The notes under the pieces are model-generated. The model was not told the DNA's origin, did no database searches, and worked only from the letters and a program-made list of their open reading frames with translations. From NCBI RefSeq assembly GCF_001719065.1, contig NZ_LWAF01000007.1, positions 1 through 64,000 on the forward strand: a stretch of 64,000 bases of DNA, read 5' to 3'. This document shows, in pieces, positions 1-64,000 of the stretch. This DNA comes from Fervidobacterium thailandense. GTDB lineage: Bacteria; Thermotogota; Thermotogae; Thermotogales; Fervidobacteriaceae. The stretch's first letter is position 1. Each line of letters starts with the position of its first letter. Both the position numbers and the translations under genes were made by a program.

Positions 1-2
1 CT

Positions 3-494
3 GTCGGAAGGGAACTTCTCTCTGAAAGAGATGGAAACTGTTCCACCGGTATCTGTAATAGTTCGGCTAGTTCTTCCTGTCGGAAGGGAACTTCTCTCTG
101 AAAGAGATGGAAACGTATAGTTTTGGTCGTTCCAGTTTACCAGGTTGTCTTAGGTCGGAAGGGAACTTCTCTCTGAAAGAGATGGAAACCAAAATCTCGT
201 ACTTTCTTCCCTTGAAAACACACGTGACAAGTCGGAAGGGAACTTCTCTCTGAAAGAGATGGAAACGCGTAACTAGTGACAGTCGTCGTCACACCAGTGG
301 TCGTATGTCGGAAGGGAACTTCTCTCTGAAAGAGATGGAAACCGTCCTTAGTCATAATAGCCGAATTTAACAATACCAACTTGTCGGAAGGGAACTTCTC
401 TCTGAAAGAGATGGAAACCGTCCTTAGTCATAATAGCCGAATTTAACAATACCAACTTGTCGGAAGGGAACTTCTCTCTGAAAGAGATGGAAAT
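3..494 (+). CRISPR. CRISPR array, seven 36-bp repeats, leader-distal end
   Basis: Seven copies of a 36-bp repeat that begins GTCGGAAGGGAAC and ends GAGATGGAAAC start at 3, 79, 154, 231, 307, 383 and 459. Spacers are 40, 39, 41, 40, 40 and 40 bp. The repeat contains a short inverted repeat (TCTCT/AGAGA) able to form a hairpin. The last copy (459-494) ends in T instead of C, and no repeat follows. A 3' end of GAAAC matches the usual crRNA orientation, so transcription is inferred to run left to right with the leader outside the window. The array starts at the window edge and probably continues. No cas gene is visible, so the type cannot be given. Spacers 343-382 and 419-458 are identical. Confidence 0.97.
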
Positions 495-702
495 TCCACA
501 ATATGAGATTTTTTGACAACGTTGAGCTTAGGAGTTCAGAAAGGTGTTCAGGAAGATGTCTTTTCGATGGTGAGAACATAGAGGAAAGGGCTGGATGCCA
601 GGACGGGATTTTCTCAGTATAGAGAGCTGGCATCTATCCAAAGTGTTTTCTATTCGAGTTGTGGAAAGGTACTCGTTTTTCTGTCTGATTTAAAGAACTT
701 GC
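495..702. other. intergenic region between CRISPR array and uraA
   Basis: No convincing gene is seen. The one notable structure is an 8-bp perfect inverted repeat, GATGCCAG (594-601) and CTGGCATC (627-634), around a 25-nt loop. It is not followed by a T run, so it is not a typical terminator. The region does not look strongly A+T-rich, which argues weakly against it being the CRISPR leader. Confidence 0.5.
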
Positions 703-731
703 TTGACTTTTCAGGAGTTCTCTGGTAAGAT
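703..731 (+). promoter_or_regulatory. sigma-70 type promoter of uraA and probably the purine operon
   Basis: TTGACT (703-708) and TAAGAT (726-731) are separated by exactly 17 bp and lie about 55 bp upstream of the uraA start. Transcription would begin near 738, giving a leader of roughly 48 nt that holds the PyrR-type hairpin. Confidence 0.75.
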
Positions 732-753
732 TTAGGTGTGCAATCCTTTAATT

Positions 754-769
754 TCGCCCAGTGAGGCGA
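754..769 (+). promoter_or_regulatory. PyrR-binding-loop type RNA hairpin in the uraA leader
   Basis: A 5-bp stem (TCGCC/GGCGA) closes a hexaloop CAGTGA. The loop fits the CNGNGA loop consensus of PyrR binding loops, and the flanking CC...GGC stem matches too, with compensated pairs. It ends one base before the AAAGGAGG ribosome binding site (771-778) of a uracil permease, a gene PyrR commonly controls. In Firmicutes PyrR loops act on attenuation; in mycobacteria they repress translation. The position here suggests the latter. Function is inferred, and no pyrR gene is in the window. Confidence 0.7.
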
Positions 770-785
770 GAAAGGAGGAAAAAGC

Positions 786-2024
786 ATGGAAAAGCTCGAT
801 GTTTTAACTTATTCCCCGGATTCTCCCGCTGTTTCCACCGAGAGTCTCCCCTTCTCAAAGCGGTTTATCCTCTCCCTCCAGCATTTTGTGGCGATGTTCG
901 GCGCAACGGTGCTTGTTCCCCTTCTGACTGGTCTTGATCCGTTAGTAGCTCTGTTCACAGCCGGGTTGGGAACGCTTGTGTTTCACTTCGTAACGGGTGG
1001 AATCGTTCCCGTCTTCTTAGGTTCGAGTTTCGCGTTCATAGCCCCGGTGATAGCGGTGAAGGAGAAGTTCGGTGATATCAGGTATTCACTCGGTGGTATC
1101 GTTGTGGCAGGTTTGGTGTACCTTGCGTTTGCCCTCCTTGTTAAATTAGCCGGTCCTGATGTGATAAAGAAACTATTCCCACCTGTTGTAACTGGCCCGA
1201 TGATCATGGTAATAGGCTTGGGGTTGAGTCCTGTGGCGGTTAACATGGCTTCATCAAACTGGCTTGTGGCTATCGTTGTTGTAGTAACGGTGATCGTCAG
1301 TGCAACGTTGTTTAAAGGTTTCTTCTCGCTTATTCCTGTTCTCACTGGTGTATTCGTTGGTTATGTCACTTCCTCTGCACTCGGTATTGTGGATTTCACC
1401 CCTATCAAAAATGCTCAATGGTTTAGCCTACCAAACTTCATGCTCCCCAAGTTTGACTGGGCGGCAATCAGCATTATCGCACCAGTTGCGTTCGTGACCG
1501 TGATGGAGCACATTGGGGATATCACAACAAACGGCGCAGTTGTTGGAAAGAACTTCTTTGAAAAACCAGGTGTTCACAGGACTTTGCTCGGTGATGGGCT
1601 TGCAACTATGATTGCTGCGTTAATTGGTGGACCAGCCAACACGACCTACAGCGAGAACACCGGAGTGCTTGCTATCACGAAAGTTTACGACCCTTCTATC
1701 CTTAGAGGAGCTGCGCTACTTGCAATAGCTGTGGCCTTCTTCTCAAAGTTTGGTGCAGTTCTTCAGACAATCCCAACAGCGGTGATTGGTGGCGTCAGTT
1801 TGGTGCTATTTGGAATGATCGCTTCGATAGGCGTGAGGACGCTTGTGGAGGCAAAGGTTGATTTCTCAAAGTCGAGGAATCTTATCATCGCAGCGCTTAT
1901 TCTGACTCTTGGCATTGGTGGGGCGTCAATAAAGATCGGTACGGTTGAGTTAAAGGGAATGGCGCTGGCGGCAATTGTTGGTATAATTGCGAATTTACTA
2001 ATTCCCGAGAAGCTGGAAAAGTGA
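786..2024 (+). CDS. uraA: uracil permease (NCS2/UraA family)
   Basis: This is an integral membrane nucleobase:cation symporter of 412 residues that would import uracil. Family signatures are FVAMFGATVLVP (34-45), GSSFAFIAP (79-87), VMEHIGDI (239-246) and GGPANTTYSENTG (281-293). Glu241 and Glu290 fall at the same numbers as the substrate-contacting glutamates of E. coli UraA. Hydrophobic segments fill most of the sequence. The start is fixed by AAAGGAGG at 771-778. The gene is preceded by a consensus promoter and a PyrR-like hairpin, so expression is probably lowered when UMP is plentiful. The purine genes follow after 21 bp, which suggests cotranscription of a pyrimidine salvage transporter with purine synthesis. 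Xanthine or other NCS2 substrates are less likely given this regulation. Confidence 0.93.
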   Translation: MEKLDVLTYSPDSPAVSTESLPFSKRFILSLQHFVAMFGATVLVPLLTGLDPLVALFTAGLGTLVFHFVTGGIVPVFLGSSFAFIAPVIAVKEKFGDIRYSLGGIVVAGLVYLAFALLVKLAGPDVIKKLFPPVVTGPMIMVIGLGLSPVAVNMASSNWLVAIVVVVTVIVSATLFKGFFSLIPVLTGVFVGYVTSSALGIVDFTPIKNAQWFSLPNFMLPKFDWAAISIIAPVAFVTVMEHIGDITTNGAVVGKNFFEKPGVHRTLLGDGLATMIAALIGGPANTTYSENTGVLAITKVYDPSILRGAALLAIAVAFFSKFGAVLQTIPTAVIGGVSLVLFGMIASIGVRTLVEAKVDFSKSRNLIIAALILTLGIGGASIKIGTVELKGMALAAIVGIIANLLIPEKLEK

Positions 2025-2045
2025 AAGTTTAACGGGTGATAGCGG

Positions 2046-3203
2046 ATGGTAGAAAGAAGTGAGCGCATAAAGCCGTGGGGGGTAACTTTGGGAATCGTTG
2101 GTGGCGGGCAGCTGGGCAAGATGTTGTCACAGAGCGCCTCAAAACTCGGTTTTGAGGTGGTGGCGCTGGATCCCTCTCCCAGTTGCCCCGTTTCTTCTTT
2201 TTGTAAGGAGCTAATAGTTGGAAGTCTCATGGATGAGGAGAAAATTTTCGAGGTTGCGAGGAAAAGCGATGTTGTAACTTACGAGATCGAACACGTCAAC
2301 ACTGAAGCTCTGAAAAAGCTTGAAGATAATGGTTATCCGGTGTATCCTCAACCGCATATTTTGGAGCTAATTAAGGACAAGTTTAGGCAGCGCAACTTTT
2401 TAAGAACAAAAGGATTTCCGGTTCCGGATTTTAGAGAGCTTGATGTAAGTGAAATTCGTCAGCTACGTCCTCCGTTTGTTCAAAAAGCTCGGTACGGTGG
2501 TTACGACGGCCGTGGTGTTGTGGTGGTGAAATCCCCTGAAGATTTTAGCAAACTTCTGGAGTGTCCGTCTTATGTAGAAGAGTTTGTTGATATAGAGAAG
2601 GAGATTTCGGTGGTAGTTGTGCGTAGTGTTCGTGGCGAGGTAGCGGTTTATCCTGTCGTTGAGATGGTGTTCAAAGAAGGCGCAAACATTCTCGAGATGC
2701 TTGTTTCACCTGCCGAGCTACCGGAAGAAATAGAAATGTCTGCAAGGGAATTGGCCGTTTCGATCGTTGATGAACTGGACGGTGTTGGGGTGTTTGCAAT
2801 TGAAATGTTCGTGTCAAAAGATGGAAAACTTCTCATCAATGAGATCGCACCGCGCGTTCACAATTCGGGACACCACACGATCGAATCCTGCTTAACAAGT
2901 CAGTTTGAACAGCATGTGCGTGCAATAACAGGTTTGCCACTCGGAAGCACAGAGCAAATTTTACCGGCCGCGATGGTGAATTTGCTTGGTGAACCTGGAT
3001 ACAAGGGTAAACCAATTCTTTTGGGTGTTGAGGAAGTGCTGAAAATTCCCGGTGTGAATGTTCATTTTTATGGAAAAAAGGAAACTCGTCCATACCGAAA
3101 GATGGGGCATGTTACAATCGTAGGTAGGAACGTTGACGAAGTTCGAAGGATAGCGCGTTTTGTGAGTGAGACGTTGAAAGTTATAGGGGATGAGAGGATA
3201 TGA
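2046..3203 (+). CDS. purK: N5-carboxyaminoimidazole ribonucleotide synthase
   Basis: PurK uses ATP and bicarbonate to carboxylate AIR to N5-CAIR, the substrate of PurE encoded next door. The 385-residue protein has the N-terminal nucleotide-binding signature [12 protein letters not shown] (about 17-28), the ATP-grasp lysine region [11 protein letters not shown], and the metal-binding end [14 protein letters not shown]. The first ten residues precede the usual start of the family, but no better-spaced start was found. The stop overlaps the purE start by 4 bp (ATGA), so translation is probably coupled. Confidence 0.95.
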
Positions 3204-3709
3204 ATGGTCCGAAAGTAGGTATCATTATGGGCAGTGATTCGGATTTGAATGTGATGAGGGAAGCGGCCAAAGTTCTTGAGGAGTTTGGTGTGCCCTACGA
3301 GATAACGATCGTATCGGCGCACAGGACTCCAGAGAGGATGTACGAATATGCAAAGAGTGCTCGTGAGCGAGGGATAGAAGTAATCATCGCGGGTGCTGGG
3401 GGAGCCGCGCATCTACCTGGGATGACCGCTTCGCTTACAACGTTGCCTGTAATCGGGGTACCCGTGAAGGGTTCCTCACTCGATGGACTGGATTCTTTGC
3501 TTTCGATAGTTCAAATGCCACGCGGCGTTCCGGTTGCAACGGTAGCAATTAACAATGCACAGAATGCAGGTTTGCTCGCAGTTAGGATTTTGTCGATCAA
3601 GTACCCTGAACTTGCGGAGAAACTGGAACGGTATCGGCAAGAGATGTACGAAAAGGTGCTTGAAAAAGCCAAAGAAGTGGAAGAAGGTTTTGGAAAGATC
3701 GGAGGTTGA
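3200..3709 (+). CDS. purE: N5-CAIR mutase, class I PurE
   Basis: PurE converts N5-CAIR to CAIR in de novo purine synthesis. The 169-residue protein shows GSDSD (11-15) for the phosphate-binding loop, SAHRTP (39-44) with the catalytic histidine, and [10 protein letters not shown] (65-74), all typical of bacterial class I PurE that pairs with PurK. It overlaps purK by 4 bp at its start. Its stop sits just downstream of the GGAGG that serves as the purC ribosome binding site. Confidence 0.97.
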
Positions 3710-3714
3710 ACTGG

Positions 3715-4401
3715 ATGTACGAGGGAAAAACAAAAATTGTCGAGGATTTGGGAGATGAGGTCCTTTTGCATTTTAAAGACGACATCACCGCTGGAGATGG
3801 GGCAAAGCACGATGTTTTGGAAAACAAGGGAAGTATCTGTGCCGAAGTTACAGCGCGGTTGATGAAGATGCTTTCGGAAAAAGGTGTTTACAACATGTTT
3901 TTGGAATTCGTGCCTCCAAAAAAGATAAGAGCCAGGAAACTGAAGATGCTTCCGCTCGAAGTCATCGTACGATTTAAGAAAGCTGGCTCTTTTGTGAGGA
4001 GGTACGGTGGTACAGAGGGAGAAGACCTACCACAACCACTTGTGGAGTTCACGTACAAGAGCGACGCATTGCACGATCCTCTCATGTGCGTTGAACATCT
4101 CGAAGTTCTGGGAATTACCTCAAGAGAGGTTGCAAAAAAGGTAATGGATGAGGCTGTGAAGACGGCAACGATTTTGAAGGAATTTTTCCAAGGCCACGGT
4201 TATGAACTGTGGGATATCAAGTTCGAGTACGGTTTGGACAAAGACGGAAATGTGTGCTTAGGTGATGAGATTTCGCCAGATACGATGCGGTTGCGCAAAT
4301 CGGGAGAAATATTCGATAAAGACGTTTACAGAAGAGATTTGGGAGATCCTATGGAAAGGTACAAGGTGGTGTTGGAGCTATGCCGAAGTATCAGTTTATG
4401 A
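3715..4401 (+). CDS. purC: SAICAR synthetase
   Basis: PurC joins CAIR to aspartate with ATP to form SAICAR. The protein begins MYEGKTKIVE, the normal PurC N-terminus, and carries the signatures LPLEVIVRFKKAGSF and LGDEISPDTMRLR. The ATG at 3715 was chosen over an in-frame TTG at 3706, because GGAGG (3701-3705) is nine bases from the ATG but directly abuts the TTG. The length of 228 residues fits the family. The end overlaps purS by 22 bp in another frame. Confidence 0.96.
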   Translation: MYEGKTKIVEDLGDEVLLHFKDDITAGDGAKHDVLENKGSICAEVTARLMKMLSEKGVYNMFLEFVPPKKIRARKLKMLPLEVIVRFKKAGSFVRRYGGTEGEDLPQPLVEFTYKSDALHDPLMCVEHLEVLGITSREVAKKVMDEAVKTATILKEFFQGHGYELWDIKFEYGLDKDGNVCLGDEISPDTMRLRKSGEIFDKDVYRRDLGDPMERYKVVLELCRSISL

Positions 4402-4628
4402 TCGACATCCAGTACAAAAGCAACGTCAGGGACCCTCGTGGTGAGACAATTAAGCGGGTGCTCAACGAGGAGTACCAGATTCCCGTTACCTTGCTCAGAC
4501 TTGGTAAGTCTATTCGGATTGAAGTTGAGGCGGAGAACGAAGACGAAGCTCTGAAAATGGTACATTCGGCCTGCGAGCGAATCCTCGTGAACACCGTGAC
4601 CGAGACTTACGAGGTGAGAAGGATATGA
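4380..4628 (+). CDS. purS: FGAM synthase small subunit PurS
   Basis: This 82-residue subunit bridges PurL and PurQ in the three-part phosphoribosylformylglycinamidine synthase. The sequence (N-terminal MIDIQYKSNVRDPRGE, then GKSIRIEVEAENEDEA) follows the PurS pattern of a short alpha-beta dimer. It starts inside the last codons of purC and overlaps purQ by 4 bp, which fits fixed stoichiometry by coupled translation. Confidence 0.94.
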   Translation: MPKYQFMIDIQYKSNVRDPRGETIKRVLNEEYQIPVTLLRLGKSIRIEVEAENEDEALKMVHSACERILVNTVTETYEVRRI

Positions 4629-5269
4629 GGTGCCCGAGGGCACAGGTGGTGGTGTACCCGGGGAGTAACTGCGATAGGGATGCCCTTTGGGCACTTAAGT
4701 ACGTGGGATTCGATGCTGAGTTTATCGATGTTCACGGGAAGATAAACGCGGATTTGGTTGTGCTCCCGGGGGGTTTTTCATACGGTGATTATTTGCGTGT
4801 TGGAGCCGTTGCAGCACGTGAACCGATCGCAAACGAAGTCAGGCAGTTTGTAGAAAACGGAGGTTTTGTGATTGGTATATGCAACGGATTCCAAATCCTG
4901 TTGGAGATGGGACTTCTCAGTGGGGCTTTGCTTCAAAATTCAAATGGGCGGTTTATTTGCAAAATCGTCGAGCTTGAGGTTGTTGATAATCAAAATCCGT
5001 TCACGAGGTACTTCTTGAAAGGTGAAAAGATACGTCTTCCCATCGCACATGGGTTTGGAAGGTACGTTAAGACGGATGAGGTCAACGTAGTTCTCAGGTA
5101 CACTTCGGATGTAAACGGTTCGGATGAGCAAATCGCGGGGATATCAAATTCTTCAGGTAATATATTCGGTTTGATGCCTCACCCGGAGAGGGCTGTGGAA
5201 AAGATACTCGGTTCGGATGACGGGCTCAGGGTGTTTTTATCGATTTACAACTTCTTAAGAGGTAAATAG
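4625..5269 (+). CDS. purQ: FGAM synthase glutamine amidotransferase subunit
   Basis: PurQ releases ammonia from glutamine for PurL. This is a class I glutaminase of 214 residues with the oxyanion motif LPGGFSYGDYLR (about 47-58), nucleophile Cys86 in GICNGFQ, and the His186/Glu188 pair in MPHPERA. It starts in the ATGA overlap with purS and ends 14 bp before purL, whose GGGAGG ribosome binding site lies in that gap. Confidence 0.97.
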   Translation: MRCPRAQVVVYPGSNCDRDALWALKYVGFDAEFIDVHGKINADLVVLPGGFSYGDYLRVGAVAAREPIANEVRQFVENGGFVIGICNGFQILLEMGLLSGALLQNSNGRFICKIVELEVVDNQNPFTRYFLKGEKIRLPIAHGFGRYVKTDEVNVVLRYTSDVNGSDEQIAGISNSSGNIFGLMPHPERAVEKILGSDDGLRVFLSIYNFLRGK

Positions 5270-5283
5270 GGAGGCAGTCCCAG

Positions 5284-7086
5284 ATGAAATATTTGGATAT
5301 CTTGGAGCGCAAACTTGGACGCAAAGCAACGAAGGTGGAAATCGAAGCGTTCACCGTAATGTGGAGCGAGCACTGCGGTTATTCGCACACTAAAGGATAC
5401 ATTCGAAAACTGCCGAAAGTTGGAACTGGCGGTAACGCTGGGGTTGTAACGCTCGATGATTATCACTTCCTGGCTTTCAAGATCGAGAGCCACAATCACC
5501 CGAGCGCGATAGAACCGTACAACGGAGCTGCGACGGGAGTTGGTGGTATTATCCGAGATGTGCTTGCGATGGGGGCAAGGCCCACTGCGATACTCGACTC
5601 GCTTCACATGGATAGGGTGATAGAGGGAATAATAGAAGGAATTGCCGATTACGGAAATTCTATTGGTGTTCCGACCGTTGGCGGTGAGCTAAGGATTTCA
5701 AGGTTCTACAAACACAACCCACTTGTCAACGTTATGGCCGTTGGGGTGGGAAGACACGAACATTTAATACCCTCAAAGGCCTCACGACCCGGACAAGTTA
5801 TCGTGATTTTTGGTGGTGCCACTGGGCGTGATGGTATCCACGGTGCATCGTTCGCTTCCGAGGACCTGACCGGTGAGAAAGCAACGAAGTTGTCCATACA
5901 GGTTGGGGATCCGTTTGCGGAAAAATTGCTGATCGAAGCATTTCTTGAGATGGTAGAAAAGGGACTTGTCGAAGGCGCTCAAGACCTTGGAGCTGGTGGA
6001 GTGCTATCGGCTACAAGTGAGCTCGTTGCCCGAGCTGGATTGGGCGCTGTTGTGCATCTTGATAGGGTACCGCTGAGAGAACCGGACATGACCCCACTTG
6101 AGATTCTAATAAGCGAAAGTCAGGAACGGATGGCGGTTGTGACTTCTCCGGAGAAGGCGCAGGAAGTTATCAAGATAGCCAAGAAGCATTTACTCTTTGC
6201 TGACGTGGTCGCGGAAGTGACGGATACCGGTAGGTATGTTGCTATGTACAACGACGAGGTTATAATGGATGTTCCTGCAAAGTTACTCGAAGAGGCCCCA
6301 GAGGAAGAGATCTACGAGTACGAACCGACACCAATCCCGAAGTTTAGATGGATACGTTTCAAAGACGTGAACGCACGCGAGGTTTTCGAAAGGTACGACT
6401 ACATGGTCGGTACCGATACCGTTATACTTCCCGGTCTCGGACCTGCTGTGATGCGTTTGAAAGGTACCGGTATTGGTTATTCACTGTCGGTACATAGCCG
6501 AGCAGACCTGGCTGTGCAAGATCCATACTGGGGAGCATTCATCACAGTACTGGAAAGTATCAGGAAAACACTCAGCGTTGGTGCAAAGCCGCTCGGAATC
6601 ACAGATGGAATTAACTACCCGGATCCGGACGTGGAGCCCATGGGACTTGCCGCTCAGATGAGAGGACTTAAGGATGCTTGCGAATTTGCCGGCGTTGGTG
6701 TAGCTTCCGGTAACGCATCACTGTACAACACTTACAAGGGGAAAGGAATTCCGCCAACGTTGATTATTGGAATGGTTGGAAAGGTAGAAAATCTAAACCT
6801 GCCGAGGCCGGAAAAGGGGCCGATATACGCTGTAGGTTTTCCGGATTTTGAACTTTCCAGAGAGAAGGATTTTTGGAGAGAAATTGCGAACATCGTTGCG
6901 CAGGGATGCTTGGTTATTTCAAAATCAGATTATCGAAATGTTCGGACCTTAAAAGAGACCTTCAAGGAGCACGGATTCGATATACATTACAAACCACCGC
7001 TACATGAACCAGTTCATCAAATGTTACTTGTTTTAGGGGAAGTTAAGACAAATCTCCCAAAAAGGAAAATTGGATATTTAATCTAA
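5284..7086 (+). CDS. purL: FGAM synthase large subunit PurL (short form)
   Basis: PurL performs the ATP-dependent amidation of FGAR to FGAM with PurS and PurQ. Signatures are WSEHCGYSH near residue 22, KIESHNHPSA (catalytic histidine region), GGATGRDGIHG, and QDLGAGG. At 600 residues it is shorter than the roughly 740 of B. subtilis PurL and close to the Thermotoga form. It is the last gene of the operon, and a strong intrinsic terminator follows 33 bp after the stop. purF, purM, purN, purH and purD are not in this operon. Confidence 0.97.
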   Translation: MKYLDILERKLGRKATKVEIEAFTVMWSEHCGYSHTKGYIRKLPKVGTGGNAGVVTLDDYHFLAFKIESHNHPSAIEPYNGAATGVGGIIRDVLAMGARPTAILDSLHMDRVIEGIIEGIADYGNSIGVPTVGGELRISRFYKHNPLVNVMAVGVGRHEHLIPSKASRPGQVIVIFGGATGRDGIHGASFASEDLTGEKATKLSIQVGDPFAEKLLIEAFLEMVEKGLVEGAQDLGAGGVLSATSELVARAGLGAVVHLDRVPLREPDMTPLEILISESQERMAVVTSPEKAQEVIKIAKKHLLFADVVAEVTDTGRYVAMYNDEVIMDVPAKLLEEAPEEEIYEYEPTPIPKFRWIRFKDVNAREVFERYDYMVGTDTVILPGLGPAVMRLKGTGIGYSLSVHSRADLAVQDPYWGAFITVLESIRKTLSVGAKPLGITDGINYPDPDVEPMGLAAQMRGLKDACEFAGVGVASGNASLYNTYKGKGIPPTLIIGMVGKVENLNLPRPEKGPIYAVGFPDFELSREKDFWREIANIVAQGCLVISKSDYRNVRTLKETFKEHGFDIHYKPPLHEPVHQMLLVLGEVKTNLPKRKIGYLI

Positions 7087-7118
7087 GAATCTAAGAAAAA
7101 GTCGTTGGAAACCATGGT

Positions 7119-7146
7119 CCGGCGCGTATGCGCCGGTTTTTTCTTT
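7119..7146 (+). terminator. intrinsic terminator after purL
   Basis: A 7-bp G+C stem (CCGGCGC 7119-7125, GCGCCGG 7130-7136) closes a GTAT loop and is followed directly by a T run (7137-7143). It ends the uraA-pur transcription unit. Confidence 0.92.
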
Positions 7147-7198
7147 CTAAATTCAAGCTTTCCTGGTTCGAACTAAACAAATGTGTTAAAATTGTCTG

Positions 7199-7227
7199 GC
7201 ACTGATTTTAGAAAAGTGATGTATAAT
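7199..7227 (+). promoter_or_regulatory. probable promoter now cut off from its gene by an IS
   Basis: A perfect TATAAT lies at 7222-7227, with only a weak -35 match (GCACTG, 7199-7204) at 17-bp spacing. It sits 31 bp before the IS target site. With the IS removed, the leader would run straight into the ribosome binding site of the coiled-coil gene at 8594. Confidence 0.45.
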
Positions 7228-7266
7228 TTAGATGAAAATGGGGGTGTGGAGAGACCCATACTTGCC

Positions 7267-8568
7267 GAGTCTGTTCGACGATATGATTAGAGTTTGCTGA
7301 TAGAGGGTATACCCCTCGTCCTTAAATAAAAATCTCGGTCTTTGAAATCATCCTTCGGCTCTCAAAAACGCTGTTTTTCTCAGCTTTAACAAAACATCAC
7401 CCTTACTGCTCTCGCAGCTTGACTTCTTCTGTATTCCACTTTCATTTACTCAACACGCTCCACAACTCAGCCAAACGCAAATAGCTCTTCAAAATGATTC
7501 ACCAGGTACTCCACCAGCGGTCTTTGTATCTTCACCCAGTCTCCCGGCTCTTGCATTCTCAACTTCCGTTTGATGTTGTGGAGCACAACAAACGCTTTGA
7601 TGTACTCAATCACGTTCGATAACTTCTTGAACCCTCTTCTGATTTGCGTGAACATCGCAAGAAGGCTGTTTCTGGATTCTACCGCTTGATTTACTCTGGA
7701 GCTGATGGTTTTGTGGGAAATGTTCAGATACTCACAGGCTTGAGCGTATGAGGTTAATCCATCAGATAGCACAAGCTTAGGCTGACAAGGGAATATTAGC
7801 TTGATGGCTTGGAGCGTATCACGGTTGAGAGAGACACGGAAGTTAGCAATCAGGTAGTTATCGAAGCTAACGGCAAGGAAGACGTAGACGGTATCGGTCT
7901 TTCCCTTTGAAGCGAGTTTTTCGAACTTTTCATCGACACAAAGGACCTCAAAATGGATGGGAGTAAACTTGATGGCAGAAGAGAGTGCTTTTATCCAGCG
8001 GTAGATGGTAGAAACACTCGGGCAGTAGCCGTTGAGAGATAGGACGTTTCTGATTTGTCTGAATGAGAGGTTAGAGAAGAAGAGGATGAAGGCAAGAAGG
8101 CAGATGAAGAGAGGGTAGTTTGGGGAGAAAGGCAAGGGGTTGGTTTGAGGAGAGGAGTTTTTGAGTAAGTAAACGTTAGACTTATACTTGCATTTACGGC
8201 AGCGGAAACGGACGAAAGAAGAGCGAATTTTGTAGATTTCCATGGTGTTGTTGCAGTGAGGGCACCTGGGGTAGGAGAAGTTGAAGAGCTTGTTAGGGTT
8301 TGGTGAGCGAGGGGCTTTTGGGAAGGAGAAAGTGCGTTTGCAGCTTTGGCAGATGAAGCTGAAGACCTGGGTCAGGGAGCCATCGGGAGCACGGCGGAAG
8401 TATCGGGAATTGACGTAGACTTTGGGATGATGGCAGTAGGGGCAGGAAGGTCTTTGAGGAAGGTTGAGTTTTCTAGGCATAGGGTATACCTCCTTTCGTG
8501 GGGTGGAGGGGGGTGTACCCCTTTTTAAGGAATTATACACAGGTTTTCATAATTCCGTGGAACAGTCT
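7267..8568 (-). mobile_element. IS6-like insertion sequence, intact copy
   Basis: The element is about 1302 bp. Its ends are imperfect inverted repeats: AGTCTGTTCGACG at the left (7268) and AGACTGTTCCACG read inward from 8568. It is flanked by a perfect 9-bp direct repeat ATACTTGCC (7258-7266 and 8569-8577), the target duplication. It carries one complete transposase on the minus strand. About 200 bp at the left end (7267-7466) and 88 bp at the right are non-coding. A second, broken copy lies at 14880-19257. The exact first base is uncertain by one. Confidence 0.93.
7467..8480 (-). CDS. IS6-like DDE transposase with zinc ribbons
   Basis: This 337-residue transposase should cut and join the ends of its IS. 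The N-terminal third has several Cys pairs (CPYCHH, CQSCKRTF, CPHCNN, CRKC), which suggest one or two zinc ribbons for DNA binding. RQIRNVLSLNG and TIYRWIK form a helix-turn-helix like that of IS6 transposases. The DDE core shows VDEKFEK, LSDGLTSY and AVESRN as likely acidic residues. The start at 8480 is set by AAAGGAGG eight bases upstream; a longer frame beginning at 8540 lacks such a site. The frame is intact, so it may be active. The IS6 assignment rests on motif pattern only; IS1-like is the alternative. Confidence 0.85.
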   Translation of the reverse strand: MPRKLNLPQRPSCPYCHHPKVYVNSRYFRRAPDGSLTQVFSFICQSCKRTFSFPKAPRSPNPNKLFNFSYPRCPHCNNTMEIYKIRSSFVRFRCRKCKYKSNVYLLKNSSPQTNPLPFSPNYPLFICLLAFILFFSNLSFRQIRNVLSLNGYCPSVSTIYRWIKALSSAIKFTPIHFEVLCVDEKFEKLASKGKTDTVYVFLAVSFDNYLIANFRVSLNRDTLQAIKLIFPCQPKLVLSDGLTSYAQACEYLNISHKTISSRVNQAVESRNSLLAMFTQIRRGFKKLSNVIEYIKAFVVLHNIKRKLRMQEPGDWVKIQRPLVEYLVNHFEELFAFG

Positions 8569-8593
8569 ATACTTGCCAAGGGGAGGGGAAAGC

Positions 8594-9664
8594 ATGAGAA
8601 AGTGGTTTGTGGTGCTTTTGGCGGTTATTTTGACGGTTTTCGTTCTTGCGGAAGGTGACGGACATGTGCACGATGAGGAATGCGGATGTGAGATTGCGGA
8701 TGCACGAGACATAAGTTTGGAAGAAACGGAAATAGTTTTTGAAGAATCTGAACTCAACATTGAAGAGCTCGTCGAGAAAATATCCGTCCTTGAGGAAAAT
8801 CTGAATTTGATCTACGAAATCCTTGGGACAAAAGCGCAGATCGAAGATCTTGAAACTTACAGAGAAGAGATCCAAGCTATCCTCGACGAACTGGAAACAC
8901 GATTACTCAACGTTGAAAGCACAGTACGAACCGGCCTTCCATCGATAAGTAGCCTTGTCTACGAACTCTCCTCGAACATTGCCGAACTTGAAGAGAAGTT
9001 AACCTCCTACGTTCAGGTCTCCCTCGATGGTCTTAAGGAAGAGATCCTGACATCAGTGAAGGATGAGCTAAGTGAAAAGATGACCGTTCTTGAGGATATC
9101 AAGGTAACACTCGATATTCATGACAGCGATATACTGAAAATTTACGAAACGCTTGGGAACATGACCGAGAAGCTATCCGAACTCGAAAAAATACTCGAAA
9201 TAACCTCCGGTATGAGCGAAACACTTGAGTCATTGGCTTTGAAACTTGAGTTGCACGATCAGGATATAGTTAACATTTACGATAATTTGGCGAACAAAGC
9301 GGATCGCTCGGAATTGGAAGAACTTGAAATGCGATTGACCAAGTTCATCGAACAATCAAACGGTGAAGCCGAGTCGTGGATAAAGGATAGGTTCGAACTC
9401 TTAGAAGAATACATGAACATGGTTTACGAAGTGGCCAACTCGAAAGTGTCAGCTTCGGACGTGGAGGACATGCTCGAGCCTCTTAAGGCGGATGTTGAGA
9501 AAGTTACAAATGAGCTCTCAAGGGTTGTTCGAAAGCTAAACGAACAGGATGTTGATATAATAAAACTATACGATGCGGTAGCAAAGCTGGCTGAAGAACT
9601 GAGACGTATTAGTGGTAGGTTGGCAACGCTCGAAAGTATAGTCAACGAATTAAGGAGTAAGTAA
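8594..9664 (+). CDS. secreted coiled-coil protein with HxH/CxC motif
   Basis: The gene is not recognised. The 356-residue product has a clear signal peptide (1-19, cut after VLA) and then a short acidic segment GHVHDEECGC (23-32) that could bind metal. The rest is almost entirely alpha-helical with heptad-like leucines. A motif of the type HDxDIxxIYxxL recurs with its tyrosine at 74, 184, 229, 278 and 326; the last four are spaced 45-49 residues apart. This looks like a rod-like periplasmic or sheath (toga) protein, similar in style to Thermotoga Omp-alpha, but no SLH or membrane-spanning C-terminus is seen. GGGGAGG at 8580-8586 fixes the start. An IS6-like element separates it from its probable promoter. 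The 3' end overlaps the convergent HD-GYP gene by 15 bp. Confidence 0.8.
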   Translation: MRKWFVVLLAVILTVFVLAEGDGHVHDEECGCEIADARDISLEETEIVFEESELNIEELVEKISVLEENLNLIYEILGTKAQIEDLETYREEIQAILDELETRLLNVESTVRTGLPSISSLVYELSSNIAELEEKLTSYVQVSLDGLKEEILTSVKDELSEKMTVLEDIKVTLDIHDSDILKIYETLGNMTEKLSELEKILEITSGMSETLESLALKLELHDQDIVNIYDNLANKADRSELEELEMRLTKFIEQSNGEAESWIKDRFELLEEYMNMVYEVANSKVSASDVEDMLEPLKADVEKVTNELSRVVRKLNEQDVDIIKLYDAVAKLAEELRRISGRLATLESIVNELRSK

Positions 9665-11416
9665 GCTTCGTGTACGTTCTTCCACTTCTTTGAAAGTAAT
9701 AACACTCGGCGCCTTTTCGTTCAAACTATCCCAAAGTTTCTTTATCTCCTCACTACTTTCCAAAAAGATTTTCAGCAACTGTGGATCGAAATGTTCGGGA
9801 CGGGTTCGCTCGTCCCCTTTTGTTATTATCTCCAGCGCTTCCTCATGGGTTAGTGCTCTCTTGTACGGTCTGCGTGAACGGAGTGCATCGTACACATCAA
9901 CAAGTGCCACAATTCGGGCTTCGATGGGTATTTCTTCTCCCTTTAGACCAAACGGATAGCCAGAACCATCGTACTTCTCATGATGATACAGCGCGATTTT
10001 TCTTGCGACGTCAAAGTATTCTTTGTCACCCAAGATCATGGAACCGTATATTGTGTGCTTCTTGATCACCTCAAATTCCTCGGGAGTTAGACCCGCTGGT
10101 TTGTTCAAGAGCTCCTTGGGGATGAGAATCTTACCAATATCGTGTAGCGGTGCAAAGAGTTTAATCTTGTACACAAGCTCTGATGGAAGGCCCAGTTTCT
10201 GGGCAAGATATGCTGAAAGTTCACCAACGCGCTCGATATGATTTCCGGTTTCCTCATCGTAGTTTTCTGCGATGATCGCCAGTTGTCGCGCAAAGGAGAG
10301 GTACGCATCCTCAAGCTTGGCCGATAGTTCCTCTAAAGCCTTGTACGATTCTTGGAGCTCTTCATTCGATGCCCGTAGTTCTTCCATCGTCGCCGAAAGT
10401 TCGCTTCTCAGTTCTTGGTACTGCTTCAGCAATGCTTGAACCTCGTCAATTCTCGAATCTGGAAGGATATCATCGGAAAACTCACCTCGTAGAGAAGTCC
10501 GCTTCATGGTCTCAACGAGTGCGTTGAAAGGCTTAGAGATTTCCTCAGAAAACTTTTTTGAAATATACGATGCTATCAGTATCACAAGTAAGGTGAGCAA
10601 AACGATGAAAGCAAAACCGATGAAAATAGGATAGAGGATTTTTTCAAGGTTAAAGGAAACGACGATGAGCAAAGGTGCCAAGACTGTTTTGCGGTTCTCA
10701 AGAAAAAGTAAATCTGCGTAAAATACGTAGGGTGTTTGTCGGACAACCTTCAGGCTTTTCTCCCTCAGAACTTGATTCAGTGTCTCTTTTAACTTAATTT
10801 GCTCGATCCTATCCCCCCGCCCTTGGGAGATGGAAAAGACTTCGCTGAGTTCCACATCGTACAACCTGAGAGATTGAATTCCCAGACCTTCCAAAAGATC
10901 CTCAATATCCGAGAAGAGTGTATCAATTTGAAATTGTTCTCCGCTGGCTTTCATGATATAGAACGCCGAACCAACCTTCACATAAATACTCTCCACGTAC
11001 CCGTTCTTTGTGAGCTTCTTTTCCACAAAGTAATCTGCCGGTTCCTTTAGCTTATCCATCACCCAATTGGGAATGCGTAAGGCGGATATTCGCTCCAACG
11101 TATAACGGGGCAATTCTTCAAAACCGTAGTCATCAATCGTCCGTTCGAGGAAACGCTCGAATTGATCGGGCTCCACCGGGAACCTTTTCAAAACTCGGTT
11201 CAACATGTGGATGAAAGGGTCTTCTTCTTCTTTTATAAAAAACTCGGTCGCGACCTTTTTGAGTTGTGCGACCGAAAGGATAAAGTTTTTTCTCACCTGC
11301 TGGATGTAGTGATTGAACATGTAGAAAGAGACAAGCAGGTAGACTGAAAAGATTGATAAGGCAGTGAGCAAAATAACGAGTCTGAACTTTTGGGCCAAAG
11401 TCTCCCTCAGTGTCAT
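9650..11416 (-). CDS. membrane-bound HD-GYP domain phosphodiesterase
   Basis: This 588-residue sensor protein probably hydrolyses cyclic di-GMP. It has one membrane span near 13-34, a roughly 225-residue extracytoplasmic region, a second span near 262-285, a HAMP-like stretch with an adjoining coiled coil (about 290-375), and a C-terminal HD-GYP domain. Visible residues are HD425-426 in LHDIGK, the HTIYGS and LYHHEKYDGSGYP metal-binding segments, and GYP486-488. The outer region does not match a sensor family I can name. The start has only a weak ribosome binding site. It is convergent with the coiled-coil gene and overlaps it by 15 bp. Confidence 0.9.
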   Translation of the reverse strand: MTLRETLAQKFRLVILLTALSIFSVYLLVSFYMFNHYIQQVRKNFILSVAQLKKVATEFFIKEEEDPFIHMLNRVLKRFPVEPDQFERFLERTIDDYGFEELPRYTLERISALRIPNWVMDKLKEPADYFVEKKLTKNGYVESIYVKVGSAFYIMKASGEQFQIDTLFSDIEDLLEGLGIQSLRLYDVELSEVFSISQGRGDRIEQIKLKETLNQVLREKSLKVVRQTPYVFYADLLFLENRKTVLAPLLIVVSFNLEKILYPIFIGFAFIVLLTLLVILIASYISKKFSEEISKPFNALVETMKRTSLRGEFSDDILPDSRIDEVQALLKQYQELRSELSATMEELRASNEELQESYKALEELSAKLEDAYLSFARQLAIIAENYDEETGNHIERVGELSAYLAQKLGLPSELVYKIKLFAPLHDIGKILIPKELLNKPAGLTPEEFEVIKKHTIYGSMILGDKEYFDVARKIALYHHEKYDGSGYPFGLKGEEIPIEARIVALVDVYDALRSRRPYKRALTHEEALEIITKGDERTRPEHFDPQLLKIFLESSEEIKKLWDSLNEKAPSVITFKEVEERTRSLLTP

Positions 11417-11488
11417 ACCGCATCACTCGCTTTTGTTGTCGTGTTTTTATTGAAGCGAAGTCTGCTTTGAACCCTTAATTTTGCCTCC

Positions 11489-12871
11489 TTATACTTTGTA
11501 CCTTGCAACGATCTCCTTCAGCTTTTGCGCGTTCGCGGCTATCGATTGCGAGTTCGCCGTGATTTCCTCAACTGCGCTTGTGACCTCTTCGACATTTTCG
11601 TGAACGATCCTCACATTATTCGAGATGGCCTCCACGTTCTTCGCGTTCTCGGACATGGCTTGAGCAATCTCATCAGCTGCTGCGGTTTGTTCTTCCACCG
11701 CTGCGGCGATATCTTGCATCATGTGGTTGATTTTTTCAATCGCTCCGATTATCTCATCAATCATTGTATCAGCTTTACCAACGAGCTTGTTCCCTTCCTC
11801 AACTCTGGAAACGATAGTTTCCGAAACCCTGTTTGCATTCTCAGCGATGCTACGTATCTCCTGAACAACTCTTCGAACGTTGTCAGAAGCCTTCTTACTC
11901 TCTTCAGCAAGTTTTCTGATTTCATCAGCAACAACAGCGAATCCTCTACCAGCCTCTCCAGCCCTGGCTGCTTCAATTGCTGCGTTCAACGCAAGTAAGT
12001 TGGTTTGCTCCGCGATCGTGTTTATCGTATCAACAAAGCCAGAGATTTCTTCCGCACCCCTATTAAAGCTTTCAACAACCTTCTCAACATCTTCCGCAGA
12101 AGCGGCAATTTCCTTGGTCGTTGCAATTACCTGCTTGAGAACGCCTCCGGCGTCTTTTGCGAGCTTCGCACTGTCGTCGGCGAACAGCGCGGCTTGTTGA
12201 GCGTTGTGTGCAATGTTCTTGGTTGCACTACTGATTTCCTGAACACCTGCTGTCGTCTCTTCGATAGCAGCAGAAATACTTTCTATCCTCGAAGTAATCT
12301 GGTTCATCTGCTCAACAATGTTCGTCATGTACCTTGCAATGGAATCGTTTTCTGAGCTGAGCTCGGCTATACTGTTTGCAACTTTAATTGCCTCGTCACG
12401 AACTTGCTTTAAATTGTCTCGCAAATATTCGATGGAAGCTTTGAACTCGTTGAGAAGCGTCCCAAGCTCGTCCTGACTGGCCACTTGCGTTATTTCGATC
12501 GTCAAATCGTTCCTTCTCAGCGACTTTGAAGCTTCCAAGACTGGCTGTAAGTACCTAAGCCATCGGGACACAAACCAAAATATCGCAACCCCACTACCTA
12601 CAAGTACTACGATCGGTACAATGTACGATACAGTTGCTATCCTGTTTTTGAATACCCTGATCTTCTCCTCAAAGTTCGCTTTCTCATTTTCAAATTGGGA
12701 AACTATCTCTACTTGGTTGATGGTCCTCACTATCTCGCTGTAGTTTTCGAGGACACGTTCAAAATCTTGAACGGAACGTTTGAAAACGCTTCCTCCGTAC
12801 ACCGCTACAAGGAAAAGCACCAACATAGGCAACAAACTTACCAAGAGAACCTTGACCTTCAGGCTCATCAT
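11489..12871 (-). CDS. methyl-accepting chemotaxis protein with small sensor domain
   Basis: A 460-residue receptor. It has a span at about 7-27, only about 50 extracytoplasmic residues, a second span near 81-102, a HAMP domain (103-155), and a long signalling coiled coil whose hairpin tip (about 287-326) is the classical [20 protein letters not shown] type. The sensor region is too small for a Cache or 4-helix bundle, so it may detect membrane state or an intracellular cue. ATG 12871 is preferred to an in-frame GTG at 12877, because the GGGGAGG site is 5-6 bases from the ATG but touches the GTG. A TTGACA-17-TATCAT promoter lies upstream. Confidence 0.95.
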
Positions 12872-12876
12872 GGCCA

Positions 12877-12892
12877 CCTCCCCTTGGCAAGT
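12877..12892 (-). promoter_or_regulatory. 16-nt leader motif including the RBS, shared with 8571-8586
   Basis: ACTTGCCAAGGGGAGG occurs here in front of the chemoreceptor and, identically, at 8571-8586 in front of the coiled-coil protein. Nine of the bases are ribosome binding site. In this leader the CCAAGG could also pair with CCTTGG further upstream, which would mask part of the site. Confidence 0.4.
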
Positions 12893-12927
12893 TCATTGAT
12901 TTTTACTCAAACCCCAAGGCCACACCA

Positions 12928-12956
12928 ATGATACCATATTAGCACTCATATGTCAA
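12928..12956 (-). promoter_or_regulatory. promoter of the chemoreceptor gene
   Basis: On the minus strand TTGACA (12951-12956) and TATCAT (12928-12933) are 17 bp apart, giving a leader of about 50 nt before the ATG at 12871. Confidence 0.72.
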
Positions 12957-12990
12957 TATTGCTAATAAAAATACGATAAAAATGTGATAC

Positions 12991-13024
12991 AAAAAAACCG
13001 GGGGAACTAAGTCCCCCGGTTTGA
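12991..13024 (-). terminator. intrinsic terminator after tRNA-Pro
   Basis: A 9-bp stem (ACCGGGGGA 12997-13005, TCCCCCGGT 13012-13020) is followed on the minus strand by seven T residues. It lies about 20 bp after the tRNA 3' end. Confidence 0.9.
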
Positions 13025-13041
13025 GAATTTTTCGATTTGAC

Positions 13042-13118
13042 TGGTCTGGGCGGTGGGACTTGAACCCACGACCACCAGATCCCGATTCTGGCGTTCTAGC
13101 CATCTGAACTACGCCCAG
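13042..13118 (-). tRNA. tRNA-Pro (anticodon CGG)
   Basis: A 77-nt cloverleaf with encoded CCA. The acceptor stem is CTGGGCG/CGCCCAG with the C1-G72 pair and A73 typical of bacterial tRNA-Pro. The anticodon stem is CCAGA/TCTGG around ATCGGGA, giving CGG, and the T arm is GTGGG-TTCAAGT-CCCAC. It reads CCG codons. Confidence 0.97.
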
Positions 13119-13146
13119 ACTCATATCTTCCCCAGATGCATATAGA

Positions 13147-13174
13147 ATTATAGCACAATCTTTTCGCCTTGCAA
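13147..13174 (-). promoter_or_regulatory. promoter of tRNA-Pro
   Basis: On the minus strand TTGCAA (13169-13174) and TATAAT (13147-13152) are separated by 16 bp, and the -10 box is about 28 bp from the tRNA 5' end. A similar string, CCTTGCAAGAGGG, recurs at about 13222-13235. Confidence 0.7.
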
Positions 13175-13483
13175 GAGGGGAGTTATATCTCCCCCTTGGA
13201 ATCCTCATCAAGGTGCCATCCTTGCAAGAGGGTATCTTCCCTTATTCCACATTGAAATAATGAAATCTTTTTTGTGTATGTTTTTAATTAATTGGCGCGA
13301 TTATTCGAGTTGTTATTTTGTTGCGATTTGAAAGAAAGTGGCTTGTTGCACGATTGTGTTTGGAACAATAAAACAAAATACAAAAATCGCACACTTTATT
13401 TTTTGAAGCTTTTGGTCTTTGTTTCTCATGTTTTAAAAATTTTCCCTTGATGATATAATAATTTCAAGCCTGCGACTCCAAAA
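13175..13483. other. A+T-rich intergenic region
   Basis: No gene is seen in this stretch of about 310 bp. It holds an imperfect direct repeat of CTTGCAAGAGGG, long A/T runs, and a TATAAT at 13454-13459 on the plus strand that probably serves the REC/HD-GYP gene. The matching -35 box is poor. Confidence 0.5.
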
Positions 13484-13501
13484 ATGGAGGTTGCTTTGCA
13501 G

Positions 13502-14857
13502 ATGGGGAAATTCAGTATAATGGTCGTTGACGACTCGAAAACCGTACGCGCGGAAATAAGATCCATATTGAGCAAAGTTCAGTTTGAAGGTGAAAAGCTT
13601 GAAATACACGAAGCCGAAGGCTTCGAGGATTTTAAGACAAGGTACGAGCCGGACAAGTACGCGCTGGTGTTAACGGATTTGGTTATGGAAGAGGAGCAAT
13701 CCGGGATAAGGGTCGTTAATTACATCCGCCACGAGCTTGGTGACGCTAAAACGAGAATTGTATTGATGACGGCAAATCCAGAGAAAGTTCCCCTGGAGCT
13801 CCTTGAAAATGATTGCGATGTGAATTATTTCCTCGAAAAGAAGACCCTTTCTGAACTTTCGCTGAAAATCTGCGTAATTGCCATGTTGAAGGCATATAAA
13901 AATGTTATTGCTTTTGAAAAGGCTCTTGGAGCTCTCGAAAATATCGTAGAAAGCTCCAAAGCTCGGCCGCTGGAGGAGACATTGATTCAAACCTTCTTTC
14001 AAATTCGCTCGTTCCTTATACTTAAAAATCCCACGCTCGAGGTTGGAGGCGTAATTTATCTCGATGGTGTAAAGATATTCCCACCGGAGTTCGTCTCAAG
14101 GCAGAAGTCAGGAAATAGTTACAACCATATATTCGAAACGGATATTGCTGGAAAAAGAATAAGAATGGAGATCACATCCAGTAAGCGACTATCGGATGTG
14201 GATGTGGATTATATAAACTCGCTCCTCTCGAGCCTAAAGAGAGCGTACTTTTATTCGGAAATGTCCGATATCGAATCTGACTTGGTACTGCGACTTGCGA
14301 ACTTGATAGAAGTGCGTTCGGAGGAGACGGGAAACCACGTCAAGAGGGTTGCTGAGATTTCGCACGTACTCGCCATCGAAAGCGGATTCGACCCAACCCA
14401 GGCAAATTTACTCCGTCAAGCTTCCGCACTCCACGATATTGGAAAGGTCGGAATCCCGGATCACATTTTGAACAAGCCGGGGAAACTCGATGAAAGGGAG
14501 TTCGCGATAATTAAGGAACACACACTAATAGGTTTCGAGATATTGCGCAACTCAAGGCTAAAAACATTCGAACTTGGAGCACTCGTCGCCCTTCAGCACC
14601 ACGAAAGATGGGATGGAACGGGATATCCTTATGGCCTATCCGGAAGCGAGATAGCGCTTGAAGCACGGATTGTTGAAATTGCGGATGTTTTTGAAGCTTT
14701 GACACACAATCGCTGTTATCGTCCTGCTTGGCCCGTTGAAAAGGCTGTCGAGTACATTGTCGAAATGAGTGGCAAGCAATTCGACCCTGCTTTGGTAGAG
14801 ATTTTTAGAAAGAAATTAAAGGATATAGTGGATATCCTTGAAACTTTTAAGGATTGA
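13502..14857 (+). CDS. response regulator with REC and HD-GYP domains
   Basis: A 451-residue cytoplasmic regulator. The receiver domain (1-125) has the acidic pair D10/D11, phosphoacceptor D59 in LVLTDLVM, T90 and K113/K114. A middle region (about 135-255) resembles the linker domain found between REC and HD-GYP in similar proteins (DUF3369-like; tentative). The HD-GYP domain (260-440) has HD311-312, HH366-367 and GYP374-376, so it should hydrolyse cyclic di-GMP when phosphorylated. ATG 13502 is used because the GGAGG at 13486-13490 overlaps the earlier in-frame ATG at 13484; its 11-base spacing is a little long. The partner kinase is not adjacent. Confidence 0.93.
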   Translation: MGKFSIMVVDDSKTVRAEIRSILSKVQFEGEKLEIHEAEGFEDFKTRYEPDKYALVLTDLVMEEEQSGIRVVNYIRHELGDAKTRIVLMTANPEKVPLELLENDCDVNYFLEKKTLSELSLKICVIAMLKAYKNVIAFEKALGALENIVESSKARPLEETLIQTFFQIRSFLILKNPTLEVGGVIYLDGVKIFPPEFVSRQKSGNSYNHIFETDIAGKRIRMEITSSKRLSDVDVDYINSLLSSLKRAYFYSEMSDIESDLVLRLANLIEVRSEETGNHVKRVAEISHVLAIESGFDPTQANLLRQASALHDIGKVGIPDHILNKPGKLDEREFAIIKEHTLIGFEILRNSRLKTFELGALVALQHHERWDGTGYPYGLSGSEIALEARIVEIADVFEALTHNRCYRPAWPVEKAVEYIVEMSGKQFDPALVEIFRKKLKDIVDILETFKD

Positions 14858-15723
14858 GAATATCGGGAGATAGAGAGAGAGTCTGTTCGACGATATAATT
14901 AGGATATATTAAAGGGTATACTGCTCGGTCTTCGACAAAAATCTCGGTCTTTGAAATTTCCTTTGGTCCTCAAAAATGCTATTTTCCTCAGTTTTGCCAA
15001 AACACCACACCCGCTGCTTTCGCAGCTTAACTTCTTCGGTATTCCGTTTTCATTCACTCAACCTACTCCACAACTCAGCCAAACGCAAATAGCTCTTCAA
15101 ACTGATTCACCATGTACTCCACCAGCAGTCTTTGTATCTTCACCCAGCCTCCTGGCTCTTGCATTCTCAACTCCCGCTTGATGTTGTGCAGTACAACGAA
15201 CGCTTTGATGTAGCTGATCACGTTCGATAACTTCTTGAACCCTCTTCTGACTTGCGTGAACATCGCAAGAAGGCTGTTTCTGGATTCTACCGCTTGATTT
15301 ACTCTGGAGCTGACGGTTTTGTGGGAAATGTTTAGATACTCACAGGCTTGAGCGTATGAGGTTAATCCATCAGATAGCACAAGCTTAGGTTGGCAAGGGA
15401 ATATTAGCTTGATGGCTTGGAGCGTATCACGGTTGAGAGAAACACCGAAGTTGGCAATCAGGTAGTTATCAAGACTGACAGCAAGGAAGACATAGACGGT
15501 ATCGGTCTTTCCCTTTGAGGCGAGTTTTTCGAACTTTTCATCGACGCAAAGGACCTTGAAGTGGATAGGTGAGAACTTGATGGCAGAAGAGAGTGTTTTT
15601 ATCCAGCGGTAGATGGTAGAAACACTTGAGCAGTAGCCGTTGAGAGATAAGACGTTTCTGATTTGCCTGAAGGAGAGGTTAGAGAAGAAGAGGATGAAGG
15701 CAAGAAGGCAAATGAAAAGAGGG

Positions 15724-17254
15724 GAGACTGTCCAAGAATTTTGTGTCCGAAGAAAAGAGAACAAACACCTGAGTAAGTGAGTTATTTTGATTTTTTGTCT
15801 TCTTACTTTTCCTTTTGCTAAGTTTTTCCATTTTACTATTCATTTGTCAATGACCTTGTCATTAACTTTATTACCCTTCGAAGGGTTTCTTAGTTTTTCT
15901 TTTTCGTTTGTTCTTTCTTGTTTTGCTATTGTCTTTTGCTTTTCATCTGCTTAGTTTGTACATCACATTGTATATTTGTAATACTTCATACGCTTCTCCA
16001 GCTATTCTTGGTACTGAGTTCTTCCATTTCGTTTGTTTGAGATTTTGTCTTCTTAAGTATATGTTCAGTTCTAATACCTCAATACTGTTGAAGTATCCTC
16101 CTTGGGATATCCTAATTTTTTCAACTAAGCTATTCACACTTTCAACGACATTTGTTGTGTAAAGGTGTTTTCTTACTGGCTTTGGGAAATTCAAGAATGC
16201 TGTGTATTGCTCTATTTTCTCAAATAGCGTTTTGATGTAGCTGGAGTATTTTGGATTATTCATATACTGACTAAATAACCTTTCAAGGTGAACTTTTCCG
16301 GTATGAACATCGTCAAAATGTATGAGCTGTTTGACTTGTTCGTTGAGTTGTGAAGCATCTTGTTTGGGGAGATTCTTTCTGATATTTCTTTGAAGATGAA
16401 CTAAACATAACTGATGATGAGCTTTTGGATATACCATTTTGAGTTTGTCATGTAAGCCTGGGAAATCATCACTAACGATGATGCAAGGCTCTTTGAGACC
16501 ACGATCAAACAAATCTCTAAGTACGACATTCCAATTGAGAGAACTCTCATTACCAGGGAAAGTATAAACACCGAAGATATCTTTTTGACCTTTTAAATCG
16601 ATACCGACGATAATATAACAAGCATGTTCACTAACACGAGAATCACTTCTAACAAAGCAATGATAAGCATCAATGAAAAGAGCAAGAACTTGTTCAGGTA
16701 ACTTAACGAGTTTTGAAAAGCATAAGTTCTTCTTTGAGTGACTTAACAATGTGGTCTAAATCACTTTGGGAATAAGAAAGTCCAAGAGCTTTAAGAGTAT
16801 TACGTAAAGAAGAATCAGAATAACCATTGACAAGAAGAGATCGGAGTAAGTTAGAATAAGACGCATCGTTTCTGACATACTTATCAGGGATAATTTGAGG
16901 ACGGAAGTTAGAATTACGATCGCGAGGGACAGAAAGATTAAGTTTGCCCATGGTGGTATCAAGGAAACGGGAATAAAAGCCATTAGCTTTGTTATCAGGG
17001 TCATTAGAAAGAAAGACATCGCGTTCACCACGCATGATGGCATTGATAGCGGTTTCCAAGAACAAACGAAGAGGAGAACCAGGTTGTAAATCGATGTTGT
17101 ATTGCAAAGAAAGTTGTTTAAAAGTATCTTCAACGACCTGGCGGAATTGTTCATTGGAGATAGAAGCCATACGATACACTCCTTTCTGTTGGGATAAACT
17201 ATTATACACCTTAGCAAGCTAAAATTTTCCAGACACAAAATTTATTGTACTCCC
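15724..17254 (-). mobile_element. IS256-family element, copy A
   Basis: The element is 1531 bp, with related ends GAGACTGTCC (15724) and GGGAGTACAA (read inward from 17254); both inner ends share ATTTTGTGTC. A perfect 8-bp target duplication AAAGAGGG flanks it (15716-15723, 17255-17262). It is inserted in the IS6-like transposase gene. Copy B is at 54076-55555. Confidence 0.95.
15943..17170 (-). pseudogene. IS256-family transposase, frameshifted
   Basis: A Mutator-type DDE transposase of about 400 residues. The N-terminal half (MASISNEQFRQ onward) runs to a stop after ELMLFKTR. Compared with copy B, one extra base near 16701-16710 shifts the frame. The rest (LPEQVLALFIDAYHCF, IVSDDFPGLHDK, LCLVHLQRN) continues in the next frame and holds the catalytic region. 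This copy alone should not make active enzyme. Confidence 0.9.
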
Positions 17255-17323
17255 AAAGAGGGTAGGTTGGGGAGAAAGGCAGGGTGTTGGTTTGAGGAAA
17301 GGGGTTTTTGAGTAAGTAAACGT

Positions 17324-17511
17324 AGTTGTTAGGTAAAGAATTAAACGAAGATTTTATTCAGCTTACCAAGAAAGTGGGAGCTGATTTGTGCGGTGAGAAT
17401 GGGGAATATCATACGTTTGTTTACGATGGACCGATTTTTTCTTATCCACTTCCTATTGATGAGATATATCAAATGCATATATCAGAAATTGTTCAAAGGA
17501 GTGCTCTATGA
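17324..17511 (+). pseudogene. 3' end of a Dph6-like ATP pyrophosphatase gene
   Basis: Only the last 60 or so codons remain. The segment GADLCGENGEYHTFVYDGP is the conserved C-terminal signature of the diphthine-ammonia ligase / MJ0570-like N-type ATP pyrophosphatase family. The 5' part is missing where IS sequence ends at 17323. The stop codon overlaps the cbiP start by 4 bp, so the two genes were in one operon before this fragment was captured. A TTG at 17326 could allow a short peptide but no catalytic domain. Confidence 0.8.
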
Positions 17512-19001
17512 GTAAAGCAATAGTTATCTTAGGTACGATGTCTTCGGCGGGTAAGAGTCTAATCGTTACAGGTTTGTGCAGGATATTCGCACGTAAAGGT
17601 ATCAAAGTTGCTCCGTTTAAGGCGCAAAATATGTCAAATAACGCAGCTGTGTGTAAAGATGGTGGAGAGATAGGAAGAGCGCAGTATCTCCAAGCTATCG
17701 CTTGCAAAATAGAACCTACTGTTGACATGAATCCAATTCTGCTTAAACCCGAAGGCAATTCGAAATCTCAAATTATCATACGTGGTAAAGTGTGGAATTC
17801 TTTGAACGCCAAAGATTATTACAAACGAAAAAGATACCTTTGGGATGTGGTTGTTGAATCTCTTGAAAAGTTAAAAAATGAATACGAACTCATCATCGTT
17901 GAAGGTGCTGGGAGCCCTGTTGAACTCAATTTGAAGCAAAACGACATCGTTAATATGGCTATCGCTAAATATTTAGACGCTCCTACTTACATCGTTGGTG
18001 ATATAGACCGTGGTGGAATATTCGCACAACTTTTGGGTACTTACTGGCTTTTGGAAGAGGAAGAAAAAAAGTTAGTGAAGGGATTTATCGTTAACAAATT
18101 CAGGGGAGATATTAATCTTTTCAAAGATGGTGTGAGTATAATCCAAGAAAAAAGTGGAGTACCTGTTATTGGAATAGTGCCTTATATCACTGATTTGATC
18201 TTACCTGAAGAAGATGTTGCAACTATCGAAGACTTTGCCAAAAGTGCTGTCAAAAGTGCTGATAAGAAGATAGATATATGTGTTATCTCTTATCCACACA
18301 TATCCAACTTCGATGATTTCGATGCTTTTAAGATGCAAAGAGAAGTCAACTTAAGATTTGTTCGAAGGGTTGAAGAATTTGGCAAACCAGATTTAGTGAT
18401 ATTACCCGGTTCGAAAAACACGATTTCTGATTTAATCTGGATCAGAAAAACTGGTTTTGAAGATGTGCTCAAAAGATACGTTCAAAATGGCGGTAAATTA
18501 GTTGGTATCTGTGGTGGTTATCAGATGCTTGGCAAAAAGATACACGACCCGCAAAAGATGGAAAGTGATACGGAAACTATCGATGGGCTTGGATTTCTGA
18601 ATACCGTAACTGTGCTTAGAACTAACAAGACAACACGTCAGATAACTGCAAGGATGGTCAAAGACATTGGATCTTTCACAGACGAAAACCTGGAAGGATA
18701 CGAGATTCACCTTGGACAAACGGAGTTCTTAGATGCTAATCACGGTATATTTGAAATCATATATGAAAATCAAACAATTAAAGATGGTGCGTTCAGTGAA
18801 GATTTCAAAATATGGGGAACGTACATACATGGTATATTCAACAACGATGCTTTCAGAAATAGCTTTTTAAAGACTCTTGGAGTTGAAATTAGTGAGTTAT
18901 CTTACAAAGAGTCTCTTAACAAAAACATAGATAAATTGGCCGATGTTATAGAAGAAAACATCGATGTGCAAAAAATAATGGAAGATGCCGGAATTTTCTA
19001 A
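17508..19001 (+). CDS. cbiP: cobyric acid synthase
   Basis: CbiP (CobQ) amidates four side chains of adenosylcobyrinic a,c-diamide with glutamine and ATP in B12 synthesis. At 497 residues it has the expected two-part build: an N-terminal dethiobiotin-synthetase-like domain with the P-loop GTMSSAGKS (9-17) and FKAQNMSNNA, and a C-terminal glutaminase domain with the cysteine in VGICGGYQMLG (about 335) and the histidine in YIHGIFNND (about 440). It is complete, but it is the only intact B12 gene here and lies inside IS remnants. Sampled stretches are clearly more A+T-rich than the purine genes, a sign of transfer. No promoter or cobalamin riboswitch is visible upstream. Confidence 0.95.
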   Translation: MSKAIVILGTMSSAGKSLIVTGLCRIFARKGIKVAPFKAQNMSNNAAVCKDGGEIGRAQYLQAIACKIEPTVDMNPILLKPEGNSKSQIIIRGKVWNSLNAKDYYKRKRYLWDVVVESLEKLKNEYELIIVEGAGSPVELNLKQNDIVNMAIAKYLDAPTYIVGDIDRGGIFAQLLGTYWLLEEEEKKLVKGFIVNKFRGDINLFKDGVSIIQEKSGVPVIGIVPYITDLILPEEDVATIEDFAKSAVKSADKKIDICVISYPHISNFDDFDAFKMQREVNLRFVRRVEEFGKPDLVILPGSKNTISDLIWIRKTGFEDVLKRYVQNGGKLVGICGGYQMLGKKIHDPQKMESDTETIDGLGFLNTVTVLRTNKTTRQITARMVKDIGSFTDENLEGYEIHLGQTEFLDANHGIFEIIYENQTIKDGAFSEDFKIWGTYIHGIFNNDAFRNSFLKTLGVEISELSYKESLNKNIDKLADVIEENIDVQKIMEDAGIF

Positions 19002-19041
19002 TGAACTACACCAAATAAGATTCAATTGGTAATTCATTATC

Positions 19042-19157
19042 GAGCTTGTTAAGGTTTGGTGAGCGAGAGGTTTTTGGAAAGGAGAAAGTGCGTTTACAAT
19101 TCGGGCTGATGAAGCTGGGCAGGAAGGTCTTTGGGGAAGGTTGATTTTTCTTGGCAT
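19042..19157 (-). pseudogene. IS6-like transposase, N-terminal fragment
   Basis: The fragment starts MPRKINLPQRPSCP, like the intact transposase, with its AAAGGAGG-type site upstream. It then loses about 80 bp of zinc-ribbon sequence and shifts frame. It matches the intact copy from 8286 toward its start and marks the right side of the captured B12 segment. Confidence 0.85.
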
Positions 19158-19283
19158 GGGAATACCTCCTTTCGTGGTGTGGAGGGGGTGTACCTCTTTT
19201 TAAGGGATTATACAATAATTAATTCGGTGGGTTTTTCATAATTCCGTGGAACAGTCTAAAAGAGACCCAAGGGGGGGTTAAAC

Positions 19284-20039
19284 ATGATTGGGCAGGAGTT
19301 TTTGAAGACACTCTTTTTAAATTTGCTGATGATTTGTGTCGTTATTCCTCTTTTGGTCTACTGCACGTACGCGTTCATGCTTTACTTTTCCTTTCGAAAA
19401 TCGAGTTATTCTGATTTCAACAAGCGATTTATAAAGGTTCTGTTTGATAAAGGTGCGCGCGGCGAATTTAAGATATTTAGGTTGCTGGAAAAATTGGTTG
19501 ATAAATACTCTAAGGGCATGGCCTTCATCGTTCCCAACGTTTATGTCCAGAAAGGTAACTCCGAAACTTCTGAGGTAGATATTGTTCTGGTTGCTCCCTC
19601 TGGTATAGTGGTTGTGGAATCGAAAAATTACGCAGGCTCAGTTTACGGAAAAATTGACGAAAAATTCTGGACGCAAGTGCTTCCAGGGAAGAAATCAAGA
19701 TTCTTGAATCCCTTGATTCAAAATGAAGGCCACGTTAAGGCCCTCTCAGAATTTTTGAAATTACCGAAGGAGTCTTTCAGGTCTGTTGTCGTTTTTCCAG
19801 ATAGTTGCAATTTGAAAGTTGAAAGACCCGTTTCAAACAAAGTAGTCCTCGTGAAATTCTCTGAACTTCCGAAAGTTGTAAAGCAATTTTTAAGCGAGCC
19901 AAAGATCTTTACGCTTGGAGAGGTATTTCAATTCAATAAGGTTTTAGTTGAACGCTCTTTGGTCGACGAAGAAATAAAACGTACCCATATTGAAAAGGTT
20001 AAAGAGAAGCGCGCAAGTTGGCAACGGAGTTTAGATTAA
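19284..20039 (+). CDS. membrane-anchored NERD domain protein
   Basis: The 251-residue product has an N-terminal hydrophobic span (about 10-34) followed by a basic segment and a NERD (nuclease-related) domain around 55-165. That domain shows GEFKIFRLLEKL, EVDIVLVAPSGIVVVESKNY and the GKID.KFW pattern; E/D and ESK are the likely nuclease-like core. Function in this family is not settled; it may act on DNA at the membrane. The gene starts only 26 bp beyond the broken IS6-like element (site GGGGGGG, 19271-19277), so its original promoter may be lost. The 3' end overlaps rluD by 41 bp, convergently. Confidence 0.82.
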   Translation: MIGQEFLKTLFLNLLMICVVIPLLVYCTYAFMLYFSFRKSSYSDFNKRFIKVLFDKGARGEFKIFRLLEKLVDKYSKGMAFIVPNVYVQKGNSETSEVDIVLVAPSGIVVVESKNYAGSVYGKIDEKFWTQVLPGKKSRFLNPLIQNEGHVKALSEFLKLPKESFRSVVVFPDSCNLKVERPVSNKVVLVKFSELPKVVKQFLSEPKIFTLGEVFQFNKVLVERSLVDEEIKRTHIEKVKEKRASWQRSLD

Positions 20040-20946
20040 CGATAGCGTTTTTAAAATCTTCCGGAATCCTCGCAATGAATTTCATTTTTTCACCAGTCCG
20101 CGGATGGTAAAACGCAAGCATTAAAGCGTGGAGCATCTGCCGTTTGATGCCGTAAATTTCATCTTCCTTAGCCCTTCCGTAAACCTCGTCTCCCATCAGC
20201 GGGTGACCGATGTATTTCATATGGACCCGTATCTGGTGCGTCCTTCCCGTCTTCGGATAAGCGAAGACCAGAGAAGCGATGTTTCCAAAACGTCTGACCA
20301 CGCGATAGTACGTCACGGCGGGTTTTCCCAGCGGGCTGTTTGTGGCGGTCATCTTCACCCTGAGCACAGGGTTTCTTGCAATACTAATTTCTATAACTCC
20401 CTCGCTTTTCTCAGGTACGCCCTTTACCAAACACACGTAGAGTTTTTCGGTCAATCTGTCTTTGAACTGTTTGGTGAGTGATTGGTGTGCCAAGTCGTTT
20501 TTGGCGATGACCATCACTCCACTGGTGTCCTTATCGAGCCTGTGGACGATTCCCGGTCTGAGAACACCGCCGATACCTTGAAGGTCTTTGCAATGGTAAA
20601 GTACGGCGTTGACAATCGTACCTGAGGTATGGGATGGAATTGGATGGGTGATGATACCGGGCTGTTTGTTGATAACGAGGATATCCCTATCCTCGTAGAT
20701 GATGTCAAGAGGAATGTTCTCCGGGAGTACCTCCGGCATCTGGGGTTTCTCCGGAAGGTTCAAGGTAATTGTATCCCCAGTCTTCACCCTGTAACTGGGC
20801 TTCTTCGAAGTCCCATTCACCAAGATTTCTCCATTCTTTATAGCTTTCTGAATGAACGTTCTGGAGACCCAATCTGGGGCTTTTTCGAGCACAAATTTGT
20901 CCAAGCGCCATCCGTTTTCTCTCGACGTTACCAGTAGCTCCACCAT
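19999..20946 (-). CDS. rluD: 23S rRNA pseudouridine synthase, RluD type
   Basis: This makes pseudouridines in helix 69 of 23S rRNA if it is a true RluD. The 315-residue protein has an N-terminal S4 RNA-binding domain (about 12-60) and a catalytic core with HRLDKDTSG (135-143, catalytic D140). ATG 20946 (MVELLVTSREN) matches the family start. The frame stays open for 30 codons upstream, inside lspA, without a good start. It is the last gene of the tig-clpP-yebC-cheR-lspA run and overlaps the NERD gene convergently. RluB/C-type specificity cannot be excluded. Confidence 0.92.
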   Translation of the reverse strand: MVELLVTSRENGWRLDKFVLEKAPDWVSRTFIQKAIKNGEILVNGTSKKPSYRVKTGDTITLNLPEKPQMPEVLPENIPLDIIYEDRDILVINKQPGIITHPIPSHTSGTIVNAVLYHCKDLQGIGGVLRPGIVHRLDKDTSGVMVIAKNDLAHQSLTKQFKDRLTEKLYVCLVKGVPEKSEGVIEISIARNPVLRVKMTATNSPLGKPAVTYYRVVRRFGNIASLVFAYPKTGRTHQIRVHMKYIGHPLMGDEVYGRAKEDEIYGIKRQMLHALMLAFYHPRTGEKMKFIARIPEDFKNAIVNLNSVANLRASL

Positions 20947-21394
20947 AGGCTTTTTTGTGCTTTCGTTGAGCCTCCTCCGTCTCGTATTGTAAGACTTCGA
21001 TAAGTAATCCAATGCTACCGATGAGTATGAACACATCTGCCAGGTTGTACACCGTTGGCCAGTATTTCATCGTTAAAAAGTCTATGACATATCCAAACCT
21101 TATGCGATCGATGAGATTTCCAAGTGCGCCACCTATAATGAGGGCAAGCAGAACTTCCGTTGTCCGCTTAATTTTAACAAATAGTGGCACAACCGAGAGT
21201 GCCACTATTATAAATAACGAAAGGTATATAACGATTTCCTTCACACCCGGAAACAGCCCAAAAGCGATTCCTCTGTTTGTAGCGTACGTGAGGTACAGGA
21301 AGTTGAACAGTTGAATGTACGAACCTTGAAGGTAAAGATAAGCGAGGTGTTTGGTGATCTGATCAACAGTAAGGGCTAAGACTATCCAGAACAT
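20705..21394 (-). CDS. lspA: signal peptidase II with unusual C-terminal extension
   Basis: LspA cleaves prolipoprotein signal peptides. The first 140 or so residues have four membrane spans and the catalytic motifs TNRGIAFG (39-46), GNLIDR (92-97, D96) and YNLAD (116-120, D120). The family normally ends near residue 150-160, but this frame continues to 229 residues and overlaps rluD by 242 bp in a different frame. The tail (about 143-229) is basic and of low quality. A run of six A near 20949-20954, just before the rluD start, could be a sequencing error, a recent frameshift or a slippage site. Confidence 0.9.
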   Translation of the reverse strand: MFWIVLALTVDQITKHLAYLYLQGSYIQLFNFLYLTYATNRGIAFGLFPGVKEIVIYLSLFIIVALSVVPLFVKIKRTTEVLLALIIGGALGNLIDRIRFGYVIDFLTMKYWPTVYNLADVFILIGSIGLLIEVLQYETEEAQRKHKKAYGGATGNVERKRMALGQICARKSPRLGLQNVHSESYKEWRNLGEWDFEEAQLQGEDWGYNYLEPSGETPDAGGTPGEHSS

Positions 21395-21422
21395 TCGTGT
21401 TTTTCCTTTCCAAATCGGGTTA

Positions 21423-22277
21423 TCAGGTTACTTTTCGGTAGATGAACGGCGAAGCTACCTCAAGTCCAAGTGCCTTGTAGTTGAAGATCCTCTCTGTGTT
21501 CCCCACGAAAAGGATACCACCGGTTCGGAGACTTTCTGAGAACTTTCTGTACAGTTGATCCTTCGCTTCCATTTCAAAGTAAATCACAACGTTCCTGCAC
21601 ATGATCAGGTCAAATCCTTTTTCAAACGGATCCTGGAGAAGGTTGTGTCTCTTGAACTGGACACGTGCTTTCACGTTTGGTTTAACTATGTATTTACCAT
21701 CGCGTACAATGAAGTACTTTTGGATGTACTCGGATGGGGTACTCACCATCGAACGCTCGTCGTATTCTCCGATCTGGGCTTTGGTGAGCACGCCGATATC
21801 AATGTCCGTAGCAAGTATTTTCGCCGTTGGTGGTGCCTTTAGCTCCTCGAGTAGTATTGCGAGTGAGTATGGTTCTTCACCGGATGAACAACCAGCACTC
21901 CAAGCCCTGAACCTCGGACCGCTTTCTCTCAAGAGCTCCGGTAAAAATTTTTCTTTTAGCTCCTGCCATTTTTCGGGATTGCGGAAGAATTCTGTCACGT
22001 TGATTGTAAGCTTATCGAGAAATTCATCCTTCTTTTTGGGATCTTTTTGAATCAGCTCGAGGTACTCTTTGTAGGACTTGCAACTGTATTTTCTGATAAG
22101 CATCTCAATACGACGTTTCATCCTTTCCGGTTTGTACCCAGAAAGGTCAAGTCCCATGGTGTCTTTCACTTTTTGGACGAACCACTCAAATTCTTCCCAC
22201 GGAAGCTCGGGAATTTCACCAAATTGGGAAGTGGAAAGCCACACGAACTTTTTGTCCTTCGAGTCGTCCAGCGACAT
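21423..22277 (-). CDS. cheR: chemoreceptor methyltransferase CheR
   Basis: CheR methylates glutamates on chemoreceptors with S-adenosylmethionine. The 284-residue protein has the N-terminal all-alpha domain (about 25-95, ending NVTEFFRNP) and the SAM domain with [25 protein letters not shown] and [12 protein letters not shown]. It lacks the TPR extension of the second CheR at 57359. It lies among housekeeping genes rather than with other che genes. Its 5' end overlaps the preceding gene by 62 bp, so translation may be coupled. Confidence 0.95.
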
Positions 22278-23001
22278 TCAGCTCACCCACCTTCCAAACC
22301 ACGTCTCCAACGAATCCGAGTTCTTCATCGGAGCGTAGTGCCAAAGTTACGTTTTCCCAGCCCAAATATAGACCGTACGCCAGCTTAAGTTGGAAGTCCG
22401 GGTCTAAGTAGGTAAGAACGTAAACCATCCAGTTTTTTTGTGGATAGAACAGTCCCAGACCGGTTTTGTTCCCGAAGTACAAATAGACAAATTTTCCAAT
22501 TCCGAAGTTCAAATTGTCCACTTCGCGTTCGGCAAAAACTTCAAAAATTTTGAAATCGAGCGTGACGTTTAGCTTGTCCGCGTTACCCAAGATCGAGAAG
22601 AACTCGCCTTTGTGAAAGACGTACTCGTCAACGTATCCAGTGTTAACCCACGATGCGTACCAACTCTTCTTTGCTGGGTTCAAGAACGTTGTGAAAGGTA
22701 CATTAGGCCCCAGAAATGAGTACTTAACGACGTACGGTTCGTTTTCAAAGTTGAAGTAATCTATCAAATTATCGAAGTTCGGTTTCAACTGCGGAAAACC
22801 GTTCTTGAATAATACATCAACGTTTGCACTGAGACCGATGTCGAATTTCCAAAATCTGATACGTGTCTTAGCTAAGATTCCCCATGAAGTATCAAAGGGA
22901 GAAACACTCAAAAAGAGTGTTTCTCCCAGCGTTGTGATGGCAAGAATTATTGTCAAAAGCGGAATCCAAACTTTCGCACTGAGCTTACGTTTCGAAAACA
23001 T
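22216..23001 (-). CDS. exported protein of unknown function
   Basis: The gene is not recognised. The 261-residue product starts with a basic N-terminus and one hydrophobic segment (signal peptide or anchor). The rest is rich in aromatic residues and alternating polar/hydrophobic strands with aspartates ([18 protein letters not shown]), a composition that would suit a beta-barrel or a secreted beta protein. ATG 23001 is chosen because it lies 10 bp after the yebC stop; the frame extends upstream into yebC. The 3' end overlaps cheR by 62 bp. Confidence 0.65.
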
Positions 23002-23011
23002 GGAGTGTTCG

Positions 23012-23770
23012 TCAACCTTCGAGTTTCTGCATGATAGCTTCGAGTTCGGCATCGTCAATTTCGAAGTTGCCGAAAACTTCCTGAACATCGTCGTTGTCCT
23101 CAAGAATGTCTATGAGCTTAAGAACTTTTTCGGCATCTGCACCGGTGACCTTCACTGTGTTCTTCGGTTTGTACGTGATCTTGGCCGTTCCCTCGAATCC
23201 GTTCTTAGCCAAAGCTTCTTTGAGATCAGACAAGTTTTCCGGTGCGGTGTAAACCAGTACAGGATCTCCTTCCTCGATGTCTTCGGCACCGGCATCTATG
23301 GCCATCAGCATGAACTCGTCCATGTTGGGAACCTTTTCAGCTGGGATTTCGATGACACCTTTCCTCTCGAAAATCCAAGCCACCGAACCGCTCTCGGCCA
23401 AAGAACCACCGTTTTTGCTCAGCAGGTGCCTGAGTTCCTGTGCCGTTCTGTTCTTGTTGTCGGTTAATGCGAGGATGTAAAGTGCAACGCCACCCGGAGC
23501 GTAGGCTTCGTAGATGACTTCTTCGTACTTTTCGCCTTCGAGTTCTCCAGTACCCTTCTTGATGGATCTTTCTATTGTTTCCTTGGGCATGTTCGCTTCC
23601 TTTGCCTTCTCAAGAACGGCCCTCAGTCTTGGGTTTGTATCTGGGTTTCCGCCACCTTCTCTCGCGGCCACGATTATTTCCCTGATTATTTTTGTAAAGA
23701 TCTTCGACCTCTTGGCGTCCTGCGCCGCTTTCCTATGCTTAATATTCGCCCATTTGTTGTGTCCCGACAT
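23012..23770 (-). CDS. yebC: YebC/PmpR family regulatory protein
   Basis: This 252-residue cytoplasmic protein starts [14 protein letters not shown], the hallmark of the family, followed by three domains with [28 protein letters not shown] and an acidic C-terminus. Members act as DNA-binding regulators or, as shown more recently for some, as factors that relieve ribosome stalling. It follows clpP by 71 bp. GAGG sits just upstream of the start. Confidence 0.95.
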
Positions 23771-23841
23771 GGGTTTTACCTCCTCTCAAAAAATGTTTCT
23801 CCAATCTTTAAGCCTCAAGACCTATTTCCTTTGATTGTGAA

Positions 23842-24468
23842 TCACCCGCGCCTTTCACCTGGCATAATCACTTTATCTATTATACCATACTCAAGCGCCT
23901 CGTGTGCACTCATAAAGAAATCGCGGTCCGTGTCCTTTTCGATCCTTTCGATAGGTTGTCCGGTGTGGTAACTAAGAATTTCGTTGAGCATGTGTTTTAT
24001 CCTCAGTAACTCTTTGGTGAGTATTTCAACATCCTTTGCCGTTCCCGCGGCACCTCCGAGTGGTTGGTGTATCATGATCCGGCTATGTGGGAGTGCGAAT
24101 CGCTTTCCCTTTGTTCCCGCGGCAAGTAGAATCGCACCCATGGAGGCCGCTTGACCAATACATATGGTCGTCACATCGCACTTGACATACTGCATTGTAT
24201 CGTATATAGCCAAACCGGCAGTGACTTCTCCACCGGGAGAGTTGATGTAAAGTTGGATGTCTTTATCCGGGTTTTCGGCTTCCAAAAAGAGTAGTTGCGC
24301 AACTACAAGGTTGGCCACGTGATCATCGATGGCCGTTCCCAAGAATATGATTCTGTCCTTCAGTAACCTAGAGTAAATGTCGTAAGCTCGCTCGTATCTA
24401 CCTGTGGACTCAATGACTATTGGTACGTACTGGCTTATTATCCTCTTTAGTTCCTTTTCCTTATCCAT
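23842..24468 (-). CDS. clpP: ATP-dependent Clp protease proteolytic subunit
   Basis: ClpP forms the 14-subunit proteolytic barrel fed by ClpX or ClpA/C. The 208-residue sequence has the catalytic serine S109 in GQAASMG, H134 in RIMIHQP and an aspartate near 183 in [14 protein letters not shown]-type propeptide sequence is short. It lies 29 bp after tig, the common tig-clpP order; clpX is not in the window. Confidence 0.97.
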
Positions 24469-24497
24469 AGTTTCACCCCAACATTGACGATGGGCGG

Positions 24498-25799
24498 TTA
24501 TTTCTCACCTTCGCCACCGTTGTCGTTCTCTTTCTTAAAGCTTACCTCTTCAATTGTGATCTTGTCAAGGATCGTTTTCAGGATCTTTTCGGTAAGTATT
24601 TGGACTGTTACATCGTCTCTAAAATTCTTGTTGGTTCGGTAAGTGGCTTCTATCTTGTCTGGGCTCACACCCCACTTAGGTGCCATTCTCTCGGCATAAG
24701 CTCTGAGATCCTCCAAACCAATTTTTACATCGTATTCTTTGGCCAATTTTTTAAGTGCGAGGTTTCGCTTAGCTGTTTCGAGGAATGTCTCGTTGATGTG
24801 CTCGACCATCTTTTCGTAGCTTTCAAATTGTTTCAGGTACTCTTCGTATTTTCCATCTTCTTTTAGTTTTTCTATCGTATCCTCGGCAAAGCGTTGCAAC
24901 GTCTTCTCGCTTATATCCATTTCGGTGGCCTCGGGTAACTGCTGGAGGAACTGTTCAACAAAGCTGTCCATGAGTTCCTCATCGTATATCTTCTTACCTT
25001 CCTCACGTGCATGTCGCTCAAATTGTTCAACTGTTTCGACGTTCTCAATTCCCAAACCTTTGACGAATTCGTCCGTGAATTCAGGCACTAACCTCTTGTA
25101 GATTTGAGTGATTTCGAGAATGTACTTGTAAACCAAATCCCTTCCATCTGCAGTTTTGAAGGTCTTTTCGAATTCAACAACGTCACCGGCCTTTTTGCCA
25201 ATTAGGTTGACAATGACGTCCCTTTTGTCGTCTTCAAAGATTATATAATTCTTTTCCTCTTCGTTTCTAACTTCCTTGTCCTCCCTCAACACGCGTTCCT
25301 TTACAACGACTTGGTCTCCAACTTCCGCAGGTCCTTCCTTGGGCTCAAGTGTAACGTTTTGCTCCAAGAGAATCTTCTTCTTGAATTCGACGTATCCATC
25401 GATGGTCTCGTCTTCTTTGGCCTTTCTCAGCTTTATCTTGGATAAGTCAACACTAACCTCCGGTTCGAAGTGGAGCTCTACCGTTACAGTTCCAGCGTCG
25501 CTTGAGAACTTTGCATCCGAGATGACCACTGGAATGATAAGTTCAACTTCCTCGTTATCGAGCATGCGCTCAACTTCTTCGATCGCCTCGGAAGCGACGT
25601 AAATCTCGTAAAAAGACTCTTTGAGGCGCATTTTGTAAATCTCTTTCGGAACCCTTCCAGGCCTGAAACCTTCGATGAGAACCTTCCGCTTGTTCAGGTT
25701 CTGCGTGGCCTTGTCCTCAAGTCTCTTAATATCCTCCTTGTCAAAGGTGTACTCCCTTACCACCACGTTTTTTTCCCTCGAAATTTCTTTGACCTCCAT
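24498..25799 (-). CDS. tig: trigger factor
   Basis: A ribosome-bound chaperone and prolyl isomerase of 433 residues. The N-terminal domain carries the L23-binding signature region [11 protein letters not shown] (about 44-54). A PPIase-like domain (about 160-245) and a long helical C-terminal domain follow. The ribosome binding site GGAGGTG is seen directly upstream of the ATG. It heads the minus-strand run that continues through clpP, yebC, cheR, lspA and rluD. Confidence 0.95.
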
Positions 25800-25918
25800 C
25801 GTGGCACCTCCAAGCTTTTTCTAAAACTATCGATGGCTTGATTTTTCGTAAGTTCTGTTCTTCATCGGTACGCTTAGATATTCTTAGATTTTAGATTAAT
25901 GCACAAATTTACACACAA

Positions 25919-25947
25919 ATCGTGGAGCGGTTACCGCGCTCCACGAT
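25919..25947 (-). terminator. hairpin ending the ribosomal superoperon
   Basis: An 11-bp perfect stem, ATCGTGGAGCG (25919-25929) with CGCTCCACGAT (25937-25947), lies 34 bp after rplQ. On the minus strand it is followed by T-rich but interrupted sequence, so it may be a terminator of moderate strength or a 3'-end stabiliser. Confidence 0.7.
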
Positions 25948-25980
25948 CGTTTAAACGAACCTCAAATTGATTAAATGTCA

Positions 25981-26367
25981 TCATTCACTTACCAACTGGA
26001 GAACCGCCATCTCGGCACCGTCGCCTCTCCGTGGCCCCACCTTAACAACGCGCAGGTAACCACCGTTTCTCTCAACAAACTTTGGAGCTATTTCATCGAC
26101 AAGTTTGTTAACGAGTCTTCTATCTCCAAGCTCGGCGAATATTTGTCTTCTGAGAGCTACGCTTTCGGCCCTGTTCGATTCTTTGATTTTGTAAGCCTTT
26201 ATAGCCTTGGCAATTAGTTTCTCGATGTATTGTCTACCAACCTTTGCTTTAACGGTCGTCGTCATGATTGAACTGTGTTCAATAATCTCTTTTGCAAGGT
26301 TTCTAAGGAGTGCGTTCCTGTGGCTTGCGTATCTATTGAGTTTATTCCTTTTCATTCGGTGTCTCAT
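25981..26367 (-). CDS. rplQ: 50S ribosomal protein L17
   Basis: 128 residues beginning [20 protein letters not shown], the standard L17 start; it binds 23S rRNA near the tunnel exit. The C-terminus ([19 protein letters not shown]) is typical. It starts one base after rpoA ends and is the last gene of the superoperon. Confidence 0.98.
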
Positions 26368-26368
26368 T

Positions 26369-27355
26369 TCACTTTTCCCCCTTTCTGAGCGTGAGACCGA
26401 ACTTTTCTTTGAGTTTTTCCTTCACTTCTTCAAGGGATTTTTGACCGAAGTTCTTTATCTTCATGAGATCTTCTTCCGTTCTGGAGAGAAGATCACCGAT
26501 CGTTTCGATTTTGTCGCGCTTCAAACAGTTGAGCGAACGTGCCGAAAGGTCAAGCTCCTCGATTTTCCTTGACATGTAATCATCCACAGAACCGAACTCT
26601 TCGGTGAATTGGACTGTTTCTTGAATCGCAGGAATTGGTAGTTCTTCAACATCGGTCAAGCTCTGTTCGATAAACGAGAAGTGGTCGATGATGATTTTCA
26701 GCGAATGCTTCAACGCTTCAGCCGGTTTTATGCTCTTCTTTGTCCAAATTTCGAGTATGAGTTTTTCAAAGTCCGTCCTCTTGTCAACACGCACGTTCTC
26801 AACAAGCCAGTTGACCTTGATGACCGGGCTGTAAACCCCATCGAGGACTATCCAACCGATCTCCGGTCTTTCGTTCCGCTCGCTCGCCGGTACGAACCCC
26901 TTACCGAATGTTGCGTAGAGTTCAACTTCGATATCCGCATCTTCGTTCAGCGTTGCTATGTAATGCTTCGGGTTGGCTACAATTACACCAGCCGGGCATT
27001 CGATGTCACCAGCCGTGAGTGTACACGGTCCTTTCTTACGGATGAGGAGCTTCACCGGAGACTCCACGTAAGCTTCGACGCGAAGCTGAACCTTCTTCAG
27101 GTTGAGCAATATCTCCAGGATATCCTCTTTTACACCGTCTATAGTGTCGAACTCGTGGTACTTCTCTGGCCTTATGAACCTTACATCCGTAATCGCAAAA
27201 CTTGGGATGGAGGAGAGGAGTACTCTCCTGAGCGTGTTACCGATGGTAACAGCGTACCCTTTATCAAGCGGCGCAAGGGAGTAGCGCGCGTAGTAGAAAT
27301 CTTCCTGTTCGGTTTGTTCTTCCAATCTGAACTTTCTTCCAGTGATCTGCATCAT
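26369..27355 (-). CDS. rpoA: RNA polymerase alpha subunit
   Basis: The alpha subunit (328 residues) dimerises to start RNA polymerase assembly. The N-terminal domain shows [12 protein letters not shown] and [16 protein letters not shown]. The C-terminal domain shows [16 protein letters not shown] and [15 protein letters not shown], which bind UP elements and activators. ATG 27355 (or the next codon) follows GAGGTGATC at good spacing; an upstream GTG at 27364 overlaps that site. It lies 5 bp after rpsD. Confidence 0.97.
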
Positions 27356-27360
27356 TAAGA

Positions 27361-27990
27361 TCACCTCGAGTAGAATTCAACGATCGCCTGGACGTCAACC
27401 GGAAGATCGATAACTTCTTCGAGTTTCGGGTGCCTAACGTAAGTTCCTTTGAACTGGTCGTAGTCTACCTCAAGCCACGGTGAAACTGTTCTGCCCCTGT
27501 TGAGTTCGATGGCTTTCTTTATTGGCTCGATGCCCCTGCTCGATTCTTTGATGGAAACAACATCACCAGGTCTGAGCTGGTAAGATGGTATGTCAACTTT
27601 CTTACCGTTCACGAGTATGTGACCGTGGTTAACAAGCTGGCGTGCAGTCCTCCTGTTAATGGCAAAACCGAGCCTGTAAACAACGTTATCGAGTCTCCTT
27701 TCGATCTGCACAACGAGGTTTTCTCGTGTATCGCCAGCCTGCTTGGCTGCCCTCTGGTAGTAAATCCTGAACTGCTTTTCGAGAATACCGTAAATCCTCT
27801 TAACGGTCTGTTTAGCCCTCAGTTGGATACCGTACTGCGTGAGTTTCTTCTTCTCCCTTCCGTGCTGACCGGGAGCGAAAGGTCTTCTATCGTAAGGACA
27901 TTTTTCGCTGAAGCACTTTTCACCTTTGAGGTAAAGCTTCATTCCCTCTCTTCTGCACAATCTGCACAACGGTCCTGTATATCGCGCCAT
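27361..27990 (-). CDS. rpsD: 30S ribosomal protein S4
   Basis: A primary 16S-binding protein of 209 residues. The N-terminus [15 protein letters not shown] keeps two cysteines, and [19 protein letters not shown] adds two more, giving the four-Cys zinc-binding form found in many thermophiles. The S4 fold follows ([11 protein letters not shown]). It may also autoregulate the alpha cluster, as in other bacteria. Confidence 0.98.
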
Positions 27991-28029
27991 TATTCTGCCC
28001 CTCCTTTGAGCTACTCACACTCTAAACCT

Positions 28030-28422
28030 TTAGACTCTTCTTCTCTTCGGTGGTCTACATCCGTTGAACGGAATTGGTGTTGCATCTCTGATGTTGTCGA
28101 TTTCCAATCCCGCAGCTTGCAAAGTTCTGATGGCCGTTTCCCTTCCAGGACCAGGCCCTTTAACGATAACGTCAACACGCTTAATTCCCATCTTGATAGC
28201 TTCCTTGGCAACTTTATCAGCCGCGAGCTGTGCTGCATAGGGGGTACCTTTCCTGGTTCCTTCGAATCCCACCGTTCCACCGCTACCCCAGGTGAGAACG
28301 TTCCCGTTTGGATCTGTAAGCGTGACGATTGTGTTGTTGTACGTGGACTTTATATGAACTATTCCTCTATCGGTTGCAACTCTTTTCTTCTGTTTTGCCC
28401 TCGTTGGTCGACCTTTCGCCAT
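28030..28422 (-). CDS. rpsK: 30S ribosomal protein S11
   Basis: 130 residues with the S11 core [33 protein letters not shown] and the basic end [11 protein letters not shown]. It is part of the platform at the mRNA exit site. It lies 58 bp after rpsM and 39 bp before rpsD. Confidence 0.98.
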
Positions 28423-28480
28423 TAATTTTCCCTCCTTTTAAAACTCGTTAAAACTCGTTGGCTTTCAACGCGTCGGTAGT

Positions 28481-28849
28481 TTATTTCTTCTTCTTAATCC
28501 TACTCGGTCTTGGACCTTTCCTGGTTCGAGCATTCGACCTGGTCCTCTGACCTCTAACAGGAAGCCCGAGTTTGTGCCTAAGGCCGCGGTAGCATCCGAT
28601 GTCAATAAGCCTCTTTATGTTCCTCATTATCTCCGTTCTCAATTCACCTTCAACTTTGTAGTTCTGCTGAATGAAAGAGGATATCTTGCTTATCTCGTCC
28701 TCCGTGAGGTCCTTAACCCTCTTGTCAGGGTCTACACCGGTGTTTTTGCAGATTTCCAGAGCCCTCGTGGGTCCTATCCCGTAGATGTACCTGAGCGCAA
28801 TGTGAACCTTCTTGTTGCTTGGTATCTCGACACCAACGATACGCGCCAT
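28481..28849 (-). CDS. rpsM: 30S ribosomal protein S13
   Basis: 122 residues starting [20 protein letters not shown], with the signature [20 protein letters not shown] and a lysine-rich tail that reaches the P site. It follows rpmJ by 23 bp. Confidence 0.98.
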
Positions 28850-28872
28850 TAATCTCCCTCCTCAGTTACACT

Positions 28873-28989
28873 TCAACCTTGCCTCTGGTTGTGCTTCGGG
28901 TTAACCTTGCAGATAACGTAAACTCTTCCGCGTCTTTTGACAATCTTGCAATACTCGCATCTCTTACCAACCGACGCCTTTACCTTCAT
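28873..28989 (-). CDS. rpmJ: 50S ribosomal protein L36
   Basis: 38 residues, [20 protein letters not shown] onward, with the CxxC...C...H zinc-ribbon pattern of L36. The ATG at 28989 is preceded by GAAAGGAG; the frame runs further upstream but without a comparable start. It lies between infA and rpsM, as is usual. Confidence 0.97.
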
Positions 28990-29057
28990 GCTAACCTCTC
29001 CTTTCGAGATATGTTTTGTATTCTGCAAACAATTTTTCTTACTTGATCGACGTGTGC

Positions 29058-29324
29058 TCAATCTTCTTCCTCGAACTCTTCTTCGCCACGGGAATCAACT
29101 TTTTTCCTGTAAACTATACGTCCTCTGGTGAGGTCGTAGATCGTGAGTTCCACGATAACCCTGTCCCCTGGCACAAGTCTTATGAAGTTCTTGCGCATCT
29201 TTCCCGAGACGTGGGCAAGAACTTTGTGGCCGTTGTCAAGTAGGACCCTGAACATGGCGTTCGGTAGAGCTTCTACTATGGTACCTTCCATTCGAATAAC
29301 GTCTTCCTTGTTTTTCAGAATCAT
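29058..29324 (-). CDS. infA: translation initiation factor IF-1
   Basis: IF-1 occupies the ribosomal A site during initiation. The S1/OB-fold protein has [19 protein letters not shown] and [19 protein letters not shown], and ends in an acidic tail (EEEFEEED) longer than usual, 88 residues in all. The start is unclear. ATG 29324 directly abuts the GAGGTG site, while the following ATT and CTG codons would be better spaced. The protein would then begin near KNKEDVIR, as in relatives. Confidence 0.95.
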
Positions 29325-29359
29325 CACCTCACGCTTCACACGGAACAGGTCGTAGAATA

Positions 29360-30112
29360 TCAAACAAGTTTCGTAAGCACTTCGCATCCTTCATCCGTTA
29401 CCACGATGGTGTGTTCAAAATGTGCCGCCCTGGATCCATCCACAGTAACAACCGTCCAACCATCGTCCAAAACTTCCACGTGCCAGCTGCCTTCGGTAAC
29501 CATAGGTTCTATAGCAAGCGTCATTCCCGGTTTCAAGGTTATTCCCGTTCCAGGTTTTCCGTAATTCGGTACCTGCGGATCCTCGTGAAGTGCCCTGCCT
29601 ATTCCATGACCAACAAAATCCCTGACCACACCAAAACCTCGTGATTCTACGTATTTCTGGATATAGCTCGAGACGTCACCAAGCCTGATTCCTGGTTTGA
29701 TGATACGGACTACGTTCTCGAGTGCTTCACGTGTTGTATTTACCAACAACCAACCCTTTTCATCCGTCTCGCCCACTACGTAAGTGTAAGCACCGTCTCC
29801 GTAGTAACCTTCGTACACAGCTCCAACGTCGACCGAAACTATGTCGCCCTCTTTGAAGACCTTTTTTTTCAACGGAAAGCCGTGTATGACTTCCTCGTTT
29901 ACCGAAACGGTTGTGATGTATGGGTATCCACCGTATCCCTTAAACGCAGGTTTGCACTTGAGTTCACGGAGTATCTTTTCAGCCAGTAGTTCCACATCGA
30001 ATGCCGTTGCACCCGGTTTTATCAACTTCGTTACTTCGATTAGTACCGTCGCAACGGCTTGGCCGGCTACTTTCATTTTTTCGATCTCTTCCTTAGTCTT
30101 GAGCCGAATCAT
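29360..30112 (-). CDS. map: methionine aminopeptidase, type I
   Basis: Removes N-terminal methionine from nascent proteins using two metal ions. The 250-residue pita-bread enzyme shows [31 protein letters not shown] (two metal aspartates), [26 protein letters not shown] and a final FEHTIVVT glutamate. It has no N-terminal extension, so it is type Ia. It lies 3 bp after adk. Confidence 0.97.
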
Positions 30113-30115
30113 ACA

Positions 30116-30766
30116 CTATTTGATACCACCCAGTATATTAAACAACAACTCAACAACTTCTTCCACACTTTTTCTTCCATCTAAGGTAAAAAGTTTGTTT
30201 TGATTTCTATAATACTCGATTAACGGTGATGTCTTTTCGATGTAGACACGGTACCTGTTCCTTACCACATCTTCTTTATCGTCGTCGCGTTGTATAAGCG
30301 TTCCTCCACATTCATCGCACACACCTTCGACCTTCGGTGGGAGGGTGATGACGTTGTAAACACGACCACACGAACTACAAACTCTCCTTGTGGAAATCCT
30401 TTTGACCACCGTTTCTTCGTCCACTTCAAAGTAAATAGCTCCGTGAAGCTCTTTGTGCAGCTTTTTGAGCATTTCATCAAGCGCGAGTGCTTGCGGAATT
30501 GTTCTCGGGTACCCGTCGAGTATGAAACCGTTTACGCAATCTTCTTTCGCCAACCTTTCCTCGACAAGTGCGTTCGTTATTTCATCGGGAACGAGTTGGC
30601 CCGAATTGACAATATCCTGTACTTTCCTTCCCAACTCTGTACCGTTGGCAATTGCTTCCCTGAATATGTCTCCAGTGGATATGTGCGGTATTCCGTATTT
30701 TTGTGATACGTGTTTCGCGTACGTACCTTTTCCAGCACCTGGTGGTCCGAGAAAAATGAGATTCAC
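30116..30766 (-). CDS. adk: adenylate kinase
   Basis: Catalyses AMP + ATP to 2 ADP. The 216-residue long form has the P-loop GPPGAGKGTYAK (7-18), the AMP-binding STGDIFREA, the GYPRTIPQA segment, and a LID domain carrying four cysteines (CSSCGRVYN...CDECGG) that should hold a structural zinc ion. It sits between secY and map, the classic spc-cluster order. Confidence 0.98.
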   Translation of the reverse strand: MNLIFLGPPGAGKGTYAKHVSQKYGIPHISTGDIFREAIANGTELGRKVQDIVNSGQLVPDEITNALVEERLAKEDCVNGFILDGYPRTIPQALALDEMLKKLHKELHGAIYFEVDEETVVKRISTRRVCSSCGRVYNVITLPPKVEGVCDECGGTLIQRDDDKEDVVRNRYRVYIEKTSPLIEYYRNQNKLFTLDGRKSVEEVVELLFNILGGIK

Positions 30767-30806
30767 CTCAGGTCACTCCCTTCCAAATCCGGTGACCAGG
30801 CCGAGA

Positions 30807-32093
30807 TTAGCGTCTGCCAGCTATTTTACCCTTCTTAACGAATCCTTCGTAATTTCTCATGATCAAGTGAGCTTCGAGTTGTTGAGCTATGTCGAGCGCA
30901 ACACCTACTGCTATCAATGCGCTGGTACCACCAAGCCAGATGTTAACCCTCGTGATACCTTCAACAACGTACGGAAGTAGGGAGATCGCAACCAAAAAGA
31001 CCGCACCTATGAACGTGACTCTGTTTACCACGTAGGTGATGTACTCTTCCGTTGGCTTTCCCGCTCTGATTCCGGGGATGAATCCACCGTACCTCTTGAT
31101 GTTTTCGGATATGTCACGTGGGTCTATAACTACGACACTGTAGAAGTACGTAAAGAAGAATATCAAAAGTGCGTAAAGGGTTATCATCAGCGGACTCTGC
31201 ATGCTGAAGAGCTTTATAGCCCACTGGGCTTGCGTTATTTGTGCGATTGCTTCAGGTATGCTGATGATGGCCCACGCAAAGATAATTGGAATAACTCCCG
31301 AGTGGTTAATCTTTATCGGTAAGTACGTGCTCGTTCCGCCGTATATCCTGCGACCGACCATCCTCGTGGCGTACTCGATCTTGATCCTTCTTTCAGCCTG
31401 CTGGACGTAGATGATTGCAACGACCATCAGTAACGCGATTGCTATCAGGAAGATCCAACCGAAGATGTTCAGGTTACCCAAAACGGCCGTTCTGAAGTAC
31501 GCAGGATACCTCGATACGATACCAGCAAAGATCAGTATACTCACACCGTTTCCAATTCCGCGTTCAGTAATCCTATCACCGATCCAGAGTAGGAACATCG
31601 TACCGGCAACGAGCGAGAGCGTTGAAACGAACGAGAAGAGCCATGTGTTGACCACAACTATACCCTCGTAGCTCCTCGCAAGTCCGAAAGAAACAACAAA
31701 CGATTGGAGCGTTGCAAGTCCAAGCGTCAAGTTCTTCGTGTACCTTTGGTATTTCTTCCTACCCTCTTCTCCTTGTTTTAAAAGTTCCTTCAACGATGGG
31801 ATTATAGAAGCAAGGAGTTGCATGATAATTGAGGCGTTGATGTATGGTGTAACACTCATCGAAAAAACCGAAAATCTGCTGAAGGCACCACCGGTGAAGA
31901 CGTCGTAAAAACTAAGAACGCCACCGGCCAAGCCGGTGCCCTGTTTGGAAAGCGCCTCCCCCCAAGCTTTGATGTTGATGCCAGGTACCGGGACGTAGAT
32001 ACCAAGCCTGAAGACAAGAAGCATAAGGAATGTAAAGATTACCCTATCCCTCACTTCCGGAATTCGCATTGCATTTCTGAGCGCTTTCCACAT
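30807..32093 (-). CDS. secY: protein translocase subunit SecY
   Basis: The 428-residue channel subunit of the Sec translocon, with ten predicted membrane spans. Signatures include FRLGIYVPVPGIN near the N-terminus, GGAFSRFSVFSMSVTPYINASI for the plug and TM2 region, and IDPRDISENIKRYGGFIPGIRAG for the cytoplasmic loop that contacts SecA. It starts 2 bp after rplO. Confidence 0.98.
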   Translation of the reverse strand: MWKALRNAMRIPEVRDRVIFTFLMLLVFRLGIYVPVPGINIKAWGEALSKQGTGLAGGVLSFYDVFTGGAFSRFSVFSMSVTPYINASIIMQLLASIIPSLKELLKQGEEGRKKYQRYTKNLTLGLATLQSFVVSFGLARSYEGIVVVNTWLFSFVSTLSLVAGTMFLLWIGDRITERGIGNGVSILIFAGIVSRYPAYFRTAVLGNLNIFGWIFLIAIALLMVVAIIYVQQAERRIKIEYATRMVGRRIYGGTSTYLPIKINHSGVIPIIFAWAIISIPEAIAQITQAQWAIKLFSMQSPLMITLYALLIFFFTYFYSVVVIDPRDISENIKRYGGFIPGIRAGKPTEEYITYVVNRVTFIGAVFLVAISLLPYVVEGITRVNIWLGGTSALIAVGVALDIAQQLEAHLIMRNYEGFVKKGKIAGRR

Positions 32094-32095
32094 TA

Positions 32096-32551
32096 TTAAA
32101 TCACCTCAACCTTACCGCCAACCTTCTCGATCTTTTCCCTCGCGGATTCGCTGAATTTGTGTGCCTTTACCACAAGTGGTTTTGTTAGCTCACCCCTGCC
32201 GAGGACTTTAAGACCGTCGTAGAGTTTGTCAATTATACCCCTTTCGAGTAACACTTCCGGAGTAACAACGTCGTTGCTTTCAAATTTCGCATCGAGTGTG
32301 TCAAGGTTGACGATAGCGTAGATTTTCTTGTTAAAGTTCTTGAATCCGAACTTTGGAAGCCTTCTGTGAAGTGGCGTTTGACCACCTTCAAACCATGGAT
32401 GAACCTTTCCCGTACCCCTGGCCTTCTGACCTTTGTGTCCCCTTCCAGCGGTCTTACCCTTTCCAGAACCCTGACCTCTACCGACTCGTTTGAACTTCTT
32501 GTTCGAACCTGGTGTTGGTTTGAGATCCTCTATTCTGAGAATTTCAGACAT
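32096..32551 (-). CDS. rplO: 50S ribosomal protein L15
   Basis: 151 residues with the glycine-rich basic start [19 protein letters not shown] and [15 protein letters not shown], both typical of L15. It lies 30 bp after rpmD and 2 bp before secY. Confidence 0.98.
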
Positions 32552-32581
32552 TGGATTTCCCTCCCTCGCAAACGGCTATTC

Positions 32582-32767
32582 TCAAGCCTCGATTTCTTCA
32601 ACCTTGAGAAGGTGTTTGACCTTGTTTATCATTCCCCTAATCTGCGGGGTGTCGTCTTTAATCACAGTCTGGTGCATTTTCCTAAGTCCCAAACGTCTGA
32701 CCGTGTCTTTTTGATCGTACTTGTAACCGATAGGACTTCTCACAAGGGTTATCTTAAGCTTCTTCAT
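32582..32767 (-). CDS. rpmD: 50S ribosomal protein L30
   Basis: 61 residues, [20 protein letters not shown] with [14 protein letters not shown], the complete bacterial L30 fold. It lies 3 bp after rpsE. Confidence 0.97.
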
Positions 32768-32770
32768 CTA

Positions 32771-33301
32771 TTACCCCTCCCTTTTGACACCGCGAACTAC
32801 TTCGGCTGGTGTTATATCCCTCAACGCGGCGATTTTTTCGATCGAGAAGAGGTTCTTAATACCGTTGATCGTAGCTTGTGCTAAAACAACAGGATTCGTT
32901 GAACCCATGGCTTTCGTCAAGACGTTCTGAACACCGGCAAGTTCAAGGATCGCGCGTACCGTACCGTTGGCAATGATACCGGTACCAGGTGCTGCGGGCT
33001 TCATGAGAATCTTTGCAGCATCTTGTTTACCAACGACTTCATGTGGAATCGTACCCTTCACAACGGGCACTTCGATGAGGTTGCGCCTTGCACTGACCAA
33101 CGCCTTCCTGATTGCGTCCGGAACTTCCCTGGCTTTACCAACGCCAATACCAACTTTTCCGTTTCTGTTTCCAACGACCGCAAGTACCCTGAACGAAAGG
33201 TTCTTTCCACCCTTTGTAACCTTCGTTGTTCTCCTGATTTCGATTATCCTCTCTTCAAAAGTTTCACCGGCTTGTCTAATCTTTTCGGCAATTTCGGCCA
33301 C
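32771..33301 (-). CDS. rpsE: 30S ribosomal protein S5
   Basis: About 176 residues with the S5 double-stranded RNA-binding domain ([19 protein letters not shown]) and the S5 C-terminal fold ([18 protein letters not shown]). GTG at 33301 is preferred: AGGAGG is eight bases upstream of it, whereas the in-frame GTG at 33310 overlaps that site. It follows rplR. Confidence 0.96.
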
Positions 33302-33336
33302 TTTGAGCACCTCCTATCAAGCTATCAAACTATCCT

Positions 33337-33705
33337 TTAGAACTTGAGTCCAGCTTCCCTTGCAGCATCCGCAAGGGCTTTGACTCTTCCGTGGTACTTG
33401 AAGCCACCGCGATCGAAAACAACTTCTTTTATTCCTTTTGCTAATGCCCTTTCAGCGATAAGTTTCCCGACTTCTTTCGCAGCTTCGATGTTCCATGTTT
33501 TCTGCAGCTTTTCACGCAGCGCCTTCTCAGTTGTTGAAGCGGCGGCAAGAGTTATGCCTTTCGTATCGTCAATTATCTGTGCGTATATGTGCTTTTCGCT
33601 CCTGAAAACCGAAAGTCTTGGCCTTTCGGGAGTTCCAAATATTTTCTTTCTGATCCTTTTATGCCTCATCAGCCTCAATTTTCTGCGGTCTTCTTTCTTA
33701 ATCAC
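33337..33705 (-). CDS. rplR: 50S ribosomal protein L18
   Basis: 122 residues; [20 protein letters not shown] and [25 protein letters not shown] are the L18 signatures. It binds 5S rRNA with L5. The start codon is GTG, preceded by AAGGGGG. Confidence 0.98.
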
Positions 33706-33718
33706 GTCTTATACCCCC

Positions 33719-34273
33719 TTATGCTTTCTTTCCTTCTTTGAGTCTGATTACCTCGTCAACGTACTTGATACCTTTACCGCTGTAGACGTTCGGCTCTCTC
33801 CAGCGTCTGATGTCCGCAGCAAATTGTCCAACCCTCTGCTTGTCGATACCACTGACAATGATTCTGTTGGGAGCTGGAACTTCAACTTTTATATCTGATG
33901 GAATGTCCATCTCAACAGGATGTGCAAAACCGAGGTTCATGATGAGTTTGTTTCCTTGGAGTTGCGCCCTGTAACCTACACCGACGATTTCAAGTTCCTT
34001 CTTGAAACCTTCGGTAACGCCGATGACCATGTTGTTGATAAGTCTCCAGTACGTGCCAGTCATCGCTTTGAACTTCTTCTCATCGGCCTTCCTCTTCATT
34101 ACAGAGAGGTTGGGTCTAACCCAAACTTCATTTCCTTCGACACTCACCGTCACGAACGGGTGCATTTGAAGTTTGAGTTCACCCTTTGGCCCTTTGACTT
34201 TTATTTCAGAGTCGGTGACGGTAACCTGAACGTTACTTGGCAAAACAACGGGCTTTTTAGCTATACGAGACAT
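33719..34273 (-). CDS. rplF: 50S ribosomal protein L6
   Basis: 184 residues with two repeated L6 domains. The N-terminal MSRIAKKPVVLP and the C-terminal signature GIDKQRVGQFAADIRRWREPNVYSGKGIKY are clear. It lies near the factor-binding site of the 50S subunit. Confidence 0.98.
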   Translation of the reverse strand: MSRIAKKPVVLPSNVQVTVTDSEIKVKGPKGELKLQMHPFVTVSVEGNEVWVRPNLSVMKRKADEKKFKAMTGTYWRLINNMVIGVTEGFKKELEIVGVGYRAQLQGNKLIMNLGFAHPVEMDIPSDIKVEVPAPNRIIVSGIDKQRVGQFAADIRRWREPNVYSGKGIKYVDEVIRLKEGKKA

Positions 34274-34285
34274 CTTTCTCCCTCC

Positions 34286-34690
34286 TTACCAAACGTAAGC
34301 GATGACTTCTCCACCGACTCCAAGTTCCTTCGCTTCTTTGTCGGTAAGAACACCTTTGGAGGTGGAGATGATCGCTATTCCAAGACCGTTCTTAACTCTC
34401 GGGAGATTGTTCTTTCCAACGTAAATTCTTCTACCAGGTTTCGAAACCCTAACAATTCCGTGGATAACTCTTTCCCTGTTCTTCCTTGTACCTTTGTACT
34501 TCATCTGGATTCTGAGAATCCCTTGTTTACCGTCCTCGATGTACGTGTAACCTTTGATGAAACCTTCGCGAACGAGTATGTCAGCAATAGCCTTCTTCAA
34601 GTTCGATGCCGGAACATCGACCTGTTCCTTGAAAACGAGGTTTGCGTTCCTTATTCTTGTAAGCATGTCAGCTATTGGATCGCTCCACAC
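34286..34690 (-). CDS. rpsH: 30S ribosomal protein S8
   Basis: 134 residues starting [15 protein letters not shown], with the C-terminal [20 protein letters not shown]. The GTG at 34690 is the start: GGAGGTG lies six bases before it, and the upstream in-frame ATG at 34705 overlaps that site. S8 is a known translational regulator of the spc cluster in E. coli; I did not identify its target here. Confidence 0.97.
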
Positions 34691-34707
34691 GGTTAACACC
34701 TCCATAA

Positions 34708-34893
34708 TTACCAGCTTGCCTTCTTAACGCCGGGCAATTTTCCTTCGTTAGCGAGTCTCCTGAAGCAAACCCTGCAGATTCCGAATTCTCTGTAAACTGA
34801 TCTGGGTCTACCGCAGATGTGGCACCTTGTGTACTCTCTCACTTTGAATTTCTTCGGCTTTTTCCATCTTTCAATCATTGATTTCTTTGCCAT
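34708..34893 (-). CDS. rpsZ: 30S ribosomal protein S14, zinc-binding type Z
   Basis: 61 residues; [24 protein letters not shown] carries the CxxC...CxxC zinc site of the short S14 form. It lies between rplE and rpsH. Confidence 0.97.
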
Positions 34894-34911
34894 CAGGAAT
34901 GTCCCTCCCTA

Positions 34912-35466
34912 TCATTGCTTTCTGAATGGGAAGCCGAGGAGCTCAAGAAGCCTTCGTGCCTCTTCATCCTTCTTTGCCGTTGTAACGATGATGATATCCA
35001 TACCTTGGATTCTTTTCACTTGGTCCGGCGAGATTTCAGGAAAAACAAGTTGTTCGGTCAAACCGAAGCTGTAGTTACCCCTACCATCGAAAGAGTTCGG
35101 ATTAAGTCCCCTGAAGTCCCTAACTTTCGGGAGTACGAGGTTGATGAGCTTGTAAACGAAGTTGTACATCCTCGGACCTCTGAGTGTTACCTTGACACCT
35201 ATGGTCATTCCTTTTCTGACCTTGAAGTTGGAGATACTCTTCCTGGCCTTCGTTATAACGGGCTTCTGACCAGTTATTTGCGAAAGCTCCTTGGCATGTG
35301 TCTCGATTATTTCCTTGTTCCTTGCACCCTCACCAATACCCATGTTGATAACTACTTTGACCAACCTGGGTACTTCCAAAACGTTTTTGTATCCAAACTC
35401 TTTCATCATTGCGGGCACTACTTCTTTCAGGTACTTCTCTTTAAGCGGAACGTATTCGTAGGCCAT
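34912..35466 (-). CDS. rplE: 50S ribosomal protein L5
   Basis: 184 residues with [35 protein letters not shown] and [17 protein letters not shown]5 binds 5S rRNA in the central protuberance. It is 13 bp after rplX. Confidence 0.98.
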
Positions 35467-35479
35467 TTTTTACTCCTCC

Positions 35480-35803
35480 TTACTTTTTATCTATTATTTC
35501 CCCGCACTTTTTACAGTATCTGACTTTTGTACCGTCTTCGAGGAATTTGAATCCCACTCTCGTTGGTTTGTCACAGCTTGGGCACACGAGCATGACCTTT
35601 GACCAGTACATCGGGGCTTCTTTTTCTATGATTCCACCTTGTCTGAGTTGTCCCGTTGGTCTCTGGTGTCTTTTTACGATGTTTACACCTCTGACGATGA
35701 GTTTTTGTTCCTTGGGCATGACCTGGATGACTTCGCCTCTTTTGCCTTTATCCCTACCGGAAATTACTTGCACGGTGTCACCTTTTTTGATCTTCTGCGC
35801 CAT
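35480..35803 (-). CDS. rplX: 50S ribosomal protein L24
   Basis: 107 residues with a KOW motif ([20 protein letters not shown]) and a C-terminal four-cysteine ribbon ([13 protein letters not shown]...CKKCGE). ATG 35803 (MAQKIKKGD) is chosen, with AAGGGGTGG about nine bases upstream. L24 starts folding of 23S rRNA near the exit tunnel. Confidence 0.97.
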
Positions 35804-35816
35804 TCCGTACCACCCC

Positions 35817-36185
35817 TTACCATACTTCTGGTGCAAGAGAAACTATCTTCATGAATCCCTTTTCCCTAAGTTCCCTTGCCACTGGCCCGAAAACACGCGT
35901 TCCCTTCGGTTGATTGAACTTGTCCAAAACGACGGCTGCGTTGTCGTCGAACCTTATGTAACTTCCATCCGGTCTTCTGATTTCCTTCTTCGTCCTCACG
36001 ATAACCGCTTTAACTATGTCACCCTTCTTCAAATCTGTGTGTGGTACCGCTTCCCTAACGCTGCAAACTACGATATCGCCAACCGTTCCGTATTTCTTGT
36101 GCGAACCTCCGAGAACCCTAATCACCCTCAAGACTTTCGCACCTGAATTGTCAGCCGCCACGAGGTAGGTTTCGTTCTGTATCAT
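35817..36185 (-). CDS. rplN: 50S ribosomal protein L14
   Basis: 122 residues; [20 protein letters not shown] and [23 protein letters not shown] are diagnostic. It overlaps rpsQ by 4 bp at its start, so translation is likely coupled. Confidence 0.98.
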
Positions 36186-36496
36186 TGTTCTCTACCCCCT
36201 TCAAGTTCCGCGACTTCTTCCTCGAACTCAGGCGTTTGCAACTGTTCTCCCAACTTGGACCTTTCAACGATCCTTATTACAACCCATCTCTTGAGTTTGC
36301 TGAGTGGTCTGGATTCTTCGATTTCAACGATGTCGCCAACCCTGCACTCGTTGTTCTCATCGTGTGCGTAGAACTTCTTTGATCTCTTGACGTATTTTCC
36401 GAACTTCGGGTGTTTTACGAGTCTTTCGACCTTAACAGTTACAGTTTTATCCATTTTGTCACTTACAACGACTCCGATAAATCTTTTCCTCGGCAT
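36182..36496 (-). CDS. rpsQ: 30S ribosomal protein S17
   Basis: 104 residues; the OB-fold core ([19 protein letters not shown], then [18 protein letters not shown]) is typical. A C-terminal extension of about 20 residues ([14 protein letters not shown]) is acidic, longer than in mesophiles. Confidence 0.97.
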
Positions 36497-36501
36497 GATT
36501 A

Positions 36502-36702
36502 TTACCTCCTTATGCCCAGTTCACGCTCGCGGAGAATAGTCTTGATCCTTGCTATATCTTTCTTCGTTTTCTGGATGAGACTGAAGTCTCTCAATTCACC
36601 AAGAGCGTTCTGGAATCTCAGATTCATAAGTGTTCTCTTCTTTTCTTCTAAGAGTTTCAACAATTCCTCGTTCGACATATTCCTGAGTTCAGCTGGCTTC
36701 AT
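36502..36702 (-). CDS. rpmC: 50S ribosomal protein L29
   Basis: 66 residues of two helices ([45 protein letters not shown]). It sits at the tunnel exit beside L23. It overlaps rplP by 4 bp. Confidence 0.97.
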
Positions 36703-37127
36703 GCTCCTTCACCACCTATGTGATGTCTTGTCACAATTTTTGTTTTTATCGGAAGTTTTGTCGCTGCGTATTCGAGAGCCTTGATCGCGGTTTCTTCGTC
36801 GACACCACCTACTTCGAACATGACCTTTCCAGGCTTCACAACTGCGACCCAACCTTCGACGTTACCCTTACCTCTCCCGAGCTTTGTTTCAGGTGGATGC
36901 TTCGTGTACGATTTATCGGGGAAGATTCTAATCCAGAGTTTTCCTTCTTTCTTGAGAGTCCTGCTTATCGCCAACCTGCACGCTTCGATCTGTTGTGCGG
37001 TGATCCAAGCTGGTTCGAGAGCTTTCAAACCGTAGTCTCCAAAGTTGACGAGTGTTCCACCCTTAGCGTTACCCTTGGTTCTTCCGCGCTGCTGTTTTCT
37101 GTATTTGACTCTTTTTGGCATCAACAT
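36699..37127 (-). CDS. rplP: 50S ribosomal protein L16
   Basis: 142 residues; [19 protein letters not shown] and [20 protein letters not shown] are the L16 signatures. ATG 37127 lies ten bases after AAGGAGG; an in-frame TTG two codons upstream is only three or four bases from it and is less likely. Confidence 0.97.
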
Positions 37128-37235
37128 GGCCAACTACCTCCTTCAACTTCATCAATTCCGTCGATTCAAAGTGGTCGGAGTACGTTCAGTTACTATGATT
37201 GCGGACTACAAAATTATGTAAAATGGTCCTGCATT

Positions 37236-37865
37236 TTATATTTCCTTGTCACCTTTGTAAATCCAAACCTTTACACCGATCGTTCCGTATTTCGTTTCCG
37301 CGCGTGCCTGAGCGTAATCGATAACGGATCTTAACGTCTGGAGCGGAAGCCTACCTTTCAAGTACCATTCAGTCCTCGCGATTTCTGCTCCAGCCAACCT
37401 TCCCGAGACCATTACCTTTATACCCTTCGCGCCTCTTCTCAATGCCGCCGCAATAGCTCTTTTCATGACGATCTTGTAGGATGCACGTTTTTCAATCTTT
37501 TGCGCAATGGATTCGGCCACAAGAACTGCCTCAGTCTCGGGCGTTTTCACTTCTACTATGTCAATTCCGAATTTTCTGTTGAATTTTGATTCGAGTGCCT
37601 GTCTCAATTCCGTAATTCCAGCACCTTTCTTTCCGATTAACACACCAGGTCTTGCCGCGTAAATCGTGAGAAGTGCCCTTTCAGCATCAGGACGCTGGAT
37701 GAATATCCTCGCAATACCTGCCTGGTTGTAATTCTTCTTAATGAAGTCCCTGATCGCCAAATCCTCGAGCAGGTACTCGCTGTACTTCTTCTCGTTGAAC
37801 CATTGAGCGTCCCATTCTGCCGTTAATCCAAGCCTGAACCCCTTTGGATGCACTTTTTGACCCAC
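37236..37865 (-). CDS. rpsC: 30S ribosomal protein S3
   Basis: 209 residues; [13 protein letters not shown] at the start, the KH motif [18 protein letters not shown], and [17 protein letters not shown]. The GTG at 37865 is used, with GAGGTGAT about seven bases before it. A gap of 108 bp to rplP is the largest inside the S10 cluster and contains a 7-bp hairpin at 37219-37238. Confidence 0.97.
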
Positions 37866-37882
37866 CAGTATCACCTCACGTG

Positions 37883-38356
37883 TTATTTATTTTCTTCAGA
37901 TTTTCCATCGGATTTTTCCGCCTTCAAGCTGTTTTCCTTTTCCCTATCGCGAACGATAATCGTGATGTGGGACATCCTCTTCTGGATGATGTCCGCCCTT
38001 CCACGCCCCCTGGGCCAAACCCTTTTCATTCTTGGACCGTCGTTCACCCAGCACGCGGCCACGTAGAGGTTCTCTTCGGACAAGCCGTGATTGTTCACCG
38101 CATTCGCTACAGCAGATTTTAACACATTCAGGACAATTTTTGCAGCCTTCTTTGGCGAAAATTCAAGAAGATTAAACGCCTCTGAAACATTCTTTCCCCT
38201 GATGGAGTTGATAACGCATCTGGCCTTCCTCGGGGATATCCTCACAAATCTGGCAACGGCCCTTGCTTCGATCCTCGGAAGCGTGCTCAAAAGTTCTTTC
38301 CTCTTGGCGTGGAACTTGGACCTCTTAAGTCCCTCTCTTTTGATGACAGTTTGCAT
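37883..38356 (-). CDS. rplV: 50S ribosomal protein L22
   Basis: 157 residues, longer than the usual 110-ish. The long tunnel hairpin ([18 protein letters not shown]) is present. A N-terminal addition of about 25 residues and a charged C-terminal tail ([17 protein letters not shown]) explain the length, a trait also seen in other Thermotogales. Confidence 0.97.
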
Positions 38357-38370
38357 TGTACTGTCCCTCC

Positions 38371-38658
38371 TTATTTCTTGACCTCACCTTTTTTAGCGGA
38401 TTTATTCGTGTGTCCACCGAAGCGTCTGGTGAAGGAAAATTCTCCGAGTTTGTGCCCAACCATGTTCTCGGTGATGTAAACAGGTATGTGTTTCATACCA
38501 TTGTAAACTGCGATTGTATGTCCAACCATCTCAGGGACGATGGTACTTGCCCTGCTCCAAGTCTTGATTATCTTCTTTTCACCGGTTTCGTTGAGCATCC
38601 TTATTTTCTTCAACAATTTAGGATCCACGTAGGGCCCTTTTTTACTCGATCTGCTCAT
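38371..38658 (-). CDS. rpsS: 30S ribosomal protein S19
   Basis: 95 residues; [39 protein letters not shown] and [16 protein letters not shown]. Part of the 30S head, next to S13. Confidence 0.98.
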
Positions 38659-38674
38659 ACATTACACCTCCAGA

Positions 38675-39502
38675 TTACGCATTTCTTCTCCTCACAATGA
38701 ACTTATCACTTGGTCTCTTACCTCTTCTGGTCTTGTAACCTTTAGCAGGTACACCCCACGGGCTCTGTGGATGGTGACCCTTACCCCTACCTTCTCCACC
38801 ACCGTGCGGGTGATCAACTGGGTTCATTGCAACACCCCTGACGTGTGGCCTTCTACCTTTCCACCTTTCCCTACCGGCCTTACCGGATACCTCGTTCTTG
38901 TGATCCTCGTTTCCAACCGTTCCAACCGTTGCGTAACATTTTACGTGAACTTTTCTAAGCTCTCCGGAAGGCATTCTCAAAAGTGCGTAGTTACCTTCCT
39001 TTGCCATCAACTGGCAGGAGACTCCCGCACTCCTGGCGATTTTCGCACCACCGCGTGGTCTGAATTCGACGTTGTGCACGATGGTACCAACTGGAATGTT
39101 TTCCAGTGGGAGTGCGTTTCCAGGTTTGATTTCAGCATTTGGACCGCTCATCACCGTGTCGCCAACCTTCAAACCATCCGGTGCGATGATGTATCTCTTT
39201 TCACCATCCGCGTAAACAAGAAGTGCGATCCTTGCCGTTCTGTTCGGATCGTACTCGATAGCGACAACTTTAGCGGGGATGTTTTCCTTTTCCCATCTTC
39301 TGAAATCGACAATCCTGTAGAGCCTCTTGTGACCGCCACCCCTGAACCTGACGGTAATTCTACCGTGGTGGTTCCTACCGCCAGTGCTCTTAAGAGGTTC
39401 GACCAATGACTTTTCGGGCTCAGTCTTCGTAATCTCCGAAAAGTCGGGAATAACCATGAACCTTCTACCTGGCGTGACTGGTTTAAATCTCTTAAGACCC
39501 AT
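38675..39502 (-). CDS. rplB: 50S ribosomal protein L2
   Basis: 275 residues; [20 protein letters not shown] and the C-terminal signature [20 protein letters not shown] with the conserved histidine near the peptidyl transferase centre. It lies 13 bp after rplW. Confidence 0.99.
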
Positions 39503-39515
39503 TGTCGTTCACCCC

Positions 39516-39818
39516 TTACGCTTGTAGTTCTTTAATTACGTAACCTTCTGCTAGCTTAACGATAGCCTTTTTCCATTCCTTGGTGTAACCTTCCCTTGCA
39601 GAATAGCCCCTTCTCAAGTCTCTCTTTGGCTTTGGCTTCACGATTACGGTGTTTACCCTTTCAACCTTGACGTTGAAAAGTTTTTCAACGGCTTCCTTTA
39701 TCTGGGTCTTGTTGGCGTTCTTGTCGACCTCGAAAACGTACTCCCTGTTGGCTCTTAAGTTCATCGCTTTTTCACTGATTATGGGCCTGATGATTATATC
39801 CGCGTATTCTTTCCTCAT
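39516..39818 (-). CDS. rplW: 50S ribosomal protein L23
   Basis: 100 residues; [21 protein letters not shown] and [20 protein letters not shown]. It is the docking site of trigger factor and SRP. It overlaps rplD by 4 bp. Confidence 0.97.
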
Positions 39819-40486
39819 TTTCCGAGCACCTCCTCGATTTTGCGAACGGTGCCCTCGGTAAGGACAACCTTCGTAGCGTTGATGATATCGTAGACGTTCA
39901 ATCCATCAACGTTCAATGGATTCCCGTTGTTCGGATTATCCGCTATGATTACCTTTACACCTGGAATGTTTCTACCCGACAGTTTGACGTTCTCGTAAAC
40001 GGGTTCCTTCTTTGGCAATACGAAAAGAACTTTCTCGTCAGCGATTCCAAGGTTTTTCAGAACGTTCTTCAGCTGTTTTGTTTGAGGCTTATCGAATCGG
40101 ATGTCGCTAAGAACGATGAGGTTACCCTCTCTGAATCTTACAGAGAGCGCCGATCTGAGTGCAAGTCTCTTCATTTTTTTGTTAAGTCTCTTGAGGTAAT
40201 TCTTCGGTTTTGGACCGTGCGCAACACCACCGTGTCTCCAGTGAATAGCCCTGATCGAGCCTTGCCTTGCCCTACCGGTGTGTTTCTGTGGCCACGGTTT
40301 TCTTCCACCACCGGAAACCTCGCCTCTGGTCTTGGTTGACGCCGTTCCTGCTCTTGCATTTGTAAGCTGCATGTCGATGTAACGCCACATCACGTCGTAG
40401 TTCGGCTCGATGTTGAAAACTTCATCGCTTATCTCGATCGTGCCTATCTTTTCTCCAACAATGTTGTAGAGTGCTACTTGTGCCAT
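39815..40486 (-). CDS. rplD: 50S ribosomal protein L4
   Basis: 223 residues; the loop [20 protein letters not shown] that lines the exit tunnel is clear. In E. coli L4 represses the S10 operon; no matching leader structure was recognised here. Confidence 0.98.
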
Positions 40487-40531
40487 ACCTTTTCCTCCCT
40501 TACATCATTTTCGGAGCACGTCCTTGTTCCG

Positions 40532-41161
40532 TTATTTCTTCGGCTTCACCGCACTCCTTATCAGAACAAGGCTGCCCCTCGCTCCTGGCACTCCACCTTT
40601 GACCGCTAAAAGATGATTTTCGACATCTATTTTGACGACTTCGGAATTGAGAATGGTAACCCTTTCATTTCCGTACCTTCCAGGCATCTTCTTACCCTTG
40701 AATATCCTTGCCGGTTCGGTGTGCTGACCAACGGAACCAAGCTCTCTGTGGAACTTCGCACCGTGTGACCTGGGACCACCTTGGAAGTTCCATCTCTTCA
40801 TTGCACCGGCGAAACCTCTACCTTTTGACCAACCCGTAATGTCTATTTTATCGCCTTCTTCGAAAATTGCAACGGTGATTTCCTGACCAACGGTGTACTT
40901 GTCGACATCGTCAACTCTGAATTCCTTGAGTACCCTCATTGGCTTGAGGTTGGCTTTCTTGAATACTCCAAGCATCGGTTTGGTGACCTTTTTTTCGCTT
41001 ACTTCTTCAAAACCGAGCTGGATGGCGTTGTAACCGTCCTTCTCAACTGTCTTCTTCTGAACAACGTAACACGGACCGGCTTTCAACACGGTCACAGGAA
41101 TAACTTTATCATCTTTCCACAATCTCGTCATTCCTATCTTTCGGGCGATTATAAATTTCAT
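40532..41161 (-). CDS. rplC: 50S ribosomal protein L3
   Basis: 209 residues starting MKFIIARKIGMTRLW, with GRGFAGAMKRWNFQGGPRSH. ATG 41161 follows GGAGGTG by seven bases; the frame extends eight codons upstream without a good site. Only 20 bp separates it from rpsJ. Confidence 0.98.
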   Translation of the reverse strand: MKFIIARKIGMTRLWKDDKVIPVTVLKAGPCYVVQKKTVEKDGYNAIQLGFEEVSEKKVTKPMLGVFKKANLKPMRVLKEFRVDDVDKYTVGQEITVAIFEEGDKIDITGWSKGRGFAGAMKRWNFQGGPRSHGAKFHRELGSVGQHTEPARIFKGKKMPGRYGNERVTILNSEVVKIDVENHLLAVKGGVPGARGSLVLIRSAVKPKK

Positions 41162-41181
41162 CTCAAAACACCTCCAAGGTC

Positions 41182-41490
41182 TCACAAGTTGATTTCAACA
41201 TCTACACCGGCTGGAAGGTTTATCTTCATGAGTGCGTCGATCGTTTTCGGGTTCGGATCGATGATATCGATTAACCTTTTGTGAACCTTCTTTTCGAATT
41301 GTTCTCGCGAATCCTTGTGTTTTAACGGTGATCTCAAAACAACGTACAAAGTCCTCTCCGTGGGGAGTGGAATGGGACCTGACACCTTTGCGTTTGTTTG
41401 CTTTGCAACTTCGACAATTTTCTTTGCAGACTCATCAAGCAACCTGTGGTCGTAAGCTTTCAACCTTATTCTTATTTTCTGACCAGGCAT
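41182..41490 (-). CDS. rpsJ: 30S ribosomal protein S10
   Basis: 102 residues; [20 protein letters not shown] and [22 protein letters not shown]10 also takes part in transcription antitermination with NusB. It is the first gene after the terminator-like hairpin that follows tuf. Confidence 0.98.
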
Positions 41491-41510
41491 GCCTTACCCT
41501 CCTTCGCTTG

Positions 41511-41531
41511 AAAAAGGGGGGAAGCCCCCCC
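41511..41531 (-). terminator. terminator-like hairpin between tuf and rpsJ
   Basis: On the minus strand a run of G residues, CTT and CCCCCC form a 6-bp G+C stem with a 3-nt loop, followed by TTTTTC. It has the form of an intrinsic terminator, so it may end or reduce transcription from the str cluster before the S10 cluster. Confidence 0.72.
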
Positions 41532-41574
41532 TGCTTTTACCAAGGCTTTTCCGATTCGGTTTTAGCTCAAGCTA

Positions 41575-42777
41575 TTACTCGATTATTTCCGTAACAACAC
41601 CTGCACCAACGGTCTTTCCACCTTCGCGGACCGCAAACCTCATACCTTTTTCGATAGCGACCGGGTAGATGAGTTCGATCGTCATTTCGAGGTTGTCACC
41701 AGGCATGACCATTTCAACACCAGCTGGGAGGTCGACGATTTCACCGGTGACGTCAGCAGTTCTGATGTAGAATTGTGGTTTGTAACCCTTTGTGAACGGA
41801 GTGTGCCTACCGCCCTCTTCTTTCTTGAGGACGTAGATGTTTGCTTTGAACTTCTTGTGTGGTGTGATGGAACCGGGTTTTGCAAGAACTTGTCCTCTTT
41901 CAACTTCATCCTTGTCAATACCCCTGAGGAGACAACCAACGTTGTCACCAGCGATTGCTTCATCGAGTTCTTTCCTGAACATTTCAACACTTGTAATAAC
42001 TGTCTTCTTGATCTCGTAGCTCAAACCGATAATTTCGGCTTCAACACCCGGTTTGATGACGCCACGTTCGATCCTTCCTGTAACAACCGTACCCCTACCG
42101 GTGATCGAGAAGACGTCTTCAATTGGCATAAGGAATGGTTTGTCGATTTCACGAACTGGTTCTGGTATGTAGTTGTCCATGGCGTCGAGGAGTTCCTTTA
42201 TCGGTTTGTAAGCGGGATCGTTTGGATCGTTACCAGCTTCGATTGCTTTGAGAGCGGAACCCCTGATAACGGGGAGTTCATCGCCGGGGAATTCGTACTT
42301 GTTGAGCAGGTCCCTAACTTCCATTTCAACAAGGTCGACAAGCTCGGGATCGTCAACCATGTCAACCTTGTTGATAAAAACGATTATGTAAGGAACGTTA
42401 ACCTGCCTTGCAAGAAGCACGTGTTCCCTTGTCTGTGGCATTGGACCGTCCGTTGCTGCGACAACGAGGATTGCACCGTCCATCTGTGCAGCACCGGTGA
42501 TCATGTTCTTGATGTAGTCAGCGTGACCAGGGCAGTCAATGTGTGCATAGTGTCTCTTTTCAGTCTGGTACTCAACGTGGGTGATGTTGATGGTAATACC
42601 TCTTGCCCTTTCTTCTGGAGCCTTGTCAATCATTTCGTAGGGTGTGTAGTCTGCAAGTCCGAGGAGCGAGCAGTACTTTGTGATAGCTGCTGTGAGTGTT
42701 GTCTTACCGTGGTCGATGTGTCCGATCGTTCCAACGTTCACGTGTGGCTTGGTCCTTACAAATTTTTCCTTTGCCAT
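41575..42777 (-). CDS. tuf: elongation factor Tu
   Basis: EF-Tu delivers aminoacyl-tRNA to the ribosome. The 400-residue protein has G1 GHIDHGKTT (18-26), G2 RARGITIN with the switch threonine, G3 [13 protein letters not shown]4 NKVDMVDD and G5 SALKAIE, then domains 2 and 3. It is the only tuf in the window and the fourth gene of the str cluster. Confidence 0.99.
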
Positions 42778-42819
42778 ACCTCTGTGCCCTCCTTCTTCCC
42801 ATGGTGGATTGGGAATTTA

Positions 42820-44898
42820 TTACTCTTTCTTGAGAATCTTTTCAGCAACTTTGTCTGGAACCCTTTCGTAATGTGATAGTGTCATCACGTAATTAGCTCT
42901 ACCTTGTGACAATGATCTCAACGTGGTCGCGTAACCAAACATCTCACTCAATGGAACAAGTGCTTTTACAACCCTCAAATGGCCCCTTGTTTCGAGTGCG
43001 TCGATGTGTGCACGTCTGGAGTTCAAGTCCGCTATTATGTTACCCATGTACTCTTCCGGTGTGGTTACCTCAACACGCATGATGGGTTCAAGCAAAGCCG
43101 GACTACCCTTTTGCATTGCCTCTTTGAATGCCATGCTCGCGGCAATCTTAAACGCCATTTCGGAGGAGTCAACCTCGTGGTACGAACCATCCACGAGCGT
43201 GGCTTTAATTCCAACCACCGGGTAACCGGCCAGTTCTCCAACTTGCATCGCTTCCCTGATACCTTCTTCAATTGCCGGAATGTACTGCTTCGGTATAACT
43301 CCGCCAACTGTTTTGTCAACAAATTCAAACGTTTTGTCCAACGGTAGTGGCTCGAATTCAATGATAACGTGTCCGTACTGACCTCTACCACCACTCTGCC
43401 TGATGTACTTACCTTCAGTCTTGACTGGCTTGGTGATGGTTTCCCTGTATGCAACCTGAGGCTTACCTACACGAACGTTAACACCGAATTCTCTCTTAAG
43501 TCTGTCCACGATGATTTCAAGGTGCAGCTCTCCCATTCCAGCGAGGATCGTTTCTCCAGTTTCCTGATCCACGTAAGCTCTCAGAGATGGATCTTCCTCG
43601 AGCAACGCTTGTAACGCTTTGGATAACTTCGTCTCATCGTCCTTGGTCACCGGTTCGATTGCAATGGAAATAACCGGTTCCGGGAATTCCATCTTTTCAA
43701 GAACAACAAACGTCTTTTCGTCACAAATTGTGTCGCCCGTAATGGTGCTCTTCATTCCAATGACTCCAACAATATCACCTGCTCGGATGTAATCCACGTC
43801 TTCTCGCTTGTCCGCATGGAGGAATATCAAGCGCGAGACACGCTCTTTAACGTTTTTCGTGGTGTTGATGACGTAATTACCTTTTTCTAAGCGCCCGCTG
43901 TAAACTCTCAAGAATGTTAATTTTCCAACGTACGGGTCGGCCTGAATCTTGAAAGCGTATGCCACAAATGGACCATCTTCTTTTGGGTAAACGAAAACTT
44001 CATTTCCGTCCTTGTCAAATCCCCTCACCGGCGGAAGATCGAGCGGCGAAGGGAGGTACCTGACAACACCATCGAGCAACGGTTGAATTCCCATGTTCAT
44101 CTTTGCTGAACCACAAAAAACTGGTGTTCCGAGCCCTGCTATCGTTAATCTCCTGAGGGCCGCATGAATTTGCTCAGCTGTCGGTTCTTCACCTTCAAGA
44201 TACAGCTCCATGATCTCGTCGTCGACTTCAGCTATCTTCTCGATCATGTCCTCACGAGCTTCCTCAGCTTTATCTAAATACTCGGCCGGAATGTCCTCAT
44301 AAACCATCTCCGTACCCTCAGGATTAAGCCAACGAATCGCCTTCATCTCTATAAGGTCGATGACACCTTTAAAATCACTCTCGGCGCCCATTGGTATCTG
44401 AACTGGGATTGGGTGAGCACCGAGCCTTTCGACCATGGATTGAACCGCCATTTCAAAGTCGGCACCGGTCTTGTCCATCTTGTTCATAAAGGCAATTCTT
44501 GGAACTTTGTACTTATCAGCCTGGCGCCAAACGGTTTCCGACTGAGGCTCGACTCCTGCCGTTGCATCGAATATAGCAATTGCGCCATCGAGGACTCTCA
44601 AAGAACGCTCAACCTCGATGGTGAAATCAACGTGACCAGGAGTGTCGATGATGTTTATTCTGTGACCTTTCCAGAAACACGTTGTTGCAGCCGATGTGAT
44701 GGTGATACCACGTTCTTTTTCCTGAATCATCCAGTCCATTGTGGCCGTTCCATCATCGACACTACCTATCTGGTGCTTACGACCGGTAAAGAACAAGATA
44801 CGCTCGGTAGTCGTAGTCTTACCGGCATCAATATGAGCCATTATTCCTATGTTTCTAAGCTTATCCAGGTCAACATATAAGGCTTTGATCTCTTCCAT
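42820..44898 (-). CDS. fusA: elongation factor G
   Basis: EF-G drives translocation with GTP. The 692-residue protein has G1 [13 protein letters not shown], the switch region [14 protein letters not shown]3 [10 protein letters not shown]4 [10 protein letters not shown], and domain IV ([18 protein letters not shown]). It lies between rpsG (81 bp) and tuf (42 bp). There is no sign of the paralogous EF-G2 form. Confidence 0.99.
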
Positions 44899-44979
44899 AG
44901 TTTCCTCCTCAAACCTGGCCGCGCCCGATTGTTCCGAACGCGAACCGATTTCCTTAGTTGTTGTTAAATCTATAAAGGA

Positions 44980-45447
<468 letters not shown>

Positions 45448-45475
45448 TCAAGTCCCTCCTCATTCGCTACCTGGA

Positions 45476-45880
45476 TTACTTCTTACCCTTAGCAGCTGCC
45501 GCCGCACCCGCTTTCGGCCTCTTAGCACCGTACTTACTTCTGCTCTGTCTCCTGTTTTCAACACCAGCAGCATCGAGAGCCCCACGGATGATCTTGTACC
45601 TGACACCCGGTAGGTCCTTGACCCTTCCACCCCTAACAAGAACAATCGAGTGCTCTTGCAAGTTGTGACCAATACCCGGGATGTAGGCCGTAACCTCGAT
45701 ACCATTGCTCAACCTAACCTTTGCGATCTTTCGCAGAGCCGAGTTCGGCTTTTTCGGTGTCATCGTGGAAACCCTAACACAAACTCCGCGTTTCTGTGGG
45801 TGACCCTGAAGTGCTGGAGCCTTGGATTTGTACTTAACCTTTTCCCTTCCGTGCCTAACAAGCTGATTAATAGTTGGCAT
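45476..45880 (-). CDS. rpsL: 30S ribosomal protein S12
   Basis: 134 residues starting [14 protein letters not shown]. The decoding-site loop [11 protein letters not shown] keeps the lysine linked to streptomycin sensitivity, so there is no classical resistance change. An alanine/lysine-rich tail ([12 protein letters not shown]) ends the protein. ATG 45880 follows GGAGGGAGG. It is the first gene of the superoperon. Confidence 0.98.
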
Positions 45881-45914
45881 CTTAACCCTCCCTCCAGAAA
45901 TCATATCGTGTGAT

Positions 45915-45943
45915 ATTATAACCACGCTTCTTCGAAAAAACAA
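45915..45943 (-). promoter_or_regulatory. promoter of the str-S10-spc-alpha superoperon
   Basis: On the minus strand TTGTTT (45938-45943) and a perfect TATAAT (45915-45920) are 17 bp apart, about 35 bp upstream of the rpsL ATG. Confidence 0.75.
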
Positions 45944-46030
45944 TAAAGCCAGTGTGAATTTTTTGTTGCATACACCCAGTCGGGCGTTTGCAAACATCCA
46001 AAGAAGAAAACGAACAGGTTTACTACCAAA

Positions 46031-46060
46031 AATAAGGGCGCTAAGGTTAGCGCCCTTTTT
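46031..46060 (-). terminator. terminator after tRNA-Gln
   Basis: GGGCGCTAA and TTAGCGCCC form a stem of about 9 bp with a short loop. T-rich sequence follows on the minus strand (TTATTTTT); on the plus strand it is also followed by five T. It lies just past the tRNA-Gln 3' end, so it mainly serves the tRNA unit. Confidence 0.85.
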
Positions 46061-46066
46061 CGTTCG

Positions 46067-46141
46067 TGGCTGGGGCGGTAGGACTCGAACCTACACAACC
46101 GGAGCCAAAGTCCGGGGTCCTGCCAATTAGACGACGCCCCA
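46067..46141 (-). tRNA. tRNA-Gln (anticodon TTG)
   Basis: A 75-nt cloverleaf with encoded CCA. The acceptor is TGGGGCG/CGCCCCA with discriminator G. The anticodon stem CCGGA/TCCGG encloses CTTTGGC, giving TTG for CAA codons. The weak T1-A72 pair is a known identity feature of tRNA-Gln. Confidence 0.96.
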
Positions 46142-46216
46142 GCGCTAAAAGCGCCGTATCGCCAACTTCCAGAATGGAAGTGTGCGCCTCCAGCCACGTT
46201 AACTCAAGAAAAAAGC

Positions 46217-46291
46217 TGGTGGGTGCGGCAGGGATTGAACCTACGACCTCTTCCGCGTCAAGGAAGCGCTCTCCCACTGAGCTACGCACCC
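46217..46291 (-). tRNA. tRNA-Val (anticodon GAC)
   Basis: A 75-nt cloverleaf with encoded CCA. The acceptor is GGGTGCG/CGCACCC with A73. The anticodon stem CTTCC/GGAAG encloses TTGACGC, giving GAC. It is the first gene of a two-tRNA unit, with a 75-bp spacer before tRNA-Gln. Confidence 0.97.
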
Positions 46292-46310
46292 ACTCCAGCC
46301 AGCGTTACAC

Positions 46311-46339
46311 ATTTTACTATGAACCTTGAGTTCTGTCAA
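46311..46339 (-). promoter_or_regulatory. promoter of the tRNA-Val/tRNA-Gln unit
   Basis: On the minus strand consensus TTGACA (46334-46339) and TAAAAT (46311-46316) are 17 bp apart, 20 bp before tRNA-Val. Confidence 0.8.
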
Positions 46340-46516
46340 GTACCTCTTTTCTCTGACCCCATCGAAAAGCAAAGTTGCTACAAGTAGGTTGCATGCTAAC
46401 ACGAAACGTTTAAAAGGCTAAAGCCGAAATTTTCCCGATTTAGTTTTCGTAGATCTCATGGTAAAATATCCGTAGCAGTTTTTTGGAAACATAAGTTAGA
46501 AACTGGGGGTTGAAGG

Positions 46517-47245
46517 ATGTTAGAACATGTCAAGCGGACTGAGTATATCAAACAGTTTGTTGCCTTCCTGTTCTTCCTTGTTTTAGTTGCCTTTTCTTCC
46601 ACAAAATTGCTAGCTGCGACGCTCTTTGGAGATTGGTACGGATTTTCACATGTTGATATATCGCCATTATTTTTACATTACACTCCACAAGTAAGTGACT
46701 CCGTTTCGTTTTTCGATAAGCTATCTATTTTCTACTCGTTCGAAAAGAGCTTTGATGTTAAGAATCCTAAACCTCTGTACGACGGCTTCACGCTGTTTTC
46801 GACTTTTTCGAGCTTCTTAAAACTCTCGGATGTTAAGTACTGGCAACGAGGAGGTTATTACGATCTGTGGTGTCAGTTAATCCAACTGAAACTATTTAAT
46901 CAACGGGATAGTTTGAACATTAAGTTTGGGCTGGGACTCGGGTTATCTATAGAAAGTGTTTCTATTTCGCTGGGAAACTCAAAGTTTTTGGAGGATTTTG
47001 ATGAATTCAGTTTTCCGCACGAAAATAGGGTTCACCTGCTAAACCTGCTGGCGAGATTCGTATTTAGCTTCGATATCCCAACAGGGCTAATTTACGCTTC
47101 CTATTTAAGGTACTCGATAGCTTTCAATGTAATCTGGACGGTTTTTGGCCCGTTTGCTGATCCTCTGGTGCTTGTTGAAGCACCTGATTTTGAACGCACC
47201 AGAACGCAGTGGCAACACAGTATAGCCTTCAAACTATCATTCTAA
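46517..47245 (+). CDS. exported protein of unknown function
   Basis: The gene is not recognised. The 242-residue product has an N-terminal hydrophobic signal or anchor (about 15-36). The rest is rich in Phe, Leu, Ser and aromatic residues in strand-like patterns, suggesting a secreted or outer-sheath beta protein. The start is supported by GGGGG at about 46505-46509. A TAAAAT at 46462-46467 may be its -10 box. It overlaps the start region of the permease gene, so the two may be cotranscribed. Confidence 0.6.
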   Translation: MLEHVKRTEYIKQFVAFLFFLVLVAFSSTKLLAATLFGDWYGFSHVDISPLFLHYTPQVSDSVSFFDKLSIFYSFEKSFDVKNPKPLYDGFTLFSTFSSFLKLSDVKYWQRGGYYDLWCQLIQLKLFNQRDSLNIKFGLGLGLSIESVSISLGNSKFLEDFDEFSFPHENRVHLLNLLARFVFSFDIPTGLIYASYLRYSIAFNVIWTVFGPFADPLVLVEAPDFERTRTQWQHSIAFKLSF

Positions 47246-47280
47246 GCTCGTGGATAGTCGTTGCTACGGGAGATGAAACC

Positions 47281-48411
47281 ATGGTAGTGTTCCTAAAACT
47301 TTTAAAATTGGAGTTTCGCAGGTTCTTTCGAAGGCCATCCACATATCTCGCTATAACGATTATGCCTCTTGTGTTACTTACACTTGGAGGACTCTTTTTC
47401 AAATCCCTTGGGGCTCAGAATCTAAGGATAGGAGTTTACAGCAAGGATAAGTCAGCGCTCTCTAAGTTCACCGTCGGTGTTGTGATGTCACTGTTCCAAG
47501 GTGGTACGGTTTCGTACGTTGGAAAGGATTACGAAGAAAAGCTTATGTCGGGGGAATACCATGCTGTAATCATCATACCGGAGGATTTCACATCATCGCT
47601 CTTTTCCGCAAAACGCACGAAACTTTACTACGTACCAAGCCCTGTGGACACACACCTTTCTGCAGCTGCGTTCTTGGTCTTCAAAAAGCTCTTTGACGAT
47701 CTCGGGGGAGGTCCTTTCTTCAACCCACAGGTCCTCAGGCAAATGTACGTTTCAAAGAGTGTTCCGGCACCTGAACTTGTTACGGAAAAGGGGTTGGACT
47801 TTTCCCATGTATTCGCCCCAGCGTTAATATTCCTCACCATCATGTTCACTGGGTTAGTTATCGGAAGTGGGGTAATCGTACGTGATCGCGAGGAAAATCT
47901 TGCAACACATTACGCATTTGCAAACTTGTCACCGTTGAAAGTTGTGTTATTAAAGCTGCTACCAACGTTTGTTCTCGCAACCGTTGTAGGATTAGCTTCT
48001 TTTGGCTTATTCGTCGCCTCAGGTTTAAAGATCAAAACATCCGTTATTGCGCTGCTCGTTCTCAACAGCGCCATCTTCTATTCGACACTTGGATTGCTGA
48101 TATCGACTTTCTCAAAATCTTCACTAACTGCCTACCTAATTGGTTCAACACTGAGCTTCCTGTTCCTTCTTAGCAGTGGTGCGCTGACACCAATTTCCTC
48201 ATTGCCGTTGGCACTCAGGAAGACGGTAAAACTCATGCCCACCACAACGGCGGTGTACCTCACCCGCGTGATGCAGTTTTTTGGTGAATACGGGGTGAGT
48301 GATCTTTTAAAGGTTAACTCCGCGTTTACATGGACCCTGAGTATTGCAATGGTCTTGTTAATAATTCTAAGGTTGCGATTAGAACAGGCACCCTCGAAAA
48401 CAATGAGGTGA
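47281..48411 (+). CDS. ABC-2 type transporter permease
   Basis: A 376-residue membrane protein with one N-terminal span (about 20-42), a large soluble loop (about 50-175), and five or six C-terminal spans. This is the ABC-2/YhaP-type permease layout; RIGVYSKDK and the ATHYAFANLSPLKVVLLKLLP segment are characteristic. It would export a drug, lipid or polysaccharide with a partner ATPase, but none is encoded beside it. ATG 47281 is chosen because GGGAG lies about ten bases upstream; the frame also opens 24 codons earlier inside the preceding gene. Confidence 0.88.
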   Translation: MVVFLKLLKLEFRRFFRRPSTYLAITIMPLVLLTLGGLFFKSLGAQNLRIGVYSKDKSALSKFTVGVVMSLFQGGTVSYVGKDYEEKLMSGEYHAVIIIPEDFTSSLFSAKRTKLYYVPSPVDTHLSAAAFLVFKKLFDDLGGGPFFNPQVLRQMYVSKSVPAPELVTEKGLDFSHVFAPALIFLTIMFTGLVIGSGVIVRDREENLATHYAFANLSPLKVVLLKLLPTFVLATVVGLASFGLFVASGLKIKTSVIALLVLNSAIFYSTLGLLISTFSKSSLTAYLIGSTLSFLFLLSSGALTPISSLPLALRKTVKLMPTTTAVYLTRVMQFFGEYGVSDLLKVNSAFTWTLSIAMVLLIILRLRLEQAPSKTMR

Positions 48412-48416
48412 CCGGT

Positions 48417-48998
48417 ATGATAAAAAAGCTCATCTTGTTGGCAATTTTACTTACCATCATATTTGTAATTTCCGAGATATCCAATCGTGAATTTAATACG
48501 TCTTTTGTGGCTTCAATTACCGAACCAAAAGGTTCGACTACCGAGTTGCCGGACGTTAAGGAAAGCACAAGCTCGGAAACCGAACAAAACCGTACAACAA
48601 CGGATGAAACTTCCGTGGTGATAGTCGCCAGGGAGGGAACCTATTCGAGCATTGACGAGTCCGAAACTAAAATTGATGAAGCGGAACGTATCTACGCTGA
48701 TTTTCAAAAACTTGAGAGAATAATTCGACGATACCTGAGCGGTGGGCACAGAATTTCGATGCTGAATTTTGGAACTTTGAAACAGTTTGGGTACCTTGGT
48801 GCCGAAGATCTTTATCTCGAAGATGGGTACGAAATTGGGTTTACACCTAAGAATGATGGTTTTACCATATTTGTTAAGCCCAAAACGTTGCTGAACGCGG
48901 AAGTCACCGCCAAGCTTAAAGATAAGGCTAACATCCAATTAGATACGTTTAGTAACCCACGTTACGAATTTTGGATCAAAGCCTACAGAACACCTTAG
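48417..48998 (+). CDS. membrane-anchored protein of unknown function
   Basis: The gene is not recognised. The 193-residue product has one N-terminal span (about 4-21), a Ser/Thr/Glu-rich linker (about 35-80) and a globular C-terminal domain (about 90-193) of alpha-beta type. GAGGTG lies seven bases before ATG 48417, overlapping the end of the permease gene by sequence context (5 bp apart), so it is probably in the same operon. It may be an accessory protein of that permease; this is inference from position. Confidence 0.65.
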   Translation: MIKKLILLAILLTIIFVISEISNREFNTSFVASITEPKGSTTELPDVKESTSSETEQNRTTTDETSVVIVAREGTYSSIDESETKIDEAERIYADFQKLERIIRRYLSGGHRISMLNFGTLKQFGYLGAEDLYLEDGYEIGFTPKNDGFTIFVKPKTLLNAEVTAKLKDKANIQLDTFSNPRYEFWIKAYRTP

Positions 48999-49010
48999 CC
49001 ACCAGCGTTA

Positions 49011-51251
49011 TCAAACATCCACAACCCTAACTTGCCAATCACCAGGAAGGTCACGCTTTAGTTCTTCCGAAAATCTGATTATCTTCCTCGCATCCTGCGT
49101 TTTGACAACGATCTGGTATCTGTATTTATTCATTATCTTCGGTATAGGAGGTTCGGTTGGCCCAAGAACTTCTTCGTTCTCTGACAGTAACGATTCTATC
49201 TTCGAAACGGCAACTTCAGCAGTCTCCAATCCTACCTCTTTATTCGAATTCGCGTAAATCAGTTCCACCATCTCAGAAAATGGTGGGTAGTTGAGGGCCT
49301 TTCTCAATTGAAGCTCGGATTCGTAATAACCGTGGATATCTTGACGCTGCGCGTAGGTGATTACCGGGTGCTCTGGGTTGTACGTCTGGATCACAGCAAT
49401 TCCTTTTTCGCTCCTTCCCGACCTACCTACTACCTGGACAAGCAACTGGAACGTTCTCAGCGGAGCGTTCACATCGGGATACGAGATCAACGCATCAACA
49501 TCAATCACGCCCACAACTGCTATTCTGTAGATATCCAGTCCTTTCGTTACCATTTTGGTACCAACTAAGATGTCGATTTTTCCCTCTCTCAACTTGTCGA
49601 GAGTCTGCTTGATCTTTTCCGGTTCATCGGCGATTTCCGCGTCCAATCTCCCGATGTTCCTTCCGGGAAAGAGTAGTTTTAACTCACGTTCTATTTTTTC
49701 CGTACCTGTGCCTTTGTCGATGAACATGCCCGAATTACAACGTGGACATGTGAGTGAGAGTTTCTCCTCGTATCCACACACATGACATTTTAGTTTCTCG
49801 GAATCCGAGTGGTAAACAAGGCTCACATCACAGTGTGGACAAGTTAACACAAAACCGCAAACTGCACATTGAACTCTTGAAAAACCCTTGCGCCGTGTGA
49901 AAACGAGCGCGGACTTGCCATCTTCTATGGCTTTTTTTATTTCTTCATACAAACTTTCGGAGATCGAACTGCTGACTTTTCTCTCGCGTCTCATGTCCAC
50001 TACCGAAACATGCGGTAGTTCGACGTTGTATCTCCTTGTCAGTACCGTTAGGGTCATATCCTTGATGTGTCGCGCAAGGTAGTAATGTTTTAGTGAAGGT
50101 GTCGCAGAACCGTAAATAACTTTGACAGGAAAATTTTGAAGGATGGTGTGAGTCCAGTAAAACGGTTCGGAACTGTTGAAGTAACTTTCATCGTGTTCTT
50201 CATCAACAATAACGAGGCTTAAGCCTTTAATTGGAACAAAGACCGCACTTCGTGGACCGACAAGAACGTCTATATCACCTTTAACCGCCCCGGTCCACAC
50301 CTCTACTCTTTTGGCATCCGTAAGGTAGCTGTGGTAAACACCGATGGAAAGATCCGGGAATCTCCGCTTAATACGCGCCAACGTTTGCTCCGTTAGGGAA
50401 ATCTCCGGTACAAGGTACAGTACGCGACCCGTTGACAGGTACATTCTCATGACCTCAAGGTAGATCTCCGTTTTACCACTCCCGGTTGGTCCCAACAGGA
50501 GTGTGTCCTTCTCCGCGTTTTTTATTTCATTAACTGAGTTCCGTTGCTCATCACTCAGCTGAACACCCACAGCTTGCCGGTTCTGTGAAACGGGTTCGGT
50601 AGTCATCAAGATGATCCCTTTGTTCTTTAACTGAATAACCACATCACGGGAAACGTTGGTCATTTCAAGGAGTTCGGACAAACGAATACCCTCGTTCAAA
50701 AGGAGGTAGTTCACCACTTTCGATTGAGCCGATGTGAGTTTGTAACTGTGGAGGTTAGCCGGTGAAATCTTTAAATACACGTAATACTCCTCGCGAGGCT
50801 TTGGTATCTTGACATCGAAGTCTTTATAAATTCTCACAAGCCCATTTCGGATGTATTCTTTGTAATTCGATAGCTTTTTGAACTCTTCAAAAGTTACGCG
50901 CTCAAAATTCAGTAAAGGACTTTGACTCTCAACGAAAAGTACGTAATAGTCATCGAACTTGGGAGGGAAGCACAAATCGAAGTATCTACCATAGCCACCA
51001 CCATGCTTTTCGGCCGCGTAAAGGAGTGCTCGAATCCTCCAGTCTTCAAGAAAAGAAACAAAATCGAGCCTTTCCACAACGGTTCCTGTAAGATCCTCTG
51101 GCCTGTACTCGGATCGGTTTACAATGTAGCCAACAACTTTTCGACCCTTGAAGGGCACTAAAACCCTTTCACCTATCTCTATAATTTCCGAGGACTCGTA
51201 CCAGTACAAAGTATTGAGAGTGTGCCCAGAAATCGCAACTTGGTAATACAT
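49011..51251 (-). CDS. priA: primosomal protein N' (replication restart helicase)
   Basis: PriA reloads the replisome at stalled forks. The 746-residue protein has an N-terminal DNA-binding part and a winged helix (about 175-215). The helicase core shows Walker A LGPTGSGKTEIY, DEEH in IVDEEHDES, and later motifs GTKMVTKGLD and VVGRSGRSEKG. A cysteine-rich insertion follows the pattern CAVCGF, CPHCDVS, CHVCGYEE, CPRCNSG, which binds two zinc ions. Confidence 0.97.
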   Translation of the reverse strand: MYYQVAISGHTLNTLYWYESSEIIEIGERVLVPFKGRKVVGYIVNRSEYRPEDLTGTVVERLDFVSFLEDWRIRALLYAAEKHGGGYGRYFDLCFPPKFDDYYVLFVESQSPLLNFERVTFEEFKKLSNYKEYIRNGLVRIYKDFDVKIPKPREEYYVYLKISPANLHSYKLTSAQSKVVNYLLLNEGIRLSELLEMTNVSRDVVIQLKNKGIILMTTEPVSQNRQAVGVQLSDEQRNSVNEIKNAEKDTLLLGPTGSGKTEIYLEVMRMYLSTGRVLYLVPEISLTEQTLARIKRRFPDLSIGVYHSYLTDAKRVEVWTGAVKGDIDVLVGPRSAVFVPIKGLSLVIVDEEHDESYFNSSEPFYWTHTILQNFPVKVIYGSATPSLKHYYLARHIKDMTLTVLTRRYNVELPHVSVVDMRRERKVSSSISESLYEEIKKAIEDGKSALVFTRRKGFSRVQCAVCGFVLTCPHCDVSLVYHSDSEKLKCHVCGYEEKLSLTCPRCNSGMFIDKGTGTEKIERELKLLFPGRNIGRLDAEIADEPEKIKQTLDKLREGKIDILVGTKMVTKGLDIYRIAVVGVIDVDALISYPDVNAPLRTFQLLVQVVGRSGRSEKGIAVIQTYNPEHPVITYAQRQDIHGYYESELQLRKALNYPPFSEMVELIYANSNKEVGLETAEVAVSKIESLLSENEEVLGPTEPPIPKIMNKYRYQIVVKTQDARKIIRFSEELKRDLPGDWQVRVVDV

Positions 51252-51287
51252 TATCCCGTTCGCTCCCCATAAAGCGGCTGAAGATAC

Positions 51288-52160
51288 CTACAGGACTGCC
51301 TCAGCAACCTGTTGTATGAGTTCAAAGTCCCTGACTGTCGCAGTAAGGTAAAAGCCGTGAACGTAAGGTCTGAGGGCTTCCACCACATCGAGTACTCTTT
51401 TCAGCGAGTAAGCTTTCAAATCTTCATCCGTTCGGTGGTTAAAATATTCCTTCGGCACGTACACACCGGGTACTTTTGAAAAGTACTCCATCTGCGATAC
51501 TGTTTCGAATACCATTAAAGCAACGTATATTTTCACTTTAGAAAACATTTCATCGTCCATCTCCAGTGCTTTGCTAAGAAATGTTTCCATGGCTTCCGGC
51601 AGAAAAACAGGCTGAGATATGAAAAAAGCACATCCATTGTCGAATTTTCCTCTCATCCTGTTTACCGTTCCGACAACATCTTTCTCGTACGGACTGAACA
51701 CTCCTCCTGTGCAGAAATCGAACTTTCCATAAAGCTTTACACCGGCCAAGTTTTCGCTTTTTTTGTTCATCAGTTCAACCAGTTTGAAAACATCGTAGAT
51801 CGAAAAGTCCTCGATGTACGATGCAAAAGGATAGGTTCCAACGCGAGGATCATCACCTGAAAGAATCAAGAGGTTCTTAACACCGAGCATGTGAGCCGCG
51901 ATCAGGTCTCCCTCTATGCGTATCGCGTTCCTGGTTGTCCTTGAAAAGTGCATGAGCACTTCGAAACCTTTTTCCACGAGTATGTGCGCTGGTGCGATTG
52001 GGGAAACCCTTGAACTGCCCATTGGAAGGTCCGTCACGGCAATTACCTGTGCGCCGCTTTTCACTGCTCCCGTACAAAACTCCACGTATTTTTCCCAATT
52101 CGTGCCCCGCGGCGGTAAAGTTTCAAGAATAAAACGCTTCTCAAGGAGTTCACACCCCAA
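51288..52160 (-). CDS. methylenetetrahydrofolate reductase-like protein
   Basis: A TIM-barrel flavoprotein of 290 residues related to MetF. It starts ERRF-like (LEKRFILETLPPRGTNW), and has the VTDLPMGSSRVSPIA strand, NAIRIEGDLIAAHMLGVKNLLILSGDDP, and ISQPVFLPEAME where MetF has its catalytic Q/F region. It would reduce methylene-THF to methyl-THF for methionine or one-carbon metabolism. It lies between pyk and priA with no other folate gene nearby. Divergence from enteric MetF leaves the exact electron donor open. Confidence 0.85.
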   Translation of the reverse strand: MGCELLEKRFILETLPPRGTNWEKYVEFCTGAVKSGAQVIAVTDLPMGSSRVSPIAPAHILVEKGFEVLMHFSRTTRNAIRIEGDLIAAHMLGVKNLLILSGDDPRVGTYPFASYIEDFSIYDVFKLVELMNKKSENLAGVKLYGKFDFCTGGVFSPYEKDVVGTVNRMRGKFDNGCAFFISQPVFLPEAMETFLSKALEMDDEMFSKVKIYVALMVFETVSQMEYFSKVPGVYVPKEYFNHRTDEDLKAYSLKRVLDVVEALRPYVHGFYLTATVRDFELIQQVAEAVL

Positions 52161-52207
52161 AATTATACCCCCATCCGTTCTGGGACATGAAGGTTATCTC
52201 CAATTTG

Positions 52208-53632
52208 TTACACAATCACTTGGATCTGAACGGTGTTCGTTGTTCCCGGTTTACCCCAAGGTATCCCGGCGACAAGGACTACTGTGTCTCCGCTCTTTGC
52301 CATACCGGTCTCCTTCGCAATTTGAATAACGCGTTCAATCATTTCATCGGTAGTAAGACTCGCTTCTATTTTGACGGGAATTACACCCCAAACGAGAGAG
52401 AGTCGGCGGTAAGTAGCATCGTTGTGCGTTGCCGCGAGGACGGGAACGGATGGCTTGAACTTGGATACATGGATCGCCGTTGCTCCGGTGCTCGTGGCAG
52501 TGATTATCAACTTGGCCTCGACGTTTCTTGCGAGTGTGACCGCAGCGTACGATATGGCACTCGGTGTATCGAGCGATGAACTGTATTCTCTCAGCCATTC
52601 GATTTTGTAGCTTTCGTACTCCTCCATATACGCTTCCGTGTTCCTGGCAACCTCGTCCATGACCTTAACAGCTTCACACGGGTACTTCCCAACCGAAGTC
52701 TCGGCAGACAGCATTATCGCATCGGTGCCATCAAGTATAGCGTTGGAAATATCCGTTATCTCAGCGCGTGTCGGCGTTGGATTTTGAACCATACTCTCAA
52801 GCATCTGGGTTGCCGTGATGACAGGTTTCTTGTAAAGATTTGCAATTTCGATAATCCTTTTCTGTGCGATCGGTACTTGCGCAATGGGTATTTCAACTCC
52901 TAAATCACCGCGGGCTACCATGACCGCATCGGAAGCCAGAATTATCTCCTCAAGATTATCCAACGCTTGGGCTGTCTCGATCTTCGCAACGATGGGAATG
53001 TCGGTGAGGGCCTTCGCATCTTTTACATCCTTTGCCTTCCTGACAAACGAAAGAGCGAAGTAATCTATTCCCTCCTCGTTGCCCATTCTTATGAACTCTT
53101 TATCGCGGTCCGTTACCGAAGGAATCGATACGTCTACACCTGGTAAATTCACGCCTCGTTTGTGGGTAATCGTACCACCGCGTCTAACAACGCACAAAAT
53201 TGTCTTTTGAGACTTTAATACATCTTTCACCTCAAGTTCAATGGCACCGTCGTTTATTAAAATGCGCTCAGAAGGCTTGATTTCTTCGTATAGCTTGTCG
53301 TAATTAATCCAAAACCTCTTCGCGCTACCGACGAATTCTTCACCACAAACGATTTCGACCTCTGCTCCGTTCTCAAGAGTTACGTAATCTGTCTCAAATT
53401 TTCCAGTACGAATCTTCGGTCCAGCAAGATCCAGTAATATTGCGAAATTATACCCACGTTGTCGAATAGATTTTAGCCGTCGAATCCGTTCTCTGTGCAC
53501 TTCTATTGTCTCGTGCGAGGAATTCAACCTGAAAACATTTACTCCGCACTTTAGCAGTCCGAGGATACCCTCTTCAGATTCCGTGGCCGGACCTAATGTT
53601 GCAACTATCTTCGTCCTCCGCGGATAGGACAT
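52208..53632 (-). CDS. pyk: pyruvate kinase
   Basis: Makes ATP and pyruvate from phosphoenolpyruvate and ADP. The 474-residue enzyme shows RRTKIVATLGPAT, VNVFRLNSSHET, the active-site KIETAQALDNLEEI, MVARGDLGVEIP, and TQMLESM. The C-terminal regulatory domain (about 355-474) ends in TNTVQIQVI. ATG 53632 has GGGGGTG seven bases upstream; the frame begins at a GTG three codons before. Confidence 0.97.
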   Translation of the reverse strand: MSYPRRTKIVATLGPATESEEGILGLLKCGVNVFRLNSSHETIEVHRERIRRLKSIRQRGYNFAILLDLAGPKIRTGKFETDYVTLENGAEVEIVCGEEFVGSAKRFWINYDKLYEEIKPSERILINDGAIELEVKDVLKSQKTILCVVRRGGTITHKRGVNLPGVDVSIPSVTDRDKEFIRMGNEEGIDYFALSFVRKAKDVKDAKALTDIPIVAKIETAQALDNLEEIILASDAVMVARGDLGVEIPIAQVPIAQKRIIEIANLYKKPVITATQMLESMVQNPTPTRAEITDISNAILDGTDAIMLSAETSVGKYPCEAVKVMDEVARNTEAYMEEYESYKIEWLREYSSSLDTPSAISYAAVTLARNVEAKLIITATSTGATAIHVSKFKPSVPVLAATHNDATYRRLSLVWGVIPVKIEASLTTDEMIERVIQIAKETGMAKSGDTVVLVAGIPWGKPGTTNTVQIQVIV

Positions 53633-53719
53633 CTCAAGCACCCCCTAAAAAAGTTTATTTATTCAAAAAAATAGCGAATGATGGTAACTAAAGCGTTCCA
53701 AGTACCTTCCGCTTTCCAT

Positions 53720-53736
53720 ATTATATCACATCTCAT
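53720..53736 (-). promoter_or_regulatory. extended -10 promoter of pyk
   Basis: On the minus strand TGATATAAT (TATAAT at 53720-53725) is an extended -10 box about 90 bp before the pyk start. No good -35 box is seen. Confidence 0.5.
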
Positions 53737-54075
53737 CTCGAAGAACGGCAGTTGATGAAGACATATTTACAAGTTAATTTTTGAAAAGAGAACACAAGTT
53801 TCCTACCCTCCTAAATACCTCCTCAAGTAGTAACGTAGGATATTCGTACACATGTCCTAACACCATTATTTTGCTTTCCTTTCATCCCTTTCCCGTTACT
53901 TGACCTTGCTTTGTTCCATGTGTCTTGCCATCTTTGTGCCTTGTCTAGAAATTCTTCCTTTCTCTTACATCTTTCCGCATGGATCATCAAAAAGTATTCA
54001 TCATCCGCTCTGTGCGTGTTTTCTATTACCCCCATCATGTGTTTTGCCCTCGGTGGTATTGGGTTTAACTGTAAA

Positions 54076-55555
54076 GGGAGTACAATAAATTTTGTGTCTG
54101 GAAAATCTTAGCTTGCTAAGGTGTATAATATCTTATCCCAACAGAAAGGAGTGTATCGTATGGCTTCTATCTCCAATGAACAATTCCGTCAGGTCGTTGA
54201 AGATACTTTTAAACAACTTTCTTTGCAATACAACGTCGATTTACAACCTGGTTCTCCTCTTCGTTTGTTCTTAGAAGCCGCTATCAATGCCATTATGCGT
54301 GGTGAACGCGATGTCTTTCTTTCTAATGACCCTGATAACAAAGCTAATGGCTTTTATTCCCGTTTCCTTGATACCGCTATGGGCAAACTTAATCTTTCTG
54401 TCCCTCGCGATCGTAATTCTAACTTCCGTCCTCAAATTATTCCTGATAAGTATGTCAGAAGCGATGAGTCTTATTCTAACTTACTCCAATCTCTTCTTGT
54501 CAATGGTTATTCTAATTCTTCTTTACGTAATACTCTTAAAGCTCTTGGGCTTTCTTATTCTCAAAGTGATTTAGACCACATTGTTAAGTCTCTCAAAGAA
54601 GAACTTATGCTTTTCAAAACTCGTCAGTTGCCTGAACAAGCTCTTGCTCTTTTCATTGATGCTTATCATTGCTTTGTTAGAAGTGATTCTCGTGTTAGTG
54701 AACATGCTTGTTACATTATCGTTGGTATCGATTTAAAAGGTCAAAAAGATATCTTCGGTGTTTATACTTTCCCTGGTGCGGTCTCAAAGAGCCTTGCATC
54801 ATCGTTGGTGATGATTTCCCAGGCTTGCATGACAAACTCAAAATGGTATATCCAAAAGCTCATCATCAGTTATGTTTAGTTCATCTTCAAAGAAATATCA
54901 GAAAGAATCTCCCCAAACAAGATGCTTCACAACTCAACGAACAAGTCAAACAGCTCATACATTTTGACGATGTTCATACCGGAAAAGTTCACCTTGAAAG
55001 GTTATTTAGTCAGTATGTGAATAATCCAAAATACTCCAGCTACATCAAAACGCTATTTGAGAAAATAGAGCAATACACAGCATTCTTGAATTTCCCAAAG
55101 CCAGTAAGAAAACACCTTTACACAACAAATGTCGTTGAAAGTGTGAATAGCTTAGTTGAAAAAATTAGGATATCCCAAGGAGGATACTTCAACAGTATTG
55201 AGGTATTAGAACTGAACATATACTTAAGAAGACAAAATCTCAAACAAACGAAATGGAAGAACTCAGTACCAAGAATAGCTGGAGAAGCGTATGAAGTATT
55301 ACAAATATACAATGTGATGTACAAACTAAGCAGATGAAAAGCAAAAGACAATAGCAAAACAAGAAAGAACAAACGAAAAAGAAAAACTAAGAAACCCTTC
55401 GAAGGATAATAAAGCTAATGATAAGGTCATTGACAAATGAATAGTAAAATGGAAAAACTTAGCAAAAGGAAGAGTAAGGAGACAAAAATTAAAATAATTT
55501 ACTTCCTCATGTGGTTGTTCTCTTTTCTTCGGACACAAAATTCTTGGTCAGTCTC
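54076..55555 (+). mobile_element. IS256-family element, copy B
   Basis: 1480 bp with ends GGGAGTACAA (54076) and GAGACTGACC (read inward from 55555). A perfect 8-bp target duplication ACTGTAAA flanks it (54068-54075, 55556-55563). It is very similar to copy A and lies in opposite orientation, with a net loss of 49 bp inside the transposase. Confidence 0.96.
54160..55337 (+). pseudogene. IS256-family transposase with internal deletion
   Basis: It reads MASISNEQFRQ onward, without the frameshift of copy A, through LPEQALALFIDAYHCF to VYTFPG. There a net 49-bp deletion removes the NESSLNWNVVLRDLFDR segment and shifts the frame. GLKEPCIIVGDDFPGLHDK and the remaining C-terminal half continue in another frame to 55337. 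Inactive as it stands. Confidence 0.92.
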
Positions 55556-56458
55556 ACTGTAAATCTAACTTCTCGAATATTTCGTTCCATTCGTTCAACT
55601 TCCTTTCACTCCCTCCACAAAACTCCATCCCGTTATCCATCCGTATTTTCATCCTCCCTCTCACATTGTGCACCCTTAACCATAATGCCACTATCGAAAT
55701 AAACATGAACCCAAACGTTGAATTTAATTCATACGAGTATGCCGTAAATCTTGTTCGTGTCGCCACGTCTATCATATTCCATTCGTATCTCGGCAATCTG
55801 TAATTTTTCATGTGTTCATACACTTCTTTCGGTAAGCTTTCTTTGTCCAATAAATGCTTCGTATCTAATTGAAACTCACTGAATGGTATTAACGCTTCGT
55901 AATCGTATAAGCTCCTTTCTCCTTTCTTTGTCTTCCTTGTCTTTTTCGGTACTTTATTTCGTTTCAGAACAGATTTTATCGTATTTTCACTTATCACAAG
56001 CCCATATTTCTTCTGCAAATACGTAGACAATCTTCTGTATCTAAATCCTGTCCTCTTGGCTTCTTCAACGATTATGTCTTCAAACTCTGATTTTAGCTTC
56101 TTAGGGGAGTTTTTCGGCCTTCTTGACTTATCTTCTAAACAATCGTACACAGCTCTTCTTACTGTTGCTCTTGCGATACCTAATATCTTTGCAGTCTTTG
56201 ATACATTCCGGTTATTAGCTTCAAAGACTTTACGAACGACTTCCCTTGCTTTTTGAGGGGATAGTTTTCTTAGCTCGTGATATGATATAATGTTCATAGG
56301 CTGACCTCCCATCCTGGAAGGAATTTGGTAGTACGATAAAAGGGGATGTTACATGTTTTAATTATATCAAACAGGATGGAGGCAGCCTCTTGTGTTATTT
56401 TGTTTCTCTACTTGGTAAGTATGTCCACACCTATTCGTGGCTTTCCAAATTTCATCCC

Positions 56459-56486
56459 TTGAAAAATTCTCCACCTATGGTAAAAT
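56459..56486 (+). promoter_or_regulatory. promoter of the tRNA-Ser/tRNA-Arg unit
   Basis: TTGAAA (56459-56464) and TAAAAT (56481-56486) are 16 bp apart, and the -10 box is 14 bp before tRNA-Ser. Confidence 0.72.
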
Positions 56487-56500
56487 TCTTCATGCGGTGC

Positions 56501-56590
56501 GGAGAGATGGCCGAGTGGTCGAAGGCGCTTGCCTGCTAAGCAAGTGTGGAGGTTTCTCCACCGAGGGTTCGAATCCCTCTCTCTCCGCCA
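56501..56590 (+). tRNA. tRNA-Ser (anticodon GCT)
   Basis: A 90-nt class II tRNA with encoded CCA. The acceptor is GGAGAGA/TCTCTCC with discriminator G. The anticodon stem CTTGC/GCAAG encloses CTGCTAA, giving GCT (AGC/AGT codons). A long variable arm (GTGGAGGTTTCTCCAC) is present. Confidence 0.97.
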
Positions 56591-56619
56591 ATTTTTTTGT
56601 AATAGGCTCAAAAAAGCGC

Positions 56620-56696
56620 GTGCCCGTAGCTCAAGTGGATAGAGCGTCAGACTGCGGATCTGAAGGTTGTGGGTTCAACTCCCGCCGGGCACGCCA
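56620..56696 (+). tRNA. tRNA-Arg (anticodon GCG)
   Basis: A 77-nt cloverleaf with encoded CCA. The acceptor is GTGCCCG/CGGGCAC with discriminator G. The anticodon stem TCAGA/TCTGA encloses CTGCGGA, giving GCG. Most bacteria read CGN with an inosine-modified ACG tRNA; a G34 form would not need adenosine deamination. Confidence 0.95.
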
Positions 56697-56722
56697 GTTT
56701 TTGTTTTTTTATATCGACGAAC

Positions 56723-56760
56723 ACGGCGGTTCGAAATGCAAACCGCCGTTTTGTTTTTCT
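56723..56760 (+). terminator. terminator after tRNA-Arg
   Basis: A 9-bp stem (ACGGCGGTT 56723-56731, AACCGCCGT 56741-56749) closes a 9-nt loop and is followed by TTTGTTTTT. Confidence 0.9.
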
Positions 56761-56775
56761 TTTTTTAAAAAGGTG

Positions 56776-56784
56776 TGGTATAAT
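56776..56784 (+). promoter_or_regulatory. extended -10 promoter of the chemosensory operon
   Basis: TGGTATAAT (TATAAT at 56779-56784) is an extended -10 box just after the tRNA terminator and 44 bp before the first gene. The -35 region is only T-rich. Confidence 0.6.
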
Positions 56785-56827
56785 CTTTCCAGAAAAGCAA
56801 AGATAGAAGAAACGTGAGGTGGTTAGC

Positions 56828-57334
56828 TTGAGGATGGCTGAAAGAACATCCGGTGTTGAAGGTAGCGTCAGAAAGCGCGAGCTCACAAAACTCACCTATT
56901 ACCTTACGATATTCCTCGGATTCGTCACTTTCGTCTTTGGTTTTATCTCCATCGCGGTCTACCTCGGTGTTCTTTACCTTTCACCTGTTATTTCCAACCT
57001 AACCGGTATTGTTTTCCTGACGTCCAGGTATTTTCTCCTGACGCTGATAATGTTAACTTTTGCTGGATTTTTTACAGCATCTTATCCTGTTTCGAAAGCG
57101 GTCAACGGAAATTCTTCATTTCACATAATTATGGCCTTCGGATGTTCTGGAGTAGCGTTGGGGACGCAGGTTTTCAAGTTGGCTATATCAGGTCCGACAT
57201 GGATAGGCTTGGATCTTCTTGGTAACAATGGAAATACGATGGAAATGATGTACTTAACAGCTGTTTATTTTGTCTATTCATTAATACTCTTCGTCGTCGA
57301 GTTCACCTTACTCAAGGGTGAGTTCTCCGAGTAA
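56828..57334 (+). CDS. small integral membrane protein of unknown function
   Basis: The gene is not recognised. The 168-residue product has a charged N-terminus (about 25 residues) and four predicted membrane spans (near 25-50, 60-88, 95-118 and 140-160). TTG 56828 is taken as start because GAGGTG is six bases upstream; ATG 56834 and GTG 56819 are alternatives. It is the first gene after the promoter and ends 24 bp before the CheR-TPR gene, so it may be a membrane component of the chemosensory system. That role is inferred from position only. Confidence 0.7.
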   Translation: MRMAERTSGVEGSVRKRELTKLTYYLTIFLGFVTFVFGFISIAVYLGVLYLSPVISNLTGIVFLTSRYFLLTLIMLTFAGFFTASYPVSKAVNGNSSFHIIMAFGCSGVALGTQVFKLAISGPTWIGLDLLGNNGNTMEMMYLTAVYFVYSLILFVVEFTLLKGEFSE

Positions 57335-57358
57335 AGGTCGTTTTGGAGGTAATAAAGT

Positions 57359-58486
57359 TTGGTGAACGAAAATTTGGCAACCCAAGTTAGTAGGATACTT
57401 TCAAAGCACAGACTGAAGATTAACGATCGTACTTTGAAGCGGTTTTTGACCGCGTTGGAAAGTATCAACGACGTTTTAACACCGGAGTTGATAGAAATTC
57501 TGGTTCTTGACAATCTAACGATTGGTGAATCGTACTTTTTTAGAGACAGAAAGGTTTACAATTTTCTTAGAAAGATCTTGCCGTCCAAGTCCGACTGGAC
57601 AGTGTTATCAATCGGTTGTTCACGCGGTGAGGAAGTTTACAGTTTCTCCATGGTTGCAAAGGAAGTTGGCGCGAATTTTGAAATTACCGGTCTGGATGTC
57701 TCACCGCAGCGAATCGAGGAAGCGAAGGTTGGTTGTTATAAATTTTGGAGCGTTCGGTTTCTTGATGAAAATGAGTTGGAGAGTTTTTTCAACAAGGTTG
57801 GTGACAAGTTCTGCGTTAAATCGGATTACCGAACAAACGTTACGTTCACGGCTGGGAACTTCTTGAGTACAAGCTTTGACAAAAAGTTCGATATCATCTT
57901 CGCCAGACGTGTATTGTTGTACGTGGAAAATGAAGGCTTGGCTATCAAAAAGATGTACGATCTGCTGCAAGATGAAGGGTTGCTGGTTTTGGGGTTGGGT
58001 GAGTATTTTCCCCAGGTACTGGAAATTTTCGAACCCATTGCTGAATGTCCTTGCGTTTACAGGAAGATTCAGAGAAAAGAAATAGCAACAACTGCCTATA
58101 AGAATGTCTCGGAAATTCGGAAAACTGCCGATTTCACCGCAAAACCACGAGCGGAGAACGCAAATGTAAAGGACGAATCAAAGAAGCTAAAAGCACAAAA
58201 AGAGGTTATCACCAAGACACTGGAACGCGAGCTTAATCTTGAACCCGCTTTAAGAGTCGTTGAGCACTGTTTGGAGAACAAAAAGCTAATAGAGGCGGAG
58301 AATTTCCTCAGGAAATTGGTTCACAACTTCCCAACGCACTATCTTGTTTGGAAATATCTCGGTATTTTGGAGATGGAAAAGGGAAATGTAAGAATTGCCA
58401 AAGAGTATCTCAAAAAGGCAGCGTTCTTGAATCACTTGGACGATGAAATCTGGCAGCTGTTACGTTTGACCAAAGGAAATGGGTAG
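57359..58486 (+). CDS. CheR-type methyltransferase with C-terminal TPR (WspC-like)
   Basis: A 375-residue protein. The N-terminal helical domain (about 1-70) has the CheR pattern LTIGESYFFRD, and the SAM domain has SIGCSRGEEVYSFS (84-97), GLDVSPQRI (111-119) and DIIFARRVLLYV (178-189). A charged linker (about 240-300) leads to a TPR-like C-terminus (LVWKYLGILEMEKGNVRIAK). CheR-TPR fusions belong to alternative chemosensory systems such as Wsp and Frz. It should methylate the receptor at 63034. Start TTG 57359 lies eight bases after GGAGGT; GTG 57362 is possible. Confidence 0.88.
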   Translation: MVNENLATQVSRILSKHRLKINDRTLKRFLTALESINDVLTPELIEILVLDNLTIGESYFFRDRKVYNFLRKILPSKSDWTVLSIGCSRGEEVYSFSMVAKEVGANFEITGLDVSPQRIEEAKVGCYKFWSVRFLDENELESFFNKVGDKFCVKSDYRTNVTFTAGNFLSTSFDKKFDIIFARRVLLYVENEGLAIKKMYDLLQDEGLLVLGLGEYFPQVLEIFEPIAECPCVYRKIQRKEIATTAYKNVSEIRKTADFTAKPRAENANVKDESKKLKAQKEVITKTLERELNLEPALRVVEHCLENKKLIEAENFLRKLVHNFPTHYLVWKYLGILEMEKGNVRIAKEYLKKAAFLNHLDDEIWQLLRLTKGNG

Positions 58487-58541
58487 AAACGGGTAGTTCC
58501 AAAGTGAAGAGTCCGATGAAGAACGAGATGAGGGTGGTAAC

Positions 58542-59309
58542 ATGCGCTTTTTTCTTTGCGAAATTGAGCATGCAAAGGGGGTTCATTTCCTCGCGCTTCC
58601 AACCGAAGATTTCCTTGGTGTGAGTGCTACATTTGTTCCCGTCCCAGACGGTGAGCGTGCCTTCGGCTTTGCAGAATACGAGGGACGTCTTTATCCTGTC
58701 GTCACACATGCCGACCTTGAAAAACCCATCTTTAAGTATTTCGCAGTGTATCAAAATTTCGCATTCGGTGTAACTCGTATCCTTGCCGAGGTTGAGAGTA
58801 CACCCACCCCCCTGACAAAGACAAACCCCCACGAATCTCTTGCCAGTACCGGTTGCGAGGAGATTTTAAGGGAAGTTTCCCATTACACCGGAATAGTCGT
58901 CCACGAGGGACAAGTTTACTACGTTTACAACTTCAGCAACGTGAAGGTTCCAAACGATGCAATCGTTGAAAAGGTACTCCTCAGAAAGGTTACAGAGCAG
59001 TACACGGATACCGGAGGAGATTTCATCATACTCGGTGGAAAATACGCTGTTTGCAAAGATCGGGTAAAAACTATACTTTTGGCGAACCTTGTGACACCAT
59101 TTAAAACGGAAGAATTCGACGGTTTCATAGACTACGAACGTGTAATTCCTGTCAAAAACTTGGATACCGGTGACTACGTTGTCGTACTCGAGAATGTCGC
59201 ATACCGGACGGGGAAAGTCTACGTTGTGAGTGGAACCGTTCTCGAACATCCGGAGAAAGGGGAGAAGATCCTCGAAACTGACGCAGGAGTCTTCAAAATA
59301 GTCGAATAA
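58542..59309 (+). CDS. divergent CheW-like coupling protein
   Basis: A 255-residue cytoplasmic protein that I cannot assign firmly. Two segments have the CheW pattern of a strand, G/E-rich turn and PV: FAEYEGRLYPVV (43-54) and GFIDYERVIPVKNL (194-207). The second is preceded by FIILGGKYAVCKDRVKTILL (161-180), which resembles the start of a CheW half-barrel. A third, weaker match is GIVVHEGQVYYVYNF (117-131). Its position between CheR-TPR and CheA supports a role as adaptor between receptor and kinase, as WspB/WspD have. Other functions cannot be excluded. Confidence 0.6.
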   Translation: MRFFLCEIEHAKGVHFLALPTEDFLGVSATFVPVPDGERAFGFAEYEGRLYPVVTHADLEKPIFKYFAVYQNFAFGVTRILAEVESTPTPLTKTNPHESLASTGCEEILREVSHYTGIVVHEGQVYYVYNFSNVKVPNDAIVEKVLLRKVTEQYTDTGGDFIILGGKYAVCKDRVKTILLANLVTPFKTEEFDGFIDYERVIPVKNLDTGDYVVVLENVAYRTGKVYVVSGTVLEHPEKGEKILETDAGVFKIVE

Positions 59310-59369
59310 CGTAAAGCGCGTTTATCTCGAAAACCGTCACCAAATGTTAGAATGCTGGGAGCGTGGAAT

Positions 59370-61136
59370 ATGAACACAGATTTCTTAGAAATTTTCTTTC
59401 AGGAATTACGTGAAAAGGGTCAAAGTGCCGTTGAAATGATAAAGCGATTCCTCGAAACCCGAGAACGCGAGTTGATAAACGAAATCTATCGCGTGTTCCA
59501 CACGATAAAGGGCTCAGCAAGTTTAGTTGGGCTCATTGGATTTCGCGATCTAATGCACAATTTGGAAAGCTACTTTAAGAAATATGAAAGTGGTGAGCTC
59601 GAGCTAACGGATGAACTTCTAGCAAGAATGCTCTCGATCATCCCGGAACTGTTGAACAGGACCGACGATATTTCTGAGGAGGAATTGAAATCTTACCTTG
59701 ATATTCTCGAGGGCAAGCAACGAGCTCAGGCTGCAGTTGTGAAGGAAGCTTTCTCCGAGAATCTTTCGGGTATTCTGATAGATATAATTTCCAAAACACT
59801 CAGTATTGAAAATAGCCTAATGAGGAACGATGTCAAGAACGCACTGAGAGAGGTTCGGACGCTCAAGTCCAGGTTGCTGAATATTATGGAGGAGAATTTC
59901 TACGTCAAGCTCTCCAATCTCCTGCGCAACTTCGACACGCTTGTAATCCAAGAAGCGACTCTCAATCAAAAGAAGGTGAAGCTGGAACTCCAAATCGGTC
60001 AGGAGAAAGTGGAAAGGAAGGACTCGCAAGTATTATTCGACGCATTGGTCCACCTTGTGAGAAACGCCATAGCCCACGGTATAGAGCCTTCTGAGGAAAG
60101 AAAAAGGAAAGGAAAGCCCGAGTATGGTACGATAACTCTTAGAAGTTATCTTGAGGGTGGAGAGTTGTACCTTGAAGTTGAAGATGACGGTGCGGGAATC
60201 GATCTTGAAAAGGTGAGGAAGAAAGCTGCTGAAAAAGGACTCGGGCACTTGCCACCGGAGGAGATTATCTTCGTACCGGGTTTTTCGACTAAAGACACTG
60301 CGGATGGTACGGCCGGTAGGGGTGTGGGGCTGGATGCCGTTAGGAACTTTGCCATGGCGCGCGGAGGCAACGTCGAGGTAGTTACAGCCCCCGGAAAGGG
60401 CACGAAGTTCATCGTTCATTTCCCGGTGAAAAGTTTCGTCGTGAAAGTCGTCGTCGTGGAAGCAGATGGAGTGATTTTCGCGGTGGAAACAAATGATCTA
60501 ATGGCAGTGATAGTGAGTGCTCAAACTATTGATGACAAAGTCAAGTACAAGGACAAGTTATACGATATTTCGTTTTCTTCAGCCAATCCGAGGTTCTGCC
60601 TCATCACATCCTCCAAGAAGGCACTCCTTGTGGATAGCATCGTAGGTGTTTTCGATGGACAAATCAGCAACGAATCCTACGGCTTTGTGAAGGGTTTTGT
60701 GAAAAACATATTCATCTATCCGCTGCCAGTGATCGACGTAAGTAAGATTTCCAAACGCGCCGAAAAATCCTTCAAGAAAAGAACGATACTAATAGTCGAT
60801 GATTCGTTCGTAACCAGGTCAATACTCTCAAAGTTTCTTAGGACTTTCGGTTACGAGGTTCTGGAAGCAAAATCTGGCGAAGAGGGCATAGAAATCTCGA
60901 AAAAAACCGATGTGGATTTGGTAGTGTGCGATGTCGAGATGCCCGGATTGGACGGTTTTGAAACAACCAAGCGTATAAAAGAGATAAAACCGAAATTGCC
61001 AGTTGTAATTTTCAGTACTTTGTCAGAAGAACAGTTAATTAGAGGCATGGAAGTTGGTGCGGATGGATACCTTTCAAAAAGCGAACCACCTGAGAGGTTG
61101 CTCAAGCTTGTTGAAAGGTTGGTCGAGGTCGAATGA
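59370..61136 (+). CDS. CheA-type hybrid histidine kinase with receiver (WspE-like)
   Basis: A 588-residue kinase. The Hpt domain (1-110) has phospho-acceptor His44 in FHTIKGSASLVG. A short dimerisation region (about 130-200) follows. The ATPase domain (205-355) has the N box HLVRNAIAHGIEP (228-240), DDGAGID (272-278), PGFSTKD and GRGVGLDAV. A CheW-like regulatory domain spans about 356-460, and a receiver (470-588) has D477/D478, D521 and K570. There is no CheY-binding P2 domain. The receiver may act as a phosphate sink or output. ATG 59370 is preferred to 59352 because GGGAG lies about nine bases upstream. The stop overlaps cheB by 4 bp. Confidence 0.93.
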   Translation: MNTDFLEIFFQELREKGQSAVEMIKRFLETRERELINEIYRVFHTIKGSASLVGLIGFRDLMHNLESYFKKYESGELELTDELLARMLSIIPELLNRTDDISEEELKSYLDILEGKQRAQAAVVKEAFSENLSGILIDIISKTLSIENSLMRNDVKNALREVRTLKSRLLNIMEENFYVKLSNLLRNFDTLVIQEATLNQKKVKLELQIGQEKVERKDSQVLFDALVHLVRNAIAHGIEPSEERKRKGKPEYGTITLRSYLEGGELYLEVEDDGAGIDLEKVRKKAAEKGLGHLPPEEIIFVPGFSTKDTADGTAGRGVGLDAVRNFAMARGGNVEVVTAPGKGTKFIVHFPVKSFVVKVVVVEADGVIFAVETNDLMAVIVSAQTIDDKVKYKDKLYDISFSSANPRFCLITSSKKALLVDSIVGVFDGQISNESYGFVKGFVKNIFIYPLPVIDVSKISKRAEKSFKKRTILIVDDSFVTRSILSKFLRTFGYEVLEAKSGEEGIEISKKTDVDLVVCDVEMPGLDGFETTKRIKEIKPKLPVVIFSTLSEEQLIRGMEVGADGYLSKSEPPERLLKLVERLVEVE

Positions 61137-61684
61137 AGAGGGTTATCATCGTCGGCTCGGCGGGGAGTCCCACGCAGGTTATAGAACTTTTGAAGTTCGG
61201 AGAACCTGTATACTTTCCGATAGTTTTATGCATTCACCTCACCAGTGCGGTAATCGAGACTTTCGCCGAACACATAACGAGGGAGACACAACTTCCAACT
61301 GTGGTTGTGAACGGTCCGACCAAACTGACTAATGGTATTCATCTACCAGCAGGAGGTAAGGATATCATCTTCCTCACACGTGACCTGGTAACTGTAAAGG
61401 AAGGGCCGGGAAAAATCCATCCCTCGATCTCAATGCTGTTTCTCTCACTGAAGAAAGTAGCCGATGAAAATTTTATTGTTATCGTTCTTGGGGGTCTTGG
61501 GGACGACGGAAAAAACGAAGCGAAGAGTTTGCTAAAAAAGAAAGTGAGATTCTTAATTCAGGAGGATGCTGAATTTCCCTACCTTCCAAGAAACATCCAT
61601 CGAGAACTGGGAGAGAGAAGTGAACCGAGAACATTCGCTGAAATCAAGTCCATTCTGAAATCAATAAATAAAGATGCTCGCTGA
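61133..61684 (+). CDS. CheB methylesterase catalytic domain without receiver
   Basis: The 183-residue protein matches only the C-terminal catalytic half of CheB. It shows the serine motif VGSAGSPTQV (Ser9), the histidine in LCIHLTS (His35), and LGGLGDDG (Asp125), the expected Ser-His-Asp triad. It would remove methyl groups or deamidate glutamines on the receptor. The N-terminal receiver of ordinary CheB is absent, so phosphorylation control must be lost or supplied by another protein. It overlaps the kinase gene by 4 bp. Confidence 0.88.
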   Translation: MKRVIIVGSAGSPTQVIELLKFGEPVYFPIVLCIHLTSAVIETFAEHITRETQLPTVVVNGPTKLTNGIHLPAGGKDIIFLTRDLVTVKEGPGKIHPSISMLFLSLKKVADENFIVIVLGGLGDDGKNEAKSLLKKKVRFLIQEDAEFPYLPRNIHRELGERSEPRTFAEIKSILKSINKDAR

Positions 61685-61696
61685 GGGGGGAGAGAG

Positions 61697-63037
61697 ATGA
61701 AAAAAGTCCTCGTCGTGGATGACTCAGATGTTTGGCGCACATATCTCAAGAATCTTTTGGAATTGAATGGTTGCTCCGTGGAGGTTGCCAGAGACGGACT
61801 TGACGGTCTGAATAAATTCTTCAGCTTTCTTCCGGATGTGGTAATTGTTGACCATGTGATGCCCAAGCTAAACGGCATTCACTTTGCAAGGTTCATCAGA
61901 AGTTTTAACGTGTTCAAACGCGTAGGGATTCTTATGCTCACGGGCGCTGACGAGACGGTTAATCCCTTTTGGGCAAAGAAGAGTGGGGTAAACGTATTTG
62001 TTAAAAAAACTGCCCCGCAAGAAGATATAGAGAAAGCTATTTTATCTTTCATCTCTCAACCCTACGCAATCGAGTGGACAAGGGAGATTTACAAGATCCA
62101 CATAGAACCCTATGGAGAGCTGGTAGACATTCTCGACGAGAGTTTGAAGAAAGCAACTCTGACAGACGAGATACTGAGTTATGCAAGCTACATATTCGAT
62201 GAGTTCACCGTTTTCCGAAAGATATATGAACTATTTTTAGAGCTCTTGGAGTTTGAGGCAGTTTACTTTGCCGTTGCATCGCTTTCAAGGATGAGGATTT
62301 ACGGCTTTGGAAAAAGCGAACTCGCGGCTCCAGAGGAAGTTAGAAGAGCGTTGGAAATGAGCAGCGATCTGAGTATCTACTCGTCTGTTGAAGAGCATTT
62401 TCAAGGGTCAAGAAAACTATCAGAAAGTTTTGTGCTTGAGGAAATATTCTCATCAAACGATGAGTTACTTGGCTTTGTTCTCTTTGAGAATCCAAAGATT
62501 GTTGAGGCAACTCAAAAGACATTGCTTTACGTCAACGATGCTCTGGGAAATCTTTTCCTTCTCATGAACGATTACTACAATCTTAACAAAGGTCTTGAAT
62601 GTGATACGATTACCGGGGCATACAACATGACATTTTTTAGAACAAAGTTGGCCTCGTCCATAGACTTTGCGATTAGGAACGCCCTACCTATTTCAGTTGT
62701 GAAAACAAAAATTGTGAACCTCCGAGAATTTGTCAACAGGTGTGGAGGAAATCTTGCCAACGAGTTCTTGAAGAAAGTGGGTGAAATACTCCAGGAAACC
62801 TCCCAAGAATTAGTCGGCAGGATCAAAGTGGATGAGTTTTGCAACATATTGATAGGTGCAAAATATGAGCGTGCCCAACAAATCGCTGAGGATATAAAGA
62901 ATAAAATTAAATCCATAATGGAAAAGGACGATAGGCTTTGCTGGGTAAAGCTTGAATTTCATATAATCGAGTGGAACGGAGAACCCTTAGGTGAGATGAT
63001 TGAGAAAATTTACTCGAAGGGGGACGCACAACTATGA
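61697..63037 (+). CDS. response regulator with degenerate GGDEF domain (WspR-like)
   Basis: A 446-residue protein. The receiver domain (1-118) has D8/D9, phospho-acceptor D52, T82 and K103/K104. A GAF-like middle region spans about 155-290. The C-terminal domain (300-440) follows the GGDEF fold: DTITGAYNMTFF at its start, a diverged metal-binding region, then GRIKVDEFCNIL. The signature GG(D/E)EF is replaced by KVDEF (377-381), and the usual DxDxFK metal site reads KTKIVNLREF. It is therefore unlikely to make cyclic di-GMP. GGGGGAG lies before the ATG; the stop overlaps the next gene by 4 bp. Confidence 0.88.
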   Translation: MKKVLVVDDSDVWRTYLKNLLELNGCSVEVARDGLDGLNKFFSFLPDVVIVDHVMPKLNGIHFARFIRSFNVFKRVGILMLTGADETVNPFWAKKSGVNVFVKKTAPQEDIEKAILSFISQPYAIEWTREIYKIHIEPYGELVDILDESLKKATLTDEILSYASYIFDEFTVFRKIYELFLELLEFEAVYFAVASLSRMRIYGFGKSELAAPEEVRRALEMSSDLSIYSSVEEHFQGSRKLSESFVLEEIFSSNDELLGFVLFENPKIVEATQKTLLYVNDALGNLFLLMNDYYNLNKGLECDTITGAYNMTFFRTKLASSIDFAIRNALPISVVKTKIVNLREFVNRCGGNLANEFLKKVGEILQETSQELVGRIKVDEFCNILIGAKYERAQQIAEDIKNKIKSIMEKDDRLCWVKLEFHIIEWNGEPLGEMIEKIYSKGDAQL

Positions 63038-64000
63038 AATTGAGCTTAAAGTACGCGTTGGCTGTTTCATTGTTGCTAATTTCGTTCGTAACAATATTGC
63101 TCTTTGTGACTTTTAACCAGTTTGCAAAGATTACAAGAACCAACGTTCTTAACGTTTTTAGACTTGAGGTAGAGGCTTTGGCAAAGTACAAACATTATGA
63201 ACCCCTCTTTGCAACAAAACCATCTTTTGGATATTACTATGTTCTAAACAGCGATGGGATTGCAATATTCCACACTGATCCATCCAAAGTAGGCATCGAT
63301 GCAAAACAAGCTGTACCAGGGCTTTTTGAATACATGCAAAAACACAAGTCTGGCATCTACTCGTACGTTTTTGAAGGAGTTGAGAGACACATTGCCTTCA
63401 CCTTCGATGGGGAGAATTTTATCGTACACGCGGCTACAAAAGATGATCTTTTTAGGGATCTTCAGAGGTTTCGCAGAAGACTTTTCACCTTTGGTTATCC
63501 TCTACTTATATTAATTTCTCTGATTCTTGGTTACGTTTTTGGTGAGTTTCTCGTAAAAACCCCAAAATCCCAGTTGGAGAATTCCAACAAATTGTTCGGT
63601 TCTATTTCCGAAGCAATTATCACAGCTTCCACTTCCACAGCGGAGATCAAAGCCATGGCCGAGAATACTGAAAAAGCATCGTTGGAACTTGACAAATCCG
63701 TTGAGGAATTCGCCGCGTACCTCGAGGAAAGTAGAGCCGAAGTGGAGTCCACGTTATTGCGGATAAAACACTTTACAGACACTATCGAAGATATTACCAA
63801 ATCGTCTTCAAAACTTGCCGAGTTGACCGAAACACTTTCATCTTTGGCTGAAAAGATTACCGACATTTCCGATAATATAACCGTGCTTGCGATTAACGCA
63901 TCCATCGAGACGAGTAAGCAAAATATCGATCGGGAAGGGTTGGCAAGAATTGCGGAGATGATCATGGACCTTTCGAACTCAACACGAAACTTGGCGAAAG
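63034..64000 (+). CDS. chemoreceptor with Cache-like sensor, partial (WspA-like)
   Basis: This frame is open to the end of the window (322 codons seen). A span at about 7-29 and another at about 150-172 enclose a region of about 120 residues with FGYYYVLNSDGIAIFH and SGIYSYVFEGVERHIAF, a single-Cache pattern. The cytoplasmic part is a long coiled coil; its hairpin tip reads ITVLAINASIETSK, diverged from the usual [12 protein letters not shown]. No clear HAMP domain follows the second span. It overlaps the preceding gene by ATGA and is the probable input of this operon. Confidence 0.88.
   Translation, partial: MKLSLKYALAVSLLLISFVTILLFVTFNQFAKITRTNVLNVFRLEVEALAKYKHYEPLFATKPSFGYYYVLNSDGIAIFHTDPSKVGIDAKQAVPGLFEYMQKHKSGIYSYVFEGVERHIAFTFDGENFIVHAATKDDLFRDLQRFRRRLFTFGYPLLILISLILGYVFGEFLVKTPKSQLENSNKLFGSISEAIITASTSTAEIKAMAENTEKASLELDKSVEEFAAYLEESRAEVESTLLRIKHFTDTIEDITKSSSKLAELTETLSSLAEKITDISDNITVLAINASIETSKQNIDREGLARIAEMIMDLSNSTRNLAK

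What the first reader, a model, noticed from the sequence alone, without database searches (positions are those of the whole stretch)
56828..64000. Wsp-like chemosensory operon with an unconventional output
Seven consecutive genes encode a four-span membrane protein, CheR-TPR, a CheW-like adaptor, a CheA-REC hybrid kinase, a CheB esterase, a REC protein with a GGDEF-fold end, and a receptor. Several junctions overlap by 4 bp, and the cluster has its own promoter after a tRNA terminator. Wsp of Pseudomonas has the same kinds of parts, but there the output WspR makes cyclic di-GMP. Here the output domain lacks the catalytic motif, CheB lacks its receiver and a membrane protein leads the operon. 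This may be a distinct chemosensory class in thermophilic bacteria with an unknown output.
Basis: partly seen in the sequence, partly recalled or inferred. Interest (0 to 1): 0.8.

Follow-up and report, generated by a model that had tools for sequence, protein, structure and literature searches.

The report
Chemosensory operon with defunct c-di-GMP output
This heat-loving bacterium carries a second, chemotaxis-like sensing system whose relatives end in an enzyme making the signal molecule cyclic di-GMP; in this bacterial family that enzyme has lost its active site but is still conserved, so the system probably signals in another way.

Summary
The operon is real. Six window genes form a conserved unit: cheR-TPR, a divergent long cheW, cheA-REC, a receiver-less cheB, a REC/GAF-like/GGDEF-fold regulator (F) and a Cache-type receptor that ends 287 bp past the window. 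It recurs in at least four Thermotogota families. The leading four-span membrane gene is a bystander: widespread but unlinked outside this genus. The CheA forms a Thermotogota-only clade, apart from genuine WspE, Tfp and the two flagellar CheAs sampled, so it works like Wsp but is not a Wsp system. In the window's family all ten operon copies form one clade. They have lost the metal and GTP motifs, the I-site and the C-terminal end, yet keep the fold, the receiver phosphorylation residues and a new conserved C-terminal motif. Two genomes lack F altogether. The genome keeps other intact cyclases, so this is a pathway-specific loss. Most likely the phosphorylated pseudo-cyclase now works by protein contact; the main rival is an unlinked intact REC-GGEEF cyclase taking over. 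New variant of a known kind; computation only.

The parts
56819..57334 (+). Four-span membrane protein (171 aa); bystander, not part of the conserved unit
   Evidence: Homologues in 39 of 61 genomes, but next to this operon only in the window's genus
56723..56749 (+). Terminator-like hairpin after the tRNA pair (9-bp perfect stem, 9-nt loop, then T run)
   Evidence: Sequence reading; not reported by the scan, whose loop limit is 8
56779..56784 (+). Perfect TATAAT, possible -10 element; no good -35
   Evidence: Sequence reading; the scan found no sigma-70 site
57359..58486 (+). cheR-TPR (375 aa), receptor methyltransferase
   Evidence: PF01739 2.9e-32 and weak TPR; orthologues in 21 loci; 23% to WspC
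58542..59309 (+). Divergent, long cheW (255 aa), coupling protein
   Evidence: 7 of 20 orthologues hit PF01584; model pLDDT 82 matches CheW structures
59352..61136 (+). cheA-REC hybrid kinase (Hpt, dimerisation, ATPase, divergent CheW-like domain, receiver); true start probably 59370
   Evidence: Pfam; phospho-accepting His50, ATP motifs and REC Asp/Lys invariant in 20 orthologues; P3-P5 aligned to the genome's canonical CheA, hhalign 100%
61133..61684 (+). cheB esterase without receiver (183 aa)
   Evidence: PF01339 6.5e-18; Ser/His/Asp triad aligned with E. coli CheB S164/H190/D286
61697..63037 (+). F: output regulator, REC (about 1-120), GAF-like (about 140-297, from the model only), pseudo-GGDEF (about 298-446)
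   Evidence: Pfam; REC residues D,D,D,T,K kept; RIKVDEF in place of RYGGEEF, no DIDxFK, no RxxD, shortened C-terminus; model pLDDT 87, best PDB matches PleD and WspR
63034..64000 (+). Receptor (MCP); continues 287 bp beyond the window, 417 aa in all
   Evidence: L009 7035-8288; MCP structures 7e-9 by profile; signalling domain and weak Cache hits in the f9 orthologue

Best explanation
This is a complete chemosensory phosphorelay of a Thermotogota-specific, Wsp-like lineage. A Cache-type membrane receptor (G), a coupling protein (C) and the hybrid kinase CheA-REC (D) form the signalling complex; CheR-TPR (B) and CheB (E) tune it by methylation. CheA passes phosphate to the receiver of F, and its own receiver probably serves as a phosphate sink or for feedback. 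Ancestrally, phosphorylated F made cyclic di-GMP. In the window's family the cyclase domain lost catalysis once, by losing the GG, the metal-binding Asp motif, the I-site and the last helix. It was kept as a folded, phosphorylation-switched module that now most likely signals by protein contact, for example by pairing with one of the active cyclases or another partner. Shown by sequence: the parts, their active residues, the orthology, the loss and the conservation. Inferred: array formation, phosphotransfer, the direction of signalling, and the contact output; no partner is identified.
For: Order B-C-D-E-F(-G) is conserved across families f1, f3, f6 and f9. F is intact (RYGGEEF, DIDxFK, RxxD, full C-terminus) in f3, f6 and f9, and degenerate in all 10 f1 operon copies, which form one clade at 100/100. 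The receiver, His and ATP residues are invariant. Between the two genomes of the window's genus dN/dS is about 0.03 for REC and 0.06 for the pseudo-GGDEF, and the family shares a new C-terminal motif, close to EWNGExxGEIxEKL. The GGDEF fold is still predicted with high confidence. The genome keeps at least 9 intact GGDEF/GGEEF domains, 2 EAL and 2 PilZ, so cyclic di-GMP signalling itself is not lost. Precedent: in Burkholderia the Wsp output is WspH, which lacks the cyclase domain and works without changing cyclic di-GMP (PMC8552884).
Against: No partner of F is identified. Synonymous sites are near saturation, so the dN/dS values are rough. The pseudo-GGDEF evolves faster than the receiver, while in intact orthologues the two evolve more alike. 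Two genomes of one genus lack F and kept the rest, so F is dispensable there.
Confidence: 0.5

Rival explanations
1. Cyclic di-GMP is still the output, made in trans: CheA phosphorylates an unlinked intact REC-GAF-GGEEF cyclase, and F has become a phosphate sink or competitor.
For: The window's genome has an intact REC/GGEEF paralogue at G000:C9:17802-19088 with all REC residues. Genus g5 has a further intact solo copy, 41-49% identical to the f9/f6 operon copies, present also in the two genomes that lack F.
Against: The paralogue class of the window's genome also occurs in genomes where this CheA was not found (G027 in f3, G030 in f2), so it does not depend on it. The g5-type solo copy also occurs in G007, where this CheA was not found, and is absent from G000.
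Confidence: 0.3
2. The pathway is decaying in this family: F is a dying gene and the operon is on its way out.
For: F is missing from the operon in G005 and G014, CheA is split into two frames in G008, and no matching CheA was found in genus g3 or, at full length, in g4.
Against: In the window's genus and in g2 all genes are intact with conserved catalytic residues; in the window's genus dN/dS is near 0.03 for CheA, receptor and REC. The pseudo-domain has a conserved new end.
Confidence: 0.12
3. An ordinary flagellar chemotaxis accessory cluster, with F acting as a CheY variant on the motor.
For: F keeps an active receiver, and pseudo-GGDEF proteins can act by contact.
Against: The genome has a separate canonical CheA/CheW (G000:C3). 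The CheA is not in the clade of the canonical F1 and F7 CheAs, and no flagellar genes adjoin the operon in the window's genome.
Confidence: 0.06

Closest known systems
Wsp system (WspA-F plus WspR), reference locus Azoarcus sp. KH32C pAZKH (L215)
   Same: CheR-TPR, CheA with C-terminal receiver, CheB, dedicated receptor and, in other Thermotogota families, a REC-GGDEF output, all in one operon
   Different: One long CheW rather than two, CheB without receiver, different gene order, GAF-like domain inside the output, CheA in a separate clade
WspH variant of Wsp in Burkholderia (PMC8552884)
   Same: A Wsp-like core whose output lacks a working cyclase domain and acts independently of cyclic di-GMP
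   Different: WspH replaces the cyclase by a hybrid kinase; here the cyclase fold is kept but its active site is gone
ACF-type pathways with CheR-TPR and multidomain regulators (PMC3447774)
   Same: CheR-TPR, and a response regulator combining REC with GAF/GGDEF-type domains
   Different: CheA does not group robustly with the ACF-like CheAs sampled here
PleD / WspR-type REC-GGDEF cyclases
   Same: Best PDB fold matches of F
   Different: A-site, metal and I-site motifs lost in the window's family

Membership tests
Wsp system | Syntenic wspA-wspF with two CheW proteins (WspB, WspD) | tested here: not met
   One 255-aa CheW between cheR and cheA, receptor last; Azoarcus wsp has receptor first and two cheW genes
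Wsp system | CheB (WspF) with N-terminal receiver | tested here: not met
   Esterase only, about 180-214 aa, in 22 loci
Wsp system | CheA groups with WspE | tested here: not met
   WspE clade 100/100; Thermotogota clade 99/99, apart
Wsp system | CheR-TPR and CheA with C-terminal REC | tested here: met
Wsp system | REC-GGDEF cyclase output (or WspH) | tested here: not met
   Degenerate in the window and its family; intact in f3, f6 and f9
Active diguanylate cyclase (GGDEF) | GG(D/E)EF A-site and metal-binding Asp | tested here: not met
   RIKVDEF; DIDxFK replaced by TKIVNL
Active diguanylate cyclase (GGDEF) | Cyclic di-GMP synthesis in vitro | not testable with these tools
   Needs a biochemical assay
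CheW | CheW sequence family or fold | tested here: met
   7 of 20 orthologues hit PF01584; fold match to CheW, probability 1.00
Receiver (REC) of F | Asp-Asp, phospho-Asp, Thr, Lys | tested here: met
   Aligned with E. coli CheY D12, D13, D57, T87, K109
ACF chemosensory class | CheA clusters with the ACF class of Wuichet and Zhulin | tested here: inconclusive
   ACF-like CheAs taken from neighbourhoods, not from the original class set; deep order unresolved

The most novel reading that the evidence does not exclude
A chemosensory lineage of its own in Thermotogota whose output was switched, within one family, from cyclic di-GMP synthesis to a non-catalytic, phosphorylation-controlled pseudo-cyclase acting by protein contact.
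Probability: 0.42. Interest if true: 0.65.

Novelty: new variant of a known kind. Interest (0 to 1): 0.5.

Why it matters
It is a natural before-and-after series: the same operon with an intact cyclase in three families, a retained pseudo-cyclase in a fourth, and no regulator at all in two genomes. It makes testable how a chemosensory pathway changes its output, and it gives a second case beside Burkholderia WspH. It also shows a CheA/CheW pair so divergent that the standard CheW model misses the CheA domain in 19 of 20 members and the CheW protein in 13 of 20, so surveys that rely on those models may overlook it.

Tried and rejected
The 4-TM leader as a system component: rejected, unlinked elsewhere. 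Downstream genes (winged-helix/Rossmann H, I, lgt) as members: conserved next to the operon only in g1 and g2 and replaced by unrelated genes elsewhere, so not core. General loss of cyclic di-GMP signalling as the cause of the decay: rejected. CheW by direct profile comparison with one CheW: uninformative; PDB sequence search: no CheW hit. First CheA tree had one very long misplaced row (L112), removed. Two region requests failed on length.

Full report
OBSERVATION. Reading frames and domains confirm cheR-TPR (57359-58486), a CheW-like gene (58542-59309), cheA-REC (59352-61136), a receiver-less cheB (61133-61684), a REC/GGDEF-fold regulator called F (61697-63037) and a receptor (from 63034). 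The contig shows the receptor to be complete at 417 aa, followed by a winged-helix/Rossmann gene, an unknown gene and lgt. Only two junctions overlap by 4 bp. A terminator-like hairpin and a lone perfect TATAAT lie between the tRNA-Arg gene and the run; the scan reported neither.

WHAT BELONGS. In neighbourhoods from relatives the unit cheR-TPR, cheW, cheA-REC, cheB, F is kept in families f1 (own), f3, f6 and f9, with the receptor directly after F in f1, f6 and f9; the one f6 locus starts at cheW near its contig end. Flanking genes differ between families. The 4-TM gene that leads the run has relatives in 39 of 61 genomes, but beside this operon only in the window's genus; it is a bystander. 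No match at E 1e-40 was found in family f2, in genera g3, g7 and g9, or at full length in g4.

COMPONENTS LOOK FUNCTIONAL. In CheA the phospho-accepting His, the ATP motifs and the receiver Asp and Lys residues are invariant in 20 orthologues. Its P3-P5 part aligns with the genome's canonical CheA at 100% probability, although Pfam sees a CheW domain in only one of 20. The CheW protein is recognised by Pfam in 7 of 20 orthologues, and its model matches CheW and CheA-P5 structures. CheB keeps the catalytic triad, and F keeps all five receiver residues.

THE OUTPUT. Orthologues of F in f3, f6 and f9 carry RYGGEEF (RFGGEEF in one), a DIDxFK-type motif, an RxxD I-site and a complete C-terminus. 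All ten operon copies in f1 have lost these: the window's copy reads RIKVDEF, TKIVNL, no RxxD, and stops before the ADxALYxAKxxGKNR end. A tree built without the GGDEF part puts the f1 operon copies in one clade at 100/100, so the simplest account is one loss in an ancestor of the family. The domain has not become random. Between the two genomes of the window's genus dN/dS is about 0.06 in the pseudo-GGDEF and 0.03 in the receiver; synonymous sites are close to saturation, so these are rough. The new end (close to EWNGExxGEIxEKL) is shared across most of the family, and AlphaFold still predicts the fold (pLDDT about 90 in that region), with PleD and WspR as the best matches. Two g5 genomes lack F with the rest in place. 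Cyclic di-GMP signalling components are otherwise intact in this genome: at least 9 intact GGDEF/GGEEF domains, 2 EAL and 2 PilZ.

ALTERNATIVE CARRIERS. Intact unlinked REC-GAF-GGEEF proteins exist, one in the window's genome at C9 and another type in g5 and g3. They could take the phosphate in trans, but each type also occurs in genomes where this CheA was not found (G027, G030; G007). This remains the strongest rival.

COMPARISON. A textbook Wsp operon on an Azoarcus plasmid served as reference. Own proteins share 23% (WspC), 31% (WspE), 26% (WspF) and about 21% (WspR) with it in BLAST alignments that cover only part of the proteins. In the CheA tree the WspE sequences form one clade (100/100) and the Thermotogota sequences another (99/99), away from Tfp and the canonical F1/F7 CheAs. 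Published work restricts Wsp to beta- and gammaproteobacteria and describes WspH as a cyclase-free output in Burkholderia (PMC8552884). CheR-TPR genes are known to sit mostly in non-motility clusters with multidomain regulators including GGDEF and GAF (PMC3447774). No paper describing this Thermotogota lineage turned up in eight full-text searches, which does not show that none exists. In a Fervidobacterium species cyclic di-GMP levels have been measured to change during growth on keratin (PMC13157175), so the messenger is live in at least one organism that I take to belong to this group.

TAXONOMY. That f1 is the family of Fervidobacterium and Thermosipho is my inference from general knowledge, not tested.

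VERDICT. A real, conserved, Wsp-like chemosensory lineage. Its class-wide output is, by motif, cyclic di-GMP; the unusual part is the family-specific conversion of that output into a conserved pseudo-cyclase. Mechanism beyond sequence is inference.

Noticed in passing
L062:6820-8190, L063:2118-3488, L064:9647-10990, L065:2082-3416: A second Thermotogota CheA lineage (about 450 aa: Hpt and ATPase, no receiver), sister to the one studied, in f3; it follows a 105-116 aa CheW-like-looking gene.
   Followed up: partly
L059:8948-10733 (G008): CheA split into two overlapping frames in a one-contig genome: frameshift, error or bipartite kinase.
   Followed up: no
L042:10676-12346 and L043:3041-4876: Extra receptors with a dCache_3 sensor inserted in or after the operon in two g2 genomes.
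   Followed up: partly
L045 versus L047 (G002, G017): cheB and F have no synonymous differences while cheR, cheW and cheA differ at dS near 0.36-0.42: recent recombination within the operon.
   Followed up: no
L200/L201 (f11): A different che cluster (separate small CheA/CheW-like pieces, CheA of 707-718 aa, larger CheB) carrying an intact F homologue.
   Followed up: partly
window 54121-55337 and 55554-56312: A Mutator-family transposase broken into two frames, and a helix-turn-helix/integrase-like gene, just upstream of the tRNA pair.
   Followed up: partly
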